From: Bdellovibrio bacteriovorus W
GTDB lineage: Bacteria > Bdellovibrionota > Bdellovibrionia > Bdellovibrionales > Bdellovibrionaceae
Assembly (NCBI GenBank): GCA_000525675.1
Contig: CP002190.1
Coordinates: 1,240,001 to 1,304,000, forward strand
Length of the DNA: 64,000 bases
Reading direction: 5' to 3'
Translations under genes and position numbers: made by a program
Notes under the pieces: model-generated
The model's input: the letters and a program-made list of their open reading frames with translations, nothing else
Database searches by the model: none
What the model was told of the DNA's origin: nothing
Part shown: piece by piece, positions 1-64,000 of the stretch
Layout: each line of letters starts with the position of its first letter
Numbering within the stretch: position 1 is the first letter of the stretch

Positions 1-198
1 ATAGCTGGATTGCGCATAGTGCCTTCTGAATATTGAGGAATCCGTAATACTCTAGTTTTTTTACCGAACTCAAGAAGAAATCGAGAGAGGCCCTTCTTTT
101 AAAAATCTAAATAGGCAATTTGTTGCGCGGTGAGTAAGTATTTAGGTTAACGTTGAATATGGGTTTAGTATTGCGGACTGGAATATGAGGTTTGAAGC
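1..198. other. Left-edge leader; possible tail of an upstream gene
   Basis: The first 36 bases on the plus strand stay open in frame 1 and end in TGA, which could be the last 11 codons of a preceding polysaccharide gene cut by the window edge. The piece is too short to identify. The remainder, to 198, is AT-rich and shows no gene or clear promoter. Confidence 0.2.
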
Positions 199-1863
199 GT
201 GATCGACAAATTGAAAGATGAGATGTTATTTATAGTGGGCGCTGTTTTAGTGACAGTGATTTCTCATTTAAGCTTTAGCAACTACTTTAGCAATCAGTCA
301 CTTGGGATGCTTCTTTCTGCCATTTTAGTAGGTTATTCGTTCCGCGCTTTCTTTACGAGACTTTTTTCGCTCCATTTAATGCTTGTTGCCGGGCTTATTT
401 TTTATGGAGTTAGTAATATTAAATATGCCAACATGGGGCGTGTAATTGAAGGGCGGGATTTGCTTTTTTTGGGGCAGGCGACGGATGTTTCTGACTATCT
501 TCCTTGGTTGCACATACTTTTTGCGATAGTTCTTCTTGGTAGTTTAATCTTTCATAAGCCGAAGTTGAAATTGAACTTCCATCTTGTTCCGGTTTTTCTA
601 CTACTTTTGTGCGGCGTCTTTTTCTATTCAAAAAGTACCAAGGTATTCGCCAACACGAATTCTTTTTTACAGCGCTCTGTGAACATCCATTTGGACTTCT
701 GGAGCGCCAAAAGTAATCTAGAAACAAATGGCATCTTTCTGCATCTTTTGCAGACTAGTCCCACATCTATTCTGCCTAAATCAGGCGAGCATAGTTTTTA
801 CGCTAAGAAAGCCACATCAGTTAAGTCGTCAATGGATACACCTGATATCTTTTATGTGATTTGTGAATCTTGTTTTTACAGTGAAGATCCAAACTCACCA
901 TTTCATAACAGTCTGAAAAAGTTAAAAGATCTTGGTCTTTCACACTTTGAAATGGTCTCTCCGACCTATGGGGGTGGGACATCAGAGGCTGAATTTGAGT
1001 TGCTGACGGGGTTGCCGGCAAGTGGATTGGTCGGAATCAAATACCAAGTTTATGGTGGAAGTTTTTCCATGAATAGTAAGACTCTTCCCAAAGAGCTGCT
1101 AACTTCTGGTTATAGAACTTACTTCATGCACAATACGCCGGCTTCACATTGGCGTAGAGATGAGGTTGTTCCTAAGTTTGGGTTTGAAGAGTCTTATTAT
1201 ATCGATTCTATGTCAGACATAGGAAGTGAGCGCTGGGCCCGAGACAAGGCTTTATACAATAAAGCTCTAGAAAAATATAAGGAGGCACTTCAGCAGCCTG
1301 CATCGGAGCCTGTTTTTATGAACTTATTGGCCGTTTATAGTCATGGTGGCTACGATTCTGACGAGCAAATGGGAGTTCTCCATTTTAACAAAAAAATTGA
1401 TGTAGTAGTTAACGACTTTATTGATTTTTATAACGAAATCAATAAGGCTTCCGCGAAAGCACACCGAAAAGCTGTTTTCATCGTGCTTGGCGATCACAAA
1501 CCGTCTTTGTTAGATGCATTTGAGGCCTATGGCGAAATTCCTTTATCCGCAATCCAAGTTGGAGTCAGCGGAATAAAAACCTTGAACAATCAGCTGACGT
1601 CCGAAGAAAAGATAGCTGTTGGTAAAGTGCCTGTTTTTATTAGCGGAAGTTTAAAGGAAATCATAAGCCCAAACACTCTAAGTCTTAAACCGTTTTTCTG
1701 TTTACCGGCCTATATAAATTTGTTATCTATAAATTCGTCAAAGTCTTATTTAGAATCTGTTCGCTTTTACTGTGATGCCGAAAGACCCATCGACATGAAT
1801 GACGATAGTTTTTTACAAAAGATTTTTGTTCAAGAACTTTATTCTGAAAACCTATTTGAGTAG
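199..1863 (+). CDS. LTA synthase-like membrane sulfatase-superfamily phosphotransferase
   Basis: Probable inner-membrane enzyme of the LtaS/OpgB/EptA type. These enzymes transfer phosphoglycerol or phosphoethanolamine from a phospholipid head group to a periplasmic glycan. About five hydrophobic segments fill residues 8-150, followed by an alkaline-phosphatase/sulfatase-fold domain from about residue 210. Visible family features are the early strand with an acidic metal ligand (IFYVICESC), the nucleophile region GGGTSEAEFELLTG with its conserved Thr, and the late metal site VLGDHKPS with the Asp-His pair. The start is GTG at 199, with no better ATG nearby. It heads a plus-strand polysaccharide locus and ends 4 bases before the best start of the next gene. 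The natural reading is phospho-substitution of the surface polymer. The substrate cannot be told from sequence. Confidence 0.8.
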   Translation: MIDKLKDEMLFIVGAVLVTVISHLSFSNYFSNQSLGMLLSAILVGYSFRAFFTRLFSLHLMLVAGLIFYGVSNIKYANMGRVIEGRDLLFLGQATDVSDYLPWLHILFAIVLLGSLIFHKPKLKLNFHLVPVFLLLLCGVFFYSKSTKVFANTNSFLQRSVNIHLDFWSAKSNLETNGIFLHLLQTSPTSILPKSGEHSFYAKKATSVKSSMDTPDIFYVICESCFYSEDPNSPFHNSLKKLKDLGLSHFEMVSPTYGGGTSEAEFELLTGLPASGLVGIKYQVYGGSFSMNSKTLPKELLTSGYRTYFMHNTPASHWRRDEVVPKFGFEESYYIDSMSDIGSERWARDKALYNKALEKYKEALQQPASEPVFMNLLAVYSHGGYDSDEQMGVLHFNKKIDVVVNDFIDFYNEINKASAKAHRKAVFIVLGDHKPSLLDAFEAYGEIPLSAIQVGVSGIKTLNNQLTSEEKIAVGKVPVFISGSLKEIISPNTLSLKPFFCLPAYINLLSINSSKSYLESVRFYCDAERPIDMNDDSFLQKIFVQELYSENLFE

Positions 1864-1867
1864 AAGC

Positions 1868-3145
1868 ATGATCGCAGACGGAGTCTCTTTGGAAAATAAT
1901 CAAAAAGTTATGCCAAAATTTGTTTTATGGTTTTGGCGTTTTAGCTGGGTGATGTTTGGACTGTCTTTTTTTACATCCAAGAGTGGTTTGAGTATCTTCT
2001 CAACGCTATTAATTCTTGTTTCCTTGTTCTATGTAAATTGGAGAGCTTTCTTCAAAGAGAAATGGTTAGTCCTTTTCGCGGCCACGGTTCCTCTCGGGAT
2101 GTTTTTGAATTTATTTTCACTTGGTGGTTGGGAGAGTAGCCTTAAGTTTCTTGGTGCAAATCCTTGGCCTTTGTTGGTCATACCAGGGTTCTATTTGACT
2201 CAGCAAAAGAGGGAGCTTGCTTTTTTCTTGTGGCCCCTATCTGTGAGTCTGATTTTGGCCTTACTCAAGGCCGGAACTGTTTTTTATGTCGATTATGGAT
2301 TGGTTTTCAATTCCAAAACAAGAGTATATAGCTATTTCGATATTGGTCGTTGGGGGCAGTTTTTAAGTATAGCTACAGTTTCATTGTTTGGCTTAAGTTA
2401 TCCTTCTGCGCAAAAAAATAGATGGCTAATGTTGTACTACAGATCTCTATTTGTTCTTTCTTTACTTTTTTTAGTTTTTTCGAATACGCGAGCTCCTTGG
2501 GTAGGTTTTTTTGTCGGAATGATTTTGATTATTATACTGATGAAAAAATATTTAAAAACCATTATTGCAGTGATGTTTATTTGTTCTGTAGTTGTACTTT
2601 CAAATAAAGAAATCTCAGCTCGGGTTGTTTCAATCTTCGAAGTAAAAAGAGATGAAACTGGCGTAATAACTTCGGAAGACACTTCTAATGCTGGGCGCTT
2701 ACATATGTGGAAAGTTGCCTTGGATCGATTTCCGGAAAACCCTTTTTTTGGGACAGGCTTTAAGAACTCAGAGACCTCTTTGATAGATTTTTTGTCTAAA
2801 CAGACGGACAACTATCGTAATACATATACCGGAATTAATTTTAGTTATAATGACGCACATTCAAGTTATTTTCAGTCATTAAACGAAATGGGTCTTATCT
2901 TCTTTATATATTACTGGGGAATCTTGGCGTTTTATTTTATATTTATGATTAGAAAATTTCTGAAAGATAGAAATAGCAATTTTTTGATTTCTGCAGCTGT
3001 GGTGTCGGCTAATATGATTGTTTATATTTTCTATTCTTCTTATTCGTCGTATGAGGTGGCATTACTTTCATTTGGTATGATTGTCGGAAGTGGAACTGCA
3101 ATTAGTCCTTCCCTCCATCGGAATGGCGAGATATTAAGTAATTGA
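1868..3145 (+). CDS. O-antigen ligase / Wzy-type polymerase
   Basis: Integral membrane protein of the Wzy_C (O-antigen ligase) superfamily, with about ten or more hydrophobic segments along its length. A periplasmic loop at roughly residues 245-330 carries the typical pattern GRLHMWKVAL, NPFFGTG and NDAHSSYFQSLNEMG, which is seen in WaaL and Wzy proteins. Such proteins join or polymerise lipid-linked repeat units in the periplasm. The frame is open from an ATG at 1799 inside the previous gene. The ATG at 1868, just after the preceding stop, gives a more normal N-terminus and avoids a 65-base overlap, but the Shine-Dalgarno signal is weak for both. With a flippase next door, a Wzx/Wzy pathway is likely. 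Ligase versus polymerase cannot be decided by eye. Confidence 0.78.
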   Translation: MIADGVSLENNQKVMPKFVLWFWRFSWVMFGLSFFTSKSGLSIFSTLLILVSLFYVNWRAFFKEKWLVLFAATVPLGMFLNLFSLGGWESSLKFLGANPWPLLVIPGFYLTQQKRELAFFLWPLSVSLILALLKAGTVFYVDYGLVFNSKTRVYSYFDIGRWGQFLSIATVSLFGLSYPSAQKNRWLMLYYRSLFVLSLLFLVFSNTRAPWVGFFVGMILIIILMKKYLKTIIAVMFICSVVVLSNKEISARVVSIFEVKRDETGVITSEDTSNAGRLHMWKVALDRFPENPFFGTGFKNSETSLIDFLSKQTDNYRNTYTGINFSYNDAHSSYFQSLNEMGLIFFIYYWGILAFYFIFMIRKFLKDRNSNFLISAAVVSANMIVYIFYSSYSSYEVALLSFGMIVGSGTAISPSLHRNGEILSN

Positions 3146-3213
3146 ATCTCTTTTTATCAAATATTGAGCTGTTAGTTCTATATTAAGGCAGGTTTTATAT
3201 TCGTCGTCAGATT

Positions 3214-4428
3214 GTGAAGAATAGCTTATGGGGAAATCTTAACTTAGCTATACGCTATGGTTTGTCATTTCTTGCGACTGCTTTTGTTGCCAAAGAATAT
3301 GGCCCTGAAATATTTGGAATCTATCAGTTAGCGATTACATACTTGGGTGTTCTTGATTTAGTCACATTTTTGAATCCACATCATCTCCGCAATTATTTGG
3401 TGCGACACCCAGAGGAAGAGGGAGCAATCGTAACGATCTGGAAATTCCATCACTGGGTCATATCTATCCTAATGTTTTTGAGTGTACTGTACTTTTGGTG
3501 GAAATCTGAATATGCACTCGTATATACAATGTTGGTACTTTCATTTGCTAGGATATTTTCCAGAGTATGGGATTACGCGCAAGTTATTGTAGACGCACGC
3601 TTGAGAAGCGATCTTGTTCAAAAGATTCAAATTGTATCTTTTGGAACATTTAATACTACTCGAATGATTTTGTCCGCTTTAAGAGTCAGTCCTGAGATAC
3701 TCTCATCGGCTTCTATTGTTCAGTCGGCAGTCTTAGTTTGGCATCAAAAGAGAATATTGCGCAATAGTGGTGGAGTAAAAGTTGCCAGAATGTCTTTTGC
3801 ATTATTCTTAAAGTTGGTTAAAGACGGATGGCTTCTTTGTCTAATGGCCTTTCTGGTCGGCATTCAGAGTCGAATTGTTAGTTTGATCCTTGTGGAGCGA
3901 ATGACGGTGTCAGATTATGGTAATTTTCAGTTAATTTTTAGGCTTATTGAACCCGCCATTACAGTTGGAACCGTACTTTTCGGTGTTAATTATACGATCC
4001 TCGCGAATACTTTTGCAAATAACAAAGAAGTTTTTTTAAAGAGATTTTTTAAAGTTTCACTAATTGCGATTTTGGGATCAGTTGGTTGCGCTAGTATTCT
4101 TGCCTTTCTACCAGTGGATTGGTGGATACATATTTTCGGAGAAGCATATAAAGACGGTTTGAATAGCTTATGGATGGGAGCTTTAGTAGTAATTTCGAGT
4201 GCGATCTTTTTGATGAGTGTGCAGGTAGATATTATTACGGGACGTTACATATCGGCATGCTTTAAGAATATTTTTGTGATTGGCAGTTACGGGTTTGTTT
4301 TCTTTTTCTATCTTTCTGAAGCGTCGATCGAAATTGCAATGACTTTATATTCTGTCGTTCCTATATTTGTTGTGTTTCTATTTTTGCCAATAGATGGCGC
4401 TAATCTGAAGCTATTTGTAAAACGGTAA
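3214..4428 (+). CDS. Wzx-like polysaccharide flippase (MOP superfamily)
   Basis: A 404-residue multi-pass membrane protein with hydrophobic helices throughout. The N-terminus (NLAIRYGLSFLATAFVAKEYGPEIFGIYQLA) resembles polysaccharide biosynthesis (Wzx/RfbX) exporters, which flip undecaprenyl-linked repeat units across the inner membrane. It has fewer residues than many Wzx proteins (about 400-480) but the normal organisation. The start is GTG at 3214, 68 bases after the previous stop. The MOP family diverges widely in sequence, so the call rests on topology, the N-terminal pattern and position between a Wzy-like gene and sugar-processing genes. Confidence 0.72.
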   Translation: MKNSLWGNLNLAIRYGLSFLATAFVAKEYGPEIFGIYQLAITYLGVLDLVTFLNPHHLRNYLVRHPEEEGAIVTIWKFHHWVISILMFLSVLYFWWKSEYALVYTMLVLSFARIFSRVWDYAQVIVDARLRSDLVQKIQIVSFGTFNTTRMILSALRVSPEILSSASIVQSAVLVWHQKRILRNSGGVKVARMSFALFLKLVKDGWLLCLMAFLVGIQSRIVSLILVERMTVSDYGNFQLIFRLIEPAITVGTVLFGVNYTILANTFANNKEVFLKRFFKVSLIAILGSVGCASILAFLPVDWWIHIFGEAYKDGLNSLWMGALVVISSAIFLMSVQVDIITGRYISACFKNIFVIGSYGFVFFFYLSEASIEIAMTLYSVVPIFVVFLFLPIDGANLKLFVKR

Positions 4429-4489
4429 GCTTTAATAAAAGATGAGTTCTTTATAAATTATTTTTTTGATACGCTGTTAGGATTTTAGT

Positions 4490-5461
4490 ATGAACTATAG
4501 AAGTTTTAATGATTTGAGTAATGATATTAGAACGAATTTGTACAAGATAAACTCACAAGATTTTGATCTAATAGTTGGCATACCGAGAAGTGGAATGATT
4601 CCAGCCTATATGCTATCTCTGTATTTGAATTTACATGTAACCGATGTGGCGGGATTTATTAATAATTCAGTTCTAGTAAATGGCACAACTAGAAAAGTCA
4701 AGAATAGGCTGACAACTGCCTGGGATGCAAAAAAAGTATTATTCGTAGACGATAGTATATCCTCGGGAGAGTCGCTGCAAAAAGTACTGAGGGCAATTCC
4801 TGATGAGTTGAGGCATAGAGTTTCCACCTTAGCAATCTACACTGATTCCTCTTTGCGAAGAGATATCGACTTTACATTTGAAGTTGTATCCCACCCTCGG
4901 GCTTTCGAATGGAATATCTTTCATCGACCGTTTAGTTCGTCAATATGCTTTGATATTGATGGCGTTTTGTGCGTGGACCCTACAGATGATGAGAATGATG
5001 ATGGCCCTTTCTATGAAGAATTTTTGATGAATGCAAAACCGCGGTATCTACCAAGCTATAAAATCTTTGCAATCGTCACAAATAGATTAGAAAAGTATCG
5101 CTTGCTTACGGAGGAATGGCTTAATAAGCATGGTATCCAATATGATTATTTAATCATGTCAGAGTATAGAACTGCCGATGAGCGAAGATTGGTGGGTAAT
5201 TACTCTAAAAACAAAGCCAACTTTTATAAGAATTCGAAAGCGATACTTTTTATAGAAAGTGATGTCCGTCAGGCTATGGAGATTGCAGCCCATTCTGGGA
5301 AGCCTGTTTTCTGTACAGATAGTAATAAGATGTATGACTCTAATATTTTTTCGACCACCTTAAAGTCTCCTTCGTATTTAAGCTATAAATTTCGAAAACG
5401 AGTTATGGGTTGGATCCCACCTGCCTGGAAGAGAAGATTAAAGAGAATCTTGGGTAGATAG
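4490..5461 (+). CDS. Phosphoribosyltransferase-HAD phosphatase fusion
   Basis: Two domains in one 323-residue cytoplasmic protein. Residues 1-140 are a type-I phosphoribosyltransferase fold: an early strand with VGIPRSGMIPAYML, then the PRPP-binding signature VLFVDDSISSGES (two Asp followed by a Ser/Gly loop) at about residues 84-96. Residues about 150-285 resemble a HAD-type phosphatase, with the nucleophile motif FDIDGVLC, a Thr-Asn motif (VTNRLEKYR) and a distal acidic motif (FIESDVRQA). The C-terminus is basic (KRRLKRILGR). The gene sits between the flippase and the sugar dehydrogenase in the polysaccharide locus. A PRPP-using transferase joined to a phosphatase fits installation of ribofuranose: transfer of phosphoribose, then removal of the 5-phosphate. 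That role is inferred; a nucleotide-salvage role is the alternative. Confidence 0.75.
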   Translation: MNYRSFNDLSNDIRTNLYKINSQDFDLIVGIPRSGMIPAYMLSLYLNLHVTDVAGFINNSVLVNGTTRKVKNRLTTAWDAKKVLFVDDSISSGESLQKVLRAIPDELRHRVSTLAIYTDSSLRRDIDFTFEVVSHPRAFEWNIFHRPFSSSICFDIDGVLCVDPTDDENDDGPFYEEFLMNAKPRYLPSYKIFAIVTNRLEKYRLLTEEWLNKHGIQYDYLIMSEYRTADERRLVGNYSKNKANFYKNSKAILFIESDVRQAMEIAAHSGKPVFCTDSNKMYDSNIFSTTLKSPSYLSYKFRKRVMGWIPPAWKRRLKRILGR

Positions 5462-5529
5462 AGATTGTTTAAATTTAAGAAAATCAAAATTTTATAATTA
5501 GTGTTTATTCTAATATACTTGGAGGACAA

Positions 5530-6819
5530 GTGTTATCAAAGATTTTATCCAAAGAGGCGGTAATTGGAATTATCGGTTTAGGGTATGTAGGACTACCTCT
5601 TGCCTTAAGATTTGCAGAGGTGGGATTCGATGTCTTAGGATTTGATATTGATGAATCGAAGGTTTGTAAGATATCTGATAGTGAAAGTTATATTGAGCAT
5701 ATTTCTTCAAGATCTATTCAGGCAGTTAGTGCTAAATTTCGTGCAACTAGCGAATTTAAGAGGATATCAGAAGTTGATGCGATAATTCTCTGCGTGCCTA
5801 CTCCACTAAATAAGTATCGTGAACCAGATCTTAGTTTTGTGCTGGGGACTATGGCTTCTGTTAAGCCATTTTTTAAACGAGGACAAGTACTGTCTTTGGA
5901 AAGTACTACTTATCCAGGTACCACCGAAGAAGAGTTGAGGCCGGTGATCGAGGCTGCGGGATTGGAGATAGGAAAAGATTTCTACCTTATTTATTCACCA
6001 GAAAGAGAAGATCCAGGGAATCCAGATTTTACAACTCGAACTATTCCTAAAGTTGTAGGAGGAAGTACTTCGTCTTGTTTAGAAGTTGGTATGGCTTTAT
6101 ATGGACAAGTTATAGACAAAGTTGTTGCTGTCAGCTCCACAAGAGCAGCTGAAATGACTAAGCTCTTAGAAAATATTCATAGAGCTGTAAATATAGGACT
6201 TGTAAATGAAATGAAAATTGTTGCTGATAAAATGGGAATTGATATTCATGAAGTAATAGATGCGGCCGCGACGAAACCTTTTGGATTTGTCGCTTATAAA
6301 CCAGGTCCAGGCATAGGTGGGCATTGTATACCAATTGATCCGTTCTACTTGACTTGGAAGGCGCGAGAATACGGTATAGATACGCGATTTATTGAGCTTG
6401 CTGGGCAGGTAAATAGTTCAATGCCTAACTACATTATGAAGAAAATTGCTGTGGCTCTTAATGATAAAGAGAAGTCAGTAAAAGGGTCAAAAGTTTTAGT
6501 TCTCGGTCTCGCATATAAAAAAAATGTAGATGATGTTCGAGAATCTCCGTCAGTCTTTTTAATGGAAAAACTGAGGGAAGATGGTGCTATTTTAAGTTAC
6601 TCAGATCCACATGTTCCACAGTTTCCAAAAATGCGTGAACATTTTTTTGATCTAAATTCGATCTCTCTAGATGAAGATAGTATTAAGTCTTTTGATTGTG
6701 TAGTACTAGCAACTGATCATGATCGATTTGATTACGAATTAATACAGAGAAGTTCTAGTATTTTGATAGATACACGTGGAAAATATAGAGGTTTATATTC
6801 TAATGTAGTTAAGGCATAA
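5530..6819 (+). CDS. UDP-N-acetyl-hexosamine 6-dehydrogenase (WbpA/WecC family)
   Basis: NAD-dependent nucleotide-sugar dehydrogenase that makes a UDP-HexNAc uronic acid for a surface polymer. The N-terminal Rossmann motif is [13 protein letters not shown] (residues about 14-26). The central helix region has [15 protein letters not shown], typical of the WbpA/WbpO group. The catalytic Cys lies in [16 protein letters not shown] (about residues 259-274). The C-terminal UDP-binding domain contains [18 protein letters not shown]. The length of 429 is normal. GTG at 5530 is preceded by GGAGG at 5521-5525, which supports this start. It follows the PRTase-HAD gene and precedes a GT4 gene, all co-directional. 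Whether the product is a GlcNAcA- or ManNAcA-type sugar cannot be told by motif. Confidence 0.88.
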
Positions 6820-6899
6820 ATATTCACTGGAATTTTGTCCTATCGTTTTTGGACTATAGTTTATTTAATTATTTACCAAGCTGTAACTAAGGCTTTTTG

Positions 6900-8123
6900 A
6901 TGTCGAAAAGAAAAACAATTTGGATAGTTAATTTATATGCATCAACTCTTGATACTGGAATTGGAGGTAGATGTTATTACTTTGCAAAGTACTTATCATC
7001 ATTAGGATATAATGTATTTTTATTTTCTAGTTCATATCATCACTTACTAAGGGATGCTCCAGTTGTTCATAGTAAATACAAAGTTGAGAGAGTTGATGGT
7101 TTTAATTATGTATGGATAAAAATGCCATTCTATAAAAACGCTCACAGTAAAATGAGAATATTTAATGAGTTTCTGTTTGGTATGCGTATTCGTAAGCTTT
7201 TTTGCTCAGAGTTTGAAAGGCCAGATACCATATTTTATTCGTCACCGTCAATAATCGCATCTGGGGGAGCTCAGTATCTGGCGAGGAAGTTAAATTCAAA
7301 ATTTGTATTAGATGTCAGAGATCTTTGGCCGTTAACGCTGATTGAAATGGCAGGTTATTCTTTAAAGCATCCTGCTATTCGACTGATGCAGCATATTGAA
7401 ATCAAAGCCTACAAAGCTGCGGACTTTGTAACCTCGAATTGGCCGTATGCGATTGACTATATGGCTACTCAGGGAGTTGCAAGAGAAAAGTTTGCATGGA
7501 TTCCAAACGGTTTTTCACAGGAGGAGTTTGACGATAGTGAAGAACTTTCAAGTGAATTTTTGGAATGCTTTCCGAAGGGCAAATTTATAGTTGGTTATAC
7601 AGGTACTTTAGGAACAGCTAATGCGCTTGATGCAATCATAGATGCTGCAACTTTTTTGAAGAGTAAAGAGGAGATTGCTTTTGTTATCGTAGGAAATGGA
7701 CGGGAAAGACAAGAGCTTCTTTCAAAGATCTCAGAAAGGAAGTTGTCGAATGTTCACTATTTGGGAGGAGTAAGAAAGAAGCAAGTTCCACAAGTTTTAA
7801 AGCTATTTGATATCTGCTACGTCGGTTTTTTGAATATTTCGCTTTATCGCTTTGGTAGTTCTCTTACCAAACTTCCAGAGTATTTTGCTAGTGGGAAACC
7901 AATATTATATGCCAGTAGTTCTCCGTTTCAGCCCGTACGTGACGCAAATGCTGGGGTGACTGTAGAAGCTGAGAACTCTCAAGAGATTGCCAATGGAATT
8001 TTGAAATTATACGGACTTTCTGAGATTGAACGAAAAGAAATGGGTCAGAATGGGGTGCGAGTTGCACATCGTGAGTATGAGTATAGAAGTTTAGCGAAAA
8101 AATTAGAAAGTGTCATTTTTTAA
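6900..8123 (+). CDS. Glycosyltransferase family 4 (WbuB-like)
   Basis: GT-B fold glycosyltransferase, cytoplasmic face. The N-terminal domain carries the glycine-rich acceptor loop (STLDTGIGGRCYYFAKYL), a pattern found in WbuB-type amino-sugar transferases. Further on are WIPNGFS, GYTGTLGTANALDAIIDAA and the nucleotide-sugar-binding EX7E-like region SLTKLPEYFASGKPILYA (residues about 320-340). A TTG immediately before would add one residue; ATG at 6900 is preferred. It is the last intact gene of the plus-strand polysaccharide locus. The base composition is clearly AT-rich, like its neighbours. The donor sugar is unknown; the product of the upstream dehydrogenase is a candidate. Confidence 0.82.
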   Translation: MSKRKTIWIVNLYASTLDTGIGGRCYYFAKYLSSLGYNVFLFSSSYHHLLRDAPVVHSKYKVERVDGFNYVWIKMPFYKNAHSKMRIFNEFLFGMRIRKLFCSEFERPDTIFYSSPSIIASGGAQYLARKLNSKFVLDVRDLWPLTLIEMAGYSLKHPAIRLMQHIEIKAYKAADFVTSNWPYAIDYMATQGVAREKFAWIPNGFSQEEFDDSEELSSEFLECFPKGKFIVGYTGTLGTANALDAIIDAATFLKSKEEIAFVIVGNGRERQELLSKISERKLSNVHYLGGVRKKQVPQVLKLFDICYVGFLNISLYRFGSSLTKLPEYFASGKPILYASSSPFQPVRDANAGVTVEAENSQEIANGILKLYGLSEIERKEMGQNGVRVAHREYEYRSLAKKLESVIF

Positions 8124-8344
8124 TTCTATTATTATACTTCTAATTATTGATGAACTTTACGGTTTTCTTTTTGAGGAGAATTTTGCATAGTAATGGGTAG
8201 TGAGATTCTGGCTCTCTTCGACAAACTATTTTACTAGTACTTTATTCATGCACTTGACTATGGTCGATGTGGATTTACGTTGTTTGCTAGTGAGGGCCTA
8301 TGAGTCCTTCTTGATTGCAATCTAGAATCTGTTTATTATTACCT

Positions 8345-8587
8345 TTACATTTTATTTATTAGATAGCCATCTTTTAGACCGCGCCAGAGCGGCTTAAAAG
8401 CATCAAACTTTTTCTGCAGGACGATGGCTCGAAAATATTCTTTTAGAAATAGTACTCCAGTGAAGATATTAAATGCTATAGGGCGGTACTCGCCCAATGA
8501 CTGAAGGTATTCTTTCACAAGTGCGCGGTTTCTAATATGATAATATCGGTACATATCCGAGCTTTCATTCAAGGTTCGAATCTGGAG
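8345..8587 (-). pseudogene. 3' remnant of a GT2 rhamnosyltransferase-like gene, cut by IS3
   Basis: On the minus strand the frame is open from the IS boundary at 8587 to a TAA at 8345-8347. The roughly 80 residues contain MYRYYHIRNRALVKEYL and, near the end, FKPLWRGLKDG. This is the characteristic C-terminal tail of family-2 rhamnosyltransferase-like glycosyltransferases. No 5' part of such a gene is recognisable on the far side of the insertion element (9858-10206), so the insertion was probably accompanied or followed by a deletion. It lies opposite in direction to the locus at 199-8123. Confidence 0.7.
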
Positions 8588-8611
8588 TGACCCCCGATTT
8601 ATTGGACACGG

Positions 8612-9364
8612 TTAAAGGTTCACGGACTCCTTGTACTCGACTGGGCTCTTCATGCCAAGCGCTGAGTGCGGAGCAACGTGGTTATAATCGGCAAACCATT
8701 CCGGCAGTAGTTTAAGAACAGTCTCGGCACTATCGCAGTCAGCTTGGTAAACATAATCTCTTTTAATTGTTTTAACGAACGCTTCAGCCATTCCATTCGA
8801 CTCTGGACTGTAGGCCCGAGTGTAGCAACACTGTAAGTTTAAATGTCGCGCTAAAGTTTTTACAGACTTCGCACGATAAATAGAACCGCGATCTGAAAGC
8901 CATTGAACTTCCCGAGGAGCGCGAAGAGAAGCTCCGAATCTTTTCTCGACAGCTTTGACCATTAGCTCTTCAATATCATCCGCAGACAATGGCTCTGCTC
9001 TTGCGACATAAGCAAAAGCTTCACGATCACAACAGTCCAATGCAAATGCCACGAATACTTTGTCACCGTTAAAGCAACGGATCTCCATTCCATCGGAGCA
9101 CCAACGAATATTCGGGAACATAGTCATTATAACACCTGTGTGTTCGCGCTTTTGATCTGGCATTGCTTGAGGCAGGGATAGACCATTCATCTGAATGATC
9201 CTCTGAACCCGCTTGCGATTGATCTTATTGCGCCCTTCATTGCTTCGCTTTCGATTCACCATGGTTGTCACTCGCCGATAACCGTAGGTTGGTCTGATGG
9301 CGATAACAGCTTTAATCTCTTCTAAAATAATTTGATCTTCTGGTTTTTGATAATAGCGGGCCAC
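8612..9364 (-). CDS. IS3-family transposase OrfB (DDE integrase catalytic domain)
   Basis: The retroviral-integrase-type catalytic region contains WCSDGMEI (first Asp), VQWLSDRGSIY (second Asp) and SPESNGMAEAFVKTIKRDY (Glu), followed by YNHVAPHSALGMKSPVEY, typical of the family C-terminus. The N-terminal part, IRPTYGYRRVTTMVNRKR, is the usual HTH_21-like segment. Its reading frame continues upstream without a stop through ALNRYEVTQIAEVFEISRSSLYYEP back to the A-run at 9499-9506. The active protein is therefore probably an OrfAB fusion made by -1 frameshifting rather than initiation at 9364. Confidence 0.9.
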   Translation of the reverse strand: MARYYQKPEDQIILEEIKAVIAIRPTYGYRRVTTMVNRKRSNEGRNKINRKRVQRIIQMNGLSLPQAMPDQKREHTGVIMTMFPNIRWCSDGMEIRCFNGDKVFVAFALDCCDREAFAYVARAEPLSADDIEELMVKAVEKRFGASLRAPREVQWLSDRGSIYRAKSVKTLARHLNLQCCYTRAYSPESNGMAEAFVKTIKRDYVYQADCDSAETVLKLLPEWFADYNHVAPHSALGMKSPVEYKESVNL

Positions 9365-9438
9365 TCCAGCTTCCTCCTGTAGAACTGGTTCATAGTAAAG
9401 TGAACTTCGACTGATCTCGAAGACTTCGGCTATTTGGG

Positions 9439-9816
9439 TTACTTCATACCGATTAAGCGCTTTGACTTCTTTGGCGGTTGAAGTGCTTTTAATAGAGCTT
9501 TTTTTTGAACGATCTCAAGGCCATCTTTTAAGATGTCGTTCTTGATAGCAAGATCACCAACCTTGGCTTTAAGGGTTTGGTTCTCTGTCTTGAGCTTATC
9601 GTTTTCTTCGATGAGCTTTTGAACGTACTCAAGATCTATAGTGGATTCTTCTTTTTTATGGGTCATCTGCCTCTTCCAGTTATACAGAGTGATAGCATGA
9701 ACCCCGTATTTCCTGGCAAGCACTGGAATGGATATTCCTGAAGAATAATGCTCATTGATGATTAATTGCTTCTTTACCTGTGTAAAATGTTTCCGCCTAT
9801 TAGACGTATTTTCCAT
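9439..9816 (-). CDS. IS3-family OrfA (helix-turn-helix, leucine zipper)
   Basis: A 125-residue protein. It has an N-terminal helix-turn-helix of the HTH_Tnp_1 type (SSGISIPVLARKYGVHAITLYNWKR) that binds the element ends. A heptad-repeat coiled coil follows at residues 60-100 (IEENDKLKTENQTLKAKVGDLAIKNDIL). It ends shortly after the A8 slippage run. The start ATG at 9816 lies 42 bases inside the right inverted repeat end. Confidence 0.88.
   Translation of the reverse strand: MENTSNRRKHFTQVKKQLIINEHYSSGISIPVLARKYGVHAITLYNWKRQMTHKKEESTIDLEYVQKLIEENDKLKTENQTLKAKVGDLAIKNDILKDGLEIVQKKALLKALQPPKKSKRLIGMK
9499..9507 (-). other. Programmed -1 frameshift site (A8 run) of the IS3 element
   Basis: On the minus strand, orfA reads GTT CAA AAA AAA GCT. 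Slipping back one base at the run of eight A gives a frame that stays open all the way into orfB. A-runs of this form are the known slippery sequence of many IS3-family elements. Confidence 0.6.
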
Positions 9817-9857
9817 AAAGACCCCCTAGGGTGGGTGTCCAAATCAAAAGGGGGTCA

Positions 9858-10206
9858 GGAACAAATAGTAAGTCTATGTAAGTACATTAGGTAATCCTTT
9901 TTATTTTTTTGAAGCGATTGAGCACTTCATTCGCACTTTAAAAAATTGAGTATAAATTCACTGATATTTACTATCGGCATGATCCTAAAAATTTATAAAC
10001 TTTTAATGGTTTGCGACGCTTTCAGGCAAAAAATAGTATTTATTTGGGACGACCTATTAATTATATGCGGACATTTTAGACATCATTGATGGGGTGCTCG
10101 ATTTTCATGGATTTCTAAACAAAACAAATTCATGTAAACTTTTGCCCCCGACTTCCGAACAGATACCGGTTAAAAAATTATCCAACTTTTATTTTAGGGA
10201 TGTTTT
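9858..10206. other. 349-bp gap between IS3 and the helicase gene
   Basis: AT-rich, with stops in all frames except short stretches. No glycosyltransferase fragment that would complete the remnant at 8345-8587 is visible. AGGGA at 10196-10200 serves as ribosome-binding site for the gene starting at 10207. No clear promoter was recognised. Confidence 0.4.
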
Positions 10207-13200
10207 ATGTCGAGTACATTGTCTGCGAAGCTAACGTTCTATCGTGATCTACTTTTAAATTTCTCAAAAAGAAATAAAGAACTGTATTATCGTCCTTCAA
10301 AAAATGCCCTTCTATTACGCCGATTGGATATAAAGTCTGAAGACATAAATAAATTCTTTCAAGAAGGTGCAAATCTCAAAAAGCTCTTAAGCGATGAACA
10401 ATTGAGTAAAACTGATTGGCATAAGAAAGCAAAGAAACTGAAGTCCGAGGATGACAACTTTCAAAAAGAGTACGGTGTCAGTGGGGGATGGCTATTGGGG
10501 CCAATTCTTGTATGGCGAATAAAAGATGACCCAGAGATTCTTGTTTCGCCTATATTTAAAGTTCCGGTAGACCTTGAGAAAAGTCGAGATTCATTTCAAC
10601 TGATCACCGAAGATGATAGTTTGATCATTAATCCAAGCTTAGAGCTTTTATTAACCAAAAAGCTTGGCTGTGATTTTAAAACAAAGTGTGAAGAAGGTGT
10701 TTTAGCTTCGTTGGAGTTCTTTATAAGTGAACTCAAAAAAAGTGGACGAAATGTCACTATCGACAACTCTGTTTTAGATATATTGCGTATTCCACCAAAA
10801 ACAAAATCTGTAGAGGATGATGACGGCAATCCCAAAAGAGTCCCCTTGGATCCTAGGGAGTATCTAACAGAATCTGAATTCAACATATTTCAGAGTGTCA
10901 CGGATGTGGACTTCGTTATTCAGCCCCACTTTATAGTGGACACTCTTGATAGTTCGAAACTCACTTTGTATGAAGATTATAACGACATTTTGGATAACCC
11001 AAAGAATCCTCTTATAAAGAGTCTTCTTGAGCCTGGTGAAATTCAACGTCTTAGATGGCAATGCGTGGAAGATGTTGATAATGAAGCCGAAGATACCAAT
11101 CGCTTTGTTGTTGATATCGACTCAACTCAACACCTTGCAATACGAAATGCAGCTTGTCTGCAGGGAATCGTGATCAATGGCCCGCCCGGAACAGGGAAAA
11201 GCCAAACGATCACGAATCTGATTTCTCAGCTTCTCTCAGAGGGAAAAAAAGTTCTTTTTGTAGCAGAGAAAAGAGTGGCTTTGGATGTAGTGAATGCACG
11301 ACTTATAAGAGCAAATTTGGAAAAGGAAGTGGTAGTTCTGCATACAGGCGCAGGCGACAGGCAGACCCTTTATAAGTCATTTGTGAACTCAGCAGCTAGT
11401 CAATCGAATGCAAGAGCCATAGAAAAATGGAATGAAGTTTCTAAGCGATTAGATCAATATAAAACCAATGTAAAAGAATATAAACGCCTAATTTCCAAAG
11501 AAGTTGAATTGCTTAAGATGAGTTTTGAGGAACTTGCGGGATTCGAATCAATAAGACGGTACGCACGCGGTACAAAGGATGAATATTCCCGGCTTGTTGA
11601 AATAGATAGATCATCTTTGGAGAAGCTAGCGCACCACTTAGAAGACCTTCAGGCACTTTGCCAGAATAACCCCCACATGCTGACATCTCCTTGGAGGGGT
11701 AGGACGTCGGATTTGAATTACAGTTCGAAGACTAAGGATGAACTCGTAGATGATTCTAAACGATCTACCGATCTTGTTCATAAAATTGAAAAGCTTACCT
11801 CAGATCTTCACCTTTTAAAAAACTCTCCTGTTTGGAGTAGGTTTATTTCGTTTTTTAAAATGAAGAATTTAGAAAACGAAATCGCAAATTCAAAGTTGGT
11901 TTTAACAAAAAACATTGATAAATGGACTAAGTTAGGAGCGTCCTTGAGAGGACCAAGTGAGTCGATTCCATCTTGGTTTGAAAGCCTTGTTACACGATTC
12001 GAAGATTTGAAGAGTGTGATTAAATTTCAGGAGATATGTAGTAATATCGATCGCGAGGTTGGAATAGCATCATTTGGACTATTTCTGAGTGAGTCTCTGA
12101 AGCTTTCTTCAAGTTGGTTGACTGAGTTAGAAGGGCGATGGGCGGATGCATGGATTCAGGAGCTACTAGATAGACACTCTGAACTTCAGCAGTTTGATTC
12201 CAAAGATTTTGAAACAAGGATCCGACGCTTAAAAGAGCAGTATTTTTTACATCAAGCAGCCGCTAAAGAAGTTGTGCCGCATCTGATTTTAGGTAAAAGA
12301 AAGATCGAAGATATAAAGTCTACATCAATACAAATGCTCGCTAGAGAAGCTGACAAGAAAAGACGAGTAAAATCGCCCAGAGAGTTAATGAATGATGGCG
12401 CACTATCGACGATGTTAGAACTTAAGAGATGTTGGCTCATGTCGCCCTTAAGTGTAGCGCAAAGTCTACCTAACATCGAAGGAATGTTTGACGTTGTTAT
12501 TTTCGATGAGGCAAGTCAAATTCGTATCGAGGATGCCATACCAGCAGTCAATAGAGCAAAGTCTTTAATTGTTGTAGGTGATAGTAAGCAAATGCCACCA
12601 ACGAATTTTTTCGGCGGGTCTTTTGATGAAGACGATGACGAAGAAAATGACATGGAACCACCTGAGAGCCTATTGGAGCAAGCCTCAAGAGGGTTTGAGA
12701 GCATTACTCTACGAAGTCATTATCGAAGTCAGGATGAATCTCTTATAGCGTTCTCAAATTATGCGTTCTATGGTTCAAATTTGGTAGCGGCGCCTAGTCA
12801 CAATGTCTTTGGAGCTGGTGAGGCAATAAGTTTTAATAGAATCGAAAATGCCTACTTCAATTCGAAGAAAGGAAATATCACAGAGGCACAAGCTGTGGTC
12901 GCAAAAGTAGCGCAGATTCTCAAAGTAAATCCGCATGCGAGTGTTGGTGTGATATCAATGGGTGTTTCTCAACAGAAAGCTATTGAAAATGAGTTGGACT
13001 TGCTTGCTGAATCCGACAAGGATTTTGAAAGGGTCTACAACGAATCTCTTGCGTACCAAGTAGAAGGGGCGTTTGCAGGTTTCTTCAATAAGAATTTAGA
13101 AAATGTCCAGGGCGACGAGCGTGACATTATTATCATGTCCGTTGGGTATGCTCCAGCGAAGCCGAATGCGGCTCTTCGCAAAGCATTTGGTCCGTTGTCC

Positions 13201-13782
13201 TACAAAGGAGGTGGAAGGCGATTGAATGTTGCAGCGTCTAGGGCAAGGCGACAGTTGCATCTATTCTGCTCTTTTGATCCATTTTGTTTGGAAGTTGATC
13301 AAATGGCCTATGAACGCAATCCTGAAACAACGACATTTGCGCGATTTCTCCATTACGTGGCATTAGTTTCAGAAAAGTCCACAAATGAGGCTCGCCAAGT
13401 CTTACAAACATTCGAAAGTGCCGAATCTATAAGCTCGAGCGAAAGTCGTAAAGGGTTGGCAGTCAGTATTGCGGAGCGACTGTCTGAACTTGGATATTCA
13501 ACTGATATGAATGTAGGGGATTGTGGTTTCAAAATCGATCTTGCCGTAAGAGACAGAGAGAACTCCAATCGCTATCTGCTTGCTATCGAGATCGACGGAG
13601 GTGCCCATGTTTCGGCGGGCTACAGTCGGGATCGAGATCGGGCTCGATTGGAGTTATTAAAGGCGAAGGGCTGGAGTGTTTATAATGTTTGGACGCAAGA
13701 TTGGCTGAGAGATCGCGATCGGGTTATATCCGCTATCGAAGAGGAAATTAAAACAGTTAGTGGTCGTCGCGTTGCTTCATAA
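10207..13782 (+). CDS. DUF4011-SF1 helicase-Vsr/MTES-type nuclease (probable defence protein)
   Basis: A 1191-residue protein. The N-terminus (residues 1-90, FSKRNKELYYRPSKNALLLRRLD) matches the DUF4011 type found at the front of Upf1-like superfamily-1 helicases. Walker A is INGPPGTGKSQTITNL (about residues 322-337). A coiled-coil-rich insertion spans about 400-730. Walker B is VIFDEASQIRIEDAIP (about 765-780), then GDSKQMPPTNFF, LRSHYRSQDESLI, a VQGDERDIIIMSVG motif and RRLNVAASRARRQL, covering helicase motifs III-VI. The C-terminal 110 residues are a Vsr-like/DUF559-type endonuclease, with a remote strand plus IEIDGGAHVSAGYSRDRDR and a GWSVYNVWTQDW end. This DUF4011-helicase-Vsr order is known from single-gene antiphage systems (named hhe, to my recollection). 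It stands alone beside an IS element. ATG at 10207 has AGGGA six bases upstream. Confidence 0.82.
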   Translation: MSSTLSAKLTFYRDLLLNFSKRNKELYYRPSKNALLLRRLDIKSEDINKFFQEGANLKKLLSDEQLSKTDWHKKAKKLKSEDDNFQKEYGVSGGWLLGPILVWRIKDDPEILVSPIFKVPVDLEKSRDSFQLITEDDSLIINPSLELLLTKKLGCDFKTKCEEGVLASLEFFISELKKSGRNVTIDNSVLDILRIPPKTKSVEDDDGNPKRVPLDPREYLTESEFNIFQSVTDVDFVIQPHFIVDTLDSSKLTLYEDYNDILDNPKNPLIKSLLEPGEIQRLRWQCVEDVDNEAEDTNRFVVDIDSTQHLAIRNAACLQGIVINGPPGTGKSQTITNLISQLLSEGKKVLFVAEKRVALDVVNARLIRANLEKEVVVLHTGAGDRQTLYKSFVNSAASQSNARAIEKWNEVSKRLDQYKTNVKEYKRLISKEVELLKMSFEELAGFESIRRYARGTKDEYSRLVEIDRSSLEKLAHHLEDLQALCQNNPHMLTSPWRGRTSDLNYSSKTKDELVDDSKRSTDLVHKIEKLTSDLHLLKNSPVWSRFISFFKMKNLENEIANSKLVLTKNIDKWTKLGASLRGPSESIPSWFESLVTRFEDLKSVIKFQEICSNIDREVGIASFGLFLSESLKLSSSWLTELEGRWADAWIQELLDRHSELQQFDSKDFETRIRRLKEQYFLHQAAAKEVVPHLILGKRKIEDIKSTSIQMLAREADKKRRVKSPRELMNDGALSTMLELKRCWLMSPLSVAQSLPNIEGMFDVVIFDEASQIRIEDAIPAVNRAKSLIVVGDSKQMPPTNFFGGSFDEDDDEENDMEPPESLLEQASRGFESITLRSHYRSQDESLIAFSNYAFYGSNLVAAPSHNVFGAGEAISFNRIENAYFNSKKGNITEAQAVVAKVAQILKVNPHASVGVISMGVSQQKAIENELDLLAESDKDFERVYNESLAYQVEGAFAGFFNKNLENVQGDERDIIIMSVGYAPAKPNAALRKAFGPLSYKGGGRRLNVAASRARRQLHLFCSFDPFCLEVDQMAYERNPETTTFARFLHYVALVSEKSTNEARQVLQTFESAESISSSESRKGLAVSIAERLSELGYSTDMNVGDCGFKIDLAVRDRENSNRYLLAIEIDGGAHVSAGYSRDRDRARLELLKAKGWSVYNVWTQDWLRDRDRVISAIEEEIKTVSGRRVAS

Positions 13783-13951
13783 GTAAAGAAGGGTAGTGAT
13801 TGGTGCGAATGGTAAAGAGCGACAGCGAGCCATTGTAGCTGCGAAAACGATTGGAAAACATAAATGTTTGAATTAGTCCCTATCAACCGCTAAGTTTTAA
13901 TAGTGAACTTAAAGCAACCTTATATTTCCAAAAGCACTCAAGGTAGGATCA

Positions 13952-15295
13952 ATGCCCCAAAATAAATCCATCCATCGAAAGCTTCGTTCACTGTTCAATC
14001 TTCGCGCTGATACTGACAGAGAAGGAACCGTTGAAGATATTCGCGCCAACGTGGATTTTCGCAGTGCCAACGCTTGGACTCTTGTGTTTGCCATCATCAT
14101 TGCGTCGATCGGTTTGAATGTTAACTCCACGGCGGTGATCATCGGGGCCATGTTAATTTCACCCTTAATGGGGCCTATCGTTGGCGCCGGACTTGCCCTT
14201 GGAATCTATGACTTCAAACTGTTGAAGCGATCTCTTGTAAACTTATCTGTGGCGGTTCTGATCAGCATTTTTGCATCGGCAGTGTATTTCCTACTGTCGC
14301 CAATATCAGATGCCCAATCCGAGTTACTGGCTCGAACTAAGCCGAGCTTCTTTGATGTTCTTATTGCGTTGTTCGGAGGGGCTGCAGGAATCGTTGCCAT
14401 GTCTCGCAAAGAAAAGGGCAACGCCATTCCTGGGGTGGCTATCGCAACGGCCTTGATGCCCCCTCTATGTACAGCTGGCTACGGAGTCGCCACCGCGAAT
14501 CTACAATATTTTCTCGGAGCCATTTATCTGTTTTTGATTAACAGTGTGTTCATCAGTATTTCTACATTCATCTTTGTGCGCTATCTAAAGTTTCATGAGG
14601 TCAGCCGGATCGAAGAGGATACGAAAGTCAGTGTGAACCGTTGGGTAAGTTATACTGGTTTTATTGTTATTATTCCCAGCATCTTCATGGTTTGGTACTT
14701 AAAACAAGAGAACGACTTCTATCAACAGGCTGACAGATTTTTAAAAAATGAAATCAAAGCCAATGATCTTTTCGTGGTGGACCAAAGTTTTAAATTCAGT
14801 TTGAAGTCGCCAAAAGTTTCGATCACTATCTTTGGACCCAAACTGAGTGAGGATGAACTAACAAAAATAAAAGCGCGAGCTGATATCTACTCTCTTAGAG
14901 ATTCAGATATAGAGATCTCGCAAAGCAGTATCTCCGATAGTATCGAAAGAAATATACATCAAAAGATACGTGGCAATGAGCAAAGCATTGAGAGGATGAG
15001 CCCTCGCTTGCAAAAGGCAGAAAGACGCGTTGAAGAGATCAACGAGCTAATAAGCCTGGGCGATAGATTAAACGAAGAACTAAGGGCTTTAAACCTTAAA
15101 GGCTTCCACTCAGTTCAACTGACTTTGGCAACAATGCTGCCTGACCAAAAAGATGAAGCGGAGAAATCCCATCTAGGAGCCATCGTTTTATGGAAAGCAG
15201 ACCCATCGCGGTCAGAAAGAGATCGAGTGGCAGCTTTTTTAAAAGTTCGCCTTCCGAAATTCCACCTGAAAGTAGATAATGGAAAAGTATATTAA
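13952..15295 (+). CDS. DUF389 / TIGR00341-family membrane protein
   Basis: Residues about 45-240 contain six or so membrane segments, including the family hallmark NSTAVIIGAMLISPLMGPIVGAGLALGI and the Gly/Ala-rich FGGAAGIVAMSRKEKGNAIPGVAIATALMPPLCTAGYG. The C-terminal 200 residues are a soluble region with a coiled-coil stretch (about 340-375) and a BON-like or repeated alpha/beta character. The molecular function of the DUF389 family is not established. ATG at 13952 is preceded by AAGGTAGG. The gene is followed by a gap and the oppositely directed frameshifted membrane-protein gene. Composition is closer to the core of the window than to the polysaccharide locus. Confidence 0.82.
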   Translation: MPQNKSIHRKLRSLFNLRADTDREGTVEDIRANVDFRSANAWTLVFAIIIASIGLNVNSTAVIIGAMLISPLMGPIVGAGLALGIYDFKLLKRSLVNLSVAVLISIFASAVYFLLSPISDAQSELLARTKPSFFDVLIALFGGAAGIVAMSRKEKGNAIPGVAIATALMPPLCTAGYGVATANLQYFLGAIYLFLINSVFISISTFIFVRYLKFHEVSRIEEDTKVSVNRWVSYTGFIVIIPSIFMVWYLKQENDFYQQADRFLKNEIKANDLFVVDQSFKFSLKSPKVSITIFGPKLSEDELTKIKARADIYSLRDSDIEISQSSISDSIERNIHQKIRGNEQSIERMSPRLQKAERRVEEINELISLGDRLNEELRALNLKGFHSVQLTLATMLPDQKDEAEKSHLGAIVLWKADPSRSERDRVAAFLKVRLPKFHLKVDNGKVY

Positions 15296-15597
15296 GGAGA
15301 CGGTGATTTGAGCCATTCCTCTTAATGGTGTGTAGTCTCCCTATATTTCAGAAATGATGTCGCCTCCACTTTTTAACCAAAGGAAGCGGATAATTATTAT
15401 TTTTTAGAATTAGACACTTCGGGGCGCGTTCATGCTTGGGCGGGGGAAACTCTTGGATGACGACTTCAGATGCGCAAGCGAACTGATCGAGAGATTTAGA
15501 AAAGTATCGATATGATTTACTATAATTTCAAGTAAAGGCCCTTACCATCCGGATTCGAAGAGTAAGGACCCTGGTTCGTATAAATAATTTATATCAC
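15296..15597. other. 302-bp intergenic region
   Basis: No complete gene is seen. A short plus-strand reading frame ending at about 15460 encodes DTSGRVHAWAGETLG followed by stop. This recalls the repeat unit of the RCC1-like lipoprotein at 20096-23755 but is too short to call a relic. A weak CCTTAC/GTAAGG inverted repeat lies near 15540-15570. Confidence 0.3.
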
Positions 15598-16111
15598 TTA
15601 AGCGGCATTAGATGCGGCTGGAGCATCAAAGAAAAGCTCTTTGTTTTTTGCAAAGAATTCTTTTGTTTCCGCTGTTTCATTGATCACGATAGTGCTCATC
15701 ATCGTATCGTGCAAAGTGAACATCCATGGGAATCGCGTGGCCAATTGATCGACAAGTGCAGCTCCAACTAAAGCTCCTGCTCCTGTGGCTAGGGCGTTTC
15801 TTTGATTGTTTTGATCTTCTTCGTATTTTTGCGCTAGAGAGCCGGTATGGCTAGGACCTTGAAAGCGGTTGCTATTGGATAGCGAAGAAAGGGCTCCACC
15901 TAGAGCTGCTCATGCCTGCGAAGATCGCAGCGGGGATTAGGCCGCCAAGGGGCGATGCACTTTTCATATCAATCGCACTCAAAATAGCATGAACGCCACT
16001 GTATAAGGCGAGTATAAAAAGAAGCGCAGGGCCATCCCATGCCAATAGAAACATAGTCACAAGGCCGCGCTTTTTGAGTGATGGAAATGTAACATATATT
16101 TGTTTGTTCAT
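15598..16111 (-). pseudogene. Frameshifted small membrane protein gene
   Basis: The first reading frame (ATG at 16111) encodes about 70 residues with two hydrophobic segments (FLLAWDGPALLFILALYSGVHAIL and the Gly/Ala-rich PLGGLIPAAIFAGMS). It then runs into a stop at about 15873. A second frame, starting exactly where the first loses sense (about 15905-15910), continues with ALGGALSSLSNSNRFQGPSH, KYEEDQNNQRNALATGAGALVG and a C-terminal tail ending APAASNAA at TAA 15598-15600. Removing one base near 15909 joins them into one protein of about 170 residues. Function is unknown. It could be a true frameshift mutation or a sequence error. Confidence 0.7.
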
Positions 16112-16308
16112 AAAATTTTATTTCTCCTAAAAAAAATTAGAGAATATTCGGAATTCGTCTAAATAAACTTTAGATTGATGCTTGAAAAATGTATTGGCAG
16201 GACTTAAAGATTTCGAAAAAGCACTAATGAAAGTGAAATTTAAAATTTGAAAAAATATTCTTCTACGTCCACTGAAAAGCCAAAATTTTTTAAATTTTTC
16301 TAAAGTCC

Positions 16309-16788
16309 CTAAGGCTTTACAGGTAGGGAGCCGTCAAACTTTAATGGATCGAAGCTTCGATATTTTCTTAAAAGATAGAAATCATCATTTTGATCAATAC
16401 AATCTACAAACTGATTTATCAAAGACAATTTAGAGTTTAGTCTTTTCATTATTTTTATGCGCATGACGATCTCAGTGTTCGCATCTACCGATGCAGATGC
16501 AATTTTATGACTCTCCCACCGCATCACCGACTGATGAGTCACATTCAACATCTTCGCAAACTCCCGCAAAGACATCCCAAAATAGTTTCGAATAAACTTA
16601 ACCTGGTTCCCACTTAGCGGCACGTCCTGACGGGCGCAGATATGTTCAATCAAGGGCTTTGCATATTTATCAAAATCCACATCTGGAACCAATTCACCGC
16701 GAACCTTGACCGCAGGGAGTTCGTCAAAAATTACTGGGAAGCCGAAGCCTTCGAATCTGTAGTTTTTTATTTTCATAACTTCTCCCAT
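16309..16788 (-). CDS. HTH antitoxin-like regulator (MqsA/XRE type)
   Basis: A roughly 160-residue protein. The N-terminal part (FGFPVIFDELPAVKVRGE) recalls the peptide seen in MqsA/HigA-like antitoxins. The central XRE-type helix-turn-helix is VKFIRNYFGMSLREFAKMLNVTHQSVMRWES. The frame is open to 16806, but ATG at 16788 lies directly after the stop of the upstream DUF4258 gene (16790) with GAAGG at a normal distance, so translation is probably coupled. Toxin first, antitoxin second is the order of mqsRA and higBA. The function of this pair as a toxin-antitoxin module is inferred. Confidence 0.7.
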   Translation of the reverse strand: MGEVMKIKNYRFEGFGFPVIFDELPAVKVRGELVPDVDFDKYAKPLIEHICARQDVPLSGNQVKFIRNYFGMSLREFAKMLNVTHQSVMRWESHKIASASVDANTEIVMRIKIMKRLNSKLSLINQFVDCIDQNDDFYLLRKYRSFDPLKFDGSLPVKP

Positions 16789-16789
16789 T

Positions 16790-17185
16790 TTAGACCTTCG
16801 GATCAATCACTGTTAAAACCAAGATCACTTCTTTAGATACCGGAACAACTTCAAAGGTAATCCCGATTCTTAACTCCCGACCGTCGATGGTTTTACCCTC
16901 GATGCTGTAGTCCCAAGAGTTAAACTCTTCGTTAAAGCGATCCCGCTTAGCATCGTGCCTGCCGCTCGCAAGAGCCTGTAAAACCTCGTAGTAAAGGATG
17001 TTACGCTCTTTCATGCGGCGGTTGGCGTGATCACTCATCCTGAGCCTGTGGGCCTCTAAAAGGACCTTCATCTTTTTAATGAGGTTTTTCTCTTTTGGGG
17101 GCCTAGCTTTCTTATCGGAAAGTCTACTGGTACTTAAAGTACCACCTTTAGGTTTTTTTGTCATTTTGTATTTCCTAGGCACCAA
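16790..17185 (-). CDS. DUF4258-family protein, putative toxin
   Basis: 131 residues. The N-terminal 35 are basic and low-complexity (lysine-rich, KKARPPKEKNLIKKMK). The DUF4258 core follows: MSDHANRRMKERNILYYEVLQAL, then a Trp-containing strand (WDYSIEGKTIDGRELRIGITFE) and a final hydrophobic strand VILVLTVI. DUF4258 proteins are often coded next to HTH proteins and share the small RelE/BrnT-like fold expectation. It is immediately upstream of, and probably translationally coupled to, the HTH gene. Toxicity and target are not known from sequence. Confidence 0.65.
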   Translation of the reverse strand: MVPRKYKMTKKPKGGTLSTSRLSDKKARPPKEKNLIKKMKVLLEAHRLRMSDHANRRMKERNILYYEVLQALASGRHDAKRDRFNEEFNSWDYSIEGKTIDGRELRIGITFEVVPVSKEVILVLTVIDPKV

Positions 17186-17258
17186 TAGGGCCTTTCTGGT
17201 GTTTATATTTGAGAAGGCGACCTAGACCTGACTTCCAGGCCGCCCCTAAGCCGAATAC

Positions 17259-17900
17259 CTACTGCAAAGCCTCTTGGCCTACTGCCTGGGGTAGCGGTGT
17301 TGCATTTGCTTGCGGGGCAAGGCTTGCAAAAAAGTCTCCGGACATTTCTATGGTGAAGTAGTCGCGATAGATCGCTGTGGCGTCTTTAAGAACTTTAAAG
17401 ACGCTGGGTTTTTCACAAACGATCCGAACGTGGTCATACTTCGGACCGTCAGTGGAATCTCTTCGTCTGATGCACTCGACATACCGGCGCACTTTATCGC
17501 GATAACGTTGTTTGGACTTCTGGGCGATTTCGTATTCAAAGGCGATGATCTTACCAGCAAGCGATGTGTATACTCCGTCAGGGGCAGAATCTCTGCTTCC
17601 TTTAAATTGAAAGTATTCCGTGTACTGGCATTTAAGTTGTCGGTCGGATTGCCAGTCTTGCACCTTTTCAGCGTCTTCAAGTGCTAAACGGGATTTCATC
17701 ACTTGTATATCGTGGTCAAAAGTGCGCACGTCGATTTGTTCAATGTGCTTACTTGGAGTCAAAGCCGACTGCATGTAATAGATCAATTCATATCCATGCT
17801 TTGTTCCTATGTAATAGCTTTTATGTTCAAAACGATATCTTACGTGTCGTAAATATCCCATCGCCACCAAATGACGAAGACGTTCCCTGACGTACCACAT
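17259..17900 (-). CDS. Replication-relaxation-like wHTH protein, 5' end abnormal
   Basis: 213 residues from the only usual start codon, ATG 17900. The C-terminal half (AFEYEIAQKSKQRYRDKVRRYVECIRR, FDHDIQV, VRIVCEKPSVFKVLKDA) resembles the plasmid/conjugative replication-relaxation family. The first residues (MWYVRERLRHLVAMGYLRHV) are the recognition part of a winged helix. The same frame stays open upstream to 18008 and encodes the missing first helices (YQKIIIHINNLEQKVSSELFGENGF), yet has no ATG, GTG or TTG there. Either an unusual start (ATT/ATA) is used or the gene has lost its beginning. It lies upstream of, and parallel to, the DUF4258/HTH pair. Confidence 0.55.
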   Translation of the reverse strand: MWYVRERLRHLVAMGYLRHVRYRFEHKSYYIGTKHGYELIYYMQSALTPSKHIEQIDVRTFDHDIQVMKSRLALEDAEKVQDWQSDRQLKCQYTEYFQFKGSRDSAPDGVYTSLAGKIIAFEYEIAQKSKQRYRDKVRRYVECIRRRDSTDGPKYDHVRIVCEKPSVFKVLKDATAIYRDYFTIEMSGDFFASLAPQANATPLPQAVGQEALQ

Positions 17901-18250
17901 AAACCCATTTTCACCGAAAAGCTCCGAACTAACTTTTTGTTCTAAATTGTTGATATGAATAATTATTTTTTGATATTTCGCGCACTTAGAAAAAGTGCTT
18001 TCCCAAACTCATAACCCGACTCTGCGATGAGCCAAGTGGTCGCAGAAATTGGATTTATCCCCAGCGCTCCATCTTCCATATAGGGAGAGAGGGCTCGTCA
18101 AAGGTAATTGTTTCCATATTTTTAGAAATATTGAGATTTTTAGCCAAATTTTGCCGATTATTTCTATAAATAAAGAAATAATTATGGAAATACCGGAAAA
18201 TCAGATATAGTTACTATAAATATAGAAACTATAGGAGTATAGGAGAGCTC
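17901..18250. other. Region between the relaxation-like gene and hipB
   Basis: 17901-18008 is probably lost or non-canonically started coding sequence of the minus-strand neighbour. From about 18115 the region is very AT-rich and holds the hipBA promoter and operator-like repeats. No other gene was seen. Confidence 0.4.
18161..18225 (+). promoter_or_regulatory. hipBA operator-like palindromes
   Basis: Two dyads precede hipB. TTTCTATAAATAAAGAAA lies at 18161-18178 and CTATAAATATAG at 18214-18225 (5-bp arms around AA). Similar TATAG/CTATA elements recur up to 18240. HipB proteins of the XRE family repress their own operon through such repeats; the link here is inferred from position. Confidence 0.5.
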
Positions 18251-18499
18251 ATGGCGCGCTCAATTAAAGTCAAACCAACACCTGCTAACCCCTTAGTGAC
18301 GGGCCGTGAGGACCTTGCTGGGTTTGTGAGAGCTCGAAGGACGCAAGCAAATTTACGTATAGATGACGCCGCAAATCTGTGCGGAGTCTCTGTCGAGACC
18401 CTTTCTAAGATTGAAACCGCAAAGGGCGGTGTTACGGTCGACAGTCTCTTTAAAGTTCTCAATGGCCTTGGAATTCAATTGAAGGTGAAGTCATGGTGA
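18251..18499 (+). CDS. hipB: HipB-like antitoxin, XRE family
   Basis: An 82-residue DNA-binding antitoxin. The helix-turn-helix is LAGFVRARRTQANLRIDDAANLCGVSVETLSKIETAKGGVTVDSLFKVLNGLGI, the standard HipB/XRE layout including the KxE/G segment. GGAG-type ribosome-binding sites lie at 18234-18246. Its stop overlaps the start of hipA by 7 bases (18493-18499), the classical coupled arrangement. Expected to repress the operon together with HipA. Confidence 0.85.
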   Translation: MARSIKVKPTPANPLVTGREDLAGFVRARRTQANLRIDDAANLCGVSVETLSKIETAKGGVTVDSLFKVLNGLGIQLKVKSW

Positions 18500-19791
18500 G
18501 TTCGCAAAAGGCAGAGCTATATGTATTCCATGAGGGCTTGTATGTCGGAAGTGTTTTATATGATCTTGCGACTCAAAAGTTTTCTTTGAATTATTCGGCC
18601 GAATGGCTTCAAAAGGGGTTTGAACTCTCTCCTCACTTACCATTCTTTGAAGAGATTGATTCTGAAAGTATCTCAAAATTCTTAGAAAATCTTTTACCGG
18701 AAGAAGATGCGTTGAAAACTTTAGCGCGAACTCTTCAAACAACTTCTGGTAATGTTTTTGGTTTGATTGCAGCTATAGGAACAGATGCAACAGGTGCTTT
18801 TTCATTTTTGACTGACGATGTGAAACCGATCACTTCATTCCGTTCTATATCAATTGAAGAGCTAAGTCATAGAGTTCTTGAAAGAGCTAAAACTCCTATC
18901 AGTATCTGGGATGGCAAACCAAGGCTTTCACTAGCTGGTGTACAAGAAAAGCTAGGTGTAACAGTTATGAACGGAGAGTATGGTTTTGGAGAAGGTGATC
19001 TTGCTTCGACTCATATTCTTAAATTTAGCAAAAAAGATCAGCATCTAGCTCTTAACGAGTTTTTCTGTATGACTTTAGCTAAAAAGGTAGGTCTCAATGT
19101 AGCCAATGTGGAACTGGTGAAGTTGGGAGAGCGAGTTCTAAAAGTAGAACGTTTTGATCGAAAGTGGAAGGGGATCGAGAGAGTAACTCGAACTCATGTC
19201 ATTGACGGATGTCAGGTCTTAAATATTCCACCGAACTTCAAATATCAGCGTATAGTGCCAGTCGGTCCGAATAGAAATGACTACTTAGGTCCGGTGAGCG
19301 TTCAAAGTTTTTCAGAATTTTGCAACCGGTGCCGAGTTCCAGCTAAAGCTCGCTTACAGCTTCTGCAATGGATACTTTTCAATCTCATAATTGGGAACTC
19401 TGATAGTCACGGTAAGAATATTTCGTTCTTTGTAAGTAAGAAGGGATATGAGCTGGCCCCTCTGTATGATTTGCTTAATGTCACTATTTATGAAGAGTTT
19501 AATCACGAACTAGCATTTGAGATTGGTGACACTTTTTCTTTAAAAGATGTTAAGGCGTATCAGTTACTTTTAATGTCTCAGGAAATGAATCTTGCTCCTC
19601 GTTTCGTTGCTGCACAGTTAAGAAAAATCTGTACAGCAGTATTGAAGTATGTGGATCTTTTTGATGATGAGTTTCTTACAGAAGCAGAGCGAGCTTTTGT
19701 CAATAAACTGATTCAAGACATAAAAGAACGTTCAAATATTTTTCTTCAACAAGTACCTTTGATTGAATTATTGAAAAAAACAGATATTTGA
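18493..19791 (+). CDS. hipA: HipA-family serine/threonine kinase toxin
   Basis: A 432-residue protein with the HipA order: an N-terminal Couple_hipA-like domain (LYVGSVLYDLATQKFSLNYS), then RLSLAGVQEKLGV (P-loop-like activation region) at about 137-149. ILKFSKKDQHLALNEFFCMTLAKKVGL carries the ATP-binding lysine, and LKVERFDRKW follows. The catalytic loop IGNSDSHGKNISF has Asp and Asn, and the magnesium-binding APLYDLL follows. HipA kinases phosphorylate translation factors (glutamyl-tRNA synthetase in E. coli) and slow growth. All visible catalytic residues are present, so the toxin looks functional. The target in this organism is unknown. Confidence 0.88.
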   Translation: MVSSQKAELYVFHEGLYVGSVLYDLATQKFSLNYSAEWLQKGFELSPHLPFFEEIDSESISKFLENLLPEEDALKTLARTLQTTSGNVFGLIAAIGTDATGAFSFLTDDVKPITSFRSISIEELSHRVLERAKTPISIWDGKPRLSLAGVQEKLGVTVMNGEYGFGEGDLASTHILKFSKKDQHLALNEFFCMTLAKKVGLNVANVELVKLGERVLKVERFDRKWKGIERVTRTHVIDGCQVLNIPPNFKYQRIVPVGPNRNDYLGPVSVQSFSEFCNRCRVPAKARLQLLQWILFNLIIGNSDSHGKNISFFVSKKGYELAPLYDLLNVTIYEEFNHELAFEIGDTFSLKDVKAYQLLLMSQEMNLAPRFVAAQLRKICTAVLKYVDLFDDEFLTEAERAFVNKLIQDIKERSNIFLQQVPLIELLKKTDI

Positions 19792-20095
19792 ACTAAGTGG
19801 ATTATCTTTCTTACCTCTCTGTTTCTGATTAGATCGACGCTGTGTTTTTACTGTCACAGATATCTATGCTTGGACCCTGTTAGAACTTCCGAAAGATGAA
19901 GTTCATGGTTTTTCTGGATGAAAGATTTTAAATCTGAAGGGTCCTAAAATTTACCTTTATCCTAATGACCCGTAAAAGGAATCGTATTGTAGATGCGAGA
20001 ACCTCTCGTTTTGCGCAAAACAATATCTGCGGATTATTACAATAGGTTCATCAAGCTTACAACTTCTTAATCCGATACAATTCGTAGAGGATAGA
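19792..20095. other. 304-bp gap upstream of the RCC1-like lipoprotein
   Basis: Contains no gene. It includes CTGTG...CACAG near 19845-19865 and the perfect palindrome listed separately at 20008-20021. AGAGG at about 20083 is the likely ribosome-binding site for the gene starting at 20096. Confidence 0.4.
20008..20021. promoter_or_regulatory. Perfect 14-bp palindrome GTTTTGCGCAAAAC
   Basis: Lies 75 bases before the start codon of the giant lipoprotein gene. It could be an operator for that gene; no T-run follows, so a terminator for hipA is less likely. No regulator was assigned. Confidence 0.4.
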
Positions 20096-23000
20096 ATGGA
20101 TAATTTAAAATGGAACGTTTTGGGAATCTTCTTAGTTGTCTTTCAAGCGGCTTGCTCGCTAGAGATGAATTTTCTGAAACTAGCATCCCACGATAAATTT
20201 ATCGCGACACTCAGTTCTCCTCATTCTCACTTTAATAATCAATCCGAGTTATTGGTTGATATTGAATTTAGCCAAAAGGTCGCTTCTCTGGATCTTGCAG
20301 CTGTCGTAATTGTAAATGCAGATGCATTGTCTTTAAATAAAACAGCAAATGGTTATCGACTTAAGATTGCACCTCAAAGCGACGGTTTAATTGAAGTCAA
20401 GCTGGACCCCACGATCATAAGAAGTGCAAAAGACAAGGTCCTTGAAACGTCAAACGTTCTTTCGTTCGAAGTTGTTCGCCAGCCTTTAAAGTTTACATTC
20501 ACCACAAATAGGGTGGATATTCGTCAACCCCTTGCAGAGATCCAGATTGAATGCAGCGTCGAATGTCCGAATCTTCGGTTTGATGATTTTGATAGTCAAA
20601 ACGTAGAGTTCATCGGTGTTTACGGAGCTGGAAAGGTTTATACCGCGACCGTGAAGCCTCTGATGTCGGGCCCTGCGGGAATCGCTCTTCTTGAAAATGC
20701 TGTTAAAGACAAATATGGAAACTATAACGATGAACTCACTTACTTAATTTTTGATTACCTCAATGAATTACCAGAAGTAGCTATGAAAGAAGTAGATATT
20801 TCCGGTGGCGGAAACTTTCCCTACGTGAACAGTGACTCTTACTTCTATTGGGAAATGCGGATTCAAAATGTTCAGAACATTCAACTCAGTGTATCGGACT
20901 TTATAATAACCGGTGATACTACAGGATGTTCTATTTCTGTTTATGATTACGAGGACGCACTCGCTGAGTCTCCTTACACAGCGACATATTCTATTGATTT
21001 TGAAGATTGCACAGGAGTTGGCCCACTGACTGTTGCATTAAAAAAAGATGTATTAACGAATTCCTTCGGTGGCAATCCACTGATAACCGCAAAAGACTCG
21101 GTGATTCTGGATAACGTCTTTCCAGAGCTTGCGGTGACTTCTCCTTTAGATAATTTTGAGTTTGTGAAAACGGAACCGATTCTTCTAAAAGGCACCTGTG
21201 ATCGCACTGAGGATGTTGCAATATCCATGAATTACAGTTTCATCGCCAGTGTTCCTTGTGCGAATAAAACTTGGTCGTACTCTTTAGATGCATCCTATGT
21301 ATTTGGGAACTACATCACATTGCTTTTTGAGGCTTCGACGTCAAGTGGAAACGTGATCACCGTAGATCGTTATGGGACGAAAAGAGTAGAGATTTATCCT
21401 TTTAAATATGTACACATCGTCGATCGTACATTTGTTGGGATACGGTCTGACGGAACTCTAGTTTCTGTAGGCTCGGACGCCATAGCTGATCAGGATAAAG
21501 TGAAGTCCCTCTTGCATTCTAAAAGTTCGAGCTACCCTGGTTATACAGGAGTGAAGTCCAACGGAAGAGTTGTCAATTTCGGATCAAGTCGAAGTGTTTC
21601 TATTGTGACGGAGGTAACAAATATTTTTAGAATGGAAAGCATTGATGAGGCCTTTGCTGGACTGACAGCCGATGGAAATGTTCATGCATGGGGATACGTG
21701 CATAGTGGGGGAACAACTCCTTCGGCACTGAGCGGGACAAAAAGCGTAGTGGATATTCGCGGTTGGAAAGAGTTTTTCATCGCTGAGCTAGAGAGCGGAC
21801 AACTATTTTCATGGGGAGCGGCTTATCCAGTGAATCCATTGGATCAAATTCCTGCCTCTTTAAAAACGGGAAGGCCCGCCCTTAAAACTTTTATCCCGAA
21901 CGAAGTGAGCGCGGCTCTGATGCTCGATGGTTCTTTGTATTCGTGGAGCTCTTTAAGCTTTCCATACCCACCTCCAGCGGGGACTTATGTAGATCTCGTT
22001 CAGGAGGGAAGAAAAGTCATTTTTCCTATGAATGAGCGTCGAGAGATTGTGCCTTGGGGGATACCTGATAATGGGACGGAGCCTGAGTTGCGCCCTCATT
22101 TTGTTAAAGTTAAGAAAGCAATTAATAAGTACAATATGCTAACCGTACTTAGATCTAATGGTTCGGTTGTATCTGCTGGAGGAAAAAACCAGGATGTCTT
22201 TGAGTTGCCAGAGCTTCAAAGTGAGGTGATGGACATTAAAGACACGGGTGCTTGTATTGAAGTCCTGAAACGGGGTGGCGACACCTACTGCTATAAGCCC
22301 GGATTTGCACAGAGCTTAACCGTGTGGGGAACAGACTTCATTAGTTCTGCCAAAGGAGTTGTTGCAGGGACCGAGTATGGATTGCGCTCTGATGGTACTA
22401 TCGTTAGTGCTGAAAAAGGAGTTCTACCTCAGTTCACGGATATCGTTCAGCTGAGCCCGGGGTACTCAAGCTATTTCGCATCTGTTGCCAAAGATGTTTA
22501 CGGGAAGGTTCATTGTTGGACAGATGAAGCCACTGCTTGCAACGGAATAAACGCATTGCCTGCAGTCAACTCGGTGAGCGTGCAGAAAGTTTATTCCAAT
22601 AAGAAAGCCTATGTATCTCATTTGTCAGATGGAAGTTTAAAAGCTTGGGGAGTAGGGGCGTCTTCGAATCTTCCTGCAGATGCACCGAAAAACGTTTCTT
22701 ACATTGTTGCGTCTGATGAAGCCTTCGTCGCCGTAACATCCCGCGGGGGAGTTTTTGCATGGGGCGAGGCCTCCCACGGTGGAGTGTTGGGGGCAAAACA
22801 GGCTGCAGTTGCTGAAAAAGTAAAAAAAGTTATTTCTAATGGAAAAAGTTTCGTAGCTTTAAAAACCGACGGAAGCATTGTTTGCTGGGGGGATAGTACA
22901 GCTGGTGGAGATTGCTCTTCAGTTGCGGCAAATCTTTTCGGAGTCTCCGATGTTCAGTACACAGAATCAGCCTACGCAGCTTTGCGAGATGATGGACAAG

Positions 23001-23755
23001 TGATAGTTTGGGGAAATTCATCGACGGGTGGTGTAAAGGGAAGTGCATTTGACGGAGCCACCACGTTAACGGTTCGCATTGTTGCGAACAAACGGGCGTT
23101 CTTAGCGATTCAAGACGACGGATCAATGATTACGTGGGGTGATCCAACGGCAGGTGGGGATAGTTCCTCTGTTCAGGCAAGTCTTGTGAATGGAGTTTAT
23201 CACGTTTTTGCATCTGACCGAGCCTTTGCGGTCCATCGCTTTGATAAAGTCTATGCTTGGGGTGATGCAAACTTCGGCGGCAACACAACCGCAATAGCGA
23301 CATCATTGGCAGCTGACGTTAAAGAAGTTTATGCTCATCCCAAGGGGTTCATCGCCAAAAAAGTGGATGGCTCTGTGGTCGCTTGGGGGGATGGTGCACT
23401 TGCAACATCAATCAATAGCGATCCGAATATATCAATGAAACGACTTGAACTGTATTCCAACGAACAGGCCCTGGTTATGCGCACTCATCAAGGGACACTT
23501 TTGGGATATGGAAGCAGTGCCTCTGGCTCTGTTCCACCTTCTGAAGGAAGTGGAACTATTGTGAACGTCGTCTCTTCAGGTCGTGCTTTTGCTGCACTTA
23601 CCAGCACAGGCAAAGTCATCACGTGGGGAAGCAGTGCACATGGTGGAGACTCATCAGCAGTGAGTTTAGAAATCGCAGCAGATGTCATTGAGATTGTTGC
23701 AACAGCAAATGGTTTCACAGCTTTAACAGTCGCCGGGAAAACTATTTCTTGGTAG
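20096..23755 (+). CDS. Giant lipoprotein with Ig-like domains and RCC1-like repeats
   Basis: 1219 residues. The signal peptide ends in a lipobox (LVVFQAACSLEM, Cys at about 20), with Ser at +2 favouring outer-membrane sorting. Residues 40-340 look like two or three bacterial Ig-like beta domains (for example LAVTSPLDNFEFVKTEPILLKGTCD). From about residue 440 to the end there are roughly 15 repeats of 40-60 residues with the core G-x-V-x-x-W-G (HAWGY, FAWGEASHGG, VCWGDSTAGGD, ITWGDPTAGGD, VITWGSSAHGGD). This is the RCC1/BNR-like beta-propeller signature. A surface or periplasmic binding role is likely; the ligand is unknown. The last repeat ends within three residues of the stop, so the protein is complete. 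Confidence 0.8.
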   Translation: MDNLKWNVLGIFLVVFQAACSLEMNFLKLASHDKFIATLSSPHSHFNNQSELLVDIEFSQKVASLDLAAVVIVNADALSLNKTANGYRLKIAPQSDGLIEVKLDPTIIRSAKDKVLETSNVLSFEVVRQPLKFTFTTNRVDIRQPLAEIQIECSVECPNLRFDDFDSQNVEFIGVYGAGKVYTATVKPLMSGPAGIALLENAVKDKYGNYNDELTYLIFDYLNELPEVAMKEVDISGGGNFPYVNSDSYFYWEMRIQNVQNIQLSVSDFIITGDTTGCSISVYDYEDALAESPYTATYSIDFEDCTGVGPLTVALKKDVLTNSFGGNPLITAKDSVILDNVFPELAVTSPLDNFEFVKTEPILLKGTCDRTEDVAISMNYSFIASVPCANKTWSYSLDASYVFGNYITLLFEASTSSGNVITVDRYGTKRVEIYPFKYVHIVDRTFVGIRSDGTLVSVGSDAIADQDKVKSLLHSKSSSYPGYTGVKSNGRVVNFGSSRSVSIVTEVTNIFRMESIDEAFAGLTADGNVHAWGYVHSGGTTPSALSGTKSVVDIRGWKEFFIAELESGQLFSWGAAYPVNPLDQIPASLKTGRPALKTFIPNEVSAALMLDGSLYSWSSLSFPYPPPAGTYVDLVQEGRKVIFPMNERREIVPWGIPDNGTEPELRPHFVKVKKAINKYNMLTVLRSNGSVVSAGGKNQDVFELPELQSEVMDIKDTGACIEVLKRGGDTYCYKPGFAQSLTVWGTDFISSAKGVVAGTEYGLRSDGTIVSAEKGVLPQFTDIVQLSPGYSSYFASVAKDVYGKVHCWTDEATACNGINALPAVNSVSVQKVYSNKKAYVSHLSDGSLKAWGVGASSNLPADAPKNVSYIVASDEAFVAVTSRGGVFAWGEASHGGVLGAKQAAVAEKVKKVISNGKSFVALKTDGSIVCWGDSTAGGDCSSVAANLFGVSDVQYTESAYAALRDDGQVIVWGNSSTGGVKGSAFDGATTLTVRIVANKRAFLAIQDDGSMITWGDPTAGGDSSSVQASLVNGVYHVFASDRAFAVHRFDKVYAWGDANFGGNTTAIATSLAADVKEVYAHPKGFIAKKVDGSVVAWGDGALATSINSDPNISMKRLELYSNEQALVMRTHQGTLLGYGSSASGSVPPSEGSGTIVNVVSSGRAFAALTSTGKVITWGSSAHGGDSSAVSLEIAADVIEIVATANGFTALTVAGKTISW

Positions 23756-23775
23756 CTGGTGGTAGCATAGTTTTA

Positions 23776-23813
23776 TTGAACTTCGCCGATTTAAATGAAA
23801 CGGCGAAGTTCAA
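23776..23813. terminator. Convergent hairpin, 13-bp perfect stem
   Basis: TTGAACTTCGCCG at 23776-23788 pairs with CGGCGAAGTTCAA at 23801-23813 across a 12-base loop. It lies between convergent genes ending at 23755 (plus) and 23823 (minus). There is no strong U-run on either side, so this is probably a bidirectional terminator but not a textbook one. Confidence 0.6.
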
Positions 23814-23822
23814 AGCTAAGAT

Positions 23823-24182
23823 TTAATCAACGAGTTCACAGTTCACTGAAGAAACCCAGTAAACACCCCAATCACGAGCGTCGTGATCATAAGTATCGCC
23901 ATAGTGGCTTTCAACGGTTACTAGGTAGTTATCGCGAACACCACTGTCCACTCTATCAACCGCTTTTAAAACTGTCGTGTAGTTGTAGTCCAAAATGCCT
24001 TGATCGACTCTGATCGGCGTTACTAAAGTTTCAAGCTCCTCATAAGTTCCCATTCTAAAAGAACATTTTTCGACAATGGCTTCTTTGATGGCTTTTTGGT
24101 GTCTTTGTTCCAAGTTTGAATTTTTAATGGCAAATGCAGAAAAAGACATAAACGTAATTAAAATAAACATTGAAGCTTTCAT
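23823..24182 (-). CDS. Small exported protein of unknown function
   Basis: About 119 residues. The frame is open to 24236, but ATG at 24182 is preceded by GGAGAG and begins a clean signal peptide (MKASMFILITFMSFSAFA, cleavage before IKNS). The mature part has two Cys (EKCSFRMG and SVNCELVD), which could form a disulfide, and an acidic, aromatic C-terminus. No family was recognised. Periplasmic location is inferred. It converges with the giant lipoprotein gene. Confidence 0.7.
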   Translation of the reverse strand: MKASMFILITFMSFSAFAIKNSNLEQRHQKAIKEAIVEKCSFRMGTYEELETLVTPIRVDQGILDYNYTTVLKAVDRVDSGVRDNYLVTVESHYGDTYDHDARDWGVYWVSSVNCELVD

Positions 24183-24340
24183 GAACTCTCCGTGGTTTTT
24201 TGTTGTAACGGATATGTACATAGAGGCCTCGTCCATCTCAAGTTAAGAAACAGCTGGGTTTGTTAAGATTCTGCTTCTTTTCTGTTTTTCTTGGCGCGAC
24301 GTGTATTGTCGATATTTGGAGGGTCTTAGGGCGACAGGGG

Positions 24341-24375
24341 GCAAGGAGCAAGGAGCAAGGAGCAAGGAGCAAGGA
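24341..24375. repeat. Heptamer GCAAGGA, five perfect tandem copies
   Basis: Five consecutive copies fill 35 bases between the small exported protein gene and soxR, outside any gene. Purine-rich, non-triplet unit; copy number could vary by slippage. Confidence 0.9.
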
Positions 24376-24452
24376 GTGATCAAATGTAAGTCTAGAGGAA
24401 GCATGGCCCACTAAAGAAGATTGAATCTTGTTGATCTCATTAGGGCCTAAAG

Positions 24453-24920
24453 TTAGTCATCAAATTCTACATCTTTAAAATGTGCCCCCGGACCTAACTC
24501 TGCAAGCTTATCTTGGGGGTTGCGTAGGGGGCAATCTCTCAGCGATAGGCACCCACAACCGATGCAATCGGTGAGATGATCTCTAAGTTGTGTCAAACCA
24601 TAGATACGAGCATTGAGTTGTGCTTGCCAGTTCTTAGACATCTTCTTCCAATCTGCAGTTGTAAGAGTTTTGTCTAAAGAAGCGTCTTTAAAAGCGTGTT
24701 TGATTTCCTCTAATGAAAGTCCCAGTTGTTGGGCGACCTTGATAATGGCAAGTTTTCGTAAAACTTCTCGCGAGAATATGCGTTGATTACCAGAAGACCG
24801 AGTGCTTTGAATCAGGCCTTTTGATTCATAAAAATGAATCGCCGAAACAGCCAATCCTGATCTCTTAGCAACTTCACCAACAGTTAAACTTTTAGACATT
24901 TCAGATTTTTTCAACTTCAT
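24453..24920 (-). CDS. soxR: SoxR, redox-sensing MerR-family activator
   Basis: A MerR-type winged helix at the N-terminus (LTVGEVAKRSGLAVSAIHFYESKGLIQSTRSSGNQRIFSREVLRKL). A dimerisation helix follows. The [2Fe-2S] ligands lie near the C-terminus in CIGCGCLSLRDCPL: four Cys with C-x2-C-x-C-x5-C spacing, the SoxR signature. The longest frame would start at 24971, but that would run the coding region over its own operator. ATG 24920 (MKLKKSEMSKSLT) or 24899 (MSKSLT) is more sensible. It is divergent from the gene at 24982, with a consensus SoxR box between them. SoxR activates its target when its cluster is oxidised by redox-cycling compounds. Confidence 0.93.
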   Translation of the reverse strand: MKLKKSEMSKSLTVGEVAKRSGLAVSAIHFYESKGLIQSTRSSGNQRIFSREVLRKLAIIKVAQQLGLSLEEIKHAFKDASLDKTLTTADWKKMSKNWQAQLNARIYGLTQLRDHLTDCIGCGCLSLRDCPLRNPQDKLAELGPGAHFKDVEFDD

Positions 24921-24921
24921 C

Positions 24922-24952
24922 TTGACCTCAAGTTGACTTGAGGTTGTATCGT
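24922..24952 (+). promoter_or_regulatory. SoxR-dependent promoter for the gene at 24982
   Basis: The palindrome CCTCAAGTTGACTTGAGG at 24926-24943 differs by one base from the E. coli soxS SoxR box. A -35 TTGACC (24922-24927) and a -10 TATCGT (24947-24952) are separated by 19 bases, the over-long spacing that MerR-family activators correct by untwisting DNA. The direction is toward 24982; the likely transcript start is near 24959. Confidence 0.85.
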
Positions 24953-24981
24953 GGGCCAAACCCATTCGCAAGAGGTAATAA

Positions 24982-25341
24982 TTGGATTATTTGTTTTTCA
25001 AAACTGCGCACATCATTAGTATAGTGTTTCTTCTTTTAAGTTTTGTTTTTATTCTCTTCAGTCGAAGCACCGTGGAAGTAAAACCGAAGGTTCGCAAGTA
25101 CAGTTTCATGTTGCATGGAGTGGCTTGGTTGTTAGTTTTCATTACGGCATTTGGATTGGTCAGCAGCCTTGGTTTAGGTAAAGAATTTCCAGGATGGGCT
25201 AAGATGAAAACCTATATTTGGATTTTCTTGGGAATAGGCGCGATCTTTCTCGCTAAAAAACCACAGTGGAATAAATGGGTTTTACCGTTACTCATGCTTG
25301 CCGGATGTGGCGCAATATGGCTTGCGGTATACAAGCCATAA
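24982..25341 (+). CDS. Four-helix membrane protein under SoxR control (SirB2-like)
   Basis: 119 residues, nearly all in four hydrophobic segments (about 5-27, 42-65, 78-93, 98-116) with HGVAWLLVFITAFGLVSSLG and WAKMKTYIWIFLGI resembling the SirB2 group of small membrane proteins. The start is TTG at 24982, with AGAGG at 24971-24975; the first methionine codon further in would remove the first helix. It is the only gene placed to be driven by the SoxR promoter. A role in quinone or redox stress at the inner membrane is inferred from control, not from the protein itself. Confidence 0.7.
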   Translation: MDYLFFKTAHIISIVFLLLSFVFILFSRSTVEVKPKVRKYSFMLHGVAWLLVFITAFGLVSSLGLGKEFPGWAKMKTYIWIFLGIGAIFLAKKPQWNKWVLPLLMLAGCGAIWLAVYKP

Positions 25342-25347
25342 AGATGT

Positions 25348-25725
25348 CTATCTTAAGATTGCCACAGCTCCGACAATGAGAGAGCTGCAGGCAATCATCG
25401 TGGCCATGAGCTGAACCTGAAGTTTAGAATAAGTCTTTTCAATTTTCCCATCTAGAGCGACAATATCAGCTCTAACGGCGATAAATTCTTTATCCATTTT
25501 GCTTTCGAGGGCGACAAACTCTCTTTCCATCTTGCTTTCGAGAGCAGAAAAAGAGGAACGCATTGCCGCGAACTCTTTTTCTGTTCGAGCCTCTTGTAGG
25601 TCTAAGTCTTTTTTTGTTGCGACCTCATTCATAATCATCTCCGAATAAATCGTGATATGGGCTTCGGCATTCTCTCTCGAGATTCCGAGTTGTTCTAACT
25701 TCTTAGTATACAAAAGAGTATTCAT
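25348..25725 (-). CDS. Coiled-coil protein with C-terminal membrane anchor (DUF1640-like)
   Basis: 125 residues. A long amphipathic helix (about 35-95) has repeated E-x-x-F-x-A-L-E-S-K-M-E/D heptads, followed by one hydrophobic tail segment (LMATMIACSSLIVGAVAIL). This layout matches the DUF1640/CCDC90-like proteins found in many bacteria. It is likely inner-membrane anchored with a cytoplasmic coil. GGAG precedes the ATG at 25725. It converges tail-to-tail with the SoxR-controlled gene, six bases apart. The function is unknown. Confidence 0.7.
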   Translation of the reverse strand: MNTLLYTKKLEQLGISRENAEAHITIYSEMIMNEVATKKDLDLQEARTEKEFAAMRSSFSALESKMEREFVALESKMDKEFIAVRADIVALDGKIEKTYSKLQVQLMATMIACSSLIVGAVAILR

Positions 25726-25936
25726 TAACTCCAGTTTCCTTTCAAATTTGTTTGGTTTACAGAGTTTGCAGGAAATGTCTCAATTCGAGTTGGCTCCCGG
25801 AGATTGAAAGCTACCCTGTCGGGCGATTTGCGGACTAACAGTGGCACTTTATAAATTGAAAGTGATGCAATCTTTAAAGAATCCTTAAAATTACAGAATC
25901 ATTGGACTCTTGAAAGCTTTCCAATAAGATAAACCT

Positions 25937-26791
25937 ATGAGCTTTGTTGAAATTTCTAATGAGAATCTAACTGCAAAAATTCACCTTCTAGGGGCCGAGC
26001 CTTTCTATCTTGCTTTGCAGGGAGGTTCACACAATTGGCTATGGTCAGCAGCTCCTCCGTGGCAGCGCTCTGCCCCTTTACTTTTTCCCATTGTAGGAAA
26101 GTTGGAAGAAGATTCTTACGAGTTTCAAGGAAATACATACAAGCTACCGCAACACGGATTTACAAGAGATAGCGAATTCGAAATTATTGCACAAAGTAAA
26201 ACGAGTGTGCATCTTCGCTTGATCTCTAAGGCCGAGACTTTAAAAGTCTATCCCTTTAAATTTGAGCTGAATGTTTTTTACTCGCTCGAAGGGGTTAGAT
26301 TTAAAATGAAATGCACTCTTAAGAACTTGAGTGAAGGGGAGTTGTTTTATAACTTTGGCTGGCATCCAGGATTTGTTTTGCCTCAGCAGACTCATAAGAT
26401 TAAGTTTTGTGCGAACGGCGAGATGGGGAGCTTTCACCGATTGAATAAAGGGCTTATTGATTCTGACAAGTTTGAGTTTCAAAAAGAAGATGATCTCATT
26501 GAGCTTACGTCCGAACTTTTCGAACAGGACGCTCTTGTTTTTCTAGAGAATCGAGCCAGCGAGTTTATAATTCAGGATGAAAGCGGAGCGCGGTTAACCC
26601 TTAGAGGATCTCAAGCTCCAAACTTTGGTTTGTGGACAAAAGATATTGCTAAATTTATTTGTCTAGAGCCATGGTGGGGGCACGCAAGCCTTGTTGATGA
26701 AAAAACAGATCACTTAGAAAGTAAAATAGGCATCAGGCGTTTGCAAGGTGAGGCCTGTTTGGCAGAACTTGAGCTAGAGCCTCATTTTTAA
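25937..26791 (+). CDS. Aldose 1-epimerase family protein (LacX-like)
   Basis: 284 residues with the galactose-mutarotase beta-sandwich pattern: LGAEPFYLALQGGSHNWLW near the N-terminus, LLFPIVGKL, LPQHGFTRD (His of the active site), FYNFGWHPGF (second His) and a C-terminal FICLEPWWGHA with a conserved Glu. These are typical of the LacX/YihR group, which is less well characterised than GalM. The substrate is not known. The stop lies one base from the end of the opposing lipoprotein gene, so transcripts converge. Confidence 0.82.
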   Translation: MSFVEISNENLTAKIHLLGAEPFYLALQGGSHNWLWSAAPPWQRSAPLLFPIVGKLEEDSYEFQGNTYKLPQHGFTRDSEFEIIAQSKTSVHLRLISKAETLKVYPFKFELNVFYSLEGVRFKMKCTLKNLSEGELFYNFGWHPGFVLPQQTHKIKFCANGEMGSFHRLNKGLIDSDKFEFQKEDDLIELTSELFEQDALVFLENRASEFIIQDESGARLTLRGSQAPNFGLWTKDIAKFICLEPWWGHASLVDEKTDHLESKIGIRRLQGEACLAELELEPHF

Positions 26792-26792
26792 T

Positions 26793-29135
26793 TTAGTATT
26801 GAACCTTTTCAAACTCGCCGTGGTCCAACGGAATTAAGTAGTATTTGTTGCCAAGCAAGCTTGGTTTTCGCTCTGTCATATAGAGTTTCTTATTTTTGCT
26901 TGCAAATGTGTCTTGAATTTCAAGGCTATCAAAAAGTCTTTCATAAAGTTGCCCGTTTGTATCATAGATGATAACTCTGCCAAAAAAATAAGAACCTCCA
27001 TCGAAGAGTCCATAGGCATAGGGCATGCCATTATAATGGTCTGAGGACATAGAGCCCTGAATGAGATCTGGAAAAACAGAGATGGTGCTACTGCGAAAAC
27101 TTCCATCACTATTGAATGTTACGAGATTCAAAGTGACATCTGTTCCGAGGTGGGGCGTATGGCTATAGTAGAGGGTGTCACCTTTGTAAATTGAATAGCT
27201 TAGATCTTCCTCTGATTCTAAAAATATTTTTCTATGGAGAGTGAGGTTCCCGATAGACGAAACATCAAATATGGATATTTCAGATTGATCACCTGAAGAT
27301 GAGGGCGAGCGAATTGTTTCTAAGGTGACCTTGCCTTGGCTATCAGTTGAAAGGGCTAATACAGAATCATTGATCGGGGCACTCTGAAAAGTGAGACTTC
27401 CAGTTTGCATGTCTATGCAGTTCAAAGTAGACGGCCAATAGTTTGTGATGAAGTATGCATTGTTATCTTTTACGGCAAAATGTTGATAGTTCATATTCCC
27501 ACTTACTGCAAATCTTCCAGAAGTCGCAAAAGAAGTATCGACCTCTCCATTAGGATTATACTTAATGATATACGATCCTGAATTAAGGTACGAAAAGATG
27601 ACAACACTTGCATCATCAAGTTCAATTAAGTTGATAATACTATCTACAGATATGATCCCATTAGTTCCGAAGGAAGTGTCGAGTTTGCCAGTAAGGTCAA
27701 TGCGGAAAAGAAAACTCGAATACTCATACGAGTCGTTGATATAGGAACCTGAAAAATAGATATATTTTTCCCGAGCTATTTTTTGAGTATAAACTTCAAG
27801 AAGAGAATATTCTTTTTTTTCATTGAGAAAACGATGACCAGCATTCCCCCAATTAGAATCAACGTTTTCCAAATCTAAATCGTAGTGGTGCAGGCTTGTT
27901 TCCCTAATGACGGAAAACGGATTATTAAAGATTCCTGCTGAAAGGGAGTCTTCGAAACTAATTAAGGTGAGCTTCTTTCCAACAGTATGGGCCGCATATT
28001 TAAATGTAGTATCTGTTCTTGCCGGGGCTAATGGCATCGCCGGTAGATTGGTCGGGGTTTGGTTCAAAGTGCTAAGATTCAGTTGGACTCGAGTCACGGC
28101 ACGATTTGATTTGTTGACTAAATAGATATTGACGATCTCGGTATCCACACGCGCTAAATCGGCAAGAGCATAACTTGCACTAGGGTAGCCACTGAGGGAT
28201 ATATTGAGCGTTTGAGAAATATCACAGTTTTCATCGATCCCAAACACTTGCAAATCAGATGAAACCGCGACAACGCTCGTTTCACTTTGCTTTACCAGAC
28301 GAAGCGTACTGATATTAGTAATTCCACTAAAGAGTTTTTCCTGAACAGTGCCACTCGAAGAAACTCTATGACATACAGGATTTTTGTTCGAGCCTTTGGA
28401 GGCAGAGACCATAATGGCAGAGTTGTCTTTGAATCCGATAAGTGGGCCCGCAGCATCTACTTGTTCGACTTTAAAAAATCCTTTATCACCGAAGGATAGA
28501 TCAGGATTCCCGATAAGATCTGTTTTTAAAATATAGACACCGCTTTGATTTTTAATAGAGATAAAGAAATTTCTTTCGGTGCTGGCGACAAATGCGGACG
28601 ACAGGCTTTGATTGTCGGGCAGCTGAATATTGACGCCATTGTGAATTAGCTGTCCTTCTGAAGAAAAGACAATTATTTTTATTCCCCGGGTGACTGTAGA
28701 AACATACGAACCGCTCTGCGTACCAAAGAAGGCGGCAAGCTGGCTTTTCCCATTATTTCGAAAACTTAAAAGTGAATGGCCAGTAAGATTCAGAGAGTCC
28801 AACACAGTGACTGCTGTGGTGGGATAAAGGTATCCTTGATGAGCAAAGTCGATCTTGTCTTTGCCAGAAGGAGACAGGGCGCGAATAAGGATTCTATCGT
28901 TAAGGCGAAATGTTCCCATCATGTAGACGTTGCCAGCATCGTCGCTAGTCGAAAATGTGTACTTCTCAAGTGGGTGTAAAGAGACGCTAAAGTCCCCCGA
29001 TATTTCATGTTTCGTAAGCTTTTTAAAAACTGGTTTGTCTGGAGGGGATAATAGGCTAGAGGTGGATAGCTCCAAAGAACAGCCCGAGAGAAAAATATAA
29101 GAAAGGCAGACTACGCTTACGCTCCTGAAGTTCAT
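26793..29135 (-). CDS. Delta-60-repeat lipoprotein (paralogue 1)
   Basis: 780 residues. The signal peptide has the lipobox FLSGCSLEL (Cys about 19, Ser +2, outer-membrane type). The body is a beta-propeller-like repeat protein with delta-60 signatures: NPDLSFGDKGFFKV, KLDTSFGTNGIISVD and EVDTSFATSGRFAV. A shared head (DKPVFKKLTKHEISGDFSVSLHPLEKY) also begins the paralogue at 29445-31828. Strong similarity throughout, such as the C-terminal YYFGRVVIYD/RLFDS region, shows a duplication. A third, more distant copy lies at 37806-40154. Probably faces the outer membrane or cell surface; the function is unknown. Confidence 0.8.
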   Translation of the reverse strand: MNFRSVSVVCLSYIFLSGCSLELSTSSLLSPPDKPVFKKLTKHEISGDFSVSLHPLEKYTFSTSDDAGNVYMMGTFRLNDRILIRALSPSGKDKIDFAHQGYLYPTTAVTVLDSLNLTGHSLLSFRNNGKSQLAAFFGTQSGSYVSTVTRGIKIIVFSSEGQLIHNGVNIQLPDNQSLSSAFVASTERNFFISIKNQSGVYILKTDLIGNPDLSFGDKGFFKVEQVDAAGPLIGFKDNSAIMVSASKGSNKNPVCHRVSSSGTVQEKLFSGITNISTLRLVKQSETSVVAVSSDLQVFGIDENCDISQTLNISLSGYPSASYALADLARVDTEIVNIYLVNKSNRAVTRVQLNLSTLNQTPTNLPAMPLAPARTDTTFKYAAHTVGKKLTLISFEDSLSAGIFNNPFSVIRETSLHHYDLDLENVDSNWGNAGHRFLNEKKEYSLLEVYTQKIAREKYIYFSGSYINDSYEYSSFLFRIDLTGKLDTSFGTNGIISVDSIINLIELDDASVVIFSYLNSGSYIIKYNPNGEVDTSFATSGRFAVSGNMNYQHFAVKDNNAYFITNYWPSTLNCIDMQTGSLTFQSAPINDSVLALSTDSQGKVTLETIRSPSSSGDQSEISIFDVSSIGNLTLHRKIFLESEEDLSYSIYKGDTLYYSHTPHLGTDVTLNLVTFNSDGSFRSSTISVFPDLIQGSMSSDHYNGMPYAYGLFDGGSYFFGRVIIYDTNGQLYERLFDSLEIQDTFASKNKKLYMTERKPSLLGNKYYLIPLDHGEFEKVQY

Positions 29136-29444
29136 CGTAAATCCTCTATTCTTATATAACTATCGGTTAGCTCGCATTTTCCTGAAGATCTTTCGATGAA
29201 GAGTGAGGGTTATAAGTGGTTAATGTTCGAGCTTATTTTGCGCACAAGTATCTTTTTGGGAAAGTAGAGGGGCGTGTAAATTCAAAACAGTTTGATGTGA
29301 GTGAGTTATATCGAGGACCCGAAGGGCATGTGGGCGTTGCTTACTGTCGCGTTCCGAGTCGGTTCCTGAGGAGGTAAGACAAAAAGGAGGTGAGTCCGTA
29401 AGTGAGGCAAAGGCGTCTTAGGTGAATAATGTGGGTGGAAACGA
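29136..29444. other. 309-bp gap between two paralogous lipoprotein genes
   Basis: No gene or clear terminator. It should hold the promoter of the minus-strand gene at 26793-29135, but no convincing -35/-10 pair was recognised. Confidence 0.35.
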
Positions 29445-31828
29445 TCACTGTACTTCTTCGAACTCTTTGCCTTCAAGAGGGACCAAGTAAAATGCATTTC
29501 CTGATAAGTTGGATTGTTTCTCAATCAGATAGAATAGATTGGTTGAGCTTACAAACGTCTTGTGGATTTTCATGCTATCAAAAAGTCTTTCTAAGATTTT
29601 ACCATTTCGATCATAGATGACGACTCTGCCGAAGTAATAGGAGCCCGCATCGAAGATTCCAAAAGCAAAAGGCAAGCCGTTGTAACGATCGTTCAAAACT
29701 TGTCCCTCGATAAGATTCTTAAAGACCGCGCTTGTATCGCTGAGAAGGCTTCCATTGTTGTTATAAATTTTTAGCATAAGAGTAACATTGACACCTGCAT
29801 TATAAGAATGCTCGTAAAAGAGATCCGTCCCTTTTGATGGCAAGCTATATTGAGGCATCGAATCGAAAGTAATTTCTTCCATCAGACTCAATGTACCGTC
29901 AGAGGAGACCTCATGCTTAAAGGCTTTAGGGGTAAGATTAGGTGGAGCAGAAACTTTTCCGCTTTCAAGAATAACTTTTCCGTTTTTATCAGCGTACAGA
30001 CTTAAAGCTCTGTCGTAAGTTCCTAGATGAGAAATTGTACTATCAAAAACCAGAGAGCCATTAGTCATGTTGAGGCTCCTGATCTTTTTATCGGGATGGG
30101 CGCTTGTCGTGGAAATAAAATAGAACTTCCCGTCTTTATAGATATGATGAGTTTTATCTAATTGGCTAGGAACGGGAACTTCAAAGACTCCTGAAACTCC
30201 GAAGTTAGAATCTAATTGACCATTAGAGCTGTATTTGAAAATAGACGTGACTTCGGCCCCATAGGCACCACTTTTTGTCACAACAAGAACGTCTGCCTCT
30301 TCTGTTTCTATAATATGGAAGATACTCGAATTGAATCTTAAGAGACCGTTGACTCCAAAAGAAGTGTCAAGGCGTCCGTCTTGATGGACTCTAAATATAT
30401 AGTAACCAAGTGTATAGGATTCGTCCGTAAAGGAACTATGAAAGTAAATGTGGCTCTTTGTAGCAATGGGCGACTGATTTAATTCAAGGAGTGAAGCCTT
30501 CTTGGGTTCGTTGAGGAAGCGTCGACCTAAGACGCCCCATGAACTATCGATGGATTTGCTATCCAAGTCAATCCGATGCAAACTTGTTTCCATCGATTGA
30601 CTGTAACCAACATTATATGACCCTGCTAAAGCTAGGTTATCTTCAAAACTTATGAGAGTTAAATCCTTTCCCTGCCTGTGAAGCCCATATTTATTAGACG
30701 TTCCTGTTCTCGAAGGGGCGAGTTGCATTTTTGGTAGAGTCTCAACGGTTTGTGTTAAGCCCGTGGTGTTAAAATGAACTTTAACTATCTCCCGATCCGA
30801 TCTCTTCACGAGGTATATATCTGCGGCATTATTTGACTCACGCAGAACGCCGCCAAGGGCATAATCACCGGAAGAGTAACCCGATACTGAAGTATTCACG
30901 GAAGAGCTACTTTGACATTCCTTATCTATTCCCAATACTTTTAGATATGGATCTACAATCAGAAGGAGATCATCGTGTACCTTGCTAAATTTGAAGCCAG
31001 ATCCGTAGCTCATACCATTAAGGATGGTCGCCTCAGAAGGGCCCTGAGGATGTAGTCGGTAGCAAACAAGACTACCTGAGAAATTAGCTGCAAGCAGAAT
31101 AGGTTGTCCAGCGCCCAGCAACTCTAAGGTACTCTGGTAATTCGCGCCAGGCACGACCATATGGCCAGCATCTCCGAACGAAAGATCGGGGTTTCCTTGA
31201 AGGTCCATTTTGGCAATAATAGAATCACTATATGTATTAAGCGCGATATAAATATGATTGTCTGCGACCAAAGATCTCGCCGAAGTAGCATAGTAGGAAG
31301 AGTCATAGTAAATACTAGGAGAGGTATGAAGAAGTTTCCCCTCAGGCGAAAAAACAGAGTCTTCAGGCCTCGTTTTAAATTTGGGTAGACAATGCTTGTT
31401 TGAACTCCGATGGTGACTGCGATTTGAGTTTTACCATTCTTTTTGATGACGGATAGTGCGAGTGGTGTGCTAGAAACAGAGTCTAAAATAGAAATGGCAT
31501 TTCCAGGGTATAAGTATCCCTGATTACCAAAATCAATCTTGTCTTCGCCCGTAGCGGTGAAAGCTCTTACAACAGGACCGTAATTACTAATAACTGAAGT
31601 TCCCATCAAATAAAGATTTCCAGCATCATCAGTTGCCGAAGCGTGATAGCGCTCAAAGGTTTGGATATTTGCCGTGAAGTCTCCCGTGAGTTTATGTTTT
31701 ACCAAGGATTTAAAGACGGGCTTGTCGCTCGAAACGGGTGGTTCCGATTTAAACGTCGCAACCTCAAGGGAGCACCCTATGGACACTATGGAAAATACTA
31801 AGAGTGCAATTACGTTCAGTAAATTCAT
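29445..31828 (-). pseudogene. Delta-60-repeat lipoprotein (paralogue 2), frameshifted
   Basis: Starts at ATG 31828, preceded by AAAGGG, with lipobox SIVSIGCSLEVATF and the same head as paralogue 1 (DKPVFKSLVKHKLTGDFT). After TRGLK-type residues the frame breaks in a run of six A (31349-31354 on the plus strand). The first frame goes on without similarity to about 31124. The correct continuation (SPEGKLLHTS, then MDLQGNPDLSFGDAGHMVV and RLDTSFGVNGLLRF) is one frame over and ends at 29445. Adding one base to the run restores one protein of about 795 residues aligned with paralogue 1. This could be a real mutation, slippage-based switching or a sequencing error. Confidence 0.82.
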
Positions 31829-32207
31829 GTTTGACCCTTTGTTGCTGATAACAATCGGATGTCTCATGTTTTTCTTGAGTGTAATGTTTGGTGGTGGGGG
31901 GCCCTAAGTATTTAAATTTCGGGCTAATTTTGAGCACAGTCTTCTCAAATATTGTGGACGATTTAGGTGAATCAAAGTGAGTCTTAGATTTTAATGTCTC
32001 AAACTGAGAACGAGCCGTTGAAGGTAAGAAACGAAGAAATGTCTTCGTAAGATGGTCCAAGTCCTGCTTTAGAAATCCTCAGTTGCAAGCAAAAATGTTT
32101 GTTTGATTAAGGTTAAATAAGAAAATCAGATACTGAAGAGTCAGTGGATTTTCCGACTCTATTGGGGAGTATTGGGTCGAAGGCTGATGGAGTAAAAAAC
32201 AAGGGGC
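31829..32207. other. 379-bp gap between a lipoprotein gene and rfbA
   Basis: Contains only short unsupported frames. The stretch 32060-32150 is AT-rich and could hold termination signals for neither side clearly; nothing else was recognised. Confidence 0.3.
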
Positions 32208-33080
32208 CTAGAGTGGCCCTTGTAGCGAACGCTCTAAATACTTTTTGTAGTCAGAGTTTGGATAAGTCGCAAGAATTTCCTTCAAGCGATTTTTATCATA
32301 GAAGTTTTTGTAAATAGCAATCTCTTCCAGGCAAGCAATTTTAAGTCCTTGTCTTTGTTCGATCGTCTGAACAAATAAAGAAGACGAAATCAAAGAATCA
32401 GGTGTGCCCGTATCAAGCCAAGCAACACCGCGACCGAATTTTTCTACGTGCAGTGTTTTTTCTTCTAAGTAAAGTTTGTTCAAATCAGTGATTTCAAGTT
32501 CGCCACGCTTAGAAGGTTTTAACGACTTGGCTTTTTGAACAACGCTGCCATCATAGAAATACAAACCTGTCACAGCCCAATTAGATTTTGGTTCTGTAGG
32601 TTTTTCTTCAAGGCTTAAAGCTTTTCCTTCTTTATCAAATTCCACCACGCCATAGCGTTCAGGATCGTGAACGTGGTAGGCAAAAACCGTGGCGCCCTTA
32701 GTGATAGTCGCAGCTTCAGTCAACTGTGTGGCTAGATTGTTTCCGTAAAAAAGATTGTCTCCAAGAATCAGACAAGTCGGTTCGTTATTGATGAACTCTT
32801 CACCAATTAAAAAAGCCTGTGCAATGCCCTCCGGCTTATCCTGAACAGCATAACTCAAATTAATTCCAAAGTTAGAACCATCTCCTAAGAGATCTTGAAT
32901 CAAAGGAATGTCACGAGGAGTGCTGATGATAAGAATATCACGAATTCCTCCTAGCATCAGTGTAGAGAGCGGGTAGTAGATAGTAGGTTTGTCATAAACT
33001 GGAAGAAGCTGTTTAGAAACACCCTTCGTCGATGGGAAAAGGCGAGTGCCGCTGCCGCCTGCTAAGATAATACCCTTCAT
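32208..33080 (-). CDS. rfbA: Glucose-1-phosphate thymidylyltransferase
   Basis: Makes dTDP-glucose from dTTP and glucose-1-phosphate, the first step to dTDP-rhamnose and other deoxysugars. Signature [35 protein letters not shown] covers residues 8-42, with the nucleotide-binding GSGTR and catalytic Lys. [13 protein letters not shown] and the later [12 protein letters not shown] are family motifs. The length of 290 is normal. rfbB follows 36 bases upstream on the same strand, so they form an operon in the order rfbB-rfbA. rfbC and rfbD are not in the window. Confidence 0.95.
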
Positions 33081-33116
33081 AAAACACTCCTAAAAAAAGT
33101 ATCAAAAAAAGAAGTT

Positions 33117-34139
33117 CTATTTTTTAAGAACTTTTTCAGCCCACGCAGAGTTAGCCAGATACCATTGGATAGTGTCCTTCAATCCTGCTTCGAAGTTTTT
33201 ATAACTTCTTTCAAAACCCAACTCGCGTTGAGCCTTGCTATCGTCAATTGCATAGCGCCAGTCATGGCCTGCACGATCTGTCACAAAAGTGATAAGTTCT
33301 GCATACGATTTTCCATCTGTGCGAGGACGGATTTGATCAAGCTCGTTGCAGATAGCTTTAACAACATCGAGATTTTTGCGTTCAGAGTTTCCACCGAAGC
33401 AATAAGTCTCTCCTGGCTTACCCTTTGTCAGAGCTAGATAAACTCCATGAGAGTGGTCATCCACATGGATCCAATCGCGCACGTTGCCGCCGTTTCCATA
33501 GACCGGTAGATTTTTACCACTCAAGGCATTGGTGATCATCAAAGGGATCAGCTTTTCAGGAAATTGACGAGGCCCATAGTTATTAGAGCAGTTCGTCGTC
33601 ACTGTTGGAAGTCCATAGGTATGGAACCAAGCTCTTACTAAGTGATCGCCACCAGCCTTCGAGGCTGAGTAAGGAGAATTCGGTTGATAGGCTAACTCCT
33701 CATGGAATTTTCCCTCATCACCAAGAGTTCCATAAACTTCATCCGTAGATACTTGCAGAAAACGGAAATTCTTCTTTTTTTCTTCAGGAAGATTCATCCA
33801 ATAGTGACGGCTGGCTTCAAGAAGTGTGAAGGTACCAACGATATTGGTCTGAATAAATTCACCAGGTGAAGAAATAGAATTATCAACATGGGATTCAGCC
33901 GCAAAGTTTGCCACCGCATCGAACGCATACTTTTTAAAAAGTTCGCTGACGAATTCGCGATCTGCAATATCACCTTGTTCAAAGATACAACGCTCTTTAT
34001 CGAGGACGTCTTCGAAGTTTGCAGTGTGACCCGCATATGTTAATTTATCGAGAATCACAACAGAGTGATCAAGGCTCAAAAGTTTGCGAATAAAGCTACT
34101 GCCTATAAAACCAGCAGCACCTGTGACTAGTATTTTCAT
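33117..34139 (-). CDS. rfbB: dTDP-glucose 4,6-dehydratase
   Basis: Extended short-chain dehydrogenase converting dTDP-glucose to dTDP-4-keto-6-deoxyglucose. NAD-binding GAAGFIGSSF is at residues 7-16. The catalytic triad region has STDEVYGTLGD and YSASKAGGDHL (Tyr, Lys). VRDWIHVDDHSHGVYLAL and the final WYLANSAWAEKV are typical of RmlB. The frame is open to 34199, but MKILVTGAAGFIG at 34139 is the family's natural start. The start region is divergent from galE. Confidence 0.95.
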   Translation of the reverse strand: MKILVTGAAGFIGSSFIRKLLSLDHSVVILDKLTYAGHTANFEDVLDKERCIFEQGDIADREFVSELFKKYAFDAVANFAAESHVDNSISSPGEFIQTNIVGTFTLLEASRHYWMNLPEEKKKNFRFLQVSTDEVYGTLGDEGKFHEELAYQPNSPYSASKAGGDHLVRAWFHTYGLPTVTTNCSNNYGPRQFPEKLIPLMITNALSGKNLPVYGNGGNVRDWIHVDDHSHGVYLALTKGKPGETYCFGGNSERKNLDVVKAICNELDQIRPRTDGKSYAELITFVTDRAGHDWRYAIDDSKAQRELGFERSYKNFEAGLKDTIQWYLANSAWAEKVLKK

Positions 34140-34293
34140 GGAGGCATTGTGCCTTTGAGGGCGCTTTTTAGTCAAGAACCGCTTCCAGAGCCCCTTCAAA
34201 ATGCATCGCGCCGTTATCTCGATAAAAGCCGTTCTGAAAAGTCCTTTGTCTCCCTCTGATAAAGTGAATATAGTTAATTATTCGGAGGGGATA

Positions 34294-35268
34294 ATGAAAG
34301 TTCTAGTAACGGGCGGTGCAGGATATATTGGCTCTCATACTGCACAAAAGCTGATTGAGGCTGGGTTTGATGTGGTGGTCTTGGATGACCTTTCAACGGG
34401 CTTTAAAGAGGCAGTTCCAGCAAAGGCCCACTTTATCCAAGGGGATGTGACAGACCTTGAGGTCGTGACGGGCGTCCTTAAGAATCAAAAAATTGAAGCC
34501 GTCATTCACTTTGCGGCCAAACTCATTGTTCCAGAATCCGTCGAAAAGCCGTTGTTATATTATAAAAACAATACGACAGGTGTGATGACCATGGTAGAGG
34601 CGATGCGCACCTCCGGTGTAGATAAAATCGTATTTTCTTCTACGGCTGCGGTCTATGGCGATGCCAGCACGGACGGGCTTGTGAATGAGGAAACGCCGAC
34701 AGCTCCGTTAAATCCTTATGGGCATTCTAAGCTTATGAGCGAGCAGATCCTCAAAGACGCTGGTACTGCCTATGGAATCTCCTCTGTGCGCTTAAGGTAC
34801 TTCAATGTGGCGGGTGCCTCTGTCGATGGGGCCAACGGGCAAAGAACAGCCAACGCGACTCATTTAATCAAAGTGTCCAGTGAAGCAGCTTGTGGGAAGC
34901 GCTCTCAAGTCGGAGTTTTTGGAACTGATTATCCAACGACGGATGGAACTGGGGTGCGCGACTACATTCACGTAGAGGATCTCGCGGATCTTCACGTTTT
35001 GGCTTTAAAATACCTCAATGAGGGCGGAACAAGTGATGTCTTCAACTGTGGTTATGGAGAAGGTTTTTCCGTTAAGCAGGTGATTGAGACCGTAAAAAAA
35101 GTGAGCGGTGTTGATTTCAAAGTTCTCGAAGAGCCTCGTCGCGCGGGGGATGCTGCCACACTGGTGGCAGATTCTCGTAAAGTACGAAAAGCTTTTCAAT
35201 GGGCTCCGCAAAGAAATAATTTGGAGTTGATTTGTAGAACCGCTTTTGAGTGGGAAAAATCAAGATAA
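34294..35268 (+). CDS. galE: UDP-glucose 4-epimerase
   Basis: Interconverts UDP-glucose and UDP-galactose with bound NAD. MKVLVTGGAGYIGSHTAQKL is the N-terminus, VVLDDLSTGFKEAV the cofactor strand, FSSTAAVYG with NPYGHSKLMSEQIL the Tyr-x3-Lys site, and VRDYIHVEDLADLHVLAL the substrate side. 324 residues. The frame extends to 34201, but ATG 34294 is preceded by GGAGGGG and matches family starts. Divergent from rfbB; together they form a small nucleotide-sugar module that could feed the LPS or the surface polymer. Confidence 0.93.
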   Translation: MKVLVTGGAGYIGSHTAQKLIEAGFDVVVLDDLSTGFKEAVPAKAHFIQGDVTDLEVVTGVLKNQKIEAVIHFAAKLIVPESVEKPLLYYKNNTTGVMTMVEAMRTSGVDKIVFSSTAAVYGDASTDGLVNEETPTAPLNPYGHSKLMSEQILKDAGTAYGISSVRLRYFNVAGASVDGANGQRTANATHLIKVSSEAACGKRSQVGVFGTDYPTTDGTGVRDYIHVEDLADLHVLALKYLNEGGTSDVFNCGYGEGFSVKQVIETVKKVSGVDFKVLEEPRRAGDAATLVADSRKVRKAFQWAPQRNNLELICRTAFEWEKSR

Positions 35269-35465
35269 TTTTTTCTTAAGAATGTAGAGTCGCAGTACTG
35301 CATTTTCATCATTCGACTCCCTCAAGCTAGAAGTCTGAATATCGATCAGAACCTTTGGATTGGCGGGGTCGTTTTTGTATTCAGACTTTTGACATTTAAC
35401 GCACAGAAGACTGCTTTTTTACCTACTATCATGCCATGAATGTTTCATATTATCTGGAGGTAGTT

Positions 35466-36023
35466 ATGGACATTTATGAATTATTGAAAAAGGATCATCG
35501 CCAAGTTAAAGAGCTTTTTTCTAAAATAAAAAAACGACTTGAAGACGAAGATTTTAGTGAAGCTTCCGACTTATTTGAAGAAATGAAAACCGAATTAGGA
35601 GCCCATGCAAAGGCTGAAGAAGAGGTTTTCTACGAGCCCTTAAGGCAAGCAAGTCGTGGCGATAAAGATTTAGATCTTGTTGGTGAAGCTAAAGAAGAAC
35701 ACCATGTTGTCGCTCTGCTTTTGAATGAGCTTTCTCGTTTGGATGTCAAAGAAAAAGAATGGAAAGCTAAACTCACTGTCCTGTCTGAAATGGTTGAGCA
35801 TCACGTCGAAGAAGAGGAAGAAGAGATGTTCAAGAGAGCCAAACGGCTTTTCTCAGAACAAGATGCAGAGCAAATGGCTGAGAATATGAAATCCCTTAAG
35901 GAAGAATATAAAGAAGATATAGATTCTGCTTTAGCGGAGGACATCTACCTATTCTCAGACCCATCACTTAAAACCAAAACTAAGAGTTCGCGGGATTCTC
36001 TAACTGATCGCAATTTAATCTGA
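35466..36023 (+). CDS. Hemerythrin HHE-domain protein
   Basis: 186 residues. A four-helix HHE cation-binding domain fills residues 1-135, with HRQVKELF, AHAKAEEEVFYEPL, KEEHHVVALLLNEL and MVEHHVEEEEEEMF. These supply the His and Glu ligands of a di-iron site. The remaining tail is charged. ATG 35466 follows TCTGGAGG and is preferred to an in-frame ATG 30 bases earlier. Such proteins bind oxygen or nitric oxide or store iron; the specific role here is unknown. Confidence 0.85.
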   Translation: MDIYELLKKDHRQVKELFSKIKKRLEDEDFSEASDLFEEMKTELGAHAKAEEEVFYEPLRQASRGDKDLDLVGEAKEEHHVVALLLNELSRLDVKEKEWKAKLTVLSEMVEHHVEEEEEEMFKRAKRLFSEQDAEQMAENMKSLKEEYKEDIDSALAEDIYLFSDPSLKTKTKSSRDSLTDRNLI

Positions 36024-36039
36024 GCAAATTATATATGCA

Positions 36040-36177
36040 AAAGAGTTTATCACGCAGGCTGAATTAATAGCGGTCCTTCGCGCAGATGAGATTGGCTCGG
36101 TCACGACGGTGCGCCGAGCGATTTTAGAGACTTATGGAAAGATTTCTATCTTTAGCGAAGGGAATAAGAACAAATAA
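36040..36177 (+). pseudogene. C-terminal relic of a YetF/DUF421 membrane protein gene
   Basis: The frame ending TAA at 36175-36177 encodes KEFITQAELIAVLR, then ADEIGSVTTVRRAILETYG and KISIFSEGNKNK. This matches the end of the cytoplasmic domain of DUF421/YetF proteins (helix pair plus LE-x-x-GxIS strand). Upstream it closes at a stop at 36016, without the membrane half. It overlaps the long frame of the next gene, which argues that gene starts later. Confidence 0.6.
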
Positions 36178-36184
36178 CTTATCT

Positions 36185-36799
36185 ATGAATCATGAAACGT
36201 TTCCGGGAACGGCGCTCATTATTATCGACATCATTAATACTTTAGCATTTCCGGAAGGAGGATCGCTGCTGGATCAAGCTCTTCCCATTGCTAAAAACAT
36301 TGTGGATTTAAAGCGCCAGTCAAGGCAGATAGGCATCCCGGTTGTTTATGTAAATGATAACTTTGGTAAATGGCATTCTGACTGGAAATCTGTCTATGGT
36401 CTTTGTTCGGCCGATGAATCCTTAGGCGCGCCCTTAGCAAAACTACTTGAGCCTTTCGAAGAAGACTATTTTGTCCTAAAGCCGCGACACTCTGGATTTT
36501 ACAACACTTGTTTAGATGTTCTTCTTGGTGAGCTTCAGGTCCACAACCTTATACTGACGGGAATTGCAGGAAACATATGTGTTCTATTCACTGCGCATGA
36601 AGCTCATATGCGAAAATATAACTTGTGGATACCGAGCAATTGTACAGCTTCCAACACCCCTCAAGAGAACGAGGGGGCTATGCTTCATTTAAACCAGACA
36701 CTCCAAATTGCGATTGATGATTTCAATCAAAATGATAAAGAGCTGTCATCGACCTTAAGAAGAGTTTTTAAAGAGGCTCAGCACCCATCTCAGCTATGA
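36185..36799 (+). CDS. Isochorismatase-family cysteine hydrolase
   Basis: About 204 residues. The fold signatures are ALIIIDIINTLAF (catalytic Asp), FVLKPRHSGFYNT (catalytic Lys) and LILTGIAGNICVLFTAHEAHMR (catalytic Cys in the cis-peptide turn). The substrate is unknown; nicotinamidase-like and isochorismatase-like hydrolases share these motifs. A longer start at 36134 would overlap the YetF relic, so MNHETF at 36185 is preferred. Its last 32 bases overlap convergently with the SDR gene. Confidence 0.78.
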   Translation: MNHETFPGTALIIIDIINTLAFPEGGSLLDQALPIAKNIVDLKRQSRQIGIPVVYVNDNFGKWHSDWKSVYGLCSADESLGAPLAKLLEPFEEDYFVLKPRHSGFYNTCLDVLLGELQVHNLILTGIAGNICVLFTAHEAHMRKYNLWIPSNCTASNTPQENEGAMLHLNQTLQIAIDDFNQNDKELSSTLRRVFKEAQHPSQL

Positions 36800-37670
36800 T
36801 GGCTCCACTGATATAGCTAGAGTCGGCTTCCGATGCTAGAAAGACGTAAGCCGGCGCAATCTCTTCCGGTTGGGCAGGTCTTCCAATGGGTTGATTGCTG
36901 CCGAAGTTTTTAATTTTTTCTTCGGTGGCTCCTTTGTCGGCAGGATTTAACGGTGTCCAGACGGGGCCAGGAGCCACGGCGTTGACGCGTATACCTTGGC
37001 TGATCAAACTTTGTGCTAAAGATTTTGTGAATGTATTCAGAGCTCCCTTAGTGGCTGAGTAATCGATGAGTTCTTTAGGTGCTCTCTGTGAAGTTTCAGA
37101 ACTGGTAATAATAATGGCATCTCCATGATGCAGGTAGGGCAGGGCTTCTTTGCAGAGATAAAAACATGCAAAGACATTGGTTCTAAATGTTCTTTCGAAA
37201 TCCTCGTCGCTGATATCTTCAATGCTATTACTTCTTTTCTGGTAGGCGGCATTACTCACAAGAATGTTGATTTTAGAAAACTCAGAAACGGTTCTTTTTA
37301 TCGCGAGGCTACAAAAGTCTTTCTCCGTCAAATCACCTTCGATCAATAGGCATCGTCGGCCTTCGCTTTCCACAAATTCTTTTGTTTTGAACGCATCACT
37401 TTTCTCTTCAGGGAGGTAGGTAATAGCCACATCAGCTCCCTCGCGTGCATATATATGAGCAACAGCCCGGCCAATTCCAGAGTCACCTCCGGTAATAAGA
37501 GCTACTTTGTTTTGTAGCTTGCCCGCAGGTTTATATTGCTCAGCTCTGTATTGTGGTTTGAGATTCATATCCTCTTCTAGTCCCACACCTTTCAGTTTTG
37601 ATTCTGAAAACGGTGGGGCGGGTTTTGACTTCTTGTTAGGATGATATGAATGGCTTCGGGGTTCTGGCAT
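36768..37670 (-). CDS. SDR-family oxidoreductase (YghA / general stress protein type)
   Basis: Short-chain dehydrogenase with a 50-residue N-terminal extension common in the YghA/GsiB-associated group (YRAEQYKPAGKLQNKVALITG). The Rossmann glycine motif is TGGDSGIGRAVA, then NAAYQ. Catalytic Ser-Tyr-Lys are in IITSSETSQ and DYSATKGALNTF. The C-terminus is SYISGAIIAEMGAEPL. ATG 37670 is preceded by GAGGTG. Often found with stress and catalase-related genes; the substrate is unknown. The 3' ends of this gene and the isochorismatase gene overlap, so transcripts form a natural antisense pair. Confidence 0.88.
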   Translation of the reverse strand: MPEPRSHSYHPNKKSKPAPPFSESKLKGVGLEEDMNLKPQYRAEQYKPAGKLQNKVALITGGDSGIGRAVAHIYAREGADVAITYLPEEKSDAFKTKEFVESEGRRCLLIEGDLTEKDFCSLAIKRTVSEFSKINILVSNAAYQKRSNSIEDISDEDFERTFRTNVFACFYLCKEALPYLHHGDAIIITSSETSQRAPKELIDYSATKGALNTFTKSLAQSLISQGIRVNAVAPGPVWTPLNPADKGATEEKIKNFGSNQPIGRPAQPEEIAPAYVFLASEADSSYISGAIIAEMGAEPL

Positions 37671-37805
37671 AAGCACCTCGTTCTATGATAGGAAAATAAA
37701 TATTAGCAAGTGAGCTAATTTTAAAAGAAATGGCTCAAGGGGTGTAAAAGAATCTGCCCCTTATGCGAAATAAACGAAGAGAAATGTGAGCTAACAAGCT
37801 TAAAG

Positions 37806-40154
37806 CTAGTGGTTTGTGTCAGAAGCAGTTTTTTTAAATTCGAGGATATGAAGAAATTGTTCTGGATTTGTGTAAAAACCACGTAAACCCATAAAGTATA
37901 TTCTCTTATTTTCAGATCTTGAGATATTGGCGATTCGAGTATTTTCAAGGATTACTTCAGTAGAAGATTTGCTTTGTGTATCGAAGCTGATGAGGTGAGT
38001 CGCCACTCGATCGTCTAGTGATGTTGTCATGAGCCAGTTAAGTCTGTGATTCTCCATTTTTATCATTTGATAAGGGACCGCAGAGATTGAACGATCTGTC
38101 ATGGGGACACGCGTTGAAGTTTCAGAAATGGTCATGGTCGGGAAGTCTATATCTAAGTGTAAGAAGAAGCCTTCCAAAAGCTTAGTATGAGATTCATTAA
38201 TAAGCAAATTGAAAAAAGTTGCAGCAGAGTTCATAAAAGACCAGGCCACCGTAACCTGACTCTCAGGCATCGTATGCGAGAATTCCTTAACCTTAGCAGC
38301 ACCACTCGAGGACCATCTGTATTGTTCGAAGGCGTAATGCAACGGGGGAGAATGTGAGAGTGCTTTGCCTAGCCAAAATGAAATGTTCCCTTCGTCATCA
38401 AACTCATAATATGCAATATTTGAGCTAGGAGTGCTTTTTATGATGGCGCCAGTATTTACGTCAACATGTACGAGTGCAGAAGAAAGTGGTAGGTAGAGAC
38501 CTGCGTCGTCTCTTAAGAACTTTGAAATTTGGGATGAGATATAGCCATAGGATTGTAAGCTGATGAAACCATTGACGCCAAAATTAGCATCGGGAATTCC
38601 GGGAGAGACAATTTTGAGTATTCCGCTTTGATTGCTCGAGGTTTCTGTAACCCACAAGAAGTACTCAGTATCAGACGCATCTATCACTTGGGAAACTCGA
38701 AATTTCGCGAAGGATAGATAGCCGTTCGCAAGGACTGTTTTATTAGGTTTTCCATCTTGATCGAAGGCTGCGATTAGATGTTCGAGAGACTGGCGAGTTT
38801 TAAAGTATGTCCCCCAGGTCAGAAGATGGTCGCCATAGATAGCGCTATAGTTGATGTCTTTCATAATATTGGCTTCTATAAATTCTTCGAAGAAATGTAG
38901 CACTAGTTGATCTTGGGGCAAGGAGTTCCCCCCTCGCTGAGTCATTCTAAGTGTGTTTTCGCTGATGTTTTTTCCCGCCTCTTGACCGACTTCTCCAGTC
39001 GCAAGATAGGCAATATAGTTTTGTGAAAAAGCAACCTTGTAGGAGCTGCCGGGTGCAAGGCCCGCAGGAGCATTTAAGATGATGGGCGTGGTTATGCGTT
39101 GAACGCTCAGGTCTTCGGTGTTTACTTTTAAAACATCCAACTTTCGTCCGCTGTAAGTTAAAGTATGGATGTGAAAGCTATTGTCGACTCTTTCGATATC
39201 TAGAATATGTTCGTTTGATTGTAAGTTAAGCGCAACCTCTTGAACAAGTTCACAATCGTAGGTCCACTTTTGCACACCCCCTTCTTTAGAGAAAGAATAT
39301 ATATTCTGTTCATCATTACGAGAGAATAAGAACGCAGCCCCTTTGGAAATCTTATTGGTTTTAAAAATAGAACCATCATAATGAATGCAACCCAAATGAA
39401 TCGTGGAGTTTATGTTTTGGCTGATAGAGGAAAATGAGTTGCCGCTTCCAATATATACTTCAGAGTTGGTGGAGCTGGTATGGGAGCCAATAAAAACACC
39501 TTGATCAAACCAGGATACATCAAGAGAACCATCTTTGTTGAATTTCATATATACCGGATTATTAATCGAACCACCTGAAGGGTTTAAAGTTGAGAGGTAG
39601 GAAAGATTTATAGAATTTTTATCCAAAGAAAAGACAGCATTCGATACTTTTCGGTTCGGGGGAATTAAAATATCAGGAGCACGTCTTTTTATTTTTCCAT
39701 TCAATGAGATGAAGATAAAACGAACTCTGTTTTCAAGATTTGCGGTCGAAATTACAGTGCATACTATAATTTCCTCGGCTTGGGGGTCGAATAATAGCTT
39801 ACTCGATTCTAGGTTGGCAGCCGCAAGCCCTATGATTTCGTCTGTGAGATTAAGATGACCGTTCTTTCCGAAGCTTTGTTTGGGAGTGGTGTCGACGTTA
39901 AAGGACCGGATTTGATAACCATCTTCAGAAATTTCAGAGAGGTAAACGGTGCCATCAGATGCAAGAATTATATTATCCATAACTTGAGTCTTGCGGCGGG
40001 TGTTGATGATGGGTGGAACTGGAACTGTTTTTAACGAGAATTCATTGATTTCTGGAGGTTTGCGATCTGGAATCAATGATAAAATATCAGCCTTCATGCT
40101 ACACGCAGAAATAAGTAAAGCGATCATTGAAATGATATATAAATTGCAATTCAT
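37806..40154 (-). CDS. Delta-60-like lipoprotein (paralogue 3)
   Basis: 782 residues, the same size as paralogues 1 and 2. The signal peptide and lipobox are IALLISACSMKAD. Repeats with the same style are present but more diverged (TPKQSFGKNGHLNLTD, IPDANFGVNGFISLQS, SLDVSWFDQGVF). Predicted beta-rich. It is likely a surface or outer-membrane lipoprotein; the function is unknown. It lies 37 kb into the window, separated from the tandem pair by rfbA-SDR, so the duplication is older or has been moved. Confidence 0.75.
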   Translation of the reverse strand: MNCNLYIISMIALLISACSMKADILSLIPDRKPPEINEFSLKTVPVPPIINTRRKTQVMDNIILASDGTVYLSEISEDGYQIRSFNVDTTPKQSFGKNGHLNLTDEIIGLAAANLESSKLLFDPQAEEIIVCTVISTANLENRVRFIFISLNGKIKRRAPDILIPPNRKVSNAVFSLDKNSINLSYLSTLNPSGGSINNPVYMKFNKDGSLDVSWFDQGVFIGSHTSSTNSEVYIGSGNSFSSISQNINSTIHLGCIHYDGSIFKTNKISKGAAFLFSRNDEQNIYSFSKEGGVQKWTYDCELVQEVALNLQSNEHILDIERVDNSFHIHTLTYSGRKLDVLKVNTEDLSVQRITTPIILNAPAGLAPGSSYKVAFSQNYIAYLATGEVGQEAGKNISENTLRMTQRGGNSLPQDQLVLHFFEEFIEANIMKDINYSAIYGDHLLTWGTYFKTRQSLEHLIAAFDQDGKPNKTVLANGYLSFAKFRVSQVIDASDTEYFLWVTETSSNQSGILKIVSPGIPDANFGVNGFISLQSYGYISSQISKFLRDDAGLYLPLSSALVHVDVNTGAIIKSTPSSNIAYYEFDDEGNISFWLGKALSHSPPLHYAFEQYRWSSSGAAKVKEFSHTMPESQVTVAWSFMNSAATFFNLLINESHTKLLEGFFLHLDIDFPTMTISETSTRVPMTDRSISAVPYQMIKMENHRLNWLMTTSLDDRVATHLISFDTQSKSSTEVILENTRIANISRSENKRIYFMGLRGFYTNPEQFLHILEFKKTASDTNH

Positions 40155-40337
40155 ATTGCATTCCTAAATTTTTCGCTGATGGATCGAGAAGTTCCAACAC
40201 GTTCGACAAGAGGCCATATCTACATTCGGGCGTTGTATGACTTTAGTTGAATTACGATTAGGTAATGGAGTCTAAGCCTATGATTTAGTAAATGAGATTA
40301 ATCATGGGAGGTGGATTTGTTCAGAAGACAGTCAATA

Positions 40338-41087
40338 CTACCGAGTACCCATTTTTGTGGAAGGTGATGGGGGTGCGCTCGCTTTATTCTGAGGTGCTGA
40401 TTGTTTTGTCGAAATAGAAACACTCGCAAGCTCTTTAACAACGGCTTCGCCCCAAGCCTTAGAGTCTTTCGCTCCATAGTGAATTCCATCCGACTTTTCA
40501 TTGGGGTACTTCGTGTGTCGAGTGGAATCAATGTATTTGCAGTTGTATTTCTCTGCCGCCGTTTTGAAGGCGCGAACTCCTTGAGGGAGATTGCTACTAA
40601 ATGGTTTTTTATCTAAGTCAGGAGGTCCAATCCAAACGCACTGGGAATTCGATTTCTGAATATTTTCTAGCATGCTTTCGGCATGACGAACTTCATTGGT
40701 AATGTTTTGAGTACTAGAAAGTGCATTCGTGCCCAAACTTATAATCGTGAGATCGGGCTGGCTTTGGGTCAAAGCTTCTTGAAAAGAGGGAAGTTTGTGG
40801 CTTTTTACTCGAGTTTCTTTTCCATTCGGGGATTTACTCCAGTATCCACAGTTGGTCTGTTGAAAGTTCTTGCTTGAACGAACCCAAGTTGATGGCGAAG
40901 ACCCACAGCTTGCGTAAGAAGAAACCCTGTGTCCTTGTTTGCGATAGTGATCATCTAAAACTGTTCCATAAGGGCCGTAGGAATGAGAGTCACCAATGAT
41001 TAAAATATTCTTTGAAGTGTCGGCAAAACTAAATGAACTCAGAAGGCTCATTGCGGCCACTAGAACGAAGTGTTTTTTTAAAAGCAT
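40338..41087 (-). CDS. Exported SGNH/GDSL hydrolase
   Basis: 249 residues with signal peptide MLLKKHFVLVAAMSLLSSFSFA. Block I is ILIIGDSHSYGPYG (nucleophile Ser), a later IISLGTNAL gives the Asn of block III, and SDGIHYG gives the Asp-x-x-His pair of block V. Fits a periplasmic esterase or O-acetylesterase acting on glycan, peptidoglycan or lipid. Four Cys in the mature part may form disulfides. The tail after residue 225 is Ser/Pro-rich and low complexity. Confidence 0.82.
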   Translation of the reverse strand: MLLKKHFVLVAAMSLLSSFSFADTSKNILIIGDSHSYGPYGTVLDDHYRKQGHRVSSYASCGSSPSTWVRSSKNFQQTNCGYWSKSPNGKETRVKSHKLPSFQEALTQSQPDLTIISLGTNALSSTQNITNEVRHAESMLENIQKSNSQCVWIGPPDLDKKPFSSNLPQGVRAFKTAAEKYNCKYIDSTRHTKYPNEKSDGIHYGAKDSKAWGEAVVKELASVSISTKQSAPQNKASAPPSPSTKMGTR

Positions 41088-41451
41088 CAGATCACCTTTT
41101 TCACGAGCTAATCTTTAGTCATCAATCCACAGACAATCGTTTGTTGAGGCTTTGATTTTAACTCAAAAACAAAGGAGTTTGAACTGAAAGTGTCTCTAAG
41201 TTGAGAGAACCTGACCTTCGAGGGCACAAAACTTGTCCCAATCTGAGAAGAGTGCTTAGGACGAATCCTTGCCGGCTGACAGTATCTCAGGGAAGCTCAT
41301 GTTTTGAAACTTTGTGTCCACACTGATATCTCGAAAAAAGGTCGTGCGATTTTTAGATAGAAGCATTCTCTGGTTGAAAAGCCTCTAGGAAGTTTCATAA
41401 AATAGAAGTTCCCTAAAGAAGTGCTAGATATTTTTACTTCGGAGTCTTCTT
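41088..41451. other. 364-bp gap between SGNH hydrolase gene and cysK
   Basis: Divergent upstream region shared by both genes. No open frame is supported. Several short inverted repeats are present but none is striking, and no clear T-box, riboswitch or CysB-like site was recognised. Confidence 0.35.
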
Positions 41452-42450
41452 ATGAAAAACAGCAATAAAATTTATAATAAAATCACCGACACTATTGGCA
41501 ACACACCTCTGGTCAAACTGCAGCGTATCGGGAAGGATCTTCCTGGGGAACTTTTACTAAAACTAGAGTTCTTCAATCCTCTGAGCAGTGTAAAGGATCG
41601 CATTGGTCTTGCCATGATTGAAGATGCAGAGAGAAACGGAAAACTTAAGCCCGGCATGGAAATCATCGAGCCTACAAGTGGCAATACGGGTATTGCTTTG
41701 GCGTTTGTTGCAGCTTCTAAGGGATATCCGCTGACGCTGACAATGCCAGAGACGATGTCTCAAGAAAGACGAACTTTATTATTACTGCTGGGGGCAAAGA
41801 TTGTGCTGACTCCGGGGCCATTGGGAATGAAAGGGGCGATAGCCAAAGCATTAGAGCTGAAAGATAAAGCGACTAACGCATGGATGCCTTCGCAGTTTGC
41901 CAATCAAGCCAATCCTGAAATCCATAAAGCCACCACGGCTGAAGAAATTTGGAACGATACCGATGGTCAGGTTGATATTGTTATCAGTGGTGTTGGAACA
42001 TCAGGTACAATCACAGGAGTGGGCCAGTTTCTAAAAGCCAAAAAGGCCAGCGTGAAGATGATCGCAGTCGAGCCCACAGAGAGTCCTATTTTGTCAGGCG
42101 GTAAGCCAGGGCCGCACAAGATACAGGGAATCGGACCAGGCTTTGTGCCTCAGGTGATGGATCGCTCCGTGGTGGACGGTGTTGAGCAGGTGAGTTCAGA
42201 AGAGTCCCTAGCTATGGCAAGGCAAGTGATTAAGACCGAAGGAATTCCCGTTGGTATTTCTAGTGGCGCCGCGATTGTAGCGGGTTTACGTCACGCAGCC
42301 CTTCCTGAAAACAAAGGAAAGAAAATCGTTGTGATCATTCCGAGTTCCTCAGAGAGATATCTGTCGACGGTACTTGCGGAACAAGAACGGGCGGAGGCGC
42401 AGTCCTTAGTTACTTCAGAAGTTTTAGAAGAGTATTTGAAAAAAGCTTAG
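41452..42450 (+). CDS. cysK: Cysteine synthase A (O-acetylserine sulfhydrylase)
   Basis: PLP enzyme making cysteine from O-acetylserine and sulfide. IGNTPLVKLQR is the N-terminal signature, PLSSVKDRIGLAMIEDAE holds the PLP lysine, PTSGNTGIALA the substrate loop, and SGVGTSGTITGVGQFL the phosphate-binding Gly loop. 332 residues, with a tail slightly longer than usual. The following gene starts 23 bases later, so they may be co-transcribed, although the functions look unrelated. Confidence 0.93.
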   Translation: MKNSNKIYNKITDTIGNTPLVKLQRIGKDLPGELLLKLEFFNPLSSVKDRIGLAMIEDAERNGKLKPGMEIIEPTSGNTGIALAFVAASKGYPLTLTMPETMSQERRTLLLLLGAKIVLTPGPLGMKGAIAKALELKDKATNAWMPSQFANQANPEIHKATTAEEIWNDTDGQVDIVISGVGTSGTITGVGQFLKAKKASVKMIAVEPTESPILSGGKPGPHKIQGIGPGFVPQVMDRSVVDGVEQVSSEESLAMARQVIKTEGIPVGISSGAAIVAGLRHAALPENKGKKIVVIIPSSSERYLSTVLAEQERAEAQSLVTSEVLEEYLKKA

Positions 42451-42472
42451 TAGATGTTTTAGAAAAAGGCTT

Positions 42473-43243
42473 GTGGTGAAGAATAAGATTGTTCCCTATA
42501 TCATTCCTCAAATAGAAAAAGTTCTGGTGAAGATCGGAGAAGGTGAGGAATATCGTCGAGAGAATCTAGATCTTCTCGATGTCTTTGTATGGAACGTCTA
42601 TAAAGGACAACGCGCGGGCCTTTTTGAAACGGACTTTCGCACGCTGGGGCAAAACCGTGACTTCATCATGCTCCAAGAAGCCACGGTCGATCATCGAATG
42701 CCGAAACTTTGGCGCGAAGATTTTTCTGCCTATGAGTGGCACATGGCTCAGAGCTTTCACTATAAAAAAGATCTCACCAGTACAGGTGTTGCGATTGGAT
42801 CTCGTCTAAAACCTGATACCGTGGAATTTATTCGCTCCAAAACCCGCGAACTTTTTTGGTTAACGCCGAAGCTGACTTTGTTCACGGTTTATAATCATCA
42901 GGGGACGCAAGTTCTCTTTGTCTGCACTCATGTTCTGAATTTTGTGACATTGGGTGCATTTACAGAGTCGCTCTATGAAATCGCCGAGAAGGTGAGTGTC
43001 TTTAACGGGCCGGTGGTTCTAGCCGGAGATTTTAACACCTGGAACACCAAACGTTATCTTGCAATGAAATCCATATTCAGAGATTTACGGCTTGATCACG
43101 TGGAGCTTGCCGATGACTCTCGTTATCTCAAGCTCGATCATGTGTTCGTGCGAGGTTTTGATGTGGTCAATGCAAAGGTTCTACCTGCAATCACCAGCTC
43201 TGATCACTACCCCTTAGATATTAAACTTAAAATCTCTAAGTAG
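42473..43243 (+). CDS. Endonuclease/exonuclease/phosphatase (EEP) family protein
   Basis: 256 residues. Motifs of the EEP fold: VFVWNVYKGQ (Asn), IMLQEATVD (Glu metal ligand), LFVCTHVLNF, VVLAGDFNTW (Asp-Phe-Asn) and ITSSDHYPL (Asp-His). It resembles the YafD group. The substrate could be nucleic acid or a phospholipid-type phosphodiester; location looks cytoplasmic, with no signal peptide. The start is GTG (two in a row at 42473 and 42476). Confidence 0.8.
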   Translation: MVKNKIVPYIIPQIEKVLVKIGEGEEYRRENLDLLDVFVWNVYKGQRAGLFETDFRTLGQNRDFIMLQEATVDHRMPKLWREDFSAYEWHMAQSFHYKKDLTSTGVAIGSRLKPDTVEFIRSKTRELFWLTPKLTLFTVYNHQGTQVLFVCTHVLNFVTLGAFTESLYEIAEKVSVFNGPVVLAGDFNTWNTKRYLAMKSIFRDLRLDHVELADDSRYLKLDHVFVRGFDVVNAKVLPAITSSDHYPLDIKLKISK

Positions 43244-43250
43244 TTTTGAA

Positions 43251-43718
43251 CTAAAAACGAATACGCACACCAATGCCTGCATCTAAATCCACATCTATGC
43301 TCGGCACGATATCTAATGCTAATGATAGTTCCGCAAAGAATTCCAGATTCGGGTTATCAATTTTGTAGAGAAGTCCCAAAGGAGCGCGAGGCCCCAGGGC
43401 GACGTCTCCATTGTATCTTCCACCGTCGATATTGATCAGGCGAAACCCGAGACCGTAATAGAGTTCCACAATATTTGAATGCTCCACCACGAAAGTACGA
43501 GCTTTATCCCAGAGATAAGTTCCATGAATATGAAAACCACGGCGATGGCCTGCGCTGAATGCCAAGGCTCCTTCAAGGGAATGTCCTGCATCTACACGAT
43601 GGCGAGCAGAAAGACCACTCGGATCACCTAAAACGACTCCAAGGGCCGATTCAGCATGGGCAGCAAGTGGAGCAGACAATGACATTAGAAGAGTTAGTAG
43701 AGCCAACTTAAAGCGCAT
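43251..43718 (-). CDS. Small outer-membrane beta-barrel-like protein
   Basis: 155 residues. Signal peptide MRFKLALLTLLMSLSAPLAAHA, then alternating hydrophobic/polar strands (LGVVLGDPSGLSARHRV, EGALAFSAG, HIHGTYLWD, LYYGLGFRLI, FFAELSLALDI) ending in IGVRIRF. The terminal aromatic residue is typical for barrel assembly. Probably an eight-stranded outer-membrane barrel; no specific family was recognised. Confidence 0.7.
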   Translation of the reverse strand: MRFKLALLTLLMSLSAPLAAHAESALGVVLGDPSGLSARHRVDAGHSLEGALAFSAGHRRGFHIHGTYLWDKARTFVVEHSNIVELYYGLGFRLINIDGGRYNGDVALGPRAPLGLLYKIDNPNLEFFAELSLALDIVPSIDVDLDAGIGVRIRF

Positions 43719-43799
43719 ACAAAAGACCTCCGAGCTTGATGATCGCCTGTCTTATTGGAAACTAAAAGGGCCAGGGAGGGCAACGTCTTTTATTGAAAT

Positions 43800-43849
43800 A
43801 CTAAAACTTCGATTTTGAAGAATCTGTCGAAGTTTTAGTGTGCTTTTTT
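43800..43849. terminator. Hairpin with 13-bp stem and T7 run
   Basis: ACTAAAACTTCGA (43800-43812) pairs with TCGAAGTTTTAGT (43827-43839), followed on the plus strand by GTGCTTTTTTT. It lies between two minus-strand genes, downstream of the one ending at 43856. The U-run is better placed for plus-strand reading; probably bidirectional. Confidence 0.65.
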
Positions 43850-43855
43850 TGAAAA

Positions 43856-44359
43856 TTAATTTTGTGCTTGTTCTAAAGACCAGCGATAAACAGTATCAGG
43901 TGAAAGCCCCGGAGTGCCATCAAGATGCCAATAATTTTTTGGCCAGAATTTTTTATTAAAGACCATGGGGTGAGTGGGAATACCCAACATCTTACCGATC
44001 AGTTCTGAACAGTAAATATACTCATCACTCCAAGAGTACCAGAAATCAAAAGACCTCCCCCAGTAAGGGGCTACATCTTTTAAAGTTAAAGTCTGAGGGA
44101 TCTCAACGATCTCAGTAATAACCCCACGAGTTTGCAAGGTCTCAAGATCAATAACAGCGACCCCTTCCCCCGGATAGGCATTGAGCCACTTATCGCCAAG
44201 CTCTGGGAACTGAATGGCCGTGTGAACAAAGCGGCCCCCTGGTTCATACTCCACCCGTTGACCATTTTTATCATAGGCTTCTAAAAAGGCGATTTTTGAA
44301 GCGGCAAAGCTTGAAGCTGTAAATAGAAAAAAGCAGAAAGAGAAAATGAGTGTGCGCAT
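43856..44359 (-). CDS. Exported permuted NlpC/P60-like (YiiX-type) peptidase
   Basis: 167 residues with signal peptide ending at SSFAA. FVHTAIQF gives a likely catalytic His and IYCSELIGKMLG the catalytic Cys. Their order, His before Cys, is that of the circularly permuted papain-like YiiX/YebB group. Periplasmic action on lipid, peptide or peptidoglycan bonds is inferred. The substrate is unknown. Confidence 0.65.
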   Translation of the reverse strand: MRTLIFSFCFFLFTASSFAASKIAFLEAYDKNGQRVEYEPGGRFVHTAIQFPELGDKWLNAYPGEGVAVIDLETLQTRGVITEIVEIPQTLTLKDVAPYWGRSFDFWYSWSDEYIYCSELIGKMLGIPTHPMVFNKKFWPKNYWHLDGTPGLSPDTVYRWSLEQAQN

Positions 44360-44486
44360 ACTCTAGGGATCTACGCCGAGAACATCTGAGATACAAGAAT
44401 AAATGCGAGGGGGAAGTCTAAAAGTAAATAGGTTTGACTTAGGCGTTCGCTTGGAAAAATTCCAAATGAGTCCAAGGCATTTTTAG

Positions 44487-45017
44487 TTACTTATTTAAAG
44501 AATTAAGACGCAATTTAATGAAAGGATTTTTAACGACGCTGATAAGTTCTCCACCAAGAGCCGCGCCAAAGAACCACATCAATCCTGTTTCAAAATTTAC
44601 CTCGTGACTCACTAACGAGAACGCCCCAAGAGAAACCAGCGCTAAACTTGCGATTAGTAAAGTACGAGACTTCTGAACCTGAATCCATTCTTCCGCCGTG
44701 AGGATGAAGCGAGCAGCTAAAATACTCAGTACAAAGTAAAGAGCTCCACACATAGCTTCGCAAAGAAGCGGACTGACTTTCATAAATAAATGCATCAGGT
44801 CTCCGCCTTCAAAGAAAAGGCGCACACCAAATTGTGAACAGGCCATCAGGGTCACAAAAGATCCCAAAAGATGGGCAGCTCCAATCTTAAGAGCCACTTT
44901 GCGAAGAGTTGGCTTTTCAAGGGCAATCTGTGAATGGATACGTTGAAGGATAAGGTCAGACCCACGTTCAGAAGTCTCTTCAGAAAAGTTTGTAAAATCA
45001 TTTTTTAAATTTTTCAT
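44487..45017 (-). CDS. Membrane partner of ECF sigma factor (probable anti-sigma)
   Basis: 176 residues. A short soluble N-terminus (about 45, with helix SEETSERGSDLILQRI) is followed by four hydrophobic helices (about 48-70, 82-105, 118-135, 142-162). The first base lies two bases past the sigma-factor stop. Size, topology and gene order fit a membrane anti-sigma factor. No Zn-binding HxxxCxxC is seen, so it is not of the ZAS type. Confidence 0.6.
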   Translation of the reverse strand: MKNLKNDFTNFSEETSERGSDLILQRIHSQIALEKPTLRKVALKIGAAHLLGSFVTLMACSQFGVRLFFEGGDLMHLFMKVSPLLCEAMCGALYFVLSILAARFILTAEEWIQVQKSRTLLIASLALVSLGAFSLVSHEVNFETGLMWFFGAALGGELISVVKNPFIKLRLNSLNK

Positions 45018-45018
45018 C

Positions 45019-45555
45019 TTAAACTCCCTTCTTGGTGAGTGACTTTAAAAACCTCAAGCTTCGGCTGACGATCTGGCGAACATTGGATTCAGACTCGTTT
45101 AAGATCTCTGCGATCTCTTTGTATTCCAGTTCGTCCAGATAGCGATAGCGAACAACTTCCTGCTCTTTCGGAGAAAGCTCCTTTAACAGGGCCGCTGCCT
45201 CTTGCCTTGCCTCTATTTTAGGGGAGAGGTCGTCGGTTTGTGACAAAGATTCTTCAAACTCGACAGAATCCTTCATTTCCCTCAGGCGATAGTCCTTAAG
45301 CTCGCTTCGGGTGATCACAAAAAGCCACGCCAAGGCAGCGTATTGCGGGTCGTAGAGGTGTTTTTTACGGTAAACCTGCATAAAGACGATTTGCAGGATA
45401 TCTTCGGCGCGATCCCGAGGAATTTTTCGCTTTAGGCAATAACTGAGAACGCGCCCTGAATGGCGATGATAGAGCTCTGAAAGAGCTTTCTCATTCCCTT
45501 GGCTGAGTTCAATCAATAACTCAGTATCTGATAATTGCGCGATCGTTTTCGACAT
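45019..45555 (-). CDS. ECF-family RNA polymerase sigma factor
   Basis: About 178 residues. Region 2: ALSELYHRHSGRVLSYCLKRKIPRDRAEDILQIVFMQVYRKK, including the -10 recognition helix. Region 4: ELSPKEQEVVRYRYLDELEYKEIAEILNESESNVRQIVSRSLRFLKSL, the -35 HTH. ATG 45555 has AGGA eight bases upstream. A longer frame to 45645 is open but starts inside the promoter region. Co-transcribed with the membrane protein behind it. Divergent from hppA across a nested dyad. Confidence 0.85.
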   Translation of the reverse strand: MSKTIAQLSDTELLIELSQGNEKALSELYHRHSGRVLSYCLKRKIPRDRAEDILQIVFMQVYRKKHLYDPQYAALAWLFVITRSELKDYRLREMKDSVEFEESLSQTDDLSPKIEARQEAAALLKELSPKEQEVVRYRYLDELEYKEIAEILNESESNVRQIVSRSLRFLKSLTKKGV

Positions 45556-45652
45556 TGGCTGCATCCTAATGGAAAATCTTAAAAGATAAAGTCCAAACCG
45601 AGGAATGGGGGCAATTCGGGAAAGATTGAATTCTCGATTGCTCATAAATGTA

Positions 45653-45686
45653 GCACATTTAGCGCGTGGCGCCAGATAAAATGTGC
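45653..45686. promoter_or_regulatory. Nested dyad between sigma operon and hppA
   Basis: GCACATTT (45653-45660) and AAATGTGC (45679-45686) are exact 8-bp inverted repeats with 18 bases between, enclosing the perfect palindrome TGGCGCCA (45667-45674). The location between two divergent start regions makes it a candidate operator or promoter element. No regulator is identified. Confidence 0.45.
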
Positions 45687-45773
45687 ATCGTGTCTATATT
45701 GACTATTTGCAATGAACTCAGGTACCTCTATCCCTTCGTCAATAAAACGAGAACACATATACGGAGTGTAACT

Positions 45774-47840
45774 ATGTTTAGTGAATCCTTACTGATGTCT
45801 CCAGTGATTGCTGGGGTTGTTGGTCTAGTCGTAGCATTGGTGCTTTATATCCGCGTGATTAAGCAACCGGGCGGTAACGAAACTATGGAACGAATCGCGT
45901 CTTACGTTCGCGAAGGTTCTATGGCTTTCCTAGTACGTGAGTACAAAGTTCTAACGATCTACTCAGTTGTAGTAGCGGCAGTTCTTTGGTTTGCTCTTGG
46001 TCCAATCGCAGCAGGATCTTTTATCCTGGGTGCATTCTTGTCGTTGTTAGCTGGATTCTTCGGAATGAAGGCCGCTACTTACGCAAACGTTCGTACATCT
46101 CAAGCAGCGGCAAATGGTTCTAAACCAGGTGCTCTTTTAGTAGCTCTTGATGGTGGCGCTGTTATGGGTTTCTCTGTAGCAGGTCTTGGTGTTCTTGGTT
46201 TAGGTATCATTTACCTAATTTTCAAAGACAGCACTAATCTTGGTACAATTCTTCACTCTTTTGCTGTGGGTGCTTCTTCGATCGCTCTTTTTGCGCGTAT
46301 CGGTGGTGGTATCTATACTAAAGCAGCTGACGTCGGTGCTGACATTGCTGGTAAAGTTGTTGAAAACATTCCAGAAGACGATCCTCGTAACCCAGGTGTT
46401 ATCGCAGATAACGTGGGTGATAACGTTGGTGACGTTGCTGGTATGGGTGCAGACATTTACGAATCAATGGTTGCAGCGATCGTATCTGCAATGGCTATTG
46501 CTTTGACGATTCCTCAAGAAGGTTTGTCAGCATTGATGACAAGCGGTGAGGGTGACGTCCTTCGCTTGACTGGTATTGCATTGCCTTTATTGCTTTCTGC
46601 TCTTGGTTTAGCAATTTCTGTTGTTGTTATTTTCATTGCTCGCGCATTTAAGAACAGCAGCCCTGCGGCAGTTCTACGCAATGCTTTGATGATTCCGCCA
46701 ATTCTTTTAACAATTGCGGCTTACATCCTTCTTCCAATGTTCGGTATCAGCCAATCAGTAACTGTTGCTCTTGCAGCGGGTGCGTTTGGTGGCGCCTTCA
46801 TCGGTCTTATCACTGAGTACTACACAGCTCATCGTCCAATCCGTCTAGTAGCTGAGGCTTCTTTAACGGGTGCAGGAACAGGTGTAATCCGTGGTCTTGC
46901 AGTAGGTATGGAATCAACTGCTATTCCTATGCTTATCGTTGCTGTAGCAGCTTATGTTGCTGACCAAGCTTTGGGTCTATACGGTATTGCAATGGCAGCT
47001 GTAGGTATGCTTGCTGGTACAGCAGTTGTAATGACTGTTGATGCTTACGGTCCTATCGCTGATAACGCGGGCGGAATCTCTGAGATGTCAGGTCTTGGTA
47101 AGAGCGTTCGTGATATCACTGATGAATTAGATGCTGTTGGTAACACAACTGCAGCTATCGGTAAGGGCTTTGCGATCGGTTCTGCGATCCTTACAGTTCT
47201 TGCTCTTTTCTCTGCATTCAACATGGAAGTAAATCACGTTCGTGAACAAGCTGGTCTTGCGCGTATGTCTTTGGATTTAACTTCTGCAAACGTACTTATC
47301 GGTATTTTGTTAGGTTCAATCCTTCCGTTCCTAGTTGGTTCAACAACTATGACTGCGGTGGGTAAAGCTGCTCAAAAAATCGTAAACGAAATTGCTCGTC
47401 AGTTTAAAGATATCCCAGGTCTTCGTGAAGGTAAGGCAGAGCCAGAACCAGCTAAGATCGTTGATATCGCGACTCGCGCGGCACTTTTTGAAATGATTCT
47501 TCCTGGTATGATCGCTATCTTGGCTCCAGTTCTTGTTGGCTTTATCTTAGGCCCTCAAGCTCTTGCTGGGGTTCTAGCAGGTGGTCTTGCTGTAGGTGCG
47601 ACTTTGTCATTGTATATGGCGAACGCGGGTGGTGCTTGGGATAACGCGAAGAAATTCATCGAAAAAGGTGGGCTTCCAGGTCATCCAAAAGGATCTGACG
47701 CTCATAAAGCGGCAGTAGTTGGTGACACTGTTGGTGACCCGTTCAAAGATACTTCAGGCCCAGGGATTGCGATCCTTATCAAGGTTATGTCAGTCGTATC
47801 TTTGTTGATCGCTCAATTAGTTGCTACAATCGGCGGCTAA
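45774..47840 (+). CDS. hppA: Membrane-bound proton/sodium-translocating pyrophosphatase, K+-dependent type
   Basis: 688 residues, 15-16 helices. It couples PPi hydrolysis to ion pumping across the inner membrane. Substrate site: [48 protein letters not shown], with its Asp series and Lys. Later: [18 protein letters not shown], and C-terminal [14 protein letters not shown]. The [10 protein letters not shown] position has Ala rather than Lys, the marker of K+-dependent enzymes; H+ versus Na+ specificity is not decided. The frame is open to 45666, but ATG 45774 with GGAG seven bases before matches the family. Codon use looks optimised for high expression. A strong terminator follows. Confidence 0.95.
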
Positions 47841-47887
47841 ACCTTAGGTGAAAAGACATCCTTAGGATGAACATTCATTAAAAATCA

Positions 47888-47920
47888 AAAATCCCCTTAA
47901 GAAATTAAGGGGATTTTTTT
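47888..47920 (+). terminator. Rho-independent terminator of hppA
   Basis: AAATCCCCTTAA and TTAAGGGGATTT form the stem, followed by T7, 50-80 bases after the hppA stop. Textbook form. Confidence 0.93.
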
Positions 47921-47994
47921 ATTTCCAGTATGTCATTTCAAAAAAACACATAGCTAGTCCTAGTGCTTTGTCAGATTCTTCGATACTGTCGTAA

Positions 47995-48612
47995 ATGATT
48001 TTATCCACTCTGGAGAGCTTGAAGTTGAAGAGTCGATTTATTACAGCAATGGATCAGTTGCAGATCGAAGCCATGAGTGGCGACTTGAGTCTGAAGCGGG
48101 TCTTTGAAATTGTAGGCGGAGAAGGGCACGGTATTCTGATGCTCTTTCTGTGCTTGCCCTTTATTCAGCCGATTCCAATTCCAGGCCTATCAACTCCCTT
48201 CGGAGCGATGATCTGTTTAGTAGCTCTTTTAGATTTTTTACGAGCAGACCCATGGCTGCCTAAGCGTTTTGAAGAAGTGAAGGTGACTGCCAAAGTAGTT
48301 ACCAAGTCCTCTGAAGTCGCTGAAAGAATTTGGAGTTACGCTGCGAAAGTTATCAAACAGAGACTGACAGTGGTTTGTGATTTCTTTTTGTTTCGATTAG
48401 CGACCTTTCTTGTGGTCATTTTTAGCGCTCTTTTGCTGGCCTTGCCATTGCCGATCCCATTTTCAAACACTGTCCCTGTGATTAGCATTGTTCTCTGCGC
48501 TCTTGGGTATATTGAGAAGGATGGGCTTATGATTGTTCTAGCTTACCTTTGGATGATTGTGGTGGTGTCCTTTTTTGCCGCCATCGGAGTGAGTTTGAAT
48601 CATTTTCTTTAG
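47995..48612 (+). CDS. ExoD-like membrane protein
   Basis: 205 residues. The family signature is at residues 35-75: EIVGGEGHGILMLFLCLPFIQPIPIPGLSTPFG, with LPIPFSNTVPVISIVLCALGYIEKDG as the second internal repeat (about 150-175). Four hydrophobic stretches. ExoD of Rhizobium affects exopolysaccharide; the molecular role is not established. It follows the hppA terminator and is separately transcribed. Confidence 0.82.
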   Translation: MILSTLESLKLKSRFITAMDQLQIEAMSGDLSLKRVFEIVGGEGHGILMLFLCLPFIQPIPIPGLSTPFGAMICLVALLDFLRADPWLPKRFEEVKVTAKVVTKSSEVAERIWSYAAKVIKQRLTVVCDFFLFRLATFLVVIFSALLLALPLPIPFSNTVPVISIVLCALGYIEKDGLMIVLAYLWMIVVVSFFAAIGVSLNHFL

Positions 48613-48682
48613 TTTGAATGCAGAGATTGGAAAATAACTAGGACTTGTGCTATTTTTGAGCAAAGCATGTGAACGTTTATTT

Positions 48683-48697
48683 TCCAGAACTTCTGGA
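48683..48697. promoter_or_regulatory. Inverted repeat TCCAGAA-C-TTCTGGA
   Basis: Perfect 7-bp arms around a single C, 17 bases before the ATG at 48714. It overlaps where a ribosome-binding site or operator would sit. A regulatory role is a guess. Confidence 0.35.
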
Positions 48698-48713
48698 TTA
48701 AGGCTTTGTTGAA

Positions 48714-49448
48714 ATGGCTTTTCACTTAAAAACTTCTCAGCATCCGAAACTCAACGAGAGTTTCATTGCAGAGAGCTTGCGAGCTCTTTCGTATATTCAT
48801 CAGACAAATAAGCAAATCAGACCATTTGTGAATGAGCAATTGCCTTACTTCAATCCCTTATCCGAAATTGGCAAGAGTGCCGTGCTTGCAAACCTTAGGC
48901 TTTTCAATCAAGTCTGCGAACAAGTCGTTGCAAGTGGTGAAAGTGTTCGCGACTCTCGTGTGATGCTTTGGCATGTTTTGAAGATGTTGGATTTTATTTT
49001 CCCATCAGACCTTTTTGATCATATCACTTCAGATCATCTCGTTGAAGTTTACGATTTTAATAATATTCAAATCTTTCGAAATTTAAGATTCTTTGATGTG
49101 ACCAGCTATTCTTTAGAAGAATTGCTTTGTAGACCATGGGTAGAGATTTTTTCTCGAAAAGACACTTCACAAATCAGTAAAATTACAGATGTCTTAACGA
49201 AAATGTACAATAAAGAGATCCTGGGAATGGTATCTTTAGAGGAAATCGGTGTGAATCGTATTATAGAAACTGATTCGCCCTTTTTGTTAGAGAACGATGC
49301 TCTGATTCACTTTGCAGCGCCCATTACAAATAAATTCAAACAAGTCGTGGGCTATATTGCTATTGAGTCTGCTCAGTTGGTGACGCCGATGCCTGAGGGG
49401 AGAGAAGAAGAAAGACTTCTGAATATGTACTACGGGAAAAAGAAATAA
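48714..49448 (+). CDS. Unrecognised cytoplasmic protein, alpha-helical N-half and PAS-like C-half
   Basis: 244 residues, no signal peptide or membrane segment. Residues 1-105 look mainly helical; 110-220 alternate helices and strands with FDVTSYSLEELLCRPWVEIFSRKD and AAPITNKFKQVVGYIAIESAQLV, which vaguely recall PAS/GAF sensor domains, but no defining motif is clear. A terminator follows at once. Monocistronic. Confidence 0.6.
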   Translation: MAFHLKTSQHPKLNESFIAESLRALSYIHQTNKQIRPFVNEQLPYFNPLSEIGKSAVLANLRLFNQVCEQVVASGESVRDSRVMLWHVLKMLDFIFPSDLFDHITSDHLVEVYDFNNIQIFRNLRFFDVTSYSLEELLCRPWVEIFSRKDTSQISKITDVLTKMYNKEILGMVSLEEIGVNRIIETDSPFLLENDALIHFAAPITNKFKQVVGYIAIESAQLVTPMPEGREEERLLNMYYGKKK

Positions 49449-49450
49449 AA

Positions 49451-49476
49451 AAAGCCACCCAAGGTGGCTTTTTTTA
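49451..49476. terminator. Bidirectional Rho-independent terminator
   Basis: AAAGCCACC-CAA-GGTGGCTTT followed by T-run, with an A-run on the other side. It serves the plus-strand gene ending at 49448 and the minus-strand cytochrome peroxidase gene ending at 49499. Confidence 0.93.
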
Positions 49477-49498
49477 TTTCATTCATTCTTCTAACTGA

Positions 49499-50527
49499 TT
49501 AATCAACCAAAGAAATACCTTCAGTGGCTGGCAGAGTCGGAGCCGTTTGTTTCGGGAACTCTCCAGTTAAAGTCTTTAAGAACGCGACGATGTTTTTAAC
49601 ATCAGCGGCCTTAAGGTCTTTGTTCAACTGAGTCTTCGCCATTACGCGAACAGCTTCATCCAAAGACTTCACAGAACCATTGTGAAGGTAAGGAGCCGTT
49701 AAGGCGATATTGCGAAGAGTAGGAACGCGGTACATGTGAAGATCTGCCTCTTCTTGAGTCACGTCGTGACGACCTTTATCTTCTGTCAGTTTATATTTCG
49801 CATCAAAAACGCTTCCTGGATAAACAGGGAACTTCTGATAGAAACCAATTCCGATTGGAAGTTGTGGGCCTGCGAAGTTAGGACCCGAGTGACAAGAAAA
49901 ACATCCAACAGATTTCATAGTTTCAAAACCTTTGATCTCTGTAGCTGTTAGAGCTTTTTTGTCGCCCTCAATGAACTTATCAAAACGAGAGTTCGGAGTG
50001 ATTAGAGTACGCTCGTAAGTCGCAATGGCTTTTACGACGTGATCAATTGTGATCTTCGTGTTCTTGCCAAAAGCGTTGTCGAACATCGGTTTATATCCAG
50101 GGATTTTCTTAATACGCTCAACCACAACTTGGTGATTGTCCATGGCCATCTCTACTGGATTTGTCAAAGGACCCTTAGCTTGCTCTTCTAAAGAAGCGGC
50201 TCTGCCATCCCAGAATTGAACAGATAGAAATGCCGAGTTCCAAACTGTCGGAGACGAGCGTCCACCGAACTTACCACCAACACCTGATGAGAAAGCTCTA
50301 TTGTCATCACCACCTGCCATCACGTTGTGGCAAGAGTTGCAAGAGATCGAACCGTCTTTAGAAAGACGAGGATCGAAGTATAGAGTCTTACCTAAAAGAA
50401 TTTTTTCTTCAGTGATAGGGTTGTCAGCGGGAGTAGGCACTTCTTTAGGAAGCGCTTGTTGCGCAAAACTTGTTGAAGAAACGAAAGGTGCTGAAACGAG
50501 TAGTCCCAGAAGAACTAATTTTTTCAA
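49499..50527 (-). CDS. Di-haem cytochrome c peroxidase (CCP/MauG family)
   Basis: 342 residues, exported (signal peptide ending SSTSFA). Two CxxCH haem sites: ISCNSCHNV (about residue 61) and GCFSCHSG (about 208). LRNIALTAPYLHNGSVKSLDEAV is the family C-terminal signature, and SPTVWNSAFLSVQFWDGRAASLEEQA lies between the haems. Periplasmic H2O2 reduction using electrons from cytochrome c is the known role of the family. Monocistronic. Confidence 0.92.
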   Translation of the reverse strand: MKKLVLLGLLVSAPFVSSTSFAQQALPKEVPTPADNPITEEKILLGKTLYFDPRLSKDGSISCNSCHNVMAGGDDNRAFSSGVGGKFGGRSSPTVWNSAFLSVQFWDGRAASLEEQAKGPLTNPVEMAMDNHQVVVERIKKIPGYKPMFDNAFGKNTKITIDHVVKAIATYERTLITPNSRFDKFIEGDKKALTATEIKGFETMKSVGCFSCHSGPNFAGPQLPIGIGFYQKFPVYPGSVFDAKYKLTEDKGRHDVTQEEADLHMYRVPTLRNIALTAPYLHNGSVKSLDEAVRVMAKTQLNKDLKAADVKNIVAFLKTLTGEFPKQTAPTLPATEGISLVD

Positions 50528-50596
50528 GAGAGCATCTCCTTGTTGTAATTATTAATTGGTTTTCAAAAACACAATCAATATGTCACAGATTTGTCA

Positions 50597-51421
50597 TCAA
50601 TTGAAGGCTAGATTGAATTCTCTATGGAGCGATTTGTCGCAGTAGGGATCATCAAGCGATTGAAGGTCCAGCTCTGAATATCCACTGAAGATTTTTAAAA
50701 TATGAATTTCATTCTCAACTTTAGAAAACTGTGCGCGCCAAGTTTTATAGGCGATCACAAAAACTTCACCCAGAGATTGGTCGGGCTTTACGCGTTTCTT
50801 TTTATGGTTTGTCGGTTCAAACTCTAGTTGATGTTCTAAAAAGCCACGCAGCTGCGTGAGTCCATGGGCCTCTAGATGTTGGATCTGTCTTTGGGCGTTC
50901 TCTGAAAAAACAACGGCGAACTTTTCTGTGTTTAAAAGCCACTCTGGAGTTTGGTCAGTGAAAGAATCTGCATAAGAAATATAGGGCTTAATATCTAAGA
51001 TCGGAGTGCCGTCTAAAAGATCACTCGCACTGACAAAGATCTTAAGTCCTTCGATTTTTAAAATCTCAACCGTACTCATCCCAATGGCATTGGGACGATA
51101 GGGGGATCTGGTCGCAAAGACACCGATTTTTTTGTTTCCACCGCGTGGGGGGAGCACCTTGGGATTCCAATGATCATTGTGATGAAACTGGAAGAGGATC
51201 CAGATTCTTTGTCCTGGATTTAATCCTTCAAGGGCTTGCTCAAAGTTTTCTCCTGAAAGAAGCTCAATCACGCCTTCGGCATGATGTGGGTCAGGTTGTC
51301 TGCCAGCTTCGTAGGGCGCCACTTGCGGACTTTGAAAGTAACCAATGGGGTGTGAGGTAAATGATTTTCCTGAAGAGTTGCTCAAGGCTGCTCCGCTTTC
51401 AAATTCCACTGACGAACCCAT
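50597..51421 (-). CDS. trmO: tRNA (N6-threonylcarbamoyladenosine37-N6)-methyltransferase TrmO
   Basis: 274 residues. The beta-barrel TrmO/TsaA/YaeB domain includes IGYFQSPQVAPYEAGRQ, WILFQFHHNDHWNPKVLPPRGG, GVFATRSPYRPNAIGMSTVEIL and LDGTPILDIKPYISYADSF, with SAM-binding HHN and DIKPY. The C-terminal extension of about 100 residues is shared with the E. coli type. Its start overlaps the TrmH gene by 40 bases; it is the last gene of a metG-trmH-trmO operon, all tRNA-related. Confidence 0.9.
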   Translation of the reverse strand: MGSSVEFESGAALSNSSGKSFTSHPIGYFQSPQVAPYEAGRQPDPHHAEGVIELLSGENFEQALEGLNPGQRIWILFQFHHNDHWNPKVLPPRGGNKKIGVFATRSPYRPNAIGMSTVEILKIEGLKIFVSASDLLDGTPILDIKPYISYADSFTDQTPEWLLNTEKFAVVFSENAQRQIQHLEAHGLTQLRGFLEHQLEFEPTNHKKKRVKPDQSLGEVFVIAYKTWRAQFSKVENEIHILKIFSGYSELDLQSLDDPYCDKSLHREFNLAFN

Positions 51422-52179
51422 TCAAAGCCAGCAATAGCTGCTGTGACCCCGACGTTAAGGGAATTCTTTTTTCCACGTAAAGGGATGATACGAACTTCGT
51501 CGATAAATTTTAAAATCTCTGGATCAAGGCCAAAGCGTTCATTGCCTAAAACAAAAGCTGTGGGCTCGTGTTGAAACTCTTCATAGAGATCCTGCGCACA
51601 GGCTGCGGTCTCTAGGGCAATGACTTGATAGCCAAGGTCTTTAAGTTCTTGAAGGCAATCTGAAAGTCTTTCGCGATGATGCCAAGAGATATGCTCTTGA
51701 GTTCCCATGGCGGTTTTTCCGAGCTTCCATTGATCCGGGGTAGGGGTGTAGCCGCAAAGATAAACTCCACTGGCTCCCATGCATTCCGCCGAACGAAAAA
51801 TAGAACCCACGTTAAATGCGGAGCGAATATTATCTAAAACAAAAACCACCGGAAGAGCTGGAAGATCATTCTGAGTCTTATCGTTTTCAATGATAAGAAA
51901 CTCATCGTCTTGCAGGGATTTATTTAAGAGTCTTTCAAATGGAATAGAGAAATTTACAAAATGTCTCAGCGTCATCTTTGGTACGAGATGCTTTGCCACT
52001 TCATGGAGGCGTGAAAGCGAATCGTTTTCAAAAGACTTTAACGCCAAGATTTTTTCTTTAAGGTTCGCAAGTGCTTCTGTGTGCAGAGAAAAGTCTTCGT
52101 CTTTGCGCACAGCTCTTTCTAGACTCAAAAAGAGCTGGTGAATTTCTTCTAAAACTTTTCGTTCCTGCACGGATAGCAT
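51382..52179 (-). CDS. SpoU/TrmH-family RNA methyltransferase
   Basis: 265 residues: a helical N-terminal region, then the SPOUT knot domain with VFVLDNIRSAFNVGSIFRSAECMGASGVYL (motif 1), FVLGNERFGLDPEIL (motif 2) and IIPLRGKKNSLNVGVTAAIAGFEWVRQW (motif 3). It methylates 2'-O ribose in tRNA or rRNA; the target was not assigned. ATG follows the metG stop directly (TAA ATG), indicating translational coupling. Confidence 0.9.
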   Translation of the reverse strand: MLSVQERKVLEEIHQLFLSLERAVRKDEDFSLHTEALANLKEKILALKSFENDSLSRLHEVAKHLVPKMTLRHFVNFSIPFERLLNKSLQDDEFLIIENDKTQNDLPALPVVFVLDNIRSAFNVGSIFRSAECMGASGVYLCGYTPTPDQWKLGKTAMGTQEHISWHHRERLSDCLQELKDLGYQVIALETAACAQDLYEEFQHEPTAFVLGNERFGLDPEILKFIDEVRIIPLRGKKNSLNVGVTAAIAGFEWVRQWNLKAEQP

Positions 52180-54267
52180 TTACTTCACTCTTTGGCCGAC
52201 TTGGGCGCCTTCGTCAGGGCTAAGAACAAATAAATCACTTCCGCCGCTGCCAGCCGCAAGGACCATACCCTCTGACATTCCGAATTTCATTTTGCGTGGT
52301 TTTAAATTCACACAAACTAAAAGCTTACGGTTCAAGAGAGACTCCGCAGTGTAGGCGGCTTTGATGCCAGCAATGATCTGGCGAATCTCGCCATTGCCGA
52401 TATCTACTTTAAGTCTTAAAAGTTTATCAGCCTCTTTGATTTCTTCGGCTTCAATGACTTGACCTACACGCAGTTCGACTTTTTCAAAGTCAGCAAAATC
52501 AATTAAGCCAGATTCAGAAACTTCCGCCGTTTTTGTAGACTCTTTAGCAGTGGCAGCCGCCGCTGGTGCTGTCGATGCTTTGGCTTTTTGGGCTTGCAGT
52601 CTTTCGTTAATAACGCGGCCTTCTTCAACCATGTCTTTGATTTTTTCAGCCTCAATACGTGTTGCAAGGTGAGTGTAGTTATTGATCTCTACATTCTCTA
52701 GAACAGTTTGAGCGTCACTCCACTTGTAATCGCTTTCATTTAATAAAACCGCTACCTTTTCAGAGTAGATAGGAAGAATCGGTTTTAAATAAATTGCCAG
52801 CACTCTGAATAAATTCAAAGTTGTGGTAAGAACGCGTTTAGTCCCTTCAGGATCTGCTTCCAGAGTTTTCCACGGAGCCTTTTCGTCAAAATATCTATTA
52901 GCTTCGTCGGCAAGATTTCTGATCTCCGTTAGAGCCTTAGCAAAATCACGTGCTTCATAATGTTCCGCAATGACTTGGGCCTTTTCTTGAGCAAGCTTAA
53001 GGACCTTTGCGCCATCTACATCAGGTGTAGACATTTTGCCGTCCATTTTCTTTTTCAACATCTGTCCACCACGCGAACCAAGATTTGTGATTTTACCCAC
53101 AAGCTCTGAATTCACACGGCTTGAGAAATCTTCAAGATTTAAATCAATATCATCCACAGAGCTATTCAATTTCGTCGCGTAGTAATAGCGCAAGTACTCT
53201 GGGTTGAGGTGATTTAGATAAGTTCTTGCTGCGATGAACGTACCTTTTGATTTAGACATTTTCTCGCCATTGACCATCAAATGACCATGAACAAAAACTT
53301 GGTCAGGACTTCTAAAGCCAGCAGCTTTTAAAAATGCCGGCCAAAAGATGGTGTGGAAGCGTGCAATATCTTTTCCGATAAAATGATAGATCTCAGTCTT
53401 TGGATTTTGCCAGATCTCTTCTAATGTTTTGTTATTCGCACGGGCCCATTGCTGAGTCGTGGAGATATAACCCATTGGAGCATCTACCCAAACGTAGAAA
53501 AACTTTTTCCCATTAGTTCCTGGAATCGGGAAGCCGAAGTAAGGCTCATCTCGAGAGATATCTAGATCCAAAAGATCTTCATCGAACCACTCAAGCATTT
53601 TTTTAGAAACTTCAGGAGCACAGTGTTTCGGAATCCATTCAGCAAGGTACTCTTTAAAGTCATTGAGCTTAAAGAAGATACTCTCACTTTGTTTCATCAC
53701 TGGCTTATTGCCACAAAGAACGCAATGCACGTCTTTCATATCAATCGGTGAATAAGTCGATCCACATACATCACAAGAGTCGCCGTATTGCTCTTTAGCG
53801 CCACACTTCGGGCATGTGCCTTTGACGAAGCGATCAGGAAGGAACATTTTATCGTGTTCACAATACTGCTGCTCAATGAGTTGTTTGCGCGTGTGATTCC
53901 CAGCAACCATTTTCTCGTAGAAGAATTCGCACAGTTCTTTGTTCTCTTGCGAGTTTGTAGAGCCATAGTGAGAAAAATTGATTTGAAAATCTGCAAAGTC
54001 TTTTGTGTGTTCAGTGTAAGAGTTCGCAATGAGCTGCTCAGGTGTGATGCCGAGTTCACGAGCTTTTACCATGATCGGTGTTCCGTGAGTGTCGTCCGCA
54101 CAGATGTACAAACACTTATTGCCACGCATGTTTTGAAAACGTGCCCAGAAGTCGGCTTGCAGATACTCCACCATGTGGCCTAAATGGATATAACCATTGG
54201 CGTAGGGAAGAGCACATGTGATCAAGATGTCGCGTGGGGAAGTGTTGGTATTTGTGGAATGACTCAT
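52180..54267 (-). CDS. metG: Methionyl-tRNA synthetase with C-terminal tRNA-binding domain
   Basis: 695 residues. HIGH motif: ALPYANGYIHLGHMVEYLQ. Zinc knuckles: CPKCGAKEQYGDSCDVCG and HCVLCG, giving the two-knuckle type. KMSKS loop: EKMSKSKGTFI. The C-terminus carries the EMAPII-like tRNA-binding domain (VELRVGQVIEAEEIKEADKLLRLKVDIG, MSEGMVLAAG), preceded by an Ala/Lys-rich linker. First gene of the metG-trmH-trmO operon. Confidence 0.96.
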   Translation of the reverse strand: MSHSTNTNTSPRDILITCALPYANGYIHLGHMVEYLQADFWARFQNMRGNKCLYICADDTHGTPIMVKARELGITPEQLIANSYTEHTKDFADFQINFSHYGSTNSQENKELCEFFYEKMVAGNHTRKQLIEQQYCEHDKMFLPDRFVKGTCPKCGAKEQYGDSCDVCGSTYSPIDMKDVHCVLCGNKPVMKQSESIFFKLNDFKEYLAEWIPKHCAPEVSKKMLEWFDEDLLDLDISRDEPYFGFPIPGTNGKKFFYVWVDAPMGYISTTQQWARANNKTLEEIWQNPKTEIYHFIGKDIARFHTIFWPAFLKAAGFRSPDQVFVHGHLMVNGEKMSKSKGTFIAARTYLNHLNPEYLRYYYATKLNSSVDDIDLNLEDFSSRVNSELVGKITNLGSRGGQMLKKKMDGKMSTPDVDGAKVLKLAQEKAQVIAEHYEARDFAKALTEIRNLADEANRYFDEKAPWKTLEADPEGTKRVLTTTLNLFRVLAIYLKPILPIYSEKVAVLLNESDYKWSDAQTVLENVEINNYTHLATRIEAEKIKDMVEEGRVINERLQAQKAKASTAPAAAATAKESTKTAEVSESGLIDFADFEKVELRVGQVIEAEEIKEADKLLRLKVDIGNGEIRQIIAGIKAAYTAESLLNRKLLVCVNLKPRKMKFGMSEGMVLAAGSGGSDLFVLSPDEGAQVGQRVK

Positions 54268-54415
54268 TTAAGCACCTTTCTAGGTCTTCTTATTCTATGG
54301 GCACGATGTCTTCTAAAGGGAAGACAAGACTCTATCTTTAAGATTTTAAGTCTTGATAGAATGATCGCAAATCTCACTCTTGGTAGAATGTGATTTGGGA
54401 TTGCATCATTAAAAA

Positions 54416-54463
54416 CCAAAAAGCCCTTAAGGTCTATGTTCTTAGATTCTTAAGGGCTTTTTT
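54416..54463. terminator. Rho-independent terminator, bidirectional
   Basis: AAAAAGCCCTTAAG and CTTAAGGGCTTTTTT form a long stem with an 18-base loop. It lies between the carbonic anhydrase gene (minus, ending 54512) and metG upstream DNA and can end transcription from either side. Confidence 0.88.
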
Positions 54464-54511
54464 CGTGTTTTATTGTGCGTTGCTAAAGGGGAATAGACTC
54501 TTAAGTAAGAA

Positions 54512-55489
54512 CTAACGCCATTCCACAAGGCCTGAATTCAGGCGATAAAGAGCTTTCACGATCTTTACATCTCCAGAGGCCACAGCGTCTCTTAGGATTG
54601 CTGAGCGCTCCAAGAGTTCTTGCTCTAGTCCTTGAAGGTTTGCCCAAGATTCATCCACATGACCGTGGGAAGGAGTTTTGCCAATAAAGCCTTCTAGGCG
54701 CGGTCTCATGTCGTCAAACACGTTTTGTAAGGCAGGGCTGCTAACTTGAGCTCCATTCATTGCTGCTAGCGCCGCCTCAACTCCTCCGCAAGAGTCATGG
54801 CCTAAAAGTACTACGAGATTGGTGCCGAGGTTAGCGACGGCGTACTCGATACTAGCTAAAGAGTTGTCGGCAATGGTGCTTGCCATATTCCGAACAACAA
54901 AGATTTCGCCGAGTTTTTGATCAAAGGCAATTTCTGGCGGGACACGAGAGTCAGAGCAAGCCACCACGACGGAGTGAGGTTTTTGGCCGTTTTGAGCTAG
55001 GCGAAGTCTATCTTTTCCACTGGCTCCATCGTTTCTAAAAAAGCCCTTCGTAAACCGTGTGTTTCCGTTTCTTAACCAGCGTTGAGCAGTTTCCGCAGCC
55101 ACAGGACCAGCTTCGCGGTAAGAGTTGCGATGAGTGTTTTGAATGTGTTCTGCGGCTAAAGAAACTGCTTCTTTCACATAATTGGCATCGGCTTGTGCTT
55201 CGTCGGAAGTATTCACATTGGTAGAAGGACCCGTTGGTGTGGTCGCGATGCGATTTTGGCGAAGAGCGTTTTGTTGATCAATGGCCGCATCGATTTCATC
55301 GGGGTTAATAGGCATGAAGTTTTTTGAATCTACTAAGTCAGGACGTGACTTTGCTTCGCGCAAATTGCCGTCTTTATCCTTGAGCATCACTTTCATGTCT
55401 TCTTGATTGGGAGCGCGTCTGTTTTCAGTGGTTGTTGTACAAGCCGTGATAGCTAAAGATGTAACAGCCAAAAGGGCCAAATGTCGCAT
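54512..55489 (-). CDS. Lipoprotein beta-carbonic anhydrase
   Basis: 325 residues. Signal peptide with lipobox AITACTTTT (Cys about 17). A low-complexity polar linker covers about 20-140. The beta-class domain begins at about residue 150: VVVACSDSRVPPEIAFDQKLGEIFVVRN with the first zinc Cys and catalytic Asp/Arg pair, then VVLLGHDSCGGVEAAL with the zinc His and Cys. Interconverts CO2 and bicarbonate. Being a lipoprotein it would act in the periplasm at the membrane, which is unusual for beta-class enzymes. GGAGGAAGA precedes the ATG. Confidence 0.9.
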   Translation of the reverse strand: MRHLALLAVTSLAITACTTTTENRRAPNQEDMKVMLKDKDGNLREAKSRPDLVDSKNFMPINPDEIDAAIDQQNALRQNRIATTPTGPSTNVNTSDEAQADANYVKEAVSLAAEHIQNTHRNSYREAGPVAAETAQRWLRNGNTRFTKGFFRNDGASGKDRLRLAQNGQKPHSVVVACSDSRVPPEIAFDQKLGEIFVVRNMASTIADNSLASIEYAVANLGTNLVVLLGHDSCGGVEAALAAMNGAQVSSPALQNVFDDMRPRLEGFIGKTPSHGHVDESWANLQGLEQELLERSAILRDAVASGDVKIVKALYRLNSGLVEWR

Positions 55490-55528
55490 TCTTCCTCCGA
55501 TGTGAATGTATATTGTCGGAAGAATTTC

Positions 55529-55564
55529 TAAGAACGGTCAATACTAAATATAAAACCGTTCTTA
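55529..55564. terminator. 10-bp hairpin between mreB and carbonic anhydrase gene
   Basis: TAAGAACGGT pairs with ACCGTTCTTA around a 16-base AT-rich loop. No strong U-run follows on the minus strand, so the terminator call is weak; it may instead be a regulatory dyad upstream of the carbonic anhydrase gene. Confidence 0.4.
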
Positions 55565-55601
55565 GATCGTAGGAAAAATGTAAAGAACTTCAACAGAAAG
55601 T

Positions 55602-56645
55602 CTAAACTTCTAAAAGGATTTTATCTAAGAGCTCAGGATCGCTCAGAACAGCTTCGCCTCCACGGGCGATGGCTGTTAGAGGGTTTTCGGTCACTCGAAC
55701 AGGCAGGCGCACTTCATTTTCGATTCTTAGATCTAAGTCTCGAATCAAGGCACCACCCCCTGCTAAAACAACGCCTCTTTCAATGATATCAGAAACCAAT
55801 TCGGGAGGAGTTTGTTCAAGCGCTTTGTGGACAGCATTGATGATTTCTTGAATGCAAGTGTTCATCGCAAGACCCACGTCTTCAGAGCTTGTTTCGATGG
55901 TCGTGTTCATGCCAGTTTCAGCATGGCGACCTGAAATAGTCATATGACGAATATCTTTTTTAGGAACTGCAGTGCCCAAAGTGACTTTAAGTTGTTCAGC
56001 AGTGCTTTCATTGATGACGATGTTTTTGTATTTGCGATAGTAATCAATAATCGCATCATCAATTTTATGGCCACCCACGCGGGCGGCCTCACAATAGACG
56101 ATATCAGCAAGGGCGATCACAGCAACTTCTGTCGTTCCACCGCCTATATCAATCAGCATATTTCCTTCAGGAGATTTGATATTTAAACCAGATCCAATGG
56201 CAGCTACCATCGGCTCATCAATTAAAAGAACATCCTTAGCACCCGCTGATTTGCAGGTTTTAATAACAGCTTTTTTCTCAACTTCCGTGACACCGTAAGG
56301 AAGTGAAACTGCAACGCGAGGACGCGAAAAAGCAGATTTCACATTCGGATGACTTAGGAATTGTTGCAGCATCACCTCTGTGGTTTCAAAGTCTGCAATC
56401 ACTCCGTCGCGAATAGGTTTTTGAGGGAAGATACTCCCTGGATTGTTCGCAAGTTTTTCTTTGGCGTCGCTTCCGACGGCAATCACGCGCTTTTTTCCAG
56501 GGCTTGTTTGTTGGTAGGCAACCAACGAGGGTTCATTCAGGACAATCCCTTTACCGCGAGCCGCAATCAAAATATTCGCAGTGCCCAGATCCACATAGAG
56601 ATCTGCGGCAGTTCCAGCTTCGTCCTTAAAGAACCATGATAACAT
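55602..56645 (-). CDS. mreB: MreB/Mbl rod-shape actin homologue
   Basis: 347 residues. Phosphate-1: LYVDLGTANILIAARGKGIVLNEPSLVAY. Phosphate-2/connect: NMLIDIGGGTTEVAVIAL. Adenosine motif: GVVLAGGGALIRDLD. Typical TVAREP-type end NPLTAIARGGEAVL. Cytoskeletal scaffold for elongation of the cell wall. The frame is open to 56690, but ATG 56645 fits the family and follows the previous stop (TAATATG), so it is coupled to the OMP-like gene in front. mreC and mreD are not adjacent. Confidence 0.93.
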   Translation of the reverse strand: MLSWFFKDEAGTAADLYVDLGTANILIAARGKGIVLNEPSLVAYQQTSPGKKRVIAVGSDAKEKLANNPGSIFPQKPIRDGVIADFETTEVMLQQFLSHPNVKSAFSRPRVAVSLPYGVTEVEKKAVIKTCKSAGAKDVLLIDEPMVAAIGSGLNIKSPEGNMLIDIGGGTTEVAVIALADIVYCEAARVGGHKIDDAIIDYYRKYKNIVINESTAEQLKVTLGTAVPKKDIRHMTISGRHAETGMNTTIETSSEDVGLAMNTCIQEIINAVHKALEQTPPELVSDIIERGVVLAGGGALIRDLDLRIENEVRLPVRVTENPLTAIARGGEAVLSDPELLDKILLEV

Positions 56646-56646
56646 A

Positions 56647-57273
56647 TTATCTACCGAATCCTTTTTCGCCATCAAATGGGAAAGTCGCAAAGACAGAAAT
56701 GTAAGAGTAGGTTTTGTTCAGCTCAACACCGAGCTCAGCACCTAGAGTTACGTCTTTCCAGTCAACATAATGAAACTCTGTTCCCATTGCAAGGTGCGAG
56801 GCCATAACGTTTTCATTTTTGAAATTCAAGTACGTGAACGGCAATGCCACGTATGGAACCGTCAAACCATACTCTGTATCAAATTTCTTGCTTATTAAAG
56901 GGGCAACTTGAAGTTGAAGAACATTTTCGTCCTCATCGCGAGTCAGGCCGCCAGAGAATCTCAGCCCCATTGCAGGCTGATTAGCAAAGTCTGGGAATGG
57001 CACCCATTTAAAACTCGCGTTTGCGTTGAAATCCACCGCGCCACCACCCAACGTCAATCTTCCGCTAGAAGACTCACTGAAAGCGGTGTCGAGGAATACG
57101 CTCACATTCGAGCCTCCGCCTTTATTTAGTAAAATCTGAGGCTCAATGCCGACTTGGTATTGTCCCATTGGCAAAACCTCAGCAGACTCAGCAATTGTTA
57201 AGTAAGCATGGGCTTTAGGAGCCGCTGCTGTCGCGAAAAGGGCACTCAAAACAAAGTATTTAAGTAATTTCAT
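56647..57273 (-). CDS. Exported beta-rich outer-membrane-like protein
   Basis: 208 residues, signal peptide ending at KAHA. The mature part begins YLTIAESAEVLPMGQYQVGIEPQILL, then alternating strands (VSVFLDTAFSESSSGRLTLGGGAV, AMGLRFSGGL, MASHLAMGTEFHYVDWKDVTLGAELGVEL). It looks like an 8-10-strand barrel, but the C-terminus (GEKGFGR) lacks the usual final Phe. Overlaps translationally with mreB. Why it is coupled to mreB is unknown. Confidence 0.65.
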   Translation of the reverse strand: MKLLKYFVLSALFATAAAPKAHAYLTIAESAEVLPMGQYQVGIEPQILLNKGGGSNVSVFLDTAFSESSSGRLTLGGGAVDFNANASFKWVPFPDFANQPAMGLRFSGGLTRDEDENVLQLQVAPLISKKFDTEYGLTVPYVALPFTYLNFKNENVMASHLAMGTEFHYVDWKDVTLGAELGVELNKTYSYISVFATFPFDGEKGFGR

Positions 57274-57345
57274 TATTCAAAACCTTTCAAACTTTCAAAA
57301 TCGTAGCGAGTCGCGAATCATTTGACAAGACTTTGATCCAAACAG

Positions 57346-58119
57346 ATGCTGAGTGGTGTGACAAAACTACCGATTTCTTTAGTGATCATTACTTTGAATG
57401 AAGAAGCCAATATCGAGCGCTGCATCCGCTCGGCTCCTTTTGTATCTGATGTGGTTGTGGTGGATAGCTTCTCGAGTGACGCCACCCCTGAAATTGCCAA
57501 GGCCTGCGGGGCCCGGGTTTTTCAAGAAGCTTGGCGGGGATTTGGACCGCAAAAAGCCTTCGCCACCGAACAAGCCACTCAACCCTGGATTTTATCTTTA
57601 GATGCCGACGAGGCTTTGAGCCCAGAACTCGCTGCTGAAATTCAGAGCAAGTTTTCAGAGCTTGATCCGAAGGCGGGCTATATGATTCCGCGAAGATCTT
57701 TTCATTTAGGTCGTTGGATCTATCACGGCGGTTGGTATCCCGATTTGCAGCTAAGACTTTTTAATAAAGACCACTCGCAGTGGAACGCGGCTGCGGTTCA
57801 TGAAAAAGTGGAAGTGCAAAAGGTTTTGCAGTTAAAAAACGATATCTTGCACTGGGTGTTTAAGGACCTCAGTCATCAAGTGATCACCAATGATCGCTAC
57901 TCAAGTCTAGGGGCTGCAGAGTTAGAATCCCGCGGTCAGAGGTTTTCGATCTTTAAGCTTCTCTTTAAGCCTTTCGGAAAGTTTGTTGAGTGTTATATCA
58001 TGAAGGCAGGCTTTCGCGACGGAGTGCCGGGCTTGATTATCGCTATGGGTGCGGCTTATTCGCTCTTTTTAAAGTTTGCGAAAATGTGGGAGAAAGAACA
58101 TGTTCGCAAGAACTCTTAA
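57346..58119 (+). CDS. GT2 glycosyltransferase, WaaE/KdtX type
   Basis: 257 residues. ISLVIITLNEEANIERCIRSAPFVSDVVVVDSFSSDATPEIA and the DXD-like ILSLDADEALSPELAAEI mark GT2. PRRSFHLGRWIYHGGWYPDLQLRLFNKD and AAVHEKVEV are typical of WaaE-like LPS inner-core glucosyltransferases. Cytoplasmic face. It overlaps the next gene by 20 bases, so both are in one operon. Confidence 0.88.
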   Translation: MLSGVTKLPISLVIITLNEEANIERCIRSAPFVSDVVVVDSFSSDATPEIAKACGARVFQEAWRGFGPQKAFATEQATQPWILSLDADEALSPELAAEIQSKFSELDPKAGYMIPRRSFHLGRWIYHGGWYPDLQLRLFNKDHSQWNAAAVHEKVEVQKVLQLKNDILHWVFKDLSHQVITNDRYSSLGAAELESRGQRFSIFKLLFKPFGKFVECYIMKAGFRDGVPGLIIAMGAAYSLFLKFAKMWEKEHVRKNS

Positions 58120-59098
58120 AGTAATAGTTTTAGTATTCAGTCTTCTTGCTGTTTCCATTTCAGCCAGCGCCCAGAAGCTTTCAACAGCTTCGCCAAAGTA
58201 CCCCTTGATTGAATCTTGGAAGGGGAAAGTGCTGATAGTTTCAAAATCCGGGGAGCGAACAGAGTTAAAGCGAAGCTTTATCTTGCGCGAGCACACGGGT
58301 TTTGTTTCTGAGGTCGGAAGTTCTGTGGTTGTACGTTTGGATGAGTACCGCAGTGTCACCTTGGGCGGCGGAGCTGTTCGCTCAGAATTGGTTTTACCTG
58401 TGATCAGTTGGGAAACAGGGGAAGCTCCGATCGTGAACTTTAAAGAAGGCGATCTTCGTTGGGTGTCGGTGAAGGCTGAAAAGAAGATCTATAATATCGC
58501 CCTGAGTTCTCAGTTATTTCAATTCATTGTCCCGGTGGGGGATTTTTTATTCTCTCTTGATCCTAAGAAAGCCTTTGCGGAAGTGAAGGTTTTAAAAGGT
58601 CAGATGGAATTTTCAGCATCTAACGCCGAGGATTCTGTTTTGGTAAAGTCGGGGGAGCAGGCAAGCTTTCAAGGAGTGATCGAGGGGGGCGAGATCGCCT
58701 ACGACATTTTACTTCAAGGTCGAAAGATCCCTAAAGGTAAACTTTCTAGAGTTTCAAAGATTGATCCTAAATACTTTGAAGCTGAAAAAGCCAAAGTCAA
58801 AGCCGCAGAAGACGCTTTAAAAAAGGCAGCTTTGGCGGAAGCCAAGAAAGTGGCCGCAGGTAAGCGACCAGGGGCTATTTGCCATCAGCCAGAAGGCATG
58901 TTCAACGAGTGCTCTTGGCGCTGTGAAAAAGCCGGAACCCTTGTAAAAGGACAAAAACAGGGCTGCGGAGCCGGGGCCACATGCGTTCGCAGACGCTGCA
59001 ACGCCAACGGGGAATGGGCCGATCGCTTTGAGCTGACGGCTGAAATTGGCGGCAATATGTGCAAGGCTGATGCTGTTGTGGGGGCTTGTGATTATTAA
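58100..59098 (+). CDS. Exported FecR-like protein with Cys-rich C-terminus
   Basis: About 332 residues. ATG 58100 follows GGGAGAAAG and starts a signal peptide (ends at SASA). Residues 35-200 have the FecR beta-pattern (SWKGKVLIVSKSGERTELK, VVRLDEYRSVTLGGGA, DLRWVSV, LKGQMEFSASNAEDSVLVKSGEQASF). An Ala/Lys helical linker leads to a C-terminal knot-like region of about 75 residues with eight Cys (CHQPEGMFNECSWRCEK, CGAGATCVRRRCN, NMCKAD, GACDY). Probably periplasmic or surface-exposed. Coupled to the WaaE-like gene. The function is unknown. Confidence 0.7.
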   Translation: MFARTLKVIVLVFSLLAVSISASAQKLSTASPKYPLIESWKGKVLIVSKSGERTELKRSFILREHTGFVSEVGSSVVVRLDEYRSVTLGGGAVRSELVLPVISWETGEAPIVNFKEGDLRWVSVKAEKKIYNIALSSQLFQFIVPVGDFLFSLDPKKAFAEVKVLKGQMEFSASNAEDSVLVKSGEQASFQGVIEGGEIAYDILLQGRKIPKGKLSRVSKIDPKYFEAEKAKVKAAEDALKKAALAEAKKVAAGKRPGAICHQPEGMFNECSWRCEKAGTLVKGQKQGCGAGATCVRRRCNANGEWADRFELTAEIGGNMCKADAVVGACDY

Positions 59099-59135
59099 AT
59101 CAGACTTTTAAGTTTCGTATTTTTGGAAAATTCGT

Positions 59136-59161
59136 AGATTTGCTAAGGAAAAAAATGGGGT
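59136..59161. repeat. Left direct repeat of tRNA-His insertion
   Basis: 26 bases, identical to 61777-61803 except for one fewer A in the A-run (7 versus 8). It contains TGGGGT, a copy of the last six bases of tRNA-His (ACCCCA on the minus strand). Interpreted as the displaced half of an attachment site. Confidence 0.75.
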
Positions 59162-59616
59162 CGTGTTCATAAGTGTACACACTCATTAGCAGAAATCCAT
59201 TTTCACCACGGACTTTCTAATTTTAAACTCCATAATTCATTTAAGAGAATTGAAAGAGATGAAGGGATTCAGAGATTTAATTTCTTAGGTTGCTTATGAT
59301 ATTTGGGCCAGAAAACATCCTAAGAATTTAGGGAAGGTTTCTGGTGGAGAGAACCTGTCGCGGGGTTTATTAAACCCTCCACCAGTTTTTATATTCTACC
59401 AAATACTGAAATCCAAGCAAGTTCAAAAAAACACATAAGATTCAGCTGCTTAAGTTGCTGAAATCCCAGCGGTTGATTATATTTAGGGTTAAGCATATAA
59501 TGAATTTCTATCCTTGAAATAAACCACTTGAAAGGGGACTCCTAGAATGTGTGCAGTAACTAATAAGTAATCATAAATTTTGTCTATTGATTAATAACTA
59601 CAATTTTTGAGGTCTT
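59162..59616. other. 455-bp leader of the lnu-like gene
   Basis: AT-rich, with no supported gene. It contains the nested hairpin (59341-59390), a CCTAA-GAAT-TTAGG hairpin at 59319-59332 and a nine-codon frame from ATG 59259 (MKGFRDLIS), which might be a leader peptide. No SD of good quality precedes it. Confidence 0.4.
59341..59390 (+). terminator. Nested hairpin with T5, terminator or attenuator
   Basis: Outer arms CTGGTGGAG (59341-59349) and CTCCACCAG (59377-59385) pair perfectly. An inner GGGTTT-ATT-AAACCC hairpin lies just inside the right arm, and TTTTT follows. AACC (59353-59356) could alternatively pair with GGTT at 59337-59340 or at 59364-59367, giving a competing fold. It lies 227 bases before the lnu-like start. 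Confidence 0.55.
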
Positions 59617-60399
59617 ATGAGACAGTTGGCCATGATTAGTCAGGTGAAGGAATCTTCTTTGCTTGATCCTAACATCCGTTCAGTTTTTATGTATGGTTCT
59701 TTTATCAAAGGTGAAGGAGACAAATATTCCGACATCGAGTTCTATATTTTTTTAACTGATACAGAAAATTTTGATGAGAAACATTGGGTTGCTCAATTGG
59801 GTAAAGTCGATTTGTTCTTTAAAAATGAGTTTGGTACTAAAGTTGCGATCTATGATGACTTGATTCGTGCCGAGTTTCATTTTCTTGATATTAAAGAAAT
59901 AGGAATTATCAAAAGCTGGGAGGGATTAGTTTCTTTTGAACTCAAAGATAAAATGATTCAGGTCGATAAAGATGGATTATTGAAGAATACACTAGATTCT
60001 ATTTCCGTTATTTCACCAACAAGAAATTCTAAAGAATCAATTGAGTGGTTAGCACAGTCCTTAGTGAACTCTCTGGTATACACATCACATTTGATTGGAA
60101 GAAAAGAGTGGGCCCATGCACATATGACATTCTCATATATTCAAAAATTTACTTTATGGTTAATGAGGGTAGAAGCCTTAGCTTTTGATCATTGGGAGAG
60201 TCCTTCTAAGAGTATCGAAAAAGATATTCCTAAGAAGATGTATGAGAAATATGAAAAAGTTTGTCCAGCTCTCGATCCGGAAGCGGTAACTGCCAGCTTT
60301 AGAAGCTCTGTCGAAATTGCAGGAGAATTATTCTTGAATCTCGAAGTTAATCAAGAGATTACTTTGATGTTAGAGAAAATCCGTAGAAGGATAGATTAG
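59617..60399 (+). CDS. Nucleotidyltransferase resembling lincosamide nucleotidyltransferase Lnu(B/F)
   Basis: 260 residues. The nucleotidyltransferase catalytic pattern is SVFMYGSFIKGEGDKYSDIEFYIF (Gly-Ser and two acidic residues), as in the Lnu(B)/Lnu(F) group. Further shared features are FFKNEFGTKVAIYDDLIRAEFHF near residue 68 and a helical C-terminal domain (NSLVYTSHLIGRKEWAHAHM). The family adenylylates lincosamide antibiotics. Typical length is 267-273, close to this. The stop TAG is completed by the first base of the ISL3 inverted repeat, so the last codons may have been trimmed. Resistance activity is inferred from motifs and memory of the family, not shown. Confidence 0.75.
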   Translation: MRQLAMISQVKESSLLDPNIRSVFMYGSFIKGEGDKYSDIEFYIFLTDTENFDEKHWVAQLGKVDLFFKNEFGTKVAIYDDLIRAEFHFLDIKEIGIIKSWEGLVSFELKDKMIQVDKDGLLKNTLDSISVISPTRNSKESIEWLAQSLVNSLVYTSHLIGRKEWAHAHMTFSYIQKFTLWLMRVEALAFDHWESPSKSIEKDIPKKMYEKYEKVCPALDPEAVTASFRSSVEIAGELFLNLEVNQEITLMLEKIRRRID

Positions 60400-61760
60400 G
60401 CTCTTCTCGGTTCATGGTGGAATGCTAGGCGTTAGGACCTTTGGATAAAGGGATCCACTCAAATCCTAGAACTCTTTAAGATTTTAGTTACGAAGCTAAA
60501 TTTTAAAGAAAAAGAGGCTAAGAATGGATCCCAAATGGGAATCTACCAATCGTTTTATACTTTTACCAGAACTGAAAATCATAACTCACTGGGAACATAG
60601 TAAATTTAGAACCCATTACAAATGCAGTAAAGAATCAGAGTTCGAAGTTTGCCCAAAGTGCGCCACTCCAAGCCGATCAGTGCATGACCGCAGATGGGTT
60701 AAGATTGCCGATCATCCTATTCGAGGAGCAGGTATATATCTTCATGTCTTGAAACGAAGGTTCCGCTGTCCGGGTTGTAAGAAAGTCTTCACAGAACCTC
60801 TTAATGGCGTTCGTAAGGGCTTTAAAACCACGGAACGTTACAGAAGAGGACTTCGGTGGGCTTGTGAGAACTTTAAAGATTTAAAGCGAGTCCAAAGGGC
60901 CTATGGATGTTCAGCATGGTTAACCCATAAGGTTTTTTATGAGCAACTTGAGATCAAGTATCGAGAACGAATGAATAATCCATGGGGAACTCGTATCGGT
61001 ATTGATGAACACACATGGCGCAAAAAAAGAAGTAAGAACGGCATAACTGAGTTTGCTTCAATGATTGTGGATCACGATCGAAAAAGAGTTGCAGAGGTCG
61101 TCAATGGCAAGACCGTACAAGCTCTTAAGGATGCACTTTCATATATCCCTGGTCGAGAGCGAGTTAAAGAAGTCAGCATTGATATGTGTGATCCTTTTAA
61201 AAAATTTGCTCGTGAGTTTTTCCCGAATGCCAAACTTACAGCAGACAAATTCCACGTTCTTCGCTTAGCCAACCCTATGATCAATAAAGCCCGTACTGAA
61301 ATCACAGGAGATCAAAGATCAAACCCAGTTCGAACTCTGTTGTTAAGGAATAGACACCGCTTAAAGTATTTTGAACGATCTGCTTTGGATCAGTGGTTAA
61401 GCCATCATCCAAAGCTGAAAGAAATCTATTGGTATAAGGAAGCCCTCCATCAACTCTATCGAACCAAGGGGCTTCGGCGCGCTTCGCGCGCCCTCATAAA
61501 CCTTACTGACCGAATGGCCCTTTCTAAACTTCCTGAGATTAAGAAACTACGTAAAACTCTTATGAAATGGCGACCTGAGATATTAAATTACTTTGAAACG
61601 GGATTGACGAATGCGAGAACTGAAGGCTACAACCGACGCGCAAAGGGCGAACAATACAATGCTTTTGGAGTTCGCAACTTTATTAACTACAGACTTCGTC
61701 TGCTAAATCTTTGAGATGTTTGGGATTTTGAGTGAGCTCCACCATCGACCGAGTAGAACC
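60399..61760 (+). mobile_element. ISL3-family insertion sequence (about 1362 bp)
   Basis: Imperfect 23-bp inverted repeats with 19 matches: GGCTCTTCTCGG at 60399 on the left and, read on the minus strand from 61760, GGTTCTACTCGG, both continuing to ATGGTGGA. They enclose one transposase gene. The flanking 8 bases (ATAGATTA left, GTAGAACC right) are not identical, so no clean target duplication remains. The right end runs into a tandem repeat. Confidence 0.85.
60524..61714 (+). CDS. ISL3-family transposase
   Basis: 396 residues. N-terminal zinc-binding part: KCSKESEFEVCPKCATPSRSVHDRRWV and RRFRCPGCKKVF (Cys pairs), then a HTH-like region. The DDE catalytic domain begins IGIDEHTWRKKR, with VKEVSIDMCDPFKKFAREFFPNAKLTADKFHVLRL and the C-terminal Glu in TGLTNARTEGYNRRAKGEQYNAFGVRNFINYRLR. 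Full length. A GC-rich hairpin GGCGCGC-TTC-GCGCGCC lies inside the gene near 61474-61490. Confidence 0.9.
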   Translation: MDPKWESTNRFILLPELKIITHWEHSKFRTHYKCSKESEFEVCPKCATPSRSVHDRRWVKIADHPIRGAGIYLHVLKRRFRCPGCKKVFTEPLNGVRKGFKTTERYRRGLRWACENFKDLKRVQRAYGCSAWLTHKVFYEQLEIKYRERMNNPWGTRIGIDEHTWRKKRSKNGITEFASMIVDHDRKRVAEVVNGKTVQALKDALSYIPGRERVKEVSIDMCDPFKKFAREFFPNAKLTADKFHVLRLANPMINKARTEITGDQRSNPVRTLLLRNRHRLKYFERSALDQWLSHHPKLKEIYWYKEALHQLYRTKGLRRASRALINLTDRMALSKLPEIKKLRKTLMKWRPEILNYFETGLTNARTEGYNRRAKGEQYNAFGVRNFINYRLRLLNL

Positions 61761-61776
61761 GTAGAACCGTAGAACC
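61753..61776. repeat. GTAGAACC, three tandem copies
   Basis: Three exact 8-bp copies. The first is the outermost end of the ISL3 right inverted repeat; the other two lie just outside it. Eight bases is the usual ISL3 target duplication length, so these may be products of repeated or aborted transposition or of replication slippage. Confidence 0.85.
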
Positions 61777-61803
61777 AGATTTGCTAAGGAAAAAAAATGG
61801 GGT
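61777..61803. repeat. Right direct repeat overlapping the tRNA-His 3' end
   Basis: 27 bases matching 59136-59161 apart from one extra A. Its last six bases (61798-61803) are the 3' end of the tRNA. Distance between the two copies is 2641 bases. Confidence 0.75.
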
Positions 61804-61874
61804 GAGTAACGGGGCTTGAACCCGCGACACTCGGAATCACAATCCGATGCTCTACCAACTGAGCTATACCCACC
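61798..61874 (-). tRNA. tRNA-His (GTG anticodon)
   Basis: Cloverleaf read on the minus strand. Extra G-1, acceptor GTGGGTA pairing with TACTCAC, discriminator C73, encoded CCA. D arm AGCTCAGTTGGTAGAGC; anticodon stem TCGGA/TCCGA around TTGTGAT with anticodon GTG. T arm CGGGTTCAAGCCCCG. The C73 and G-1 identity elements of tRNA-His are present. It is the only RNA gene recognised in the window. Confidence 0.97.
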
Positions 61875-62179
61875 ACAAAGGAAGATTCTTTATAGAGCTT
61901 TCGGATTTAAAGTGCAAGCAGGATTTTAGCTGCTCGGCAGAAAAATTGCCTTCAAGTGTCGTTTAAATTCAGTTGAAGTTGTATTTTAAGAGTAGATGAG
62001 TGTTCAGAGCCTTAAGTTGCACGTAATATCAGCAAATACGGATATCGTGTCCGAGATCTCGGACTCAAATTTTAGAATAAATGACCAACCACGAGCTCTA
62101 GGCGGCTTAAAATTCAATTCAGACTGGTCCCTTAATCGCAACTCTCTTCCTGTATCAATCAATCGAACAGGAGAAAGAA
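61875..62179. other. Region upstream of the peptide cassette
   Basis: About 305 bases without a supported gene. The plus-strand half holds the perfect palindrome at 62049-62064 and AGGAGAAAGAA before the ATG at 62180. The promoter of tRNA-His should lie near 61880-61920 on the minus strand; no clear boxes were seen. Confidence 0.4.
62049..62064. promoter_or_regulatory. Perfect 16-bp palindrome GTCCGAGATCTCGGAC
   Basis: 116 bases before the start of the exported peptide gene. GC-rich in otherwise AT-rich DNA, with no T-run, so an operator is more likely than a terminator. The regulator is not identified. Confidence 0.55.
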
Positions 62180-62479
62180 ATGAAAAAACAAACAACGAAT
62201 AAAGCGCTAGTGATGGCTGTTGTGTTAGCAACTGGGGCTTATGCTGAAGCCCAAGCCCTTAATTCTATCGAGGTTCAATCAGTAAGGGGTGTATTGCGTG
62301 CTCTAAACATCGATGAATCTCAATTGTCGAATCAGGACATTGAACAATTAAAAGATCAAGGAAACCGTCTTCGTTTTTACGAAAAATCAAAAGCGGAATA
62401 CGAACAGAAGCTGCGTGATGGAACTATTTATCGAACTTGCGGCGCAGGTTCTCATGGTGGTGATGGAGATCCGGTTTAA
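62180..62479 (+). CDS. Small exported peptide with C-terminal CGAGSHGGDGDPV
   Basis: 99 residues. Strong AGGAGAAAG before the ATG. N-terminal signal peptide (MKKQTTNKALVMAVVLATGAYAEAQA), then a helical polar body (SVRGVLRALNIDESQLSNQDIEQLKDQGNRLRFYEKSKAEYEQKLRDG). It ends in a short Gly/Ser/His-rich tail with a single Cys. Leader, charged helical middle and small-residue core resemble the layout of modified-peptide precursors, but a Sec signal is unusual for those. First gene of a three-gene set. Confidence 0.7.
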   Translation: MKKQTTNKALVMAVVLATGAYAEAQALNSIEVQSVRGVLRALNIDESQLSNQDIEQLKDQGNRLRFYEKSKAEYEQKLRDGTIYRTCGAGSHGGDGDPV

Positions 62480-62502
62480 TATTTAATGTGGAGATTGCTG
62501 TT

Positions 62503-62925
62503 ATGAGAAAGACTATCGCGCAGATTGTAAATGTACGGGAGTTCGCAAACACAAAGCCTCTCGTTCTTTTAGAGATGGTCTACGACGATCTAGTCCGGCT
62601 CTTACGATTTATTCATCGAAGTCAAAGGAGCGGTTCTTTAAAAGAACCGTTCTATTTCACAAATCGCATTAGCTACCTTGATGAAATGTGGCACCACTTT
62701 ATCTTACAAACAAGAAGCTATCATGAGTTCTGCAATAAAGAATTTGGGGAGTATCTTCATCACGAAGTGAGTTTGCCGAGTAACGCTGGTACGGGGGAGA
62801 GTATTGGGAGTGAAAGAATCATTACATCACAAATGGCCCTTTTAGAAGCTCATCTCGGCGCAGATTTTATCCATCGAATACTTTTCATATATCCAGAACT
62901 TTTAAAGAGAGAAGAAAATGTTTAA
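62503..62925 (+). CDS. GRDP-like (glycine-rich-domain-protein-like) domain protein
   Basis: About 140 residues. The defining motif is ISYLDEMWHHFILQTRSYHEFCNKEFGEYLHHEV, which matches the WHxF...FCxxxFGxxxHH signature of the GRDP-like/DUF1399 domain and offers several His and Cys for metal binding. The N-terminal half is helical. ATG 62503 has GGAG nine bases upstream, preferred to GTG 62488. It overlaps the GNAT start by 8 bases. The biochemical role of the domain is unknown. Confidence 0.65.
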   Translation: MRKTIAQIVNVREFANTKPLVLLEMVYDDLVRLLRFIHRSQRSGSLKEPFYFTNRISYLDEMWHHFILQTRSYHEFCNKEFGEYLHHEVSLPSNAGTGESIGSERIITSQMALLEAHLGADFIHRILFIYPELLKREENV

Positions 62926-63457
62926 AAAAGATCTTGGCAATGGGTTTTTCATTAAAGATATTTCGTCTAAGGAACTTGAAGTACTCTTAAAAAAGCACTT
63001 TGAGGCGCTCTTCTTTAATCGCATAGAAAACTCGGTCCCGACTCCGAGTGCTGCTAATGAAAAACTTTTCGTTCGAAAGAAAGAGTGGCAAAGGTTTGTT
63101 TTAAGACTGGGTCTTTTTTATCAAGACCAGATAGTCGGTTGGCACTATGGCCACGCATCAGATGCTGAAACTTATTATATGCAAAACTCGGCTATTCTTC
63201 CTGAGTATCGTAATCAAGGTTTGTACGAAAAGCTTCTTCTAGCGGTTCTTGAGAGAGTTCAAGAAGAAGAGTTTCAAGTCATCACTAGTTTGCATCATCC
63301 TAATAACGCTGCTGTTTTAATTCCGAAACTAAAAGCGGGATTTATAATTTCAGGCATGCAGTTTCATGAACGTTTCCGCTCGTTGATCGAGCTTAGGTAT
63401 ATTTTTGATTTGCGACGACGTCAGGATCTTTGCAGAAATATGGGATTGGATTTCTAA
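62918..63457 (+). CDS. GNAT-family N-acetyltransferase
   Basis: 179 residues. GNAT pattern: LFYQDQIVGWHYGH (beta4), TYYMQNSAILPEYRNQGLYEKLLLAVLERV (motif A with the Q/RNQGL pyrophosphate loop) and a final FIISGMQFHERFRSLIEL strand. Substrate unknown. Start ATG overlaps the previous stop (ATGTTTAA), so the three genes are tightly coupled. If the first gene is a peptide substrate, this would be a candidate N-acylating enzyme. Confidence 0.78.
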   Translation: MFKKDLGNGFFIKDISSKELEVLLKKHFEALFFNRIENSVPTPSAANEKLFVRKKEWQRFVLRLGLFYQDQIVGWHYGHASDAETYYMQNSAILPEYRNQGLYEKLLLAVLERVQEEEFQVITSLHHPNNAAVLIPKLKAGFIISGMQFHERFRSLIELRYIFDLRRRQDLCRNMGLDF

Positions 63458-63551
63458 ATAGAGAGGTCGGTCAGTTAAGAAAAAATCGTTCTCAGGGAGT
63501 TGTATGGTAATTAAAAAAATATTAATCAATTTTTTGAACACCAGGCCCCAG

Positions 63552-64000
63552 TTAGGGGATTGAAAGGAAGGACTTTATATGGACAGTTCTAGTTATATAG
63601 AAATCATTAAATATGTCTGAAGCTATTGGTCTATACTGAAAATAATAAACGTTTCTATGAGTTAAATACATATTTAGTTCAGATCCATGAAGAGGATAGA
63701 TTTCTTCACCAAGCTTTTGTTCTATTCCATAATACTCTGAATTCTCAGAGGCAAGATACCTGTCTTGAAAAGTCATTCTTGAGTTGTAAATTAATTTCAA
63801 GTATTCAAATGGCTGAACCCTTAGATCTGTTCTTTGACCAATAGCCCCAGAAGGAAGCGTTGGTGTGGGAAGTTCTTGAGCGGCGCAAGTAGATCCAATT
63901 AAATTATATCCAGAATTACAAGCAGCAGTTCCTGTTAATGCAACACAACTTTCCCAATTCGTACTCCATGATTGAAGTCCATCTCTACCTGGGACATGCG
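63552..64000 (-). CDS. Partial surface-type protein, 5' end outside window
   Basis: The minus-strand frame is open from the right edge to TAG/TGA at 63552 and gives about 148 residues. The upstream part has a Cys-rich segment (WESCVALTGTAACNSGYNLIGSTCAAQ), like the CxxGYxLxGxxC modules of bacterial surface proteins. The rest is aromatic-rich (YYFQYRPIASDIFNDFYI). The N-terminus and true start are unseen. Likely exported; the function is unknown. Confidence 0.6.
   Translation of the reverse strand, partial: HVPGRDGLQSWSTNWESCVALTGTAACNSGYNLIGSTCAAQELPTPTLPSGAIGQRTDLRVQPFEYLKLIYNSRMTFQDRYLASENSEYYGIEQKLGEEIYPLHGSELNMYLTHRNVYYFQYRPIASDIFNDFYITRTVHIKSFLSIP

Follow-up and report, generated by a model that had tools for sequence, protein, structure and literature searches.

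PRPP-dependent ribofuranosyltransferases of the bipartite gPRT-PRP type have been described in the O-antigen systems of K. pneumoniae, where they are represented by O4 ORF5 and O7 ORF7 (PMC11231755). Bcs3 of H. influenzae b (CrpP-CriT) carries a HAD phosphatase and a PRT-fold transferase in one polypeptide (PMC10299916), and C. jejuni Cj1432 is also a bipartite PRT/phosphatase enzyme (PMC12096443). In both of these proteins, the phosphatase precedes the transferase (PMC10299916; PMC12096443). The CriT portion of Bcs3 contains helical bundles and splits the function of the DD motif over two loops (D680/E818), and the CrpP portion has a cap domain (PMC10299916). C. youngae O1 ORF15 is a HAD-UbiA polyprenyl phosphoribose synthase, which makes the lipid-linked donor for alpha-Ribf (PMC11127046). 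Because the Klebsiella O4/O7 enzymes, Bcs3 and Cj1432 are already bipartite, the fusion of PRT and HAD domains for ribofuranose transfer is known and is not a new concept.

The gene considered here, called PRT-HAD after its two domains, lies in a window of 64,000 nucleotides (the whole stretch of DNA that was analysed) from B. bacteriovorus W. An initial annotation had described a PRPP-binding domain followed by a HAD domain in one polypeptide, encoded between a flippase and a sugar dehydrogenase, and had proposed a single-protein ribofuranose installer. The position it gave is borne out by the plus-strand run of genes surrounding PRT-HAD:

199 to 1863, plus strand: sulfatase/LTA-synthase-like membrane protein, with which the run begins in the window (PF00884; weak LtaS match)
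1799 to 3145, plus strand: Wzy_C/O-antigen ligase-polymerase family protein (PF04932)
3214 to 4428, plus strand: flippase-like (Wzx-like) membrane protein (assigned by length, topology, sequence and position)
4490 to 5461, plus strand: PRT-HAD gene, ATG start, 323 aa (ORF call, PF00156 and homologues)
5530 to 6819, plus strand: nucleotide-sugar (UDP-sugar) dehydrogenase (TIGR03026, E 1e-127)
6897 to 8123, plus strand: GT4-type glycosyltransferase (PF00534, PF13692)

Judged by its gene content, this run is a Wzx/Wzy polysaccharide locus, and an initiating phosphoglycosyltransferase is encoded elsewhere in the same genome. The flippase-like protein has no Pfam or NCBIfam match and shows very weak similarity to the Wzx of O169. 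Promoter and terminator scans returned nothing above chance. PRT-HAD is present as one copy in the 3.0-Mb single-contig genome of B. bacteriovorus W. Full-length homologues with 32-50% identity occur in other phyla, and the open reading frame is therefore not a chance frame. No homologue was found in any of the 59 other relatives searched, nor in any other sampled genome of the phylum; PRT-HAD therefore probably arrived together with the polysaccharide locus.

Several neighbouring genes merit mention in their own right. An IS3-type transposase gene pair, identified by sequence (8612-9816, minus strand), closes the polysaccharide gene run, and this insertion may have truncated the locus. A gene at 10207-13782 (plus strand) encodes a 1191-aa helicase whose C-terminal domain is an MTES_1575 nuclease and which strongly matches the PADLOC PDC-S37 and Hhe models; it is likely a defence gene adjoining the polysaccharide locus. 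A ThiF/E1-like protein adjoins an alpha/beta hydrolase (L012:10377-11964, minus strand), a pair that possibly belongs to a small-metabolite pathway. A HAD-UbiA protein of the PRK08238 family, decaprenyl-phosphate phosphoribosyltransferase-like, is encoded some 2.5 kb before the start of the window (L012:14129-15550, minus strand; G000:C1:1236129-1237550) and adjoins a putative GT-C protein. HAD-UbiA scored above the family cut-off in nine of 40 searched genomes, which all belong to one genus. The HAD-UbiA and GT-C pair could represent a second, lipid-linked ribofuranose route.

The N-terminal part of PRT-HAD matches the Pfam family PF00156 (Pribosyltran) over residues 11-149 (E 9e-13), and the following features were located in it:

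4490 to 4939, plus strand: PRT domain (residues 1-150) with a type I fold most like that of 6-oxopurine PRTs
4577 to 4597, plus strand: PPi loop GIPRSGM, residues 30-36
4736 to 4774, plus strand: PRPP loop VLFVDDSISSGES, residues 83-95
4895 to 4927, plus strand: rebuilt acceptor region PRAFEWNIFHR, residues 136-146 (conservation and alignments)

Among the matches listed, the nearest solved structures are S. solfataricus HGXPRT (5bqo/4z1o), H. pylori XGHPRT and E. coli XGPRT (1a95). Because these nearest structures are 6-oxopurine PRTs, base-recognition residues were compared across the homologues, the purine-PRT residues being identified from alignments and established knowledge of HGPRT and XGPRT. 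P32, R33, S34, G35 and D88 are kept in all 33 PRT-intact sequences, and D87 is kept in 32 of them. Residue 91, the catalytic Asp of purine PRTs, is Ser in PRT-HAD and varies among Ser, Met, Asn, Ile, Leu and others across the same set (Asp in 1/33). Position 119, corresponding to the Lys that contacts the purine O6 in 6-oxopurine PRTs, is never Lys (0/33), and position 136 is invariably Pro (33/33), which replaces the base-stacking aromatic of purine PRTs. In the adjoining acceptor region, R137 occurs in 31 and W141 in all 33 sequences. From this residue pattern, the PRT domain is predicted to have kept PRPP binding and lost nucleobase chemistry throughout the family. The initial annotation had held that close similarity to nucleotide-salvage PRTases would speak against a glycan function. 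The fold is indeed closest to HGXPRT and XGPRT; since the base-specificity residues are gone, this likeness does not refute such a function.

The remainder of the protein comprises a HAD phosphatase domain and a basic tail:

4940 to 5341, plus strand: HAD phosphatase domain, residues 151-284, modelled without a separate cap (profile, fold and model)
4943 to 4975, plus strand: HAD motif I ICFDIDGVLCV, with nucleophile D155 and acid/base D157 (CFDIDGVLC being residues 153-161)
5072 to 5104, plus strand: HAD motif II IVTNRLEKYRL (T197)
5213 to 5215, plus strand: HAD motif III, Lys242
5243 to 5275, plus strand: HAD motif IV region ILFIESDVRQA (E256)
5354 to 5458, plus strand: basic C-terminal tail, last 35 residues, net charge +11

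D155 and D157 are invariant in the 28 HAD-intact rows, as are T197, K242 and E256. The HAD part has no Pfam match; its model (143 residues, pLDDT 91, pTM 0.85) is a compact alpha/beta domain with no cap, and its best PDB match is the phosphatase domain of Pnkp1, with a profile E of 0.001 and a fold E of 0.004, the latter weak when taken alone. With the PF00156 match, HAD motifs I-IV and a confident HAD model, the architecture given in the initial annotation is confirmed. The charge of the C-terminal tail ranged from +4 to +13 in all 22 homologues tested, which is in keeping with a membrane-proximal substrate.

Several genomes carry two PRT-HAD copies, and in some of these one domain has decayed, a domain being called dead from its motifs. 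In a Salipaludibacillus genome (G062) with tandem copies, copy one retains an intact PRT domain but has CINIEGVLC as HAD motif I, whereas copy two retains an intact HAD domain but carries GVSEAGM and VEDTNDSG in its PRT domain. The same opposite defects are found in the two copies of another genome (G217), on different contigs, and Rhodobacter CZR27 carries an intact copy with a PRT-dead one nearby. In the Halomonadaceae, a HAD-dead copy (CICLEGM type or similar) is present in seven genomes; six also encode a HAD-intact copy, and the seventh, V. zhuhanensis, has one detected copy, which is HAD-dead. Copy counts came from a first-look search, in some runs of which at most five candidates per genome were scored. 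By these counts, more than one copy is present in nine of the ten genomes or records that hold a decayed copy, but in none of the 14 that hold just an intact copy (p 8e-6 by Fisher's test, or about 4e-4 on a rough count of lineages). PRT-dead copies fall in three separate places in the tree, with long-branch warnings. This reciprocal decay fits the pattern expected of two sequential catalytic steps in one pathway, and in some lineages the two activities may be divided between two paralogues.

PRT-HAD homologues are scattered, with a patchy occurrence in variable O-antigen and EPS loci. Most homologue loci are polysaccharide loci in which Wzx and/or glycosyltransferase genes adjoin PRT-HAD, by a count that leaves out a few GC-rich loci with poor gene calls. 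Full-length homologues with all motifs are encoded in E. coli O105 (48% identical; eleven records, two inspected) and O183 (46% identical; two records, one inspected), and in both O-antigen loci PRT-HAD is convergent with an adjoining wzx. O105, O183 and the related serogroup O169 probably match Shigella boydii 11, 10 and 6, respectively. The O183 and O169 clusters match at 97% identity on both sides of one segment, which runs from the end of manB to just past wzx; the shared part includes four glycosyltransferases and wzy. In O183 this segment holds PRT-HAD and its wzx, whereas in O169 it holds IS remnants, another wzx and a gene for a GT4 glycosyltransferase; PRT-HAD was not found in the O169 locus examined. 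In O183, PRT-HAD thus takes the position that a conventional glycosyltransferase has in the sister serogroup, which is what one would expect of an enzyme adding the sugar by which the two differ. PRT-HAD and a related wzx are located at the same end of the O183 (L093:13932-16361) and O105 (L094:13935-16387) loci; the two wzx genes are 58% identical, as if the convergent pair had been exchanged as a unit.

Longer family members, of about 430 aa, are encoded on Rhizobium plasmids (L014 and L016, about 9.8-24 kb), between a caspase-domain gene and a glycosyltransferase, with VgrG and further T6SS genes alongside. This setting raised the idea of a role in defence or as an effector, which was rejected because the Rhizobium loci also hold the glycosyltransferase and the remaining loci are of the polysaccharide type. 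Phage and viral collections yielded no PRT-HAD homologue, and for PRT-HAD PADLOC returned no more than weak PRTase matches. No paper on the family was found by a literature search that did not reach Kelly et al. 2022 or reviews of E. coli and Shigella O antigens, where a mention is possible.

The computed domain content, kept and lost residues, reciprocal decay of paralogues, locus context and O183-versus-O169 position point to PRT-HAD as a bifunctional ribofuranosyltransferase that uses PRPP and belongs to a surface-polysaccharide locus (probability about 0.75). In the mechanism that we infer, the PRT domain would bind Mg-PRPP via its canonical DD and PPi loops and move ribose-5-phosphate, with inversion, onto a hydroxyl of a cytoplasmic undecaprenyl-linked oligosaccharide; inversion at transfer would give the beta anomer, beta-Ribf-5-P. 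The HAD domain would then hydrolyse the 5-phosphate, leaving a repeat unit that could be extended or flipped by Wzx, and the basic C-terminal tail may hold the protein at the inner membrane. Ribf is accordingly predicted in the polymer of B. bacteriovorus W. The ribofuranose-installer reading of the initial annotation is the best-supported one, gains strength from the evidence on homologues and is probably right; the suggestion that the novelty lies in the fusion does not stand (PMC11231755; PMC11127046; PMC10299916; PMC12096443). Counting against the ribofuranosyltransferase reading are the Rhizobium members' caspase-like/T6SS surroundings and the nearest fold, which, among the matches listed, is a nucleobase PRT and not a known glycan PRT.

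That fold, together with weak matches to purine PRT families and the resemblance of the HAD domain to Pnkp1, a nucleic-acid-end phosphatase, would suit a nucleobase PRT coupled to a nucleotidase, which would convert PRPP and a base to a nucleotide and then a nucleoside, either in salvage or on the way to a nucleoside-like metabolite. The family-wide loss of the catalytic Asp, the O6-binding Lys and the stacking aromatic makes this improbable, as do the patchy occurrence in variable O-antigen/EPS loci and the glycosyltransferase position in O183 versus O169. Slightly less doubtful, though still unlikely, is the production of another PRPP-derived intermediate, such as a ribosyl donor, free or lipid-linked, or a non-ribose pentofuranose after epimerisation, with no direct transfer to the repeat unit. 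A HAD-UbiA polyprenyl-phosphoribose synthase, the kind of enzyme that supplies the lipid donor in C. youngae O1 (PMC11127046), is encoded just upstream of the window; on the other hand, PRT-HAD has no membrane-embedded domain, and neither a GT-C gene nor a pentose epimerase accompanies it in the O105/O183 loci.

Some type I PRT domains, such as PurR, PyrR and GfcR, are regulators, and PRT-HAD has weak matches to GfcR and PyrR that might indicate a PRPP sensor or regulator. This is very improbable, given that no DNA- or RNA-binding domain was found in the protein, that the catalytic motifs of the HAD domain do not vary where they are kept, and that decay is reciprocal between the domains, as fits two catalytic steps.

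Taken with the ribofuranosyltransferase reading, these data make it fairly probable that PRT-HAD represents a second class of PRPP-dependent ribofuranosyltransferase, in which a purine-salvage PRT had its base site rebuilt for a glycan acceptor, gained a capless HAD domain at the other end, and spread among O-antigen and EPS loci, including those of E. coli O105 and O183, sometimes as complementary half-dead paralogues. If so, a function would be assigned to a scattered family annotated as "phosphoribosyltransferase family protein" or "hypothetical protein", and loci with PRPP-derived pentofuranose polymers that the known phosphatase marker may miss would be flagged. It would also mean that a fold of nucleotide salvage had been recruited for glycosyl transfer, apparently independently of the known type. 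Structures have been published for the O antigens of E. coli O105 and O183, and these typed serogroups make the function of PRT-HAD directly testable.

Compared with known systems, PRT-HAD shares the type I fold and the PRPP and PPi loops with 6-oxopurine PRTs. However, the catalytic Asp (DDxxDTG), O6-binding Lys and stacking aromatic of those enzymes are not conserved in its family, and, unlike them, it has a fused HAD domain and resides in polysaccharide loci. Aminoglycoside O-ribosylation by BtrL/BtrP likewise transfers a phosphoribosyl group from PRPP to a sugar hydroxyl before dephosphorylation, but uses separate proteins and a small-molecule acceptor. C. youngae O1 ORF15 resembles PRT-HAD in combining use of a PRPP donor with a HAD phosphatase in one O-antigen-locus protein (PMC11127046), yet transfer there is the task of a UbiA domain embedded in the membrane, which bears no relation to the PRT domain, and PRT-HAD has no UbiA match. 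With the gPRT-PRP type, PRT-HAD has in common a PRPP-binding PRT fold and a HAD domain in one polypeptide, a polysaccharide locus and the same proposed two-step chemistry, for which these enzymes provide the precedent. Judged by their published descriptions, it is set apart from them: the domain order of Bcs3 and Cj1432 is reversed in PRT-HAD, with the PRT domain first (1-150) and the HAD domain second (151-284); in contrast to CriT, it has a contiguous VDDS loop in a compact PRT domain of about 150 residues without helical bundles; and, in contrast to CrpP, its HAD model is capless. No known gPRT-PRP protein appeared among the listed matches of PDB sequence searches or in the top Foldseek lists. 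PRT-HAD thus most likely works like the gPRT-PRP enzymes but does not share those of their architectural features that were tested.

Follow-up and report, generated by a model that had tools for sequence, protein, structure and literature searches.

A cysteine-core peptide gene, its WHxF..HH partner and a GNAT gene in Bdellovibrio bacteriovorus W: a candidate exported member of a two-part peptide system

AtGRDP1 and AtGRDP2 of plants have a Gly-rich region at the C-terminus; in AtGRDP2 (787 aa) it is interspersed with Cys and lies far from the N-terminal DUF1399 domain, and among AtGRDP2 orthologues it follows the consensus [CG]GGGCGG[GC] (PMC4299439). These plant proteins are long, with an RNA-binding motif between the domain and the tail, and the Gly-rich region is missing from two of the four Arabidopsis DUF1399 proteins (PMC4299439). 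Fungal borosins have the catalytic domain and its substrate in one polypeptide, whereas in bacteria the two are split (PMC8429565). Bufferins are Cys-containing precursors with predicted Sec signal peptides, made by MNIO enzymes, and TIGR04222 comprises membrane proteins with Ser/Gly-rich, Cys-containing C-terminal tails (both PMC12452194). Bufferin modification presumably precedes export. For goadsporin and the nostolysamides, an acyltransferase is reported to act on a ribosomal peptide.

The window (the whole stretch of 64,000 nucleotides analysed here) lies in the single 3.0-Mb contig of the source genome, B. bacteriovorus W (G000), and contains a three-gene cassette whose features are collected in Table 1. 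The layout proposed in the earlier note was confirmed in all three parts, namely a 99-aa ORF with a hydrophobic N-terminus, an ORF with the WH..F....FG...HH motif and a GNAT. Residues ~1-26 of the peptide form the hydrophobic, Sec-like N-terminus and are followed by a conserved middle part and a C-terminal Cys core, with the C-terminus reading CGAGSHGGDGDPV. The WHxF..HH gene has an alternative start, GTG 62488, but the ATG is more likely because this GTG sits within a Shine-Dalgarno-like GTGGAG stretch. Overlaps of 8 bases had been claimed throughout; this is correct for the second and third genes (8 nt), whereas the peptide gene and the second gene do not overlap, being 8 nt apart if the GTG is the start and 23 nt apart if it is the ATG. 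The GNAT matches PF00583 in Pfam with 31.3 bits, above the cut-off of 20.7, and nothing credible was found for the peptide or the WHxF..HH protein in Pfam, NCBIfam, PHROGs or PADLOC.

Table 1. Coordinates of the cassette and of its upstream elements within the window
Feature	Position	Strand	Basis or status
Perfect palindrome, 16 bp	62049..62064	.	Rejected as part of the unit
TGG-N10-GC element, possible -24/-12 type promoter	62125..62139	+	Tentative
Peptide gene, 99 aa	62180..62479	+	ORF reading; homologues; pN/pS
Peptide C-terminal core TCGAGSHGGDGDPV	62435..62476	+	TCGxGSHG invariant in five cassettes
WHxF..HH (GRDP-fold) protein, 140 aa from ATG	62503..62925	+	
D60-H87 segment of the WHxF..HH protein	62680..62763	+	26-sequence alignment
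GNAT, VGWH[FY]G type	62918..63457	+	Pfam match; relatives

The cassette resembles each of the described systems in part. Its likeness to GRDP/DUF1399 (PF07173) lies in a best viral fold match, of weak E-value, that is named GRDP-like and in the Gly-rich C-terminal regions of the two plant proteins; however, the PF07173 model gives no match (its controls are silent too) and the cassette tail is a separate gene. As in borosins (PMC8429565), a substrate tail is fused in some organisms and encoded by a neighbouring gene in others, but the borosin enzyme is an N-methyltransferase unrelated to the WHxF..HH protein, and the cassette is known from its genes alone. Bufferins and oxazolins share with it a signal-peptide precursor with a conserved Cys motif (PMC12452194), whereas the partners in the cassette are the WHxF..HH protein and the GNAT. 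Many fused proteobacterial WHxF..HH proteins have tails like those of the TIGR04222 membrane proteins, yet scanning ten WHxF..HH proteins against NCBIfam gave no hit to this family. A further difference from bufferins, oxazolins and TIGR04222 proteins is that the source genome has no MNIO gene. The parallel with goadsporin and the nostolysamides is the acyltransferase; azole or lanthionine enzymes are absent from the three genes of the cassette.

We lean, if by a little, towards an explanation in which the cassette represents the exported variety, equipped with a GNAT, of a two-part system formed by a Cys-core peptide and a WHxF..HH protein that acts on or holds the core. The peptide would be made in the cytoplasm, and the WHxF..HH protein would recognise it and modify or metallate the Cys of TCGxGSHG at a site comprising D60, H64, H86 and H87. 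The peptide would then exit through its Sec-like N-terminus, and the GNAT would tailor the product or protect the producer. The WHxF..HH protein is proposed as the modifier itself because G000 is without MNIO, and this absence, together with the fused and split forms of borosins as a precedent (PMC8429565), also speaks for the two-part explanation.

Searches of 118 relatives, with a separate E-value limit for each gene, found the peptide in four genomes and the GNAT in 36; the WHxF..HH protein is present in 13, a count that takes in other subtypes and one remnant. The order peptide, WHxF..HH, GNAT is present in G000, G016, G020 and G023, all of the genus Bdellovibrio, and in G032, which belongs to a sister genus of the same family. 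The G032 peptide (56-60 aa, start uncertain) was missed by the homology search and identified by reading the locus; it has the hydrophobic N-terminus and the matching end TCGAGSHG in common with the other cassettes, and its leader is unrelated. TCGxGSHG is invariant across the five cassette peptides, and the conserved gene order and the constancy of this motif next to an unrelated leader argue for the two-part explanation. A degenerate DNA pattern for TCGxGSHG gave 10 matches in nine of the 368 genomes of the phylum, five of them being the cassettes. The matches in G157, G158 and G159 were rejected as cassettes, as they fall in CxxCH-rich, multihaem-like proteins, and so were those in G109 and a second one in G023, where the 3-kb loci read show no peptide gene adjoining a WHxF..HH gene.

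Across six genome pairs, the peptide has a pN/pS of 0.31-0.48, the WHxF..HH protein one of 0.33-0.45 and the GNAT one of 0.29-0.45; synonymous sites are close to saturation (pS 0.73-0.90). Because of these ratios and of a gene order kept in five genomes, the three genes amount to more than chance; they are real and form one unit, as had been claimed from the layout. The flanks of G002 and G023 are 87-89% identical. Their alignment runs as far as the stop codon of the lipoprotein-like gene upstream and resumes at the start of the GNAT, which is intact in G002, with the peptide and WHxF..HH genes both missing there. A C-terminal WHxF..HH remnant precedes the GNAT of G015. The peptide and WHxF..HH genes behave as a pair, with the GNAT as a looser third member, and their joint absence from G002 and the remnant in G015 are further reasons for the two-part explanation.

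The 16-bp palindrome that the earlier note placed at the head of the unit is real and is the sole perfect one of at least 16 bp within the window, where about one is expected by chance (64000/4^8). Within 300 nt upstream of the peptide, none of the other four cassettes has a perfect palindrome longer than 12 bp; the one of that length is in G016 only and differs in sequence. Neither conserved nor above chance level, the palindrome was rejected as an operator and does not mark the unit. A GG-N10-GC element starts 53-56 nt upstream of the likely peptide start codon in all five cassettes, against backgrounds per kb of strand of 3.1 for GG-N10-GC (20 stretches) and 0.94 for TGG-N10-GC. It could be a -24/-12 promoter whose -12 half is unusual, a reading that we keep tentative because four of the five cassettes are close relatives.

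A profile search of the 368 genomes of the phylum found the WHxF..HH family in 31, and 30 loci were read, leaving out the matches G082 and G332:C55. A Cys peptide encoded by a separate gene upstream was assigned by hand reading in 28 of the 30 loci, with several start codons uncertain. The tail motif was to be looked for beside such proteins elsewhere, and it is present in five genomes, while a Cys peptide of any kind lies directly upstream at the proportion just given. Two loci, G152 (L162) and G332:C16 (L167), are without an assigned peptide, which counts against the two-part explanation. Twenty peptides are signal-less, with 26-57 aa, CC in 18 of them and the general form K..L[IL]..[IL]..K....CC; they have a conserved leader-like N-terminal half and a short Cys end, and the G100 peptide has a single Cys. 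The eight peptides with a hydrophobic N-terminus are those of the five cassettes, G312, G343 and G261, the last being doubtful (L168, where the neighbour is a 509-aa protein). The border between the two types is narrow, with hydrophobicity of at least 1.51 in the exported type (G343 lowest) and at most 1.28 in the signal-less type. The leaders of the exported type show no homology to those of the signal-less type, and the core of the cassette peptide has one Cys, both of which weigh against the two-part explanation.

Two controls bear on the peptide assignments. For WHxF..HH genes, a blind positional criterion picked out 17 of 19 and a stricter form 11 of 19, compared with 57 and 26 of the 288 other genes; the counts are valid solely in this blind sense. 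In this test, L180 had its WHxF..HH gene unrecognised, which leaves 19 of 20 stretches, and G052 and G319 were missed; small ORFs other than the hand-assigned ones were taken for G023, G032 and G100 (with criterion A for G139 too), and the G312 peptide was cut at the end of its stretch. An HMM trained on ten signal-less peptides was run against 7,756 six-frame ORFs from 14 held-out loci. Its ranks 1-6 are peptides directly upstream of six WHxF..HH genes (E 1.6e-10 to 0.085), which is a recovery of six out of eight held-out signal-less peptides (G100 and G360 missed) and of none of the six exported-type ones, whose leaders differ from those of the signal-less peptides. The frequency of the upstream Cys peptide, with these controls, argues for the two-part explanation.

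WHxF..HH relatives in genome contigs number 221, and the best 80 of these, selected by patterns derived from the cassette proteins, were kept. The relatives include Pseudomonas, Burkholderiales, Pseudoalteromonas, Cellvibrio, actinomycetes and others. A tail with at least two Cys and at least four Gly in the last 40 residues is found in 61 of the 80 homologues versus 35 of 596 other ORFs of at least 120 aa in the same loci, and at least two Cys in 67 of 80 versus 79 of 596; the WHxF..HH motif was located in 59 of the 80 loci, and the tail counts used all 80. Typical ends are SGCGGGGCGGGGGD, CSQCHQGCTSSPA and CSGCSSGCSKG. L053 and L062 are the only homologues with no Cys in the tail and the end of L054 is not of the Cys/Gly type, and these three are the Bdellovibrionaceae among the 80. 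As judged by sequence comparison, the domain is fused to a Cys/Gly-rich C-terminal tail in most of the bacterial relatives examined outside Bdellovibrionota. Viral contigs hold one WHxF..HH relative, of the fused type. The pattern of fused and split forms indicates a joint function of domain and Cys tail, and the excess of such tails in the fused proteins is in favour of the two-part explanation.

An alignment of 26 WHxF..HH sequences has D60, W63, H64, Y73 and H87 invariant and F66, L68, T70, C77, H86 and P89 nearly so, the position of P89 being V in the window protein. The AlphaFold model of this protein has six helices (mean pLDDT 89.3, pTM 0.83), with D60 and H64 one turn apart on the same helix. 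A PDB sequence search gave two matches at E 0.13 that are not credible, and a PDB fold search gave a best E of 2.6, with a best Z of 2.7 among 94 chains in a second comparison; no solved relative was found, from which a new fold would not follow. The fold search of BFVD returned three giant-virus models with probability 1.00, TM to the query of 0.58-0.63 and E-values of 0.027-0.19, none reaching E <= 0.001. The best of these is named GRDP-like (TM 0.63 at the weak E-value of 0.027), the second is named ubiquitin-like and the third is nameless; an Orpheovirus GRDP comes next with probability 0.77. Weak E-values of 0.027 or higher for this fold match count against the two-part explanation. PF07173 is absent from the Pfam scans of the window protein and nine relatives, and its model matches none of 11 genomes at E <= 10, yet 14 control genomes are equally silent. 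The label "GRDP-like" of the earlier note is tentatively retained at the level of the fold, through the best viral model and with its weak E-value, and finds no counterpart in the PF07173 model, for which the controls are silent too. To our knowledge, the GRDP-fold (DUF1399-type) domains of plants and giant viruses have no known biochemistry. If the fold match holds, the association of domain and tail may span kingdoms.

The segment from D60 to H87, which contains the conserved D60, W63, H64, Y73, C77, H86 and H87, is a candidate active or metal site. The same residues leave room for an unlikely but serious alternative, a metal-handling pair with no covalent change, in which the Cys/His tail would bind a metal that the WHxF..HH protein loads, stores or senses, the fused forms carrying their own metal tail. 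Tails rich in Cys, His and Cys-Cys would suit such a pair, as would a domain with conserved D, H, H and H and a nearly invariant C. However, the signal-less peptides look like substrates, with their conserved leader-like N-terminal part and short Cys end, and the link to a GNAT described next would be superfluous for a simple metal ligand.

The cassette-GNAT profile was run on 50 stretches (L139-L188) around 30 WHxF..HH places and matched in seven genomes only, those of the five cassettes, G312 and G343. The last two come from other families of the phylum, and their peptides, with the ends AKECGYVTGGKV and IRECGYTVCDGNGSK, are unrelated. In G343, there is a 4-nt overlap at both junctions; in G312, the GNAT overlap is 11 nt, and 31 nt separate the end of the peptide from the WHxF..HH gene. 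The G343 GNAT scores 22.0 bits against PF00583, and that of G312 scores 13.9 bits, below the cut-off, with 33% identity to the window GNAT over 92 residues. A downstream GNAT is present in seven of eight loci with hydrophobic-N-terminus peptides versus none of the 20 signal-less ones (Fisher p 7e-6), a rule derived from and counted in the same data. With the four Bdellovibrio counted once the figures are 4/5 versus 0/20 (p 4e-4), and with G152 counted as exported the GNAT is found in 7/9 hydrophobic-N-terminus loci. This partition is another reason for the two-part explanation.

Six Bdellovibrio genomes have an intact GNAT without the pair. The GNAT tree has 23 rows (23 of 25 fetched loci, from 36 genomes with a match; L033 and L040 are without a GNAT frame), and the five cassette GNATs and the six orphans form one clade with support 100/100. 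The cassette label is scattered on this tree, with 4 changes, and 166 of 500 shuffles are as low. The solitary GNATs and the unclustered label count against the two-part explanation. Scattered cassettes within the clade fit a repeated loss of the pair, and the survival of the GNAT after such loss slightly favours protection of the producer over tailoring of the product. The orphans, as immunity genes may be, are also compatible with an unmodified bacteriocin-like or signal peptide, with the WHxF..HH protein as chaperone or immunity partner and the GNAT as self-protection. The hydrophobic N-termini would agree with this, but the fused domain-tail proteins and the signal-less peptides are unlike secreted bacteriocins, and we regard it as improbable.

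The remaining alternatives fare worse. A role of the short upstream ORFs as regulatory leader peptides (Cys-sensing attenuators), and not as products, is very improbable; small size, Cys-Cys codons and a position directly upstream would fit, but the N-terminal half is conserved at the amino-acid level across families of the phylum, the cassette peptide has 99 aa, a hydrophobic N-terminus and the low pN/pS given above, and a like tail is also found fused to the WHxF..HH domain. That an MNIO (DUF692), the enzyme type of bufferins, oxazolins and methanobactin, modifies the tail Cys in trans is scarcely credible in this genome: Cys-Gly in a Sec-type precursor recalls MNIO precursors (PMC12452194) and an MNIO gene is present in 20 of 24 genomes of the genus, but G000, which is 99.96% complete, has 0 candidates, so that MNIO (PF05114) as the enzyme is ruled out there unless undetected. 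A toxin-antitoxin pair with a GNAT toxin, suggested by a small gene plus an overlapping GNAT, is scarcely credible, since orphan GNATs of the same clade are kept intact without partners in six Bdellovibrio genomes and no antitoxin-type family was found for the peptide or the WHxF..HH protein in the four family collections scanned.

Returning to the two-part explanation, RiPP-like maturation of the Cys core is the best reading that the sequences allow. The comparative data fit the suggestion, made in the earlier note, of a precursor with putative modifying enzymes. There is a short precursor with a variable leader and a conserved core (TCGxGSHG constant, G032 leader unrelated), and a candidate modifying protein is co-conserved beside the precursor in the five cassettes and in 28 of 30 loci as assigned. 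None of the three genes encodes a known RiPP-class modifying enzyme in Pfam or NCBIfam, and the rest of the genome was checked for MNIO only. We found no family model or structure describing the pair of Cys peptide and WHxF..HH protein in Pfam, NCBIfam or PDB, and no description of a bacterial Cys peptide with a GRDP-type partner in the literature covered, which leaves out most subscription journals. We regard the pair as new at the level of the system, with the reservation that its chemistry may in time place it within a known kind (RiPP), as a new class.

A broader proposal, to which we give a little less than even credence, is that GRDP-fold (DUF1399-type) domains modify or metallate peptide tails, being fused to their Cys/Gly substrate tail in many organisms, whereas Bdellovibrionota would have precursor and enzyme as separate genes of an operon and, in an exported subset, a linked GNAT; the cassette would be an exported member of a new ribosomal peptide class. 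An orphan family, possibly with a GRDP fold that reaches from bacteria to plants, gains a candidate for a defined substrate, and the split bacterial pairs separate the domain from the tail, making the function of the domain directly testable. If the modification is true, this would be a new ribosomal peptide class in predatory bacteria; if a metal is bound, it would be a new metal-handling pair. Either outcome would provide a testable function for the tails of plant GRDP proteins.

The start codon of the exported-type cysteine peptide is preceded at a near-constant 53-56 nt by a GG-N10-GC element in all five cassettes (four from Bdellovibrio, one from its sister genus). As for MNIO (PF05114), an enzyme of bufferin and oxazolin maturation weighed here as a modifier of the peptide, the genus search covered 24 Bdellovibrio genomes and recovered a gene in 20 of them, with high scores in most cases, and none in the window's own genome. 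A TCGGGCHG motif also stands near the C-terminal end of proteins at loci L043-L045 (G157-G159, one genus of Bdellovibrionota); these are CxxCH-rich, multihaem-like and unrelated to the cassette.

Features of the cassette surroundings and of related loci
Feature	Location	Strand	Basis
Nucleotidyltransferase, 260 aa, lincosamide nucleotidyltransferase Lnu(H)-like	window 59617-60399	+	model matches
ISL3-family transposase, apparently intact	window 60524-61714	+	NF033550
tRNA-His (gtg)	window 61798-61873	-	tRNA search of window
GG-N10-GC element	window 62125-62139	+	near-constant distance to start codon in five cassettes
Major-facilitator transporter	L172 (G052), about 8581-9777	-	PF07690, 142 bits
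WHxF..HH protein, fused type	L189 (IMGVR_UViG_2799112271_000002), frame around 2587-3318		viral contig

The tRNA-His gene, the sole tRNA detected within the 64-kb window, lies ~300 nt upstream of the cassette. On the side of this tRNA away from the cassette lies the transposase gene (258.7 bits against a cut-off of 180), which in turn adjoins the nucleotidyltransferase gene, whose product exceeds the cut-offs of PF21418 and PF04439 and scores 283.6 bits with the Lnu(H) model, under its cut-off of 540.

Elsewhere in the phylum, the WHxF..HH gene of G052 is followed after 9 nt by the start of the major-facilitator transporter gene, and in G332 a transporter (L167, 1818-2978) that, by reading, resembles that of G052 overlaps the WHxF..HH gene. 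A single viral contig (L189) encodes a fused-type WHxF..HH protein, whose CSQCHSGCTNCGQG-like C-terminal end resembles that of actinomycete WHxF..HH proteins.
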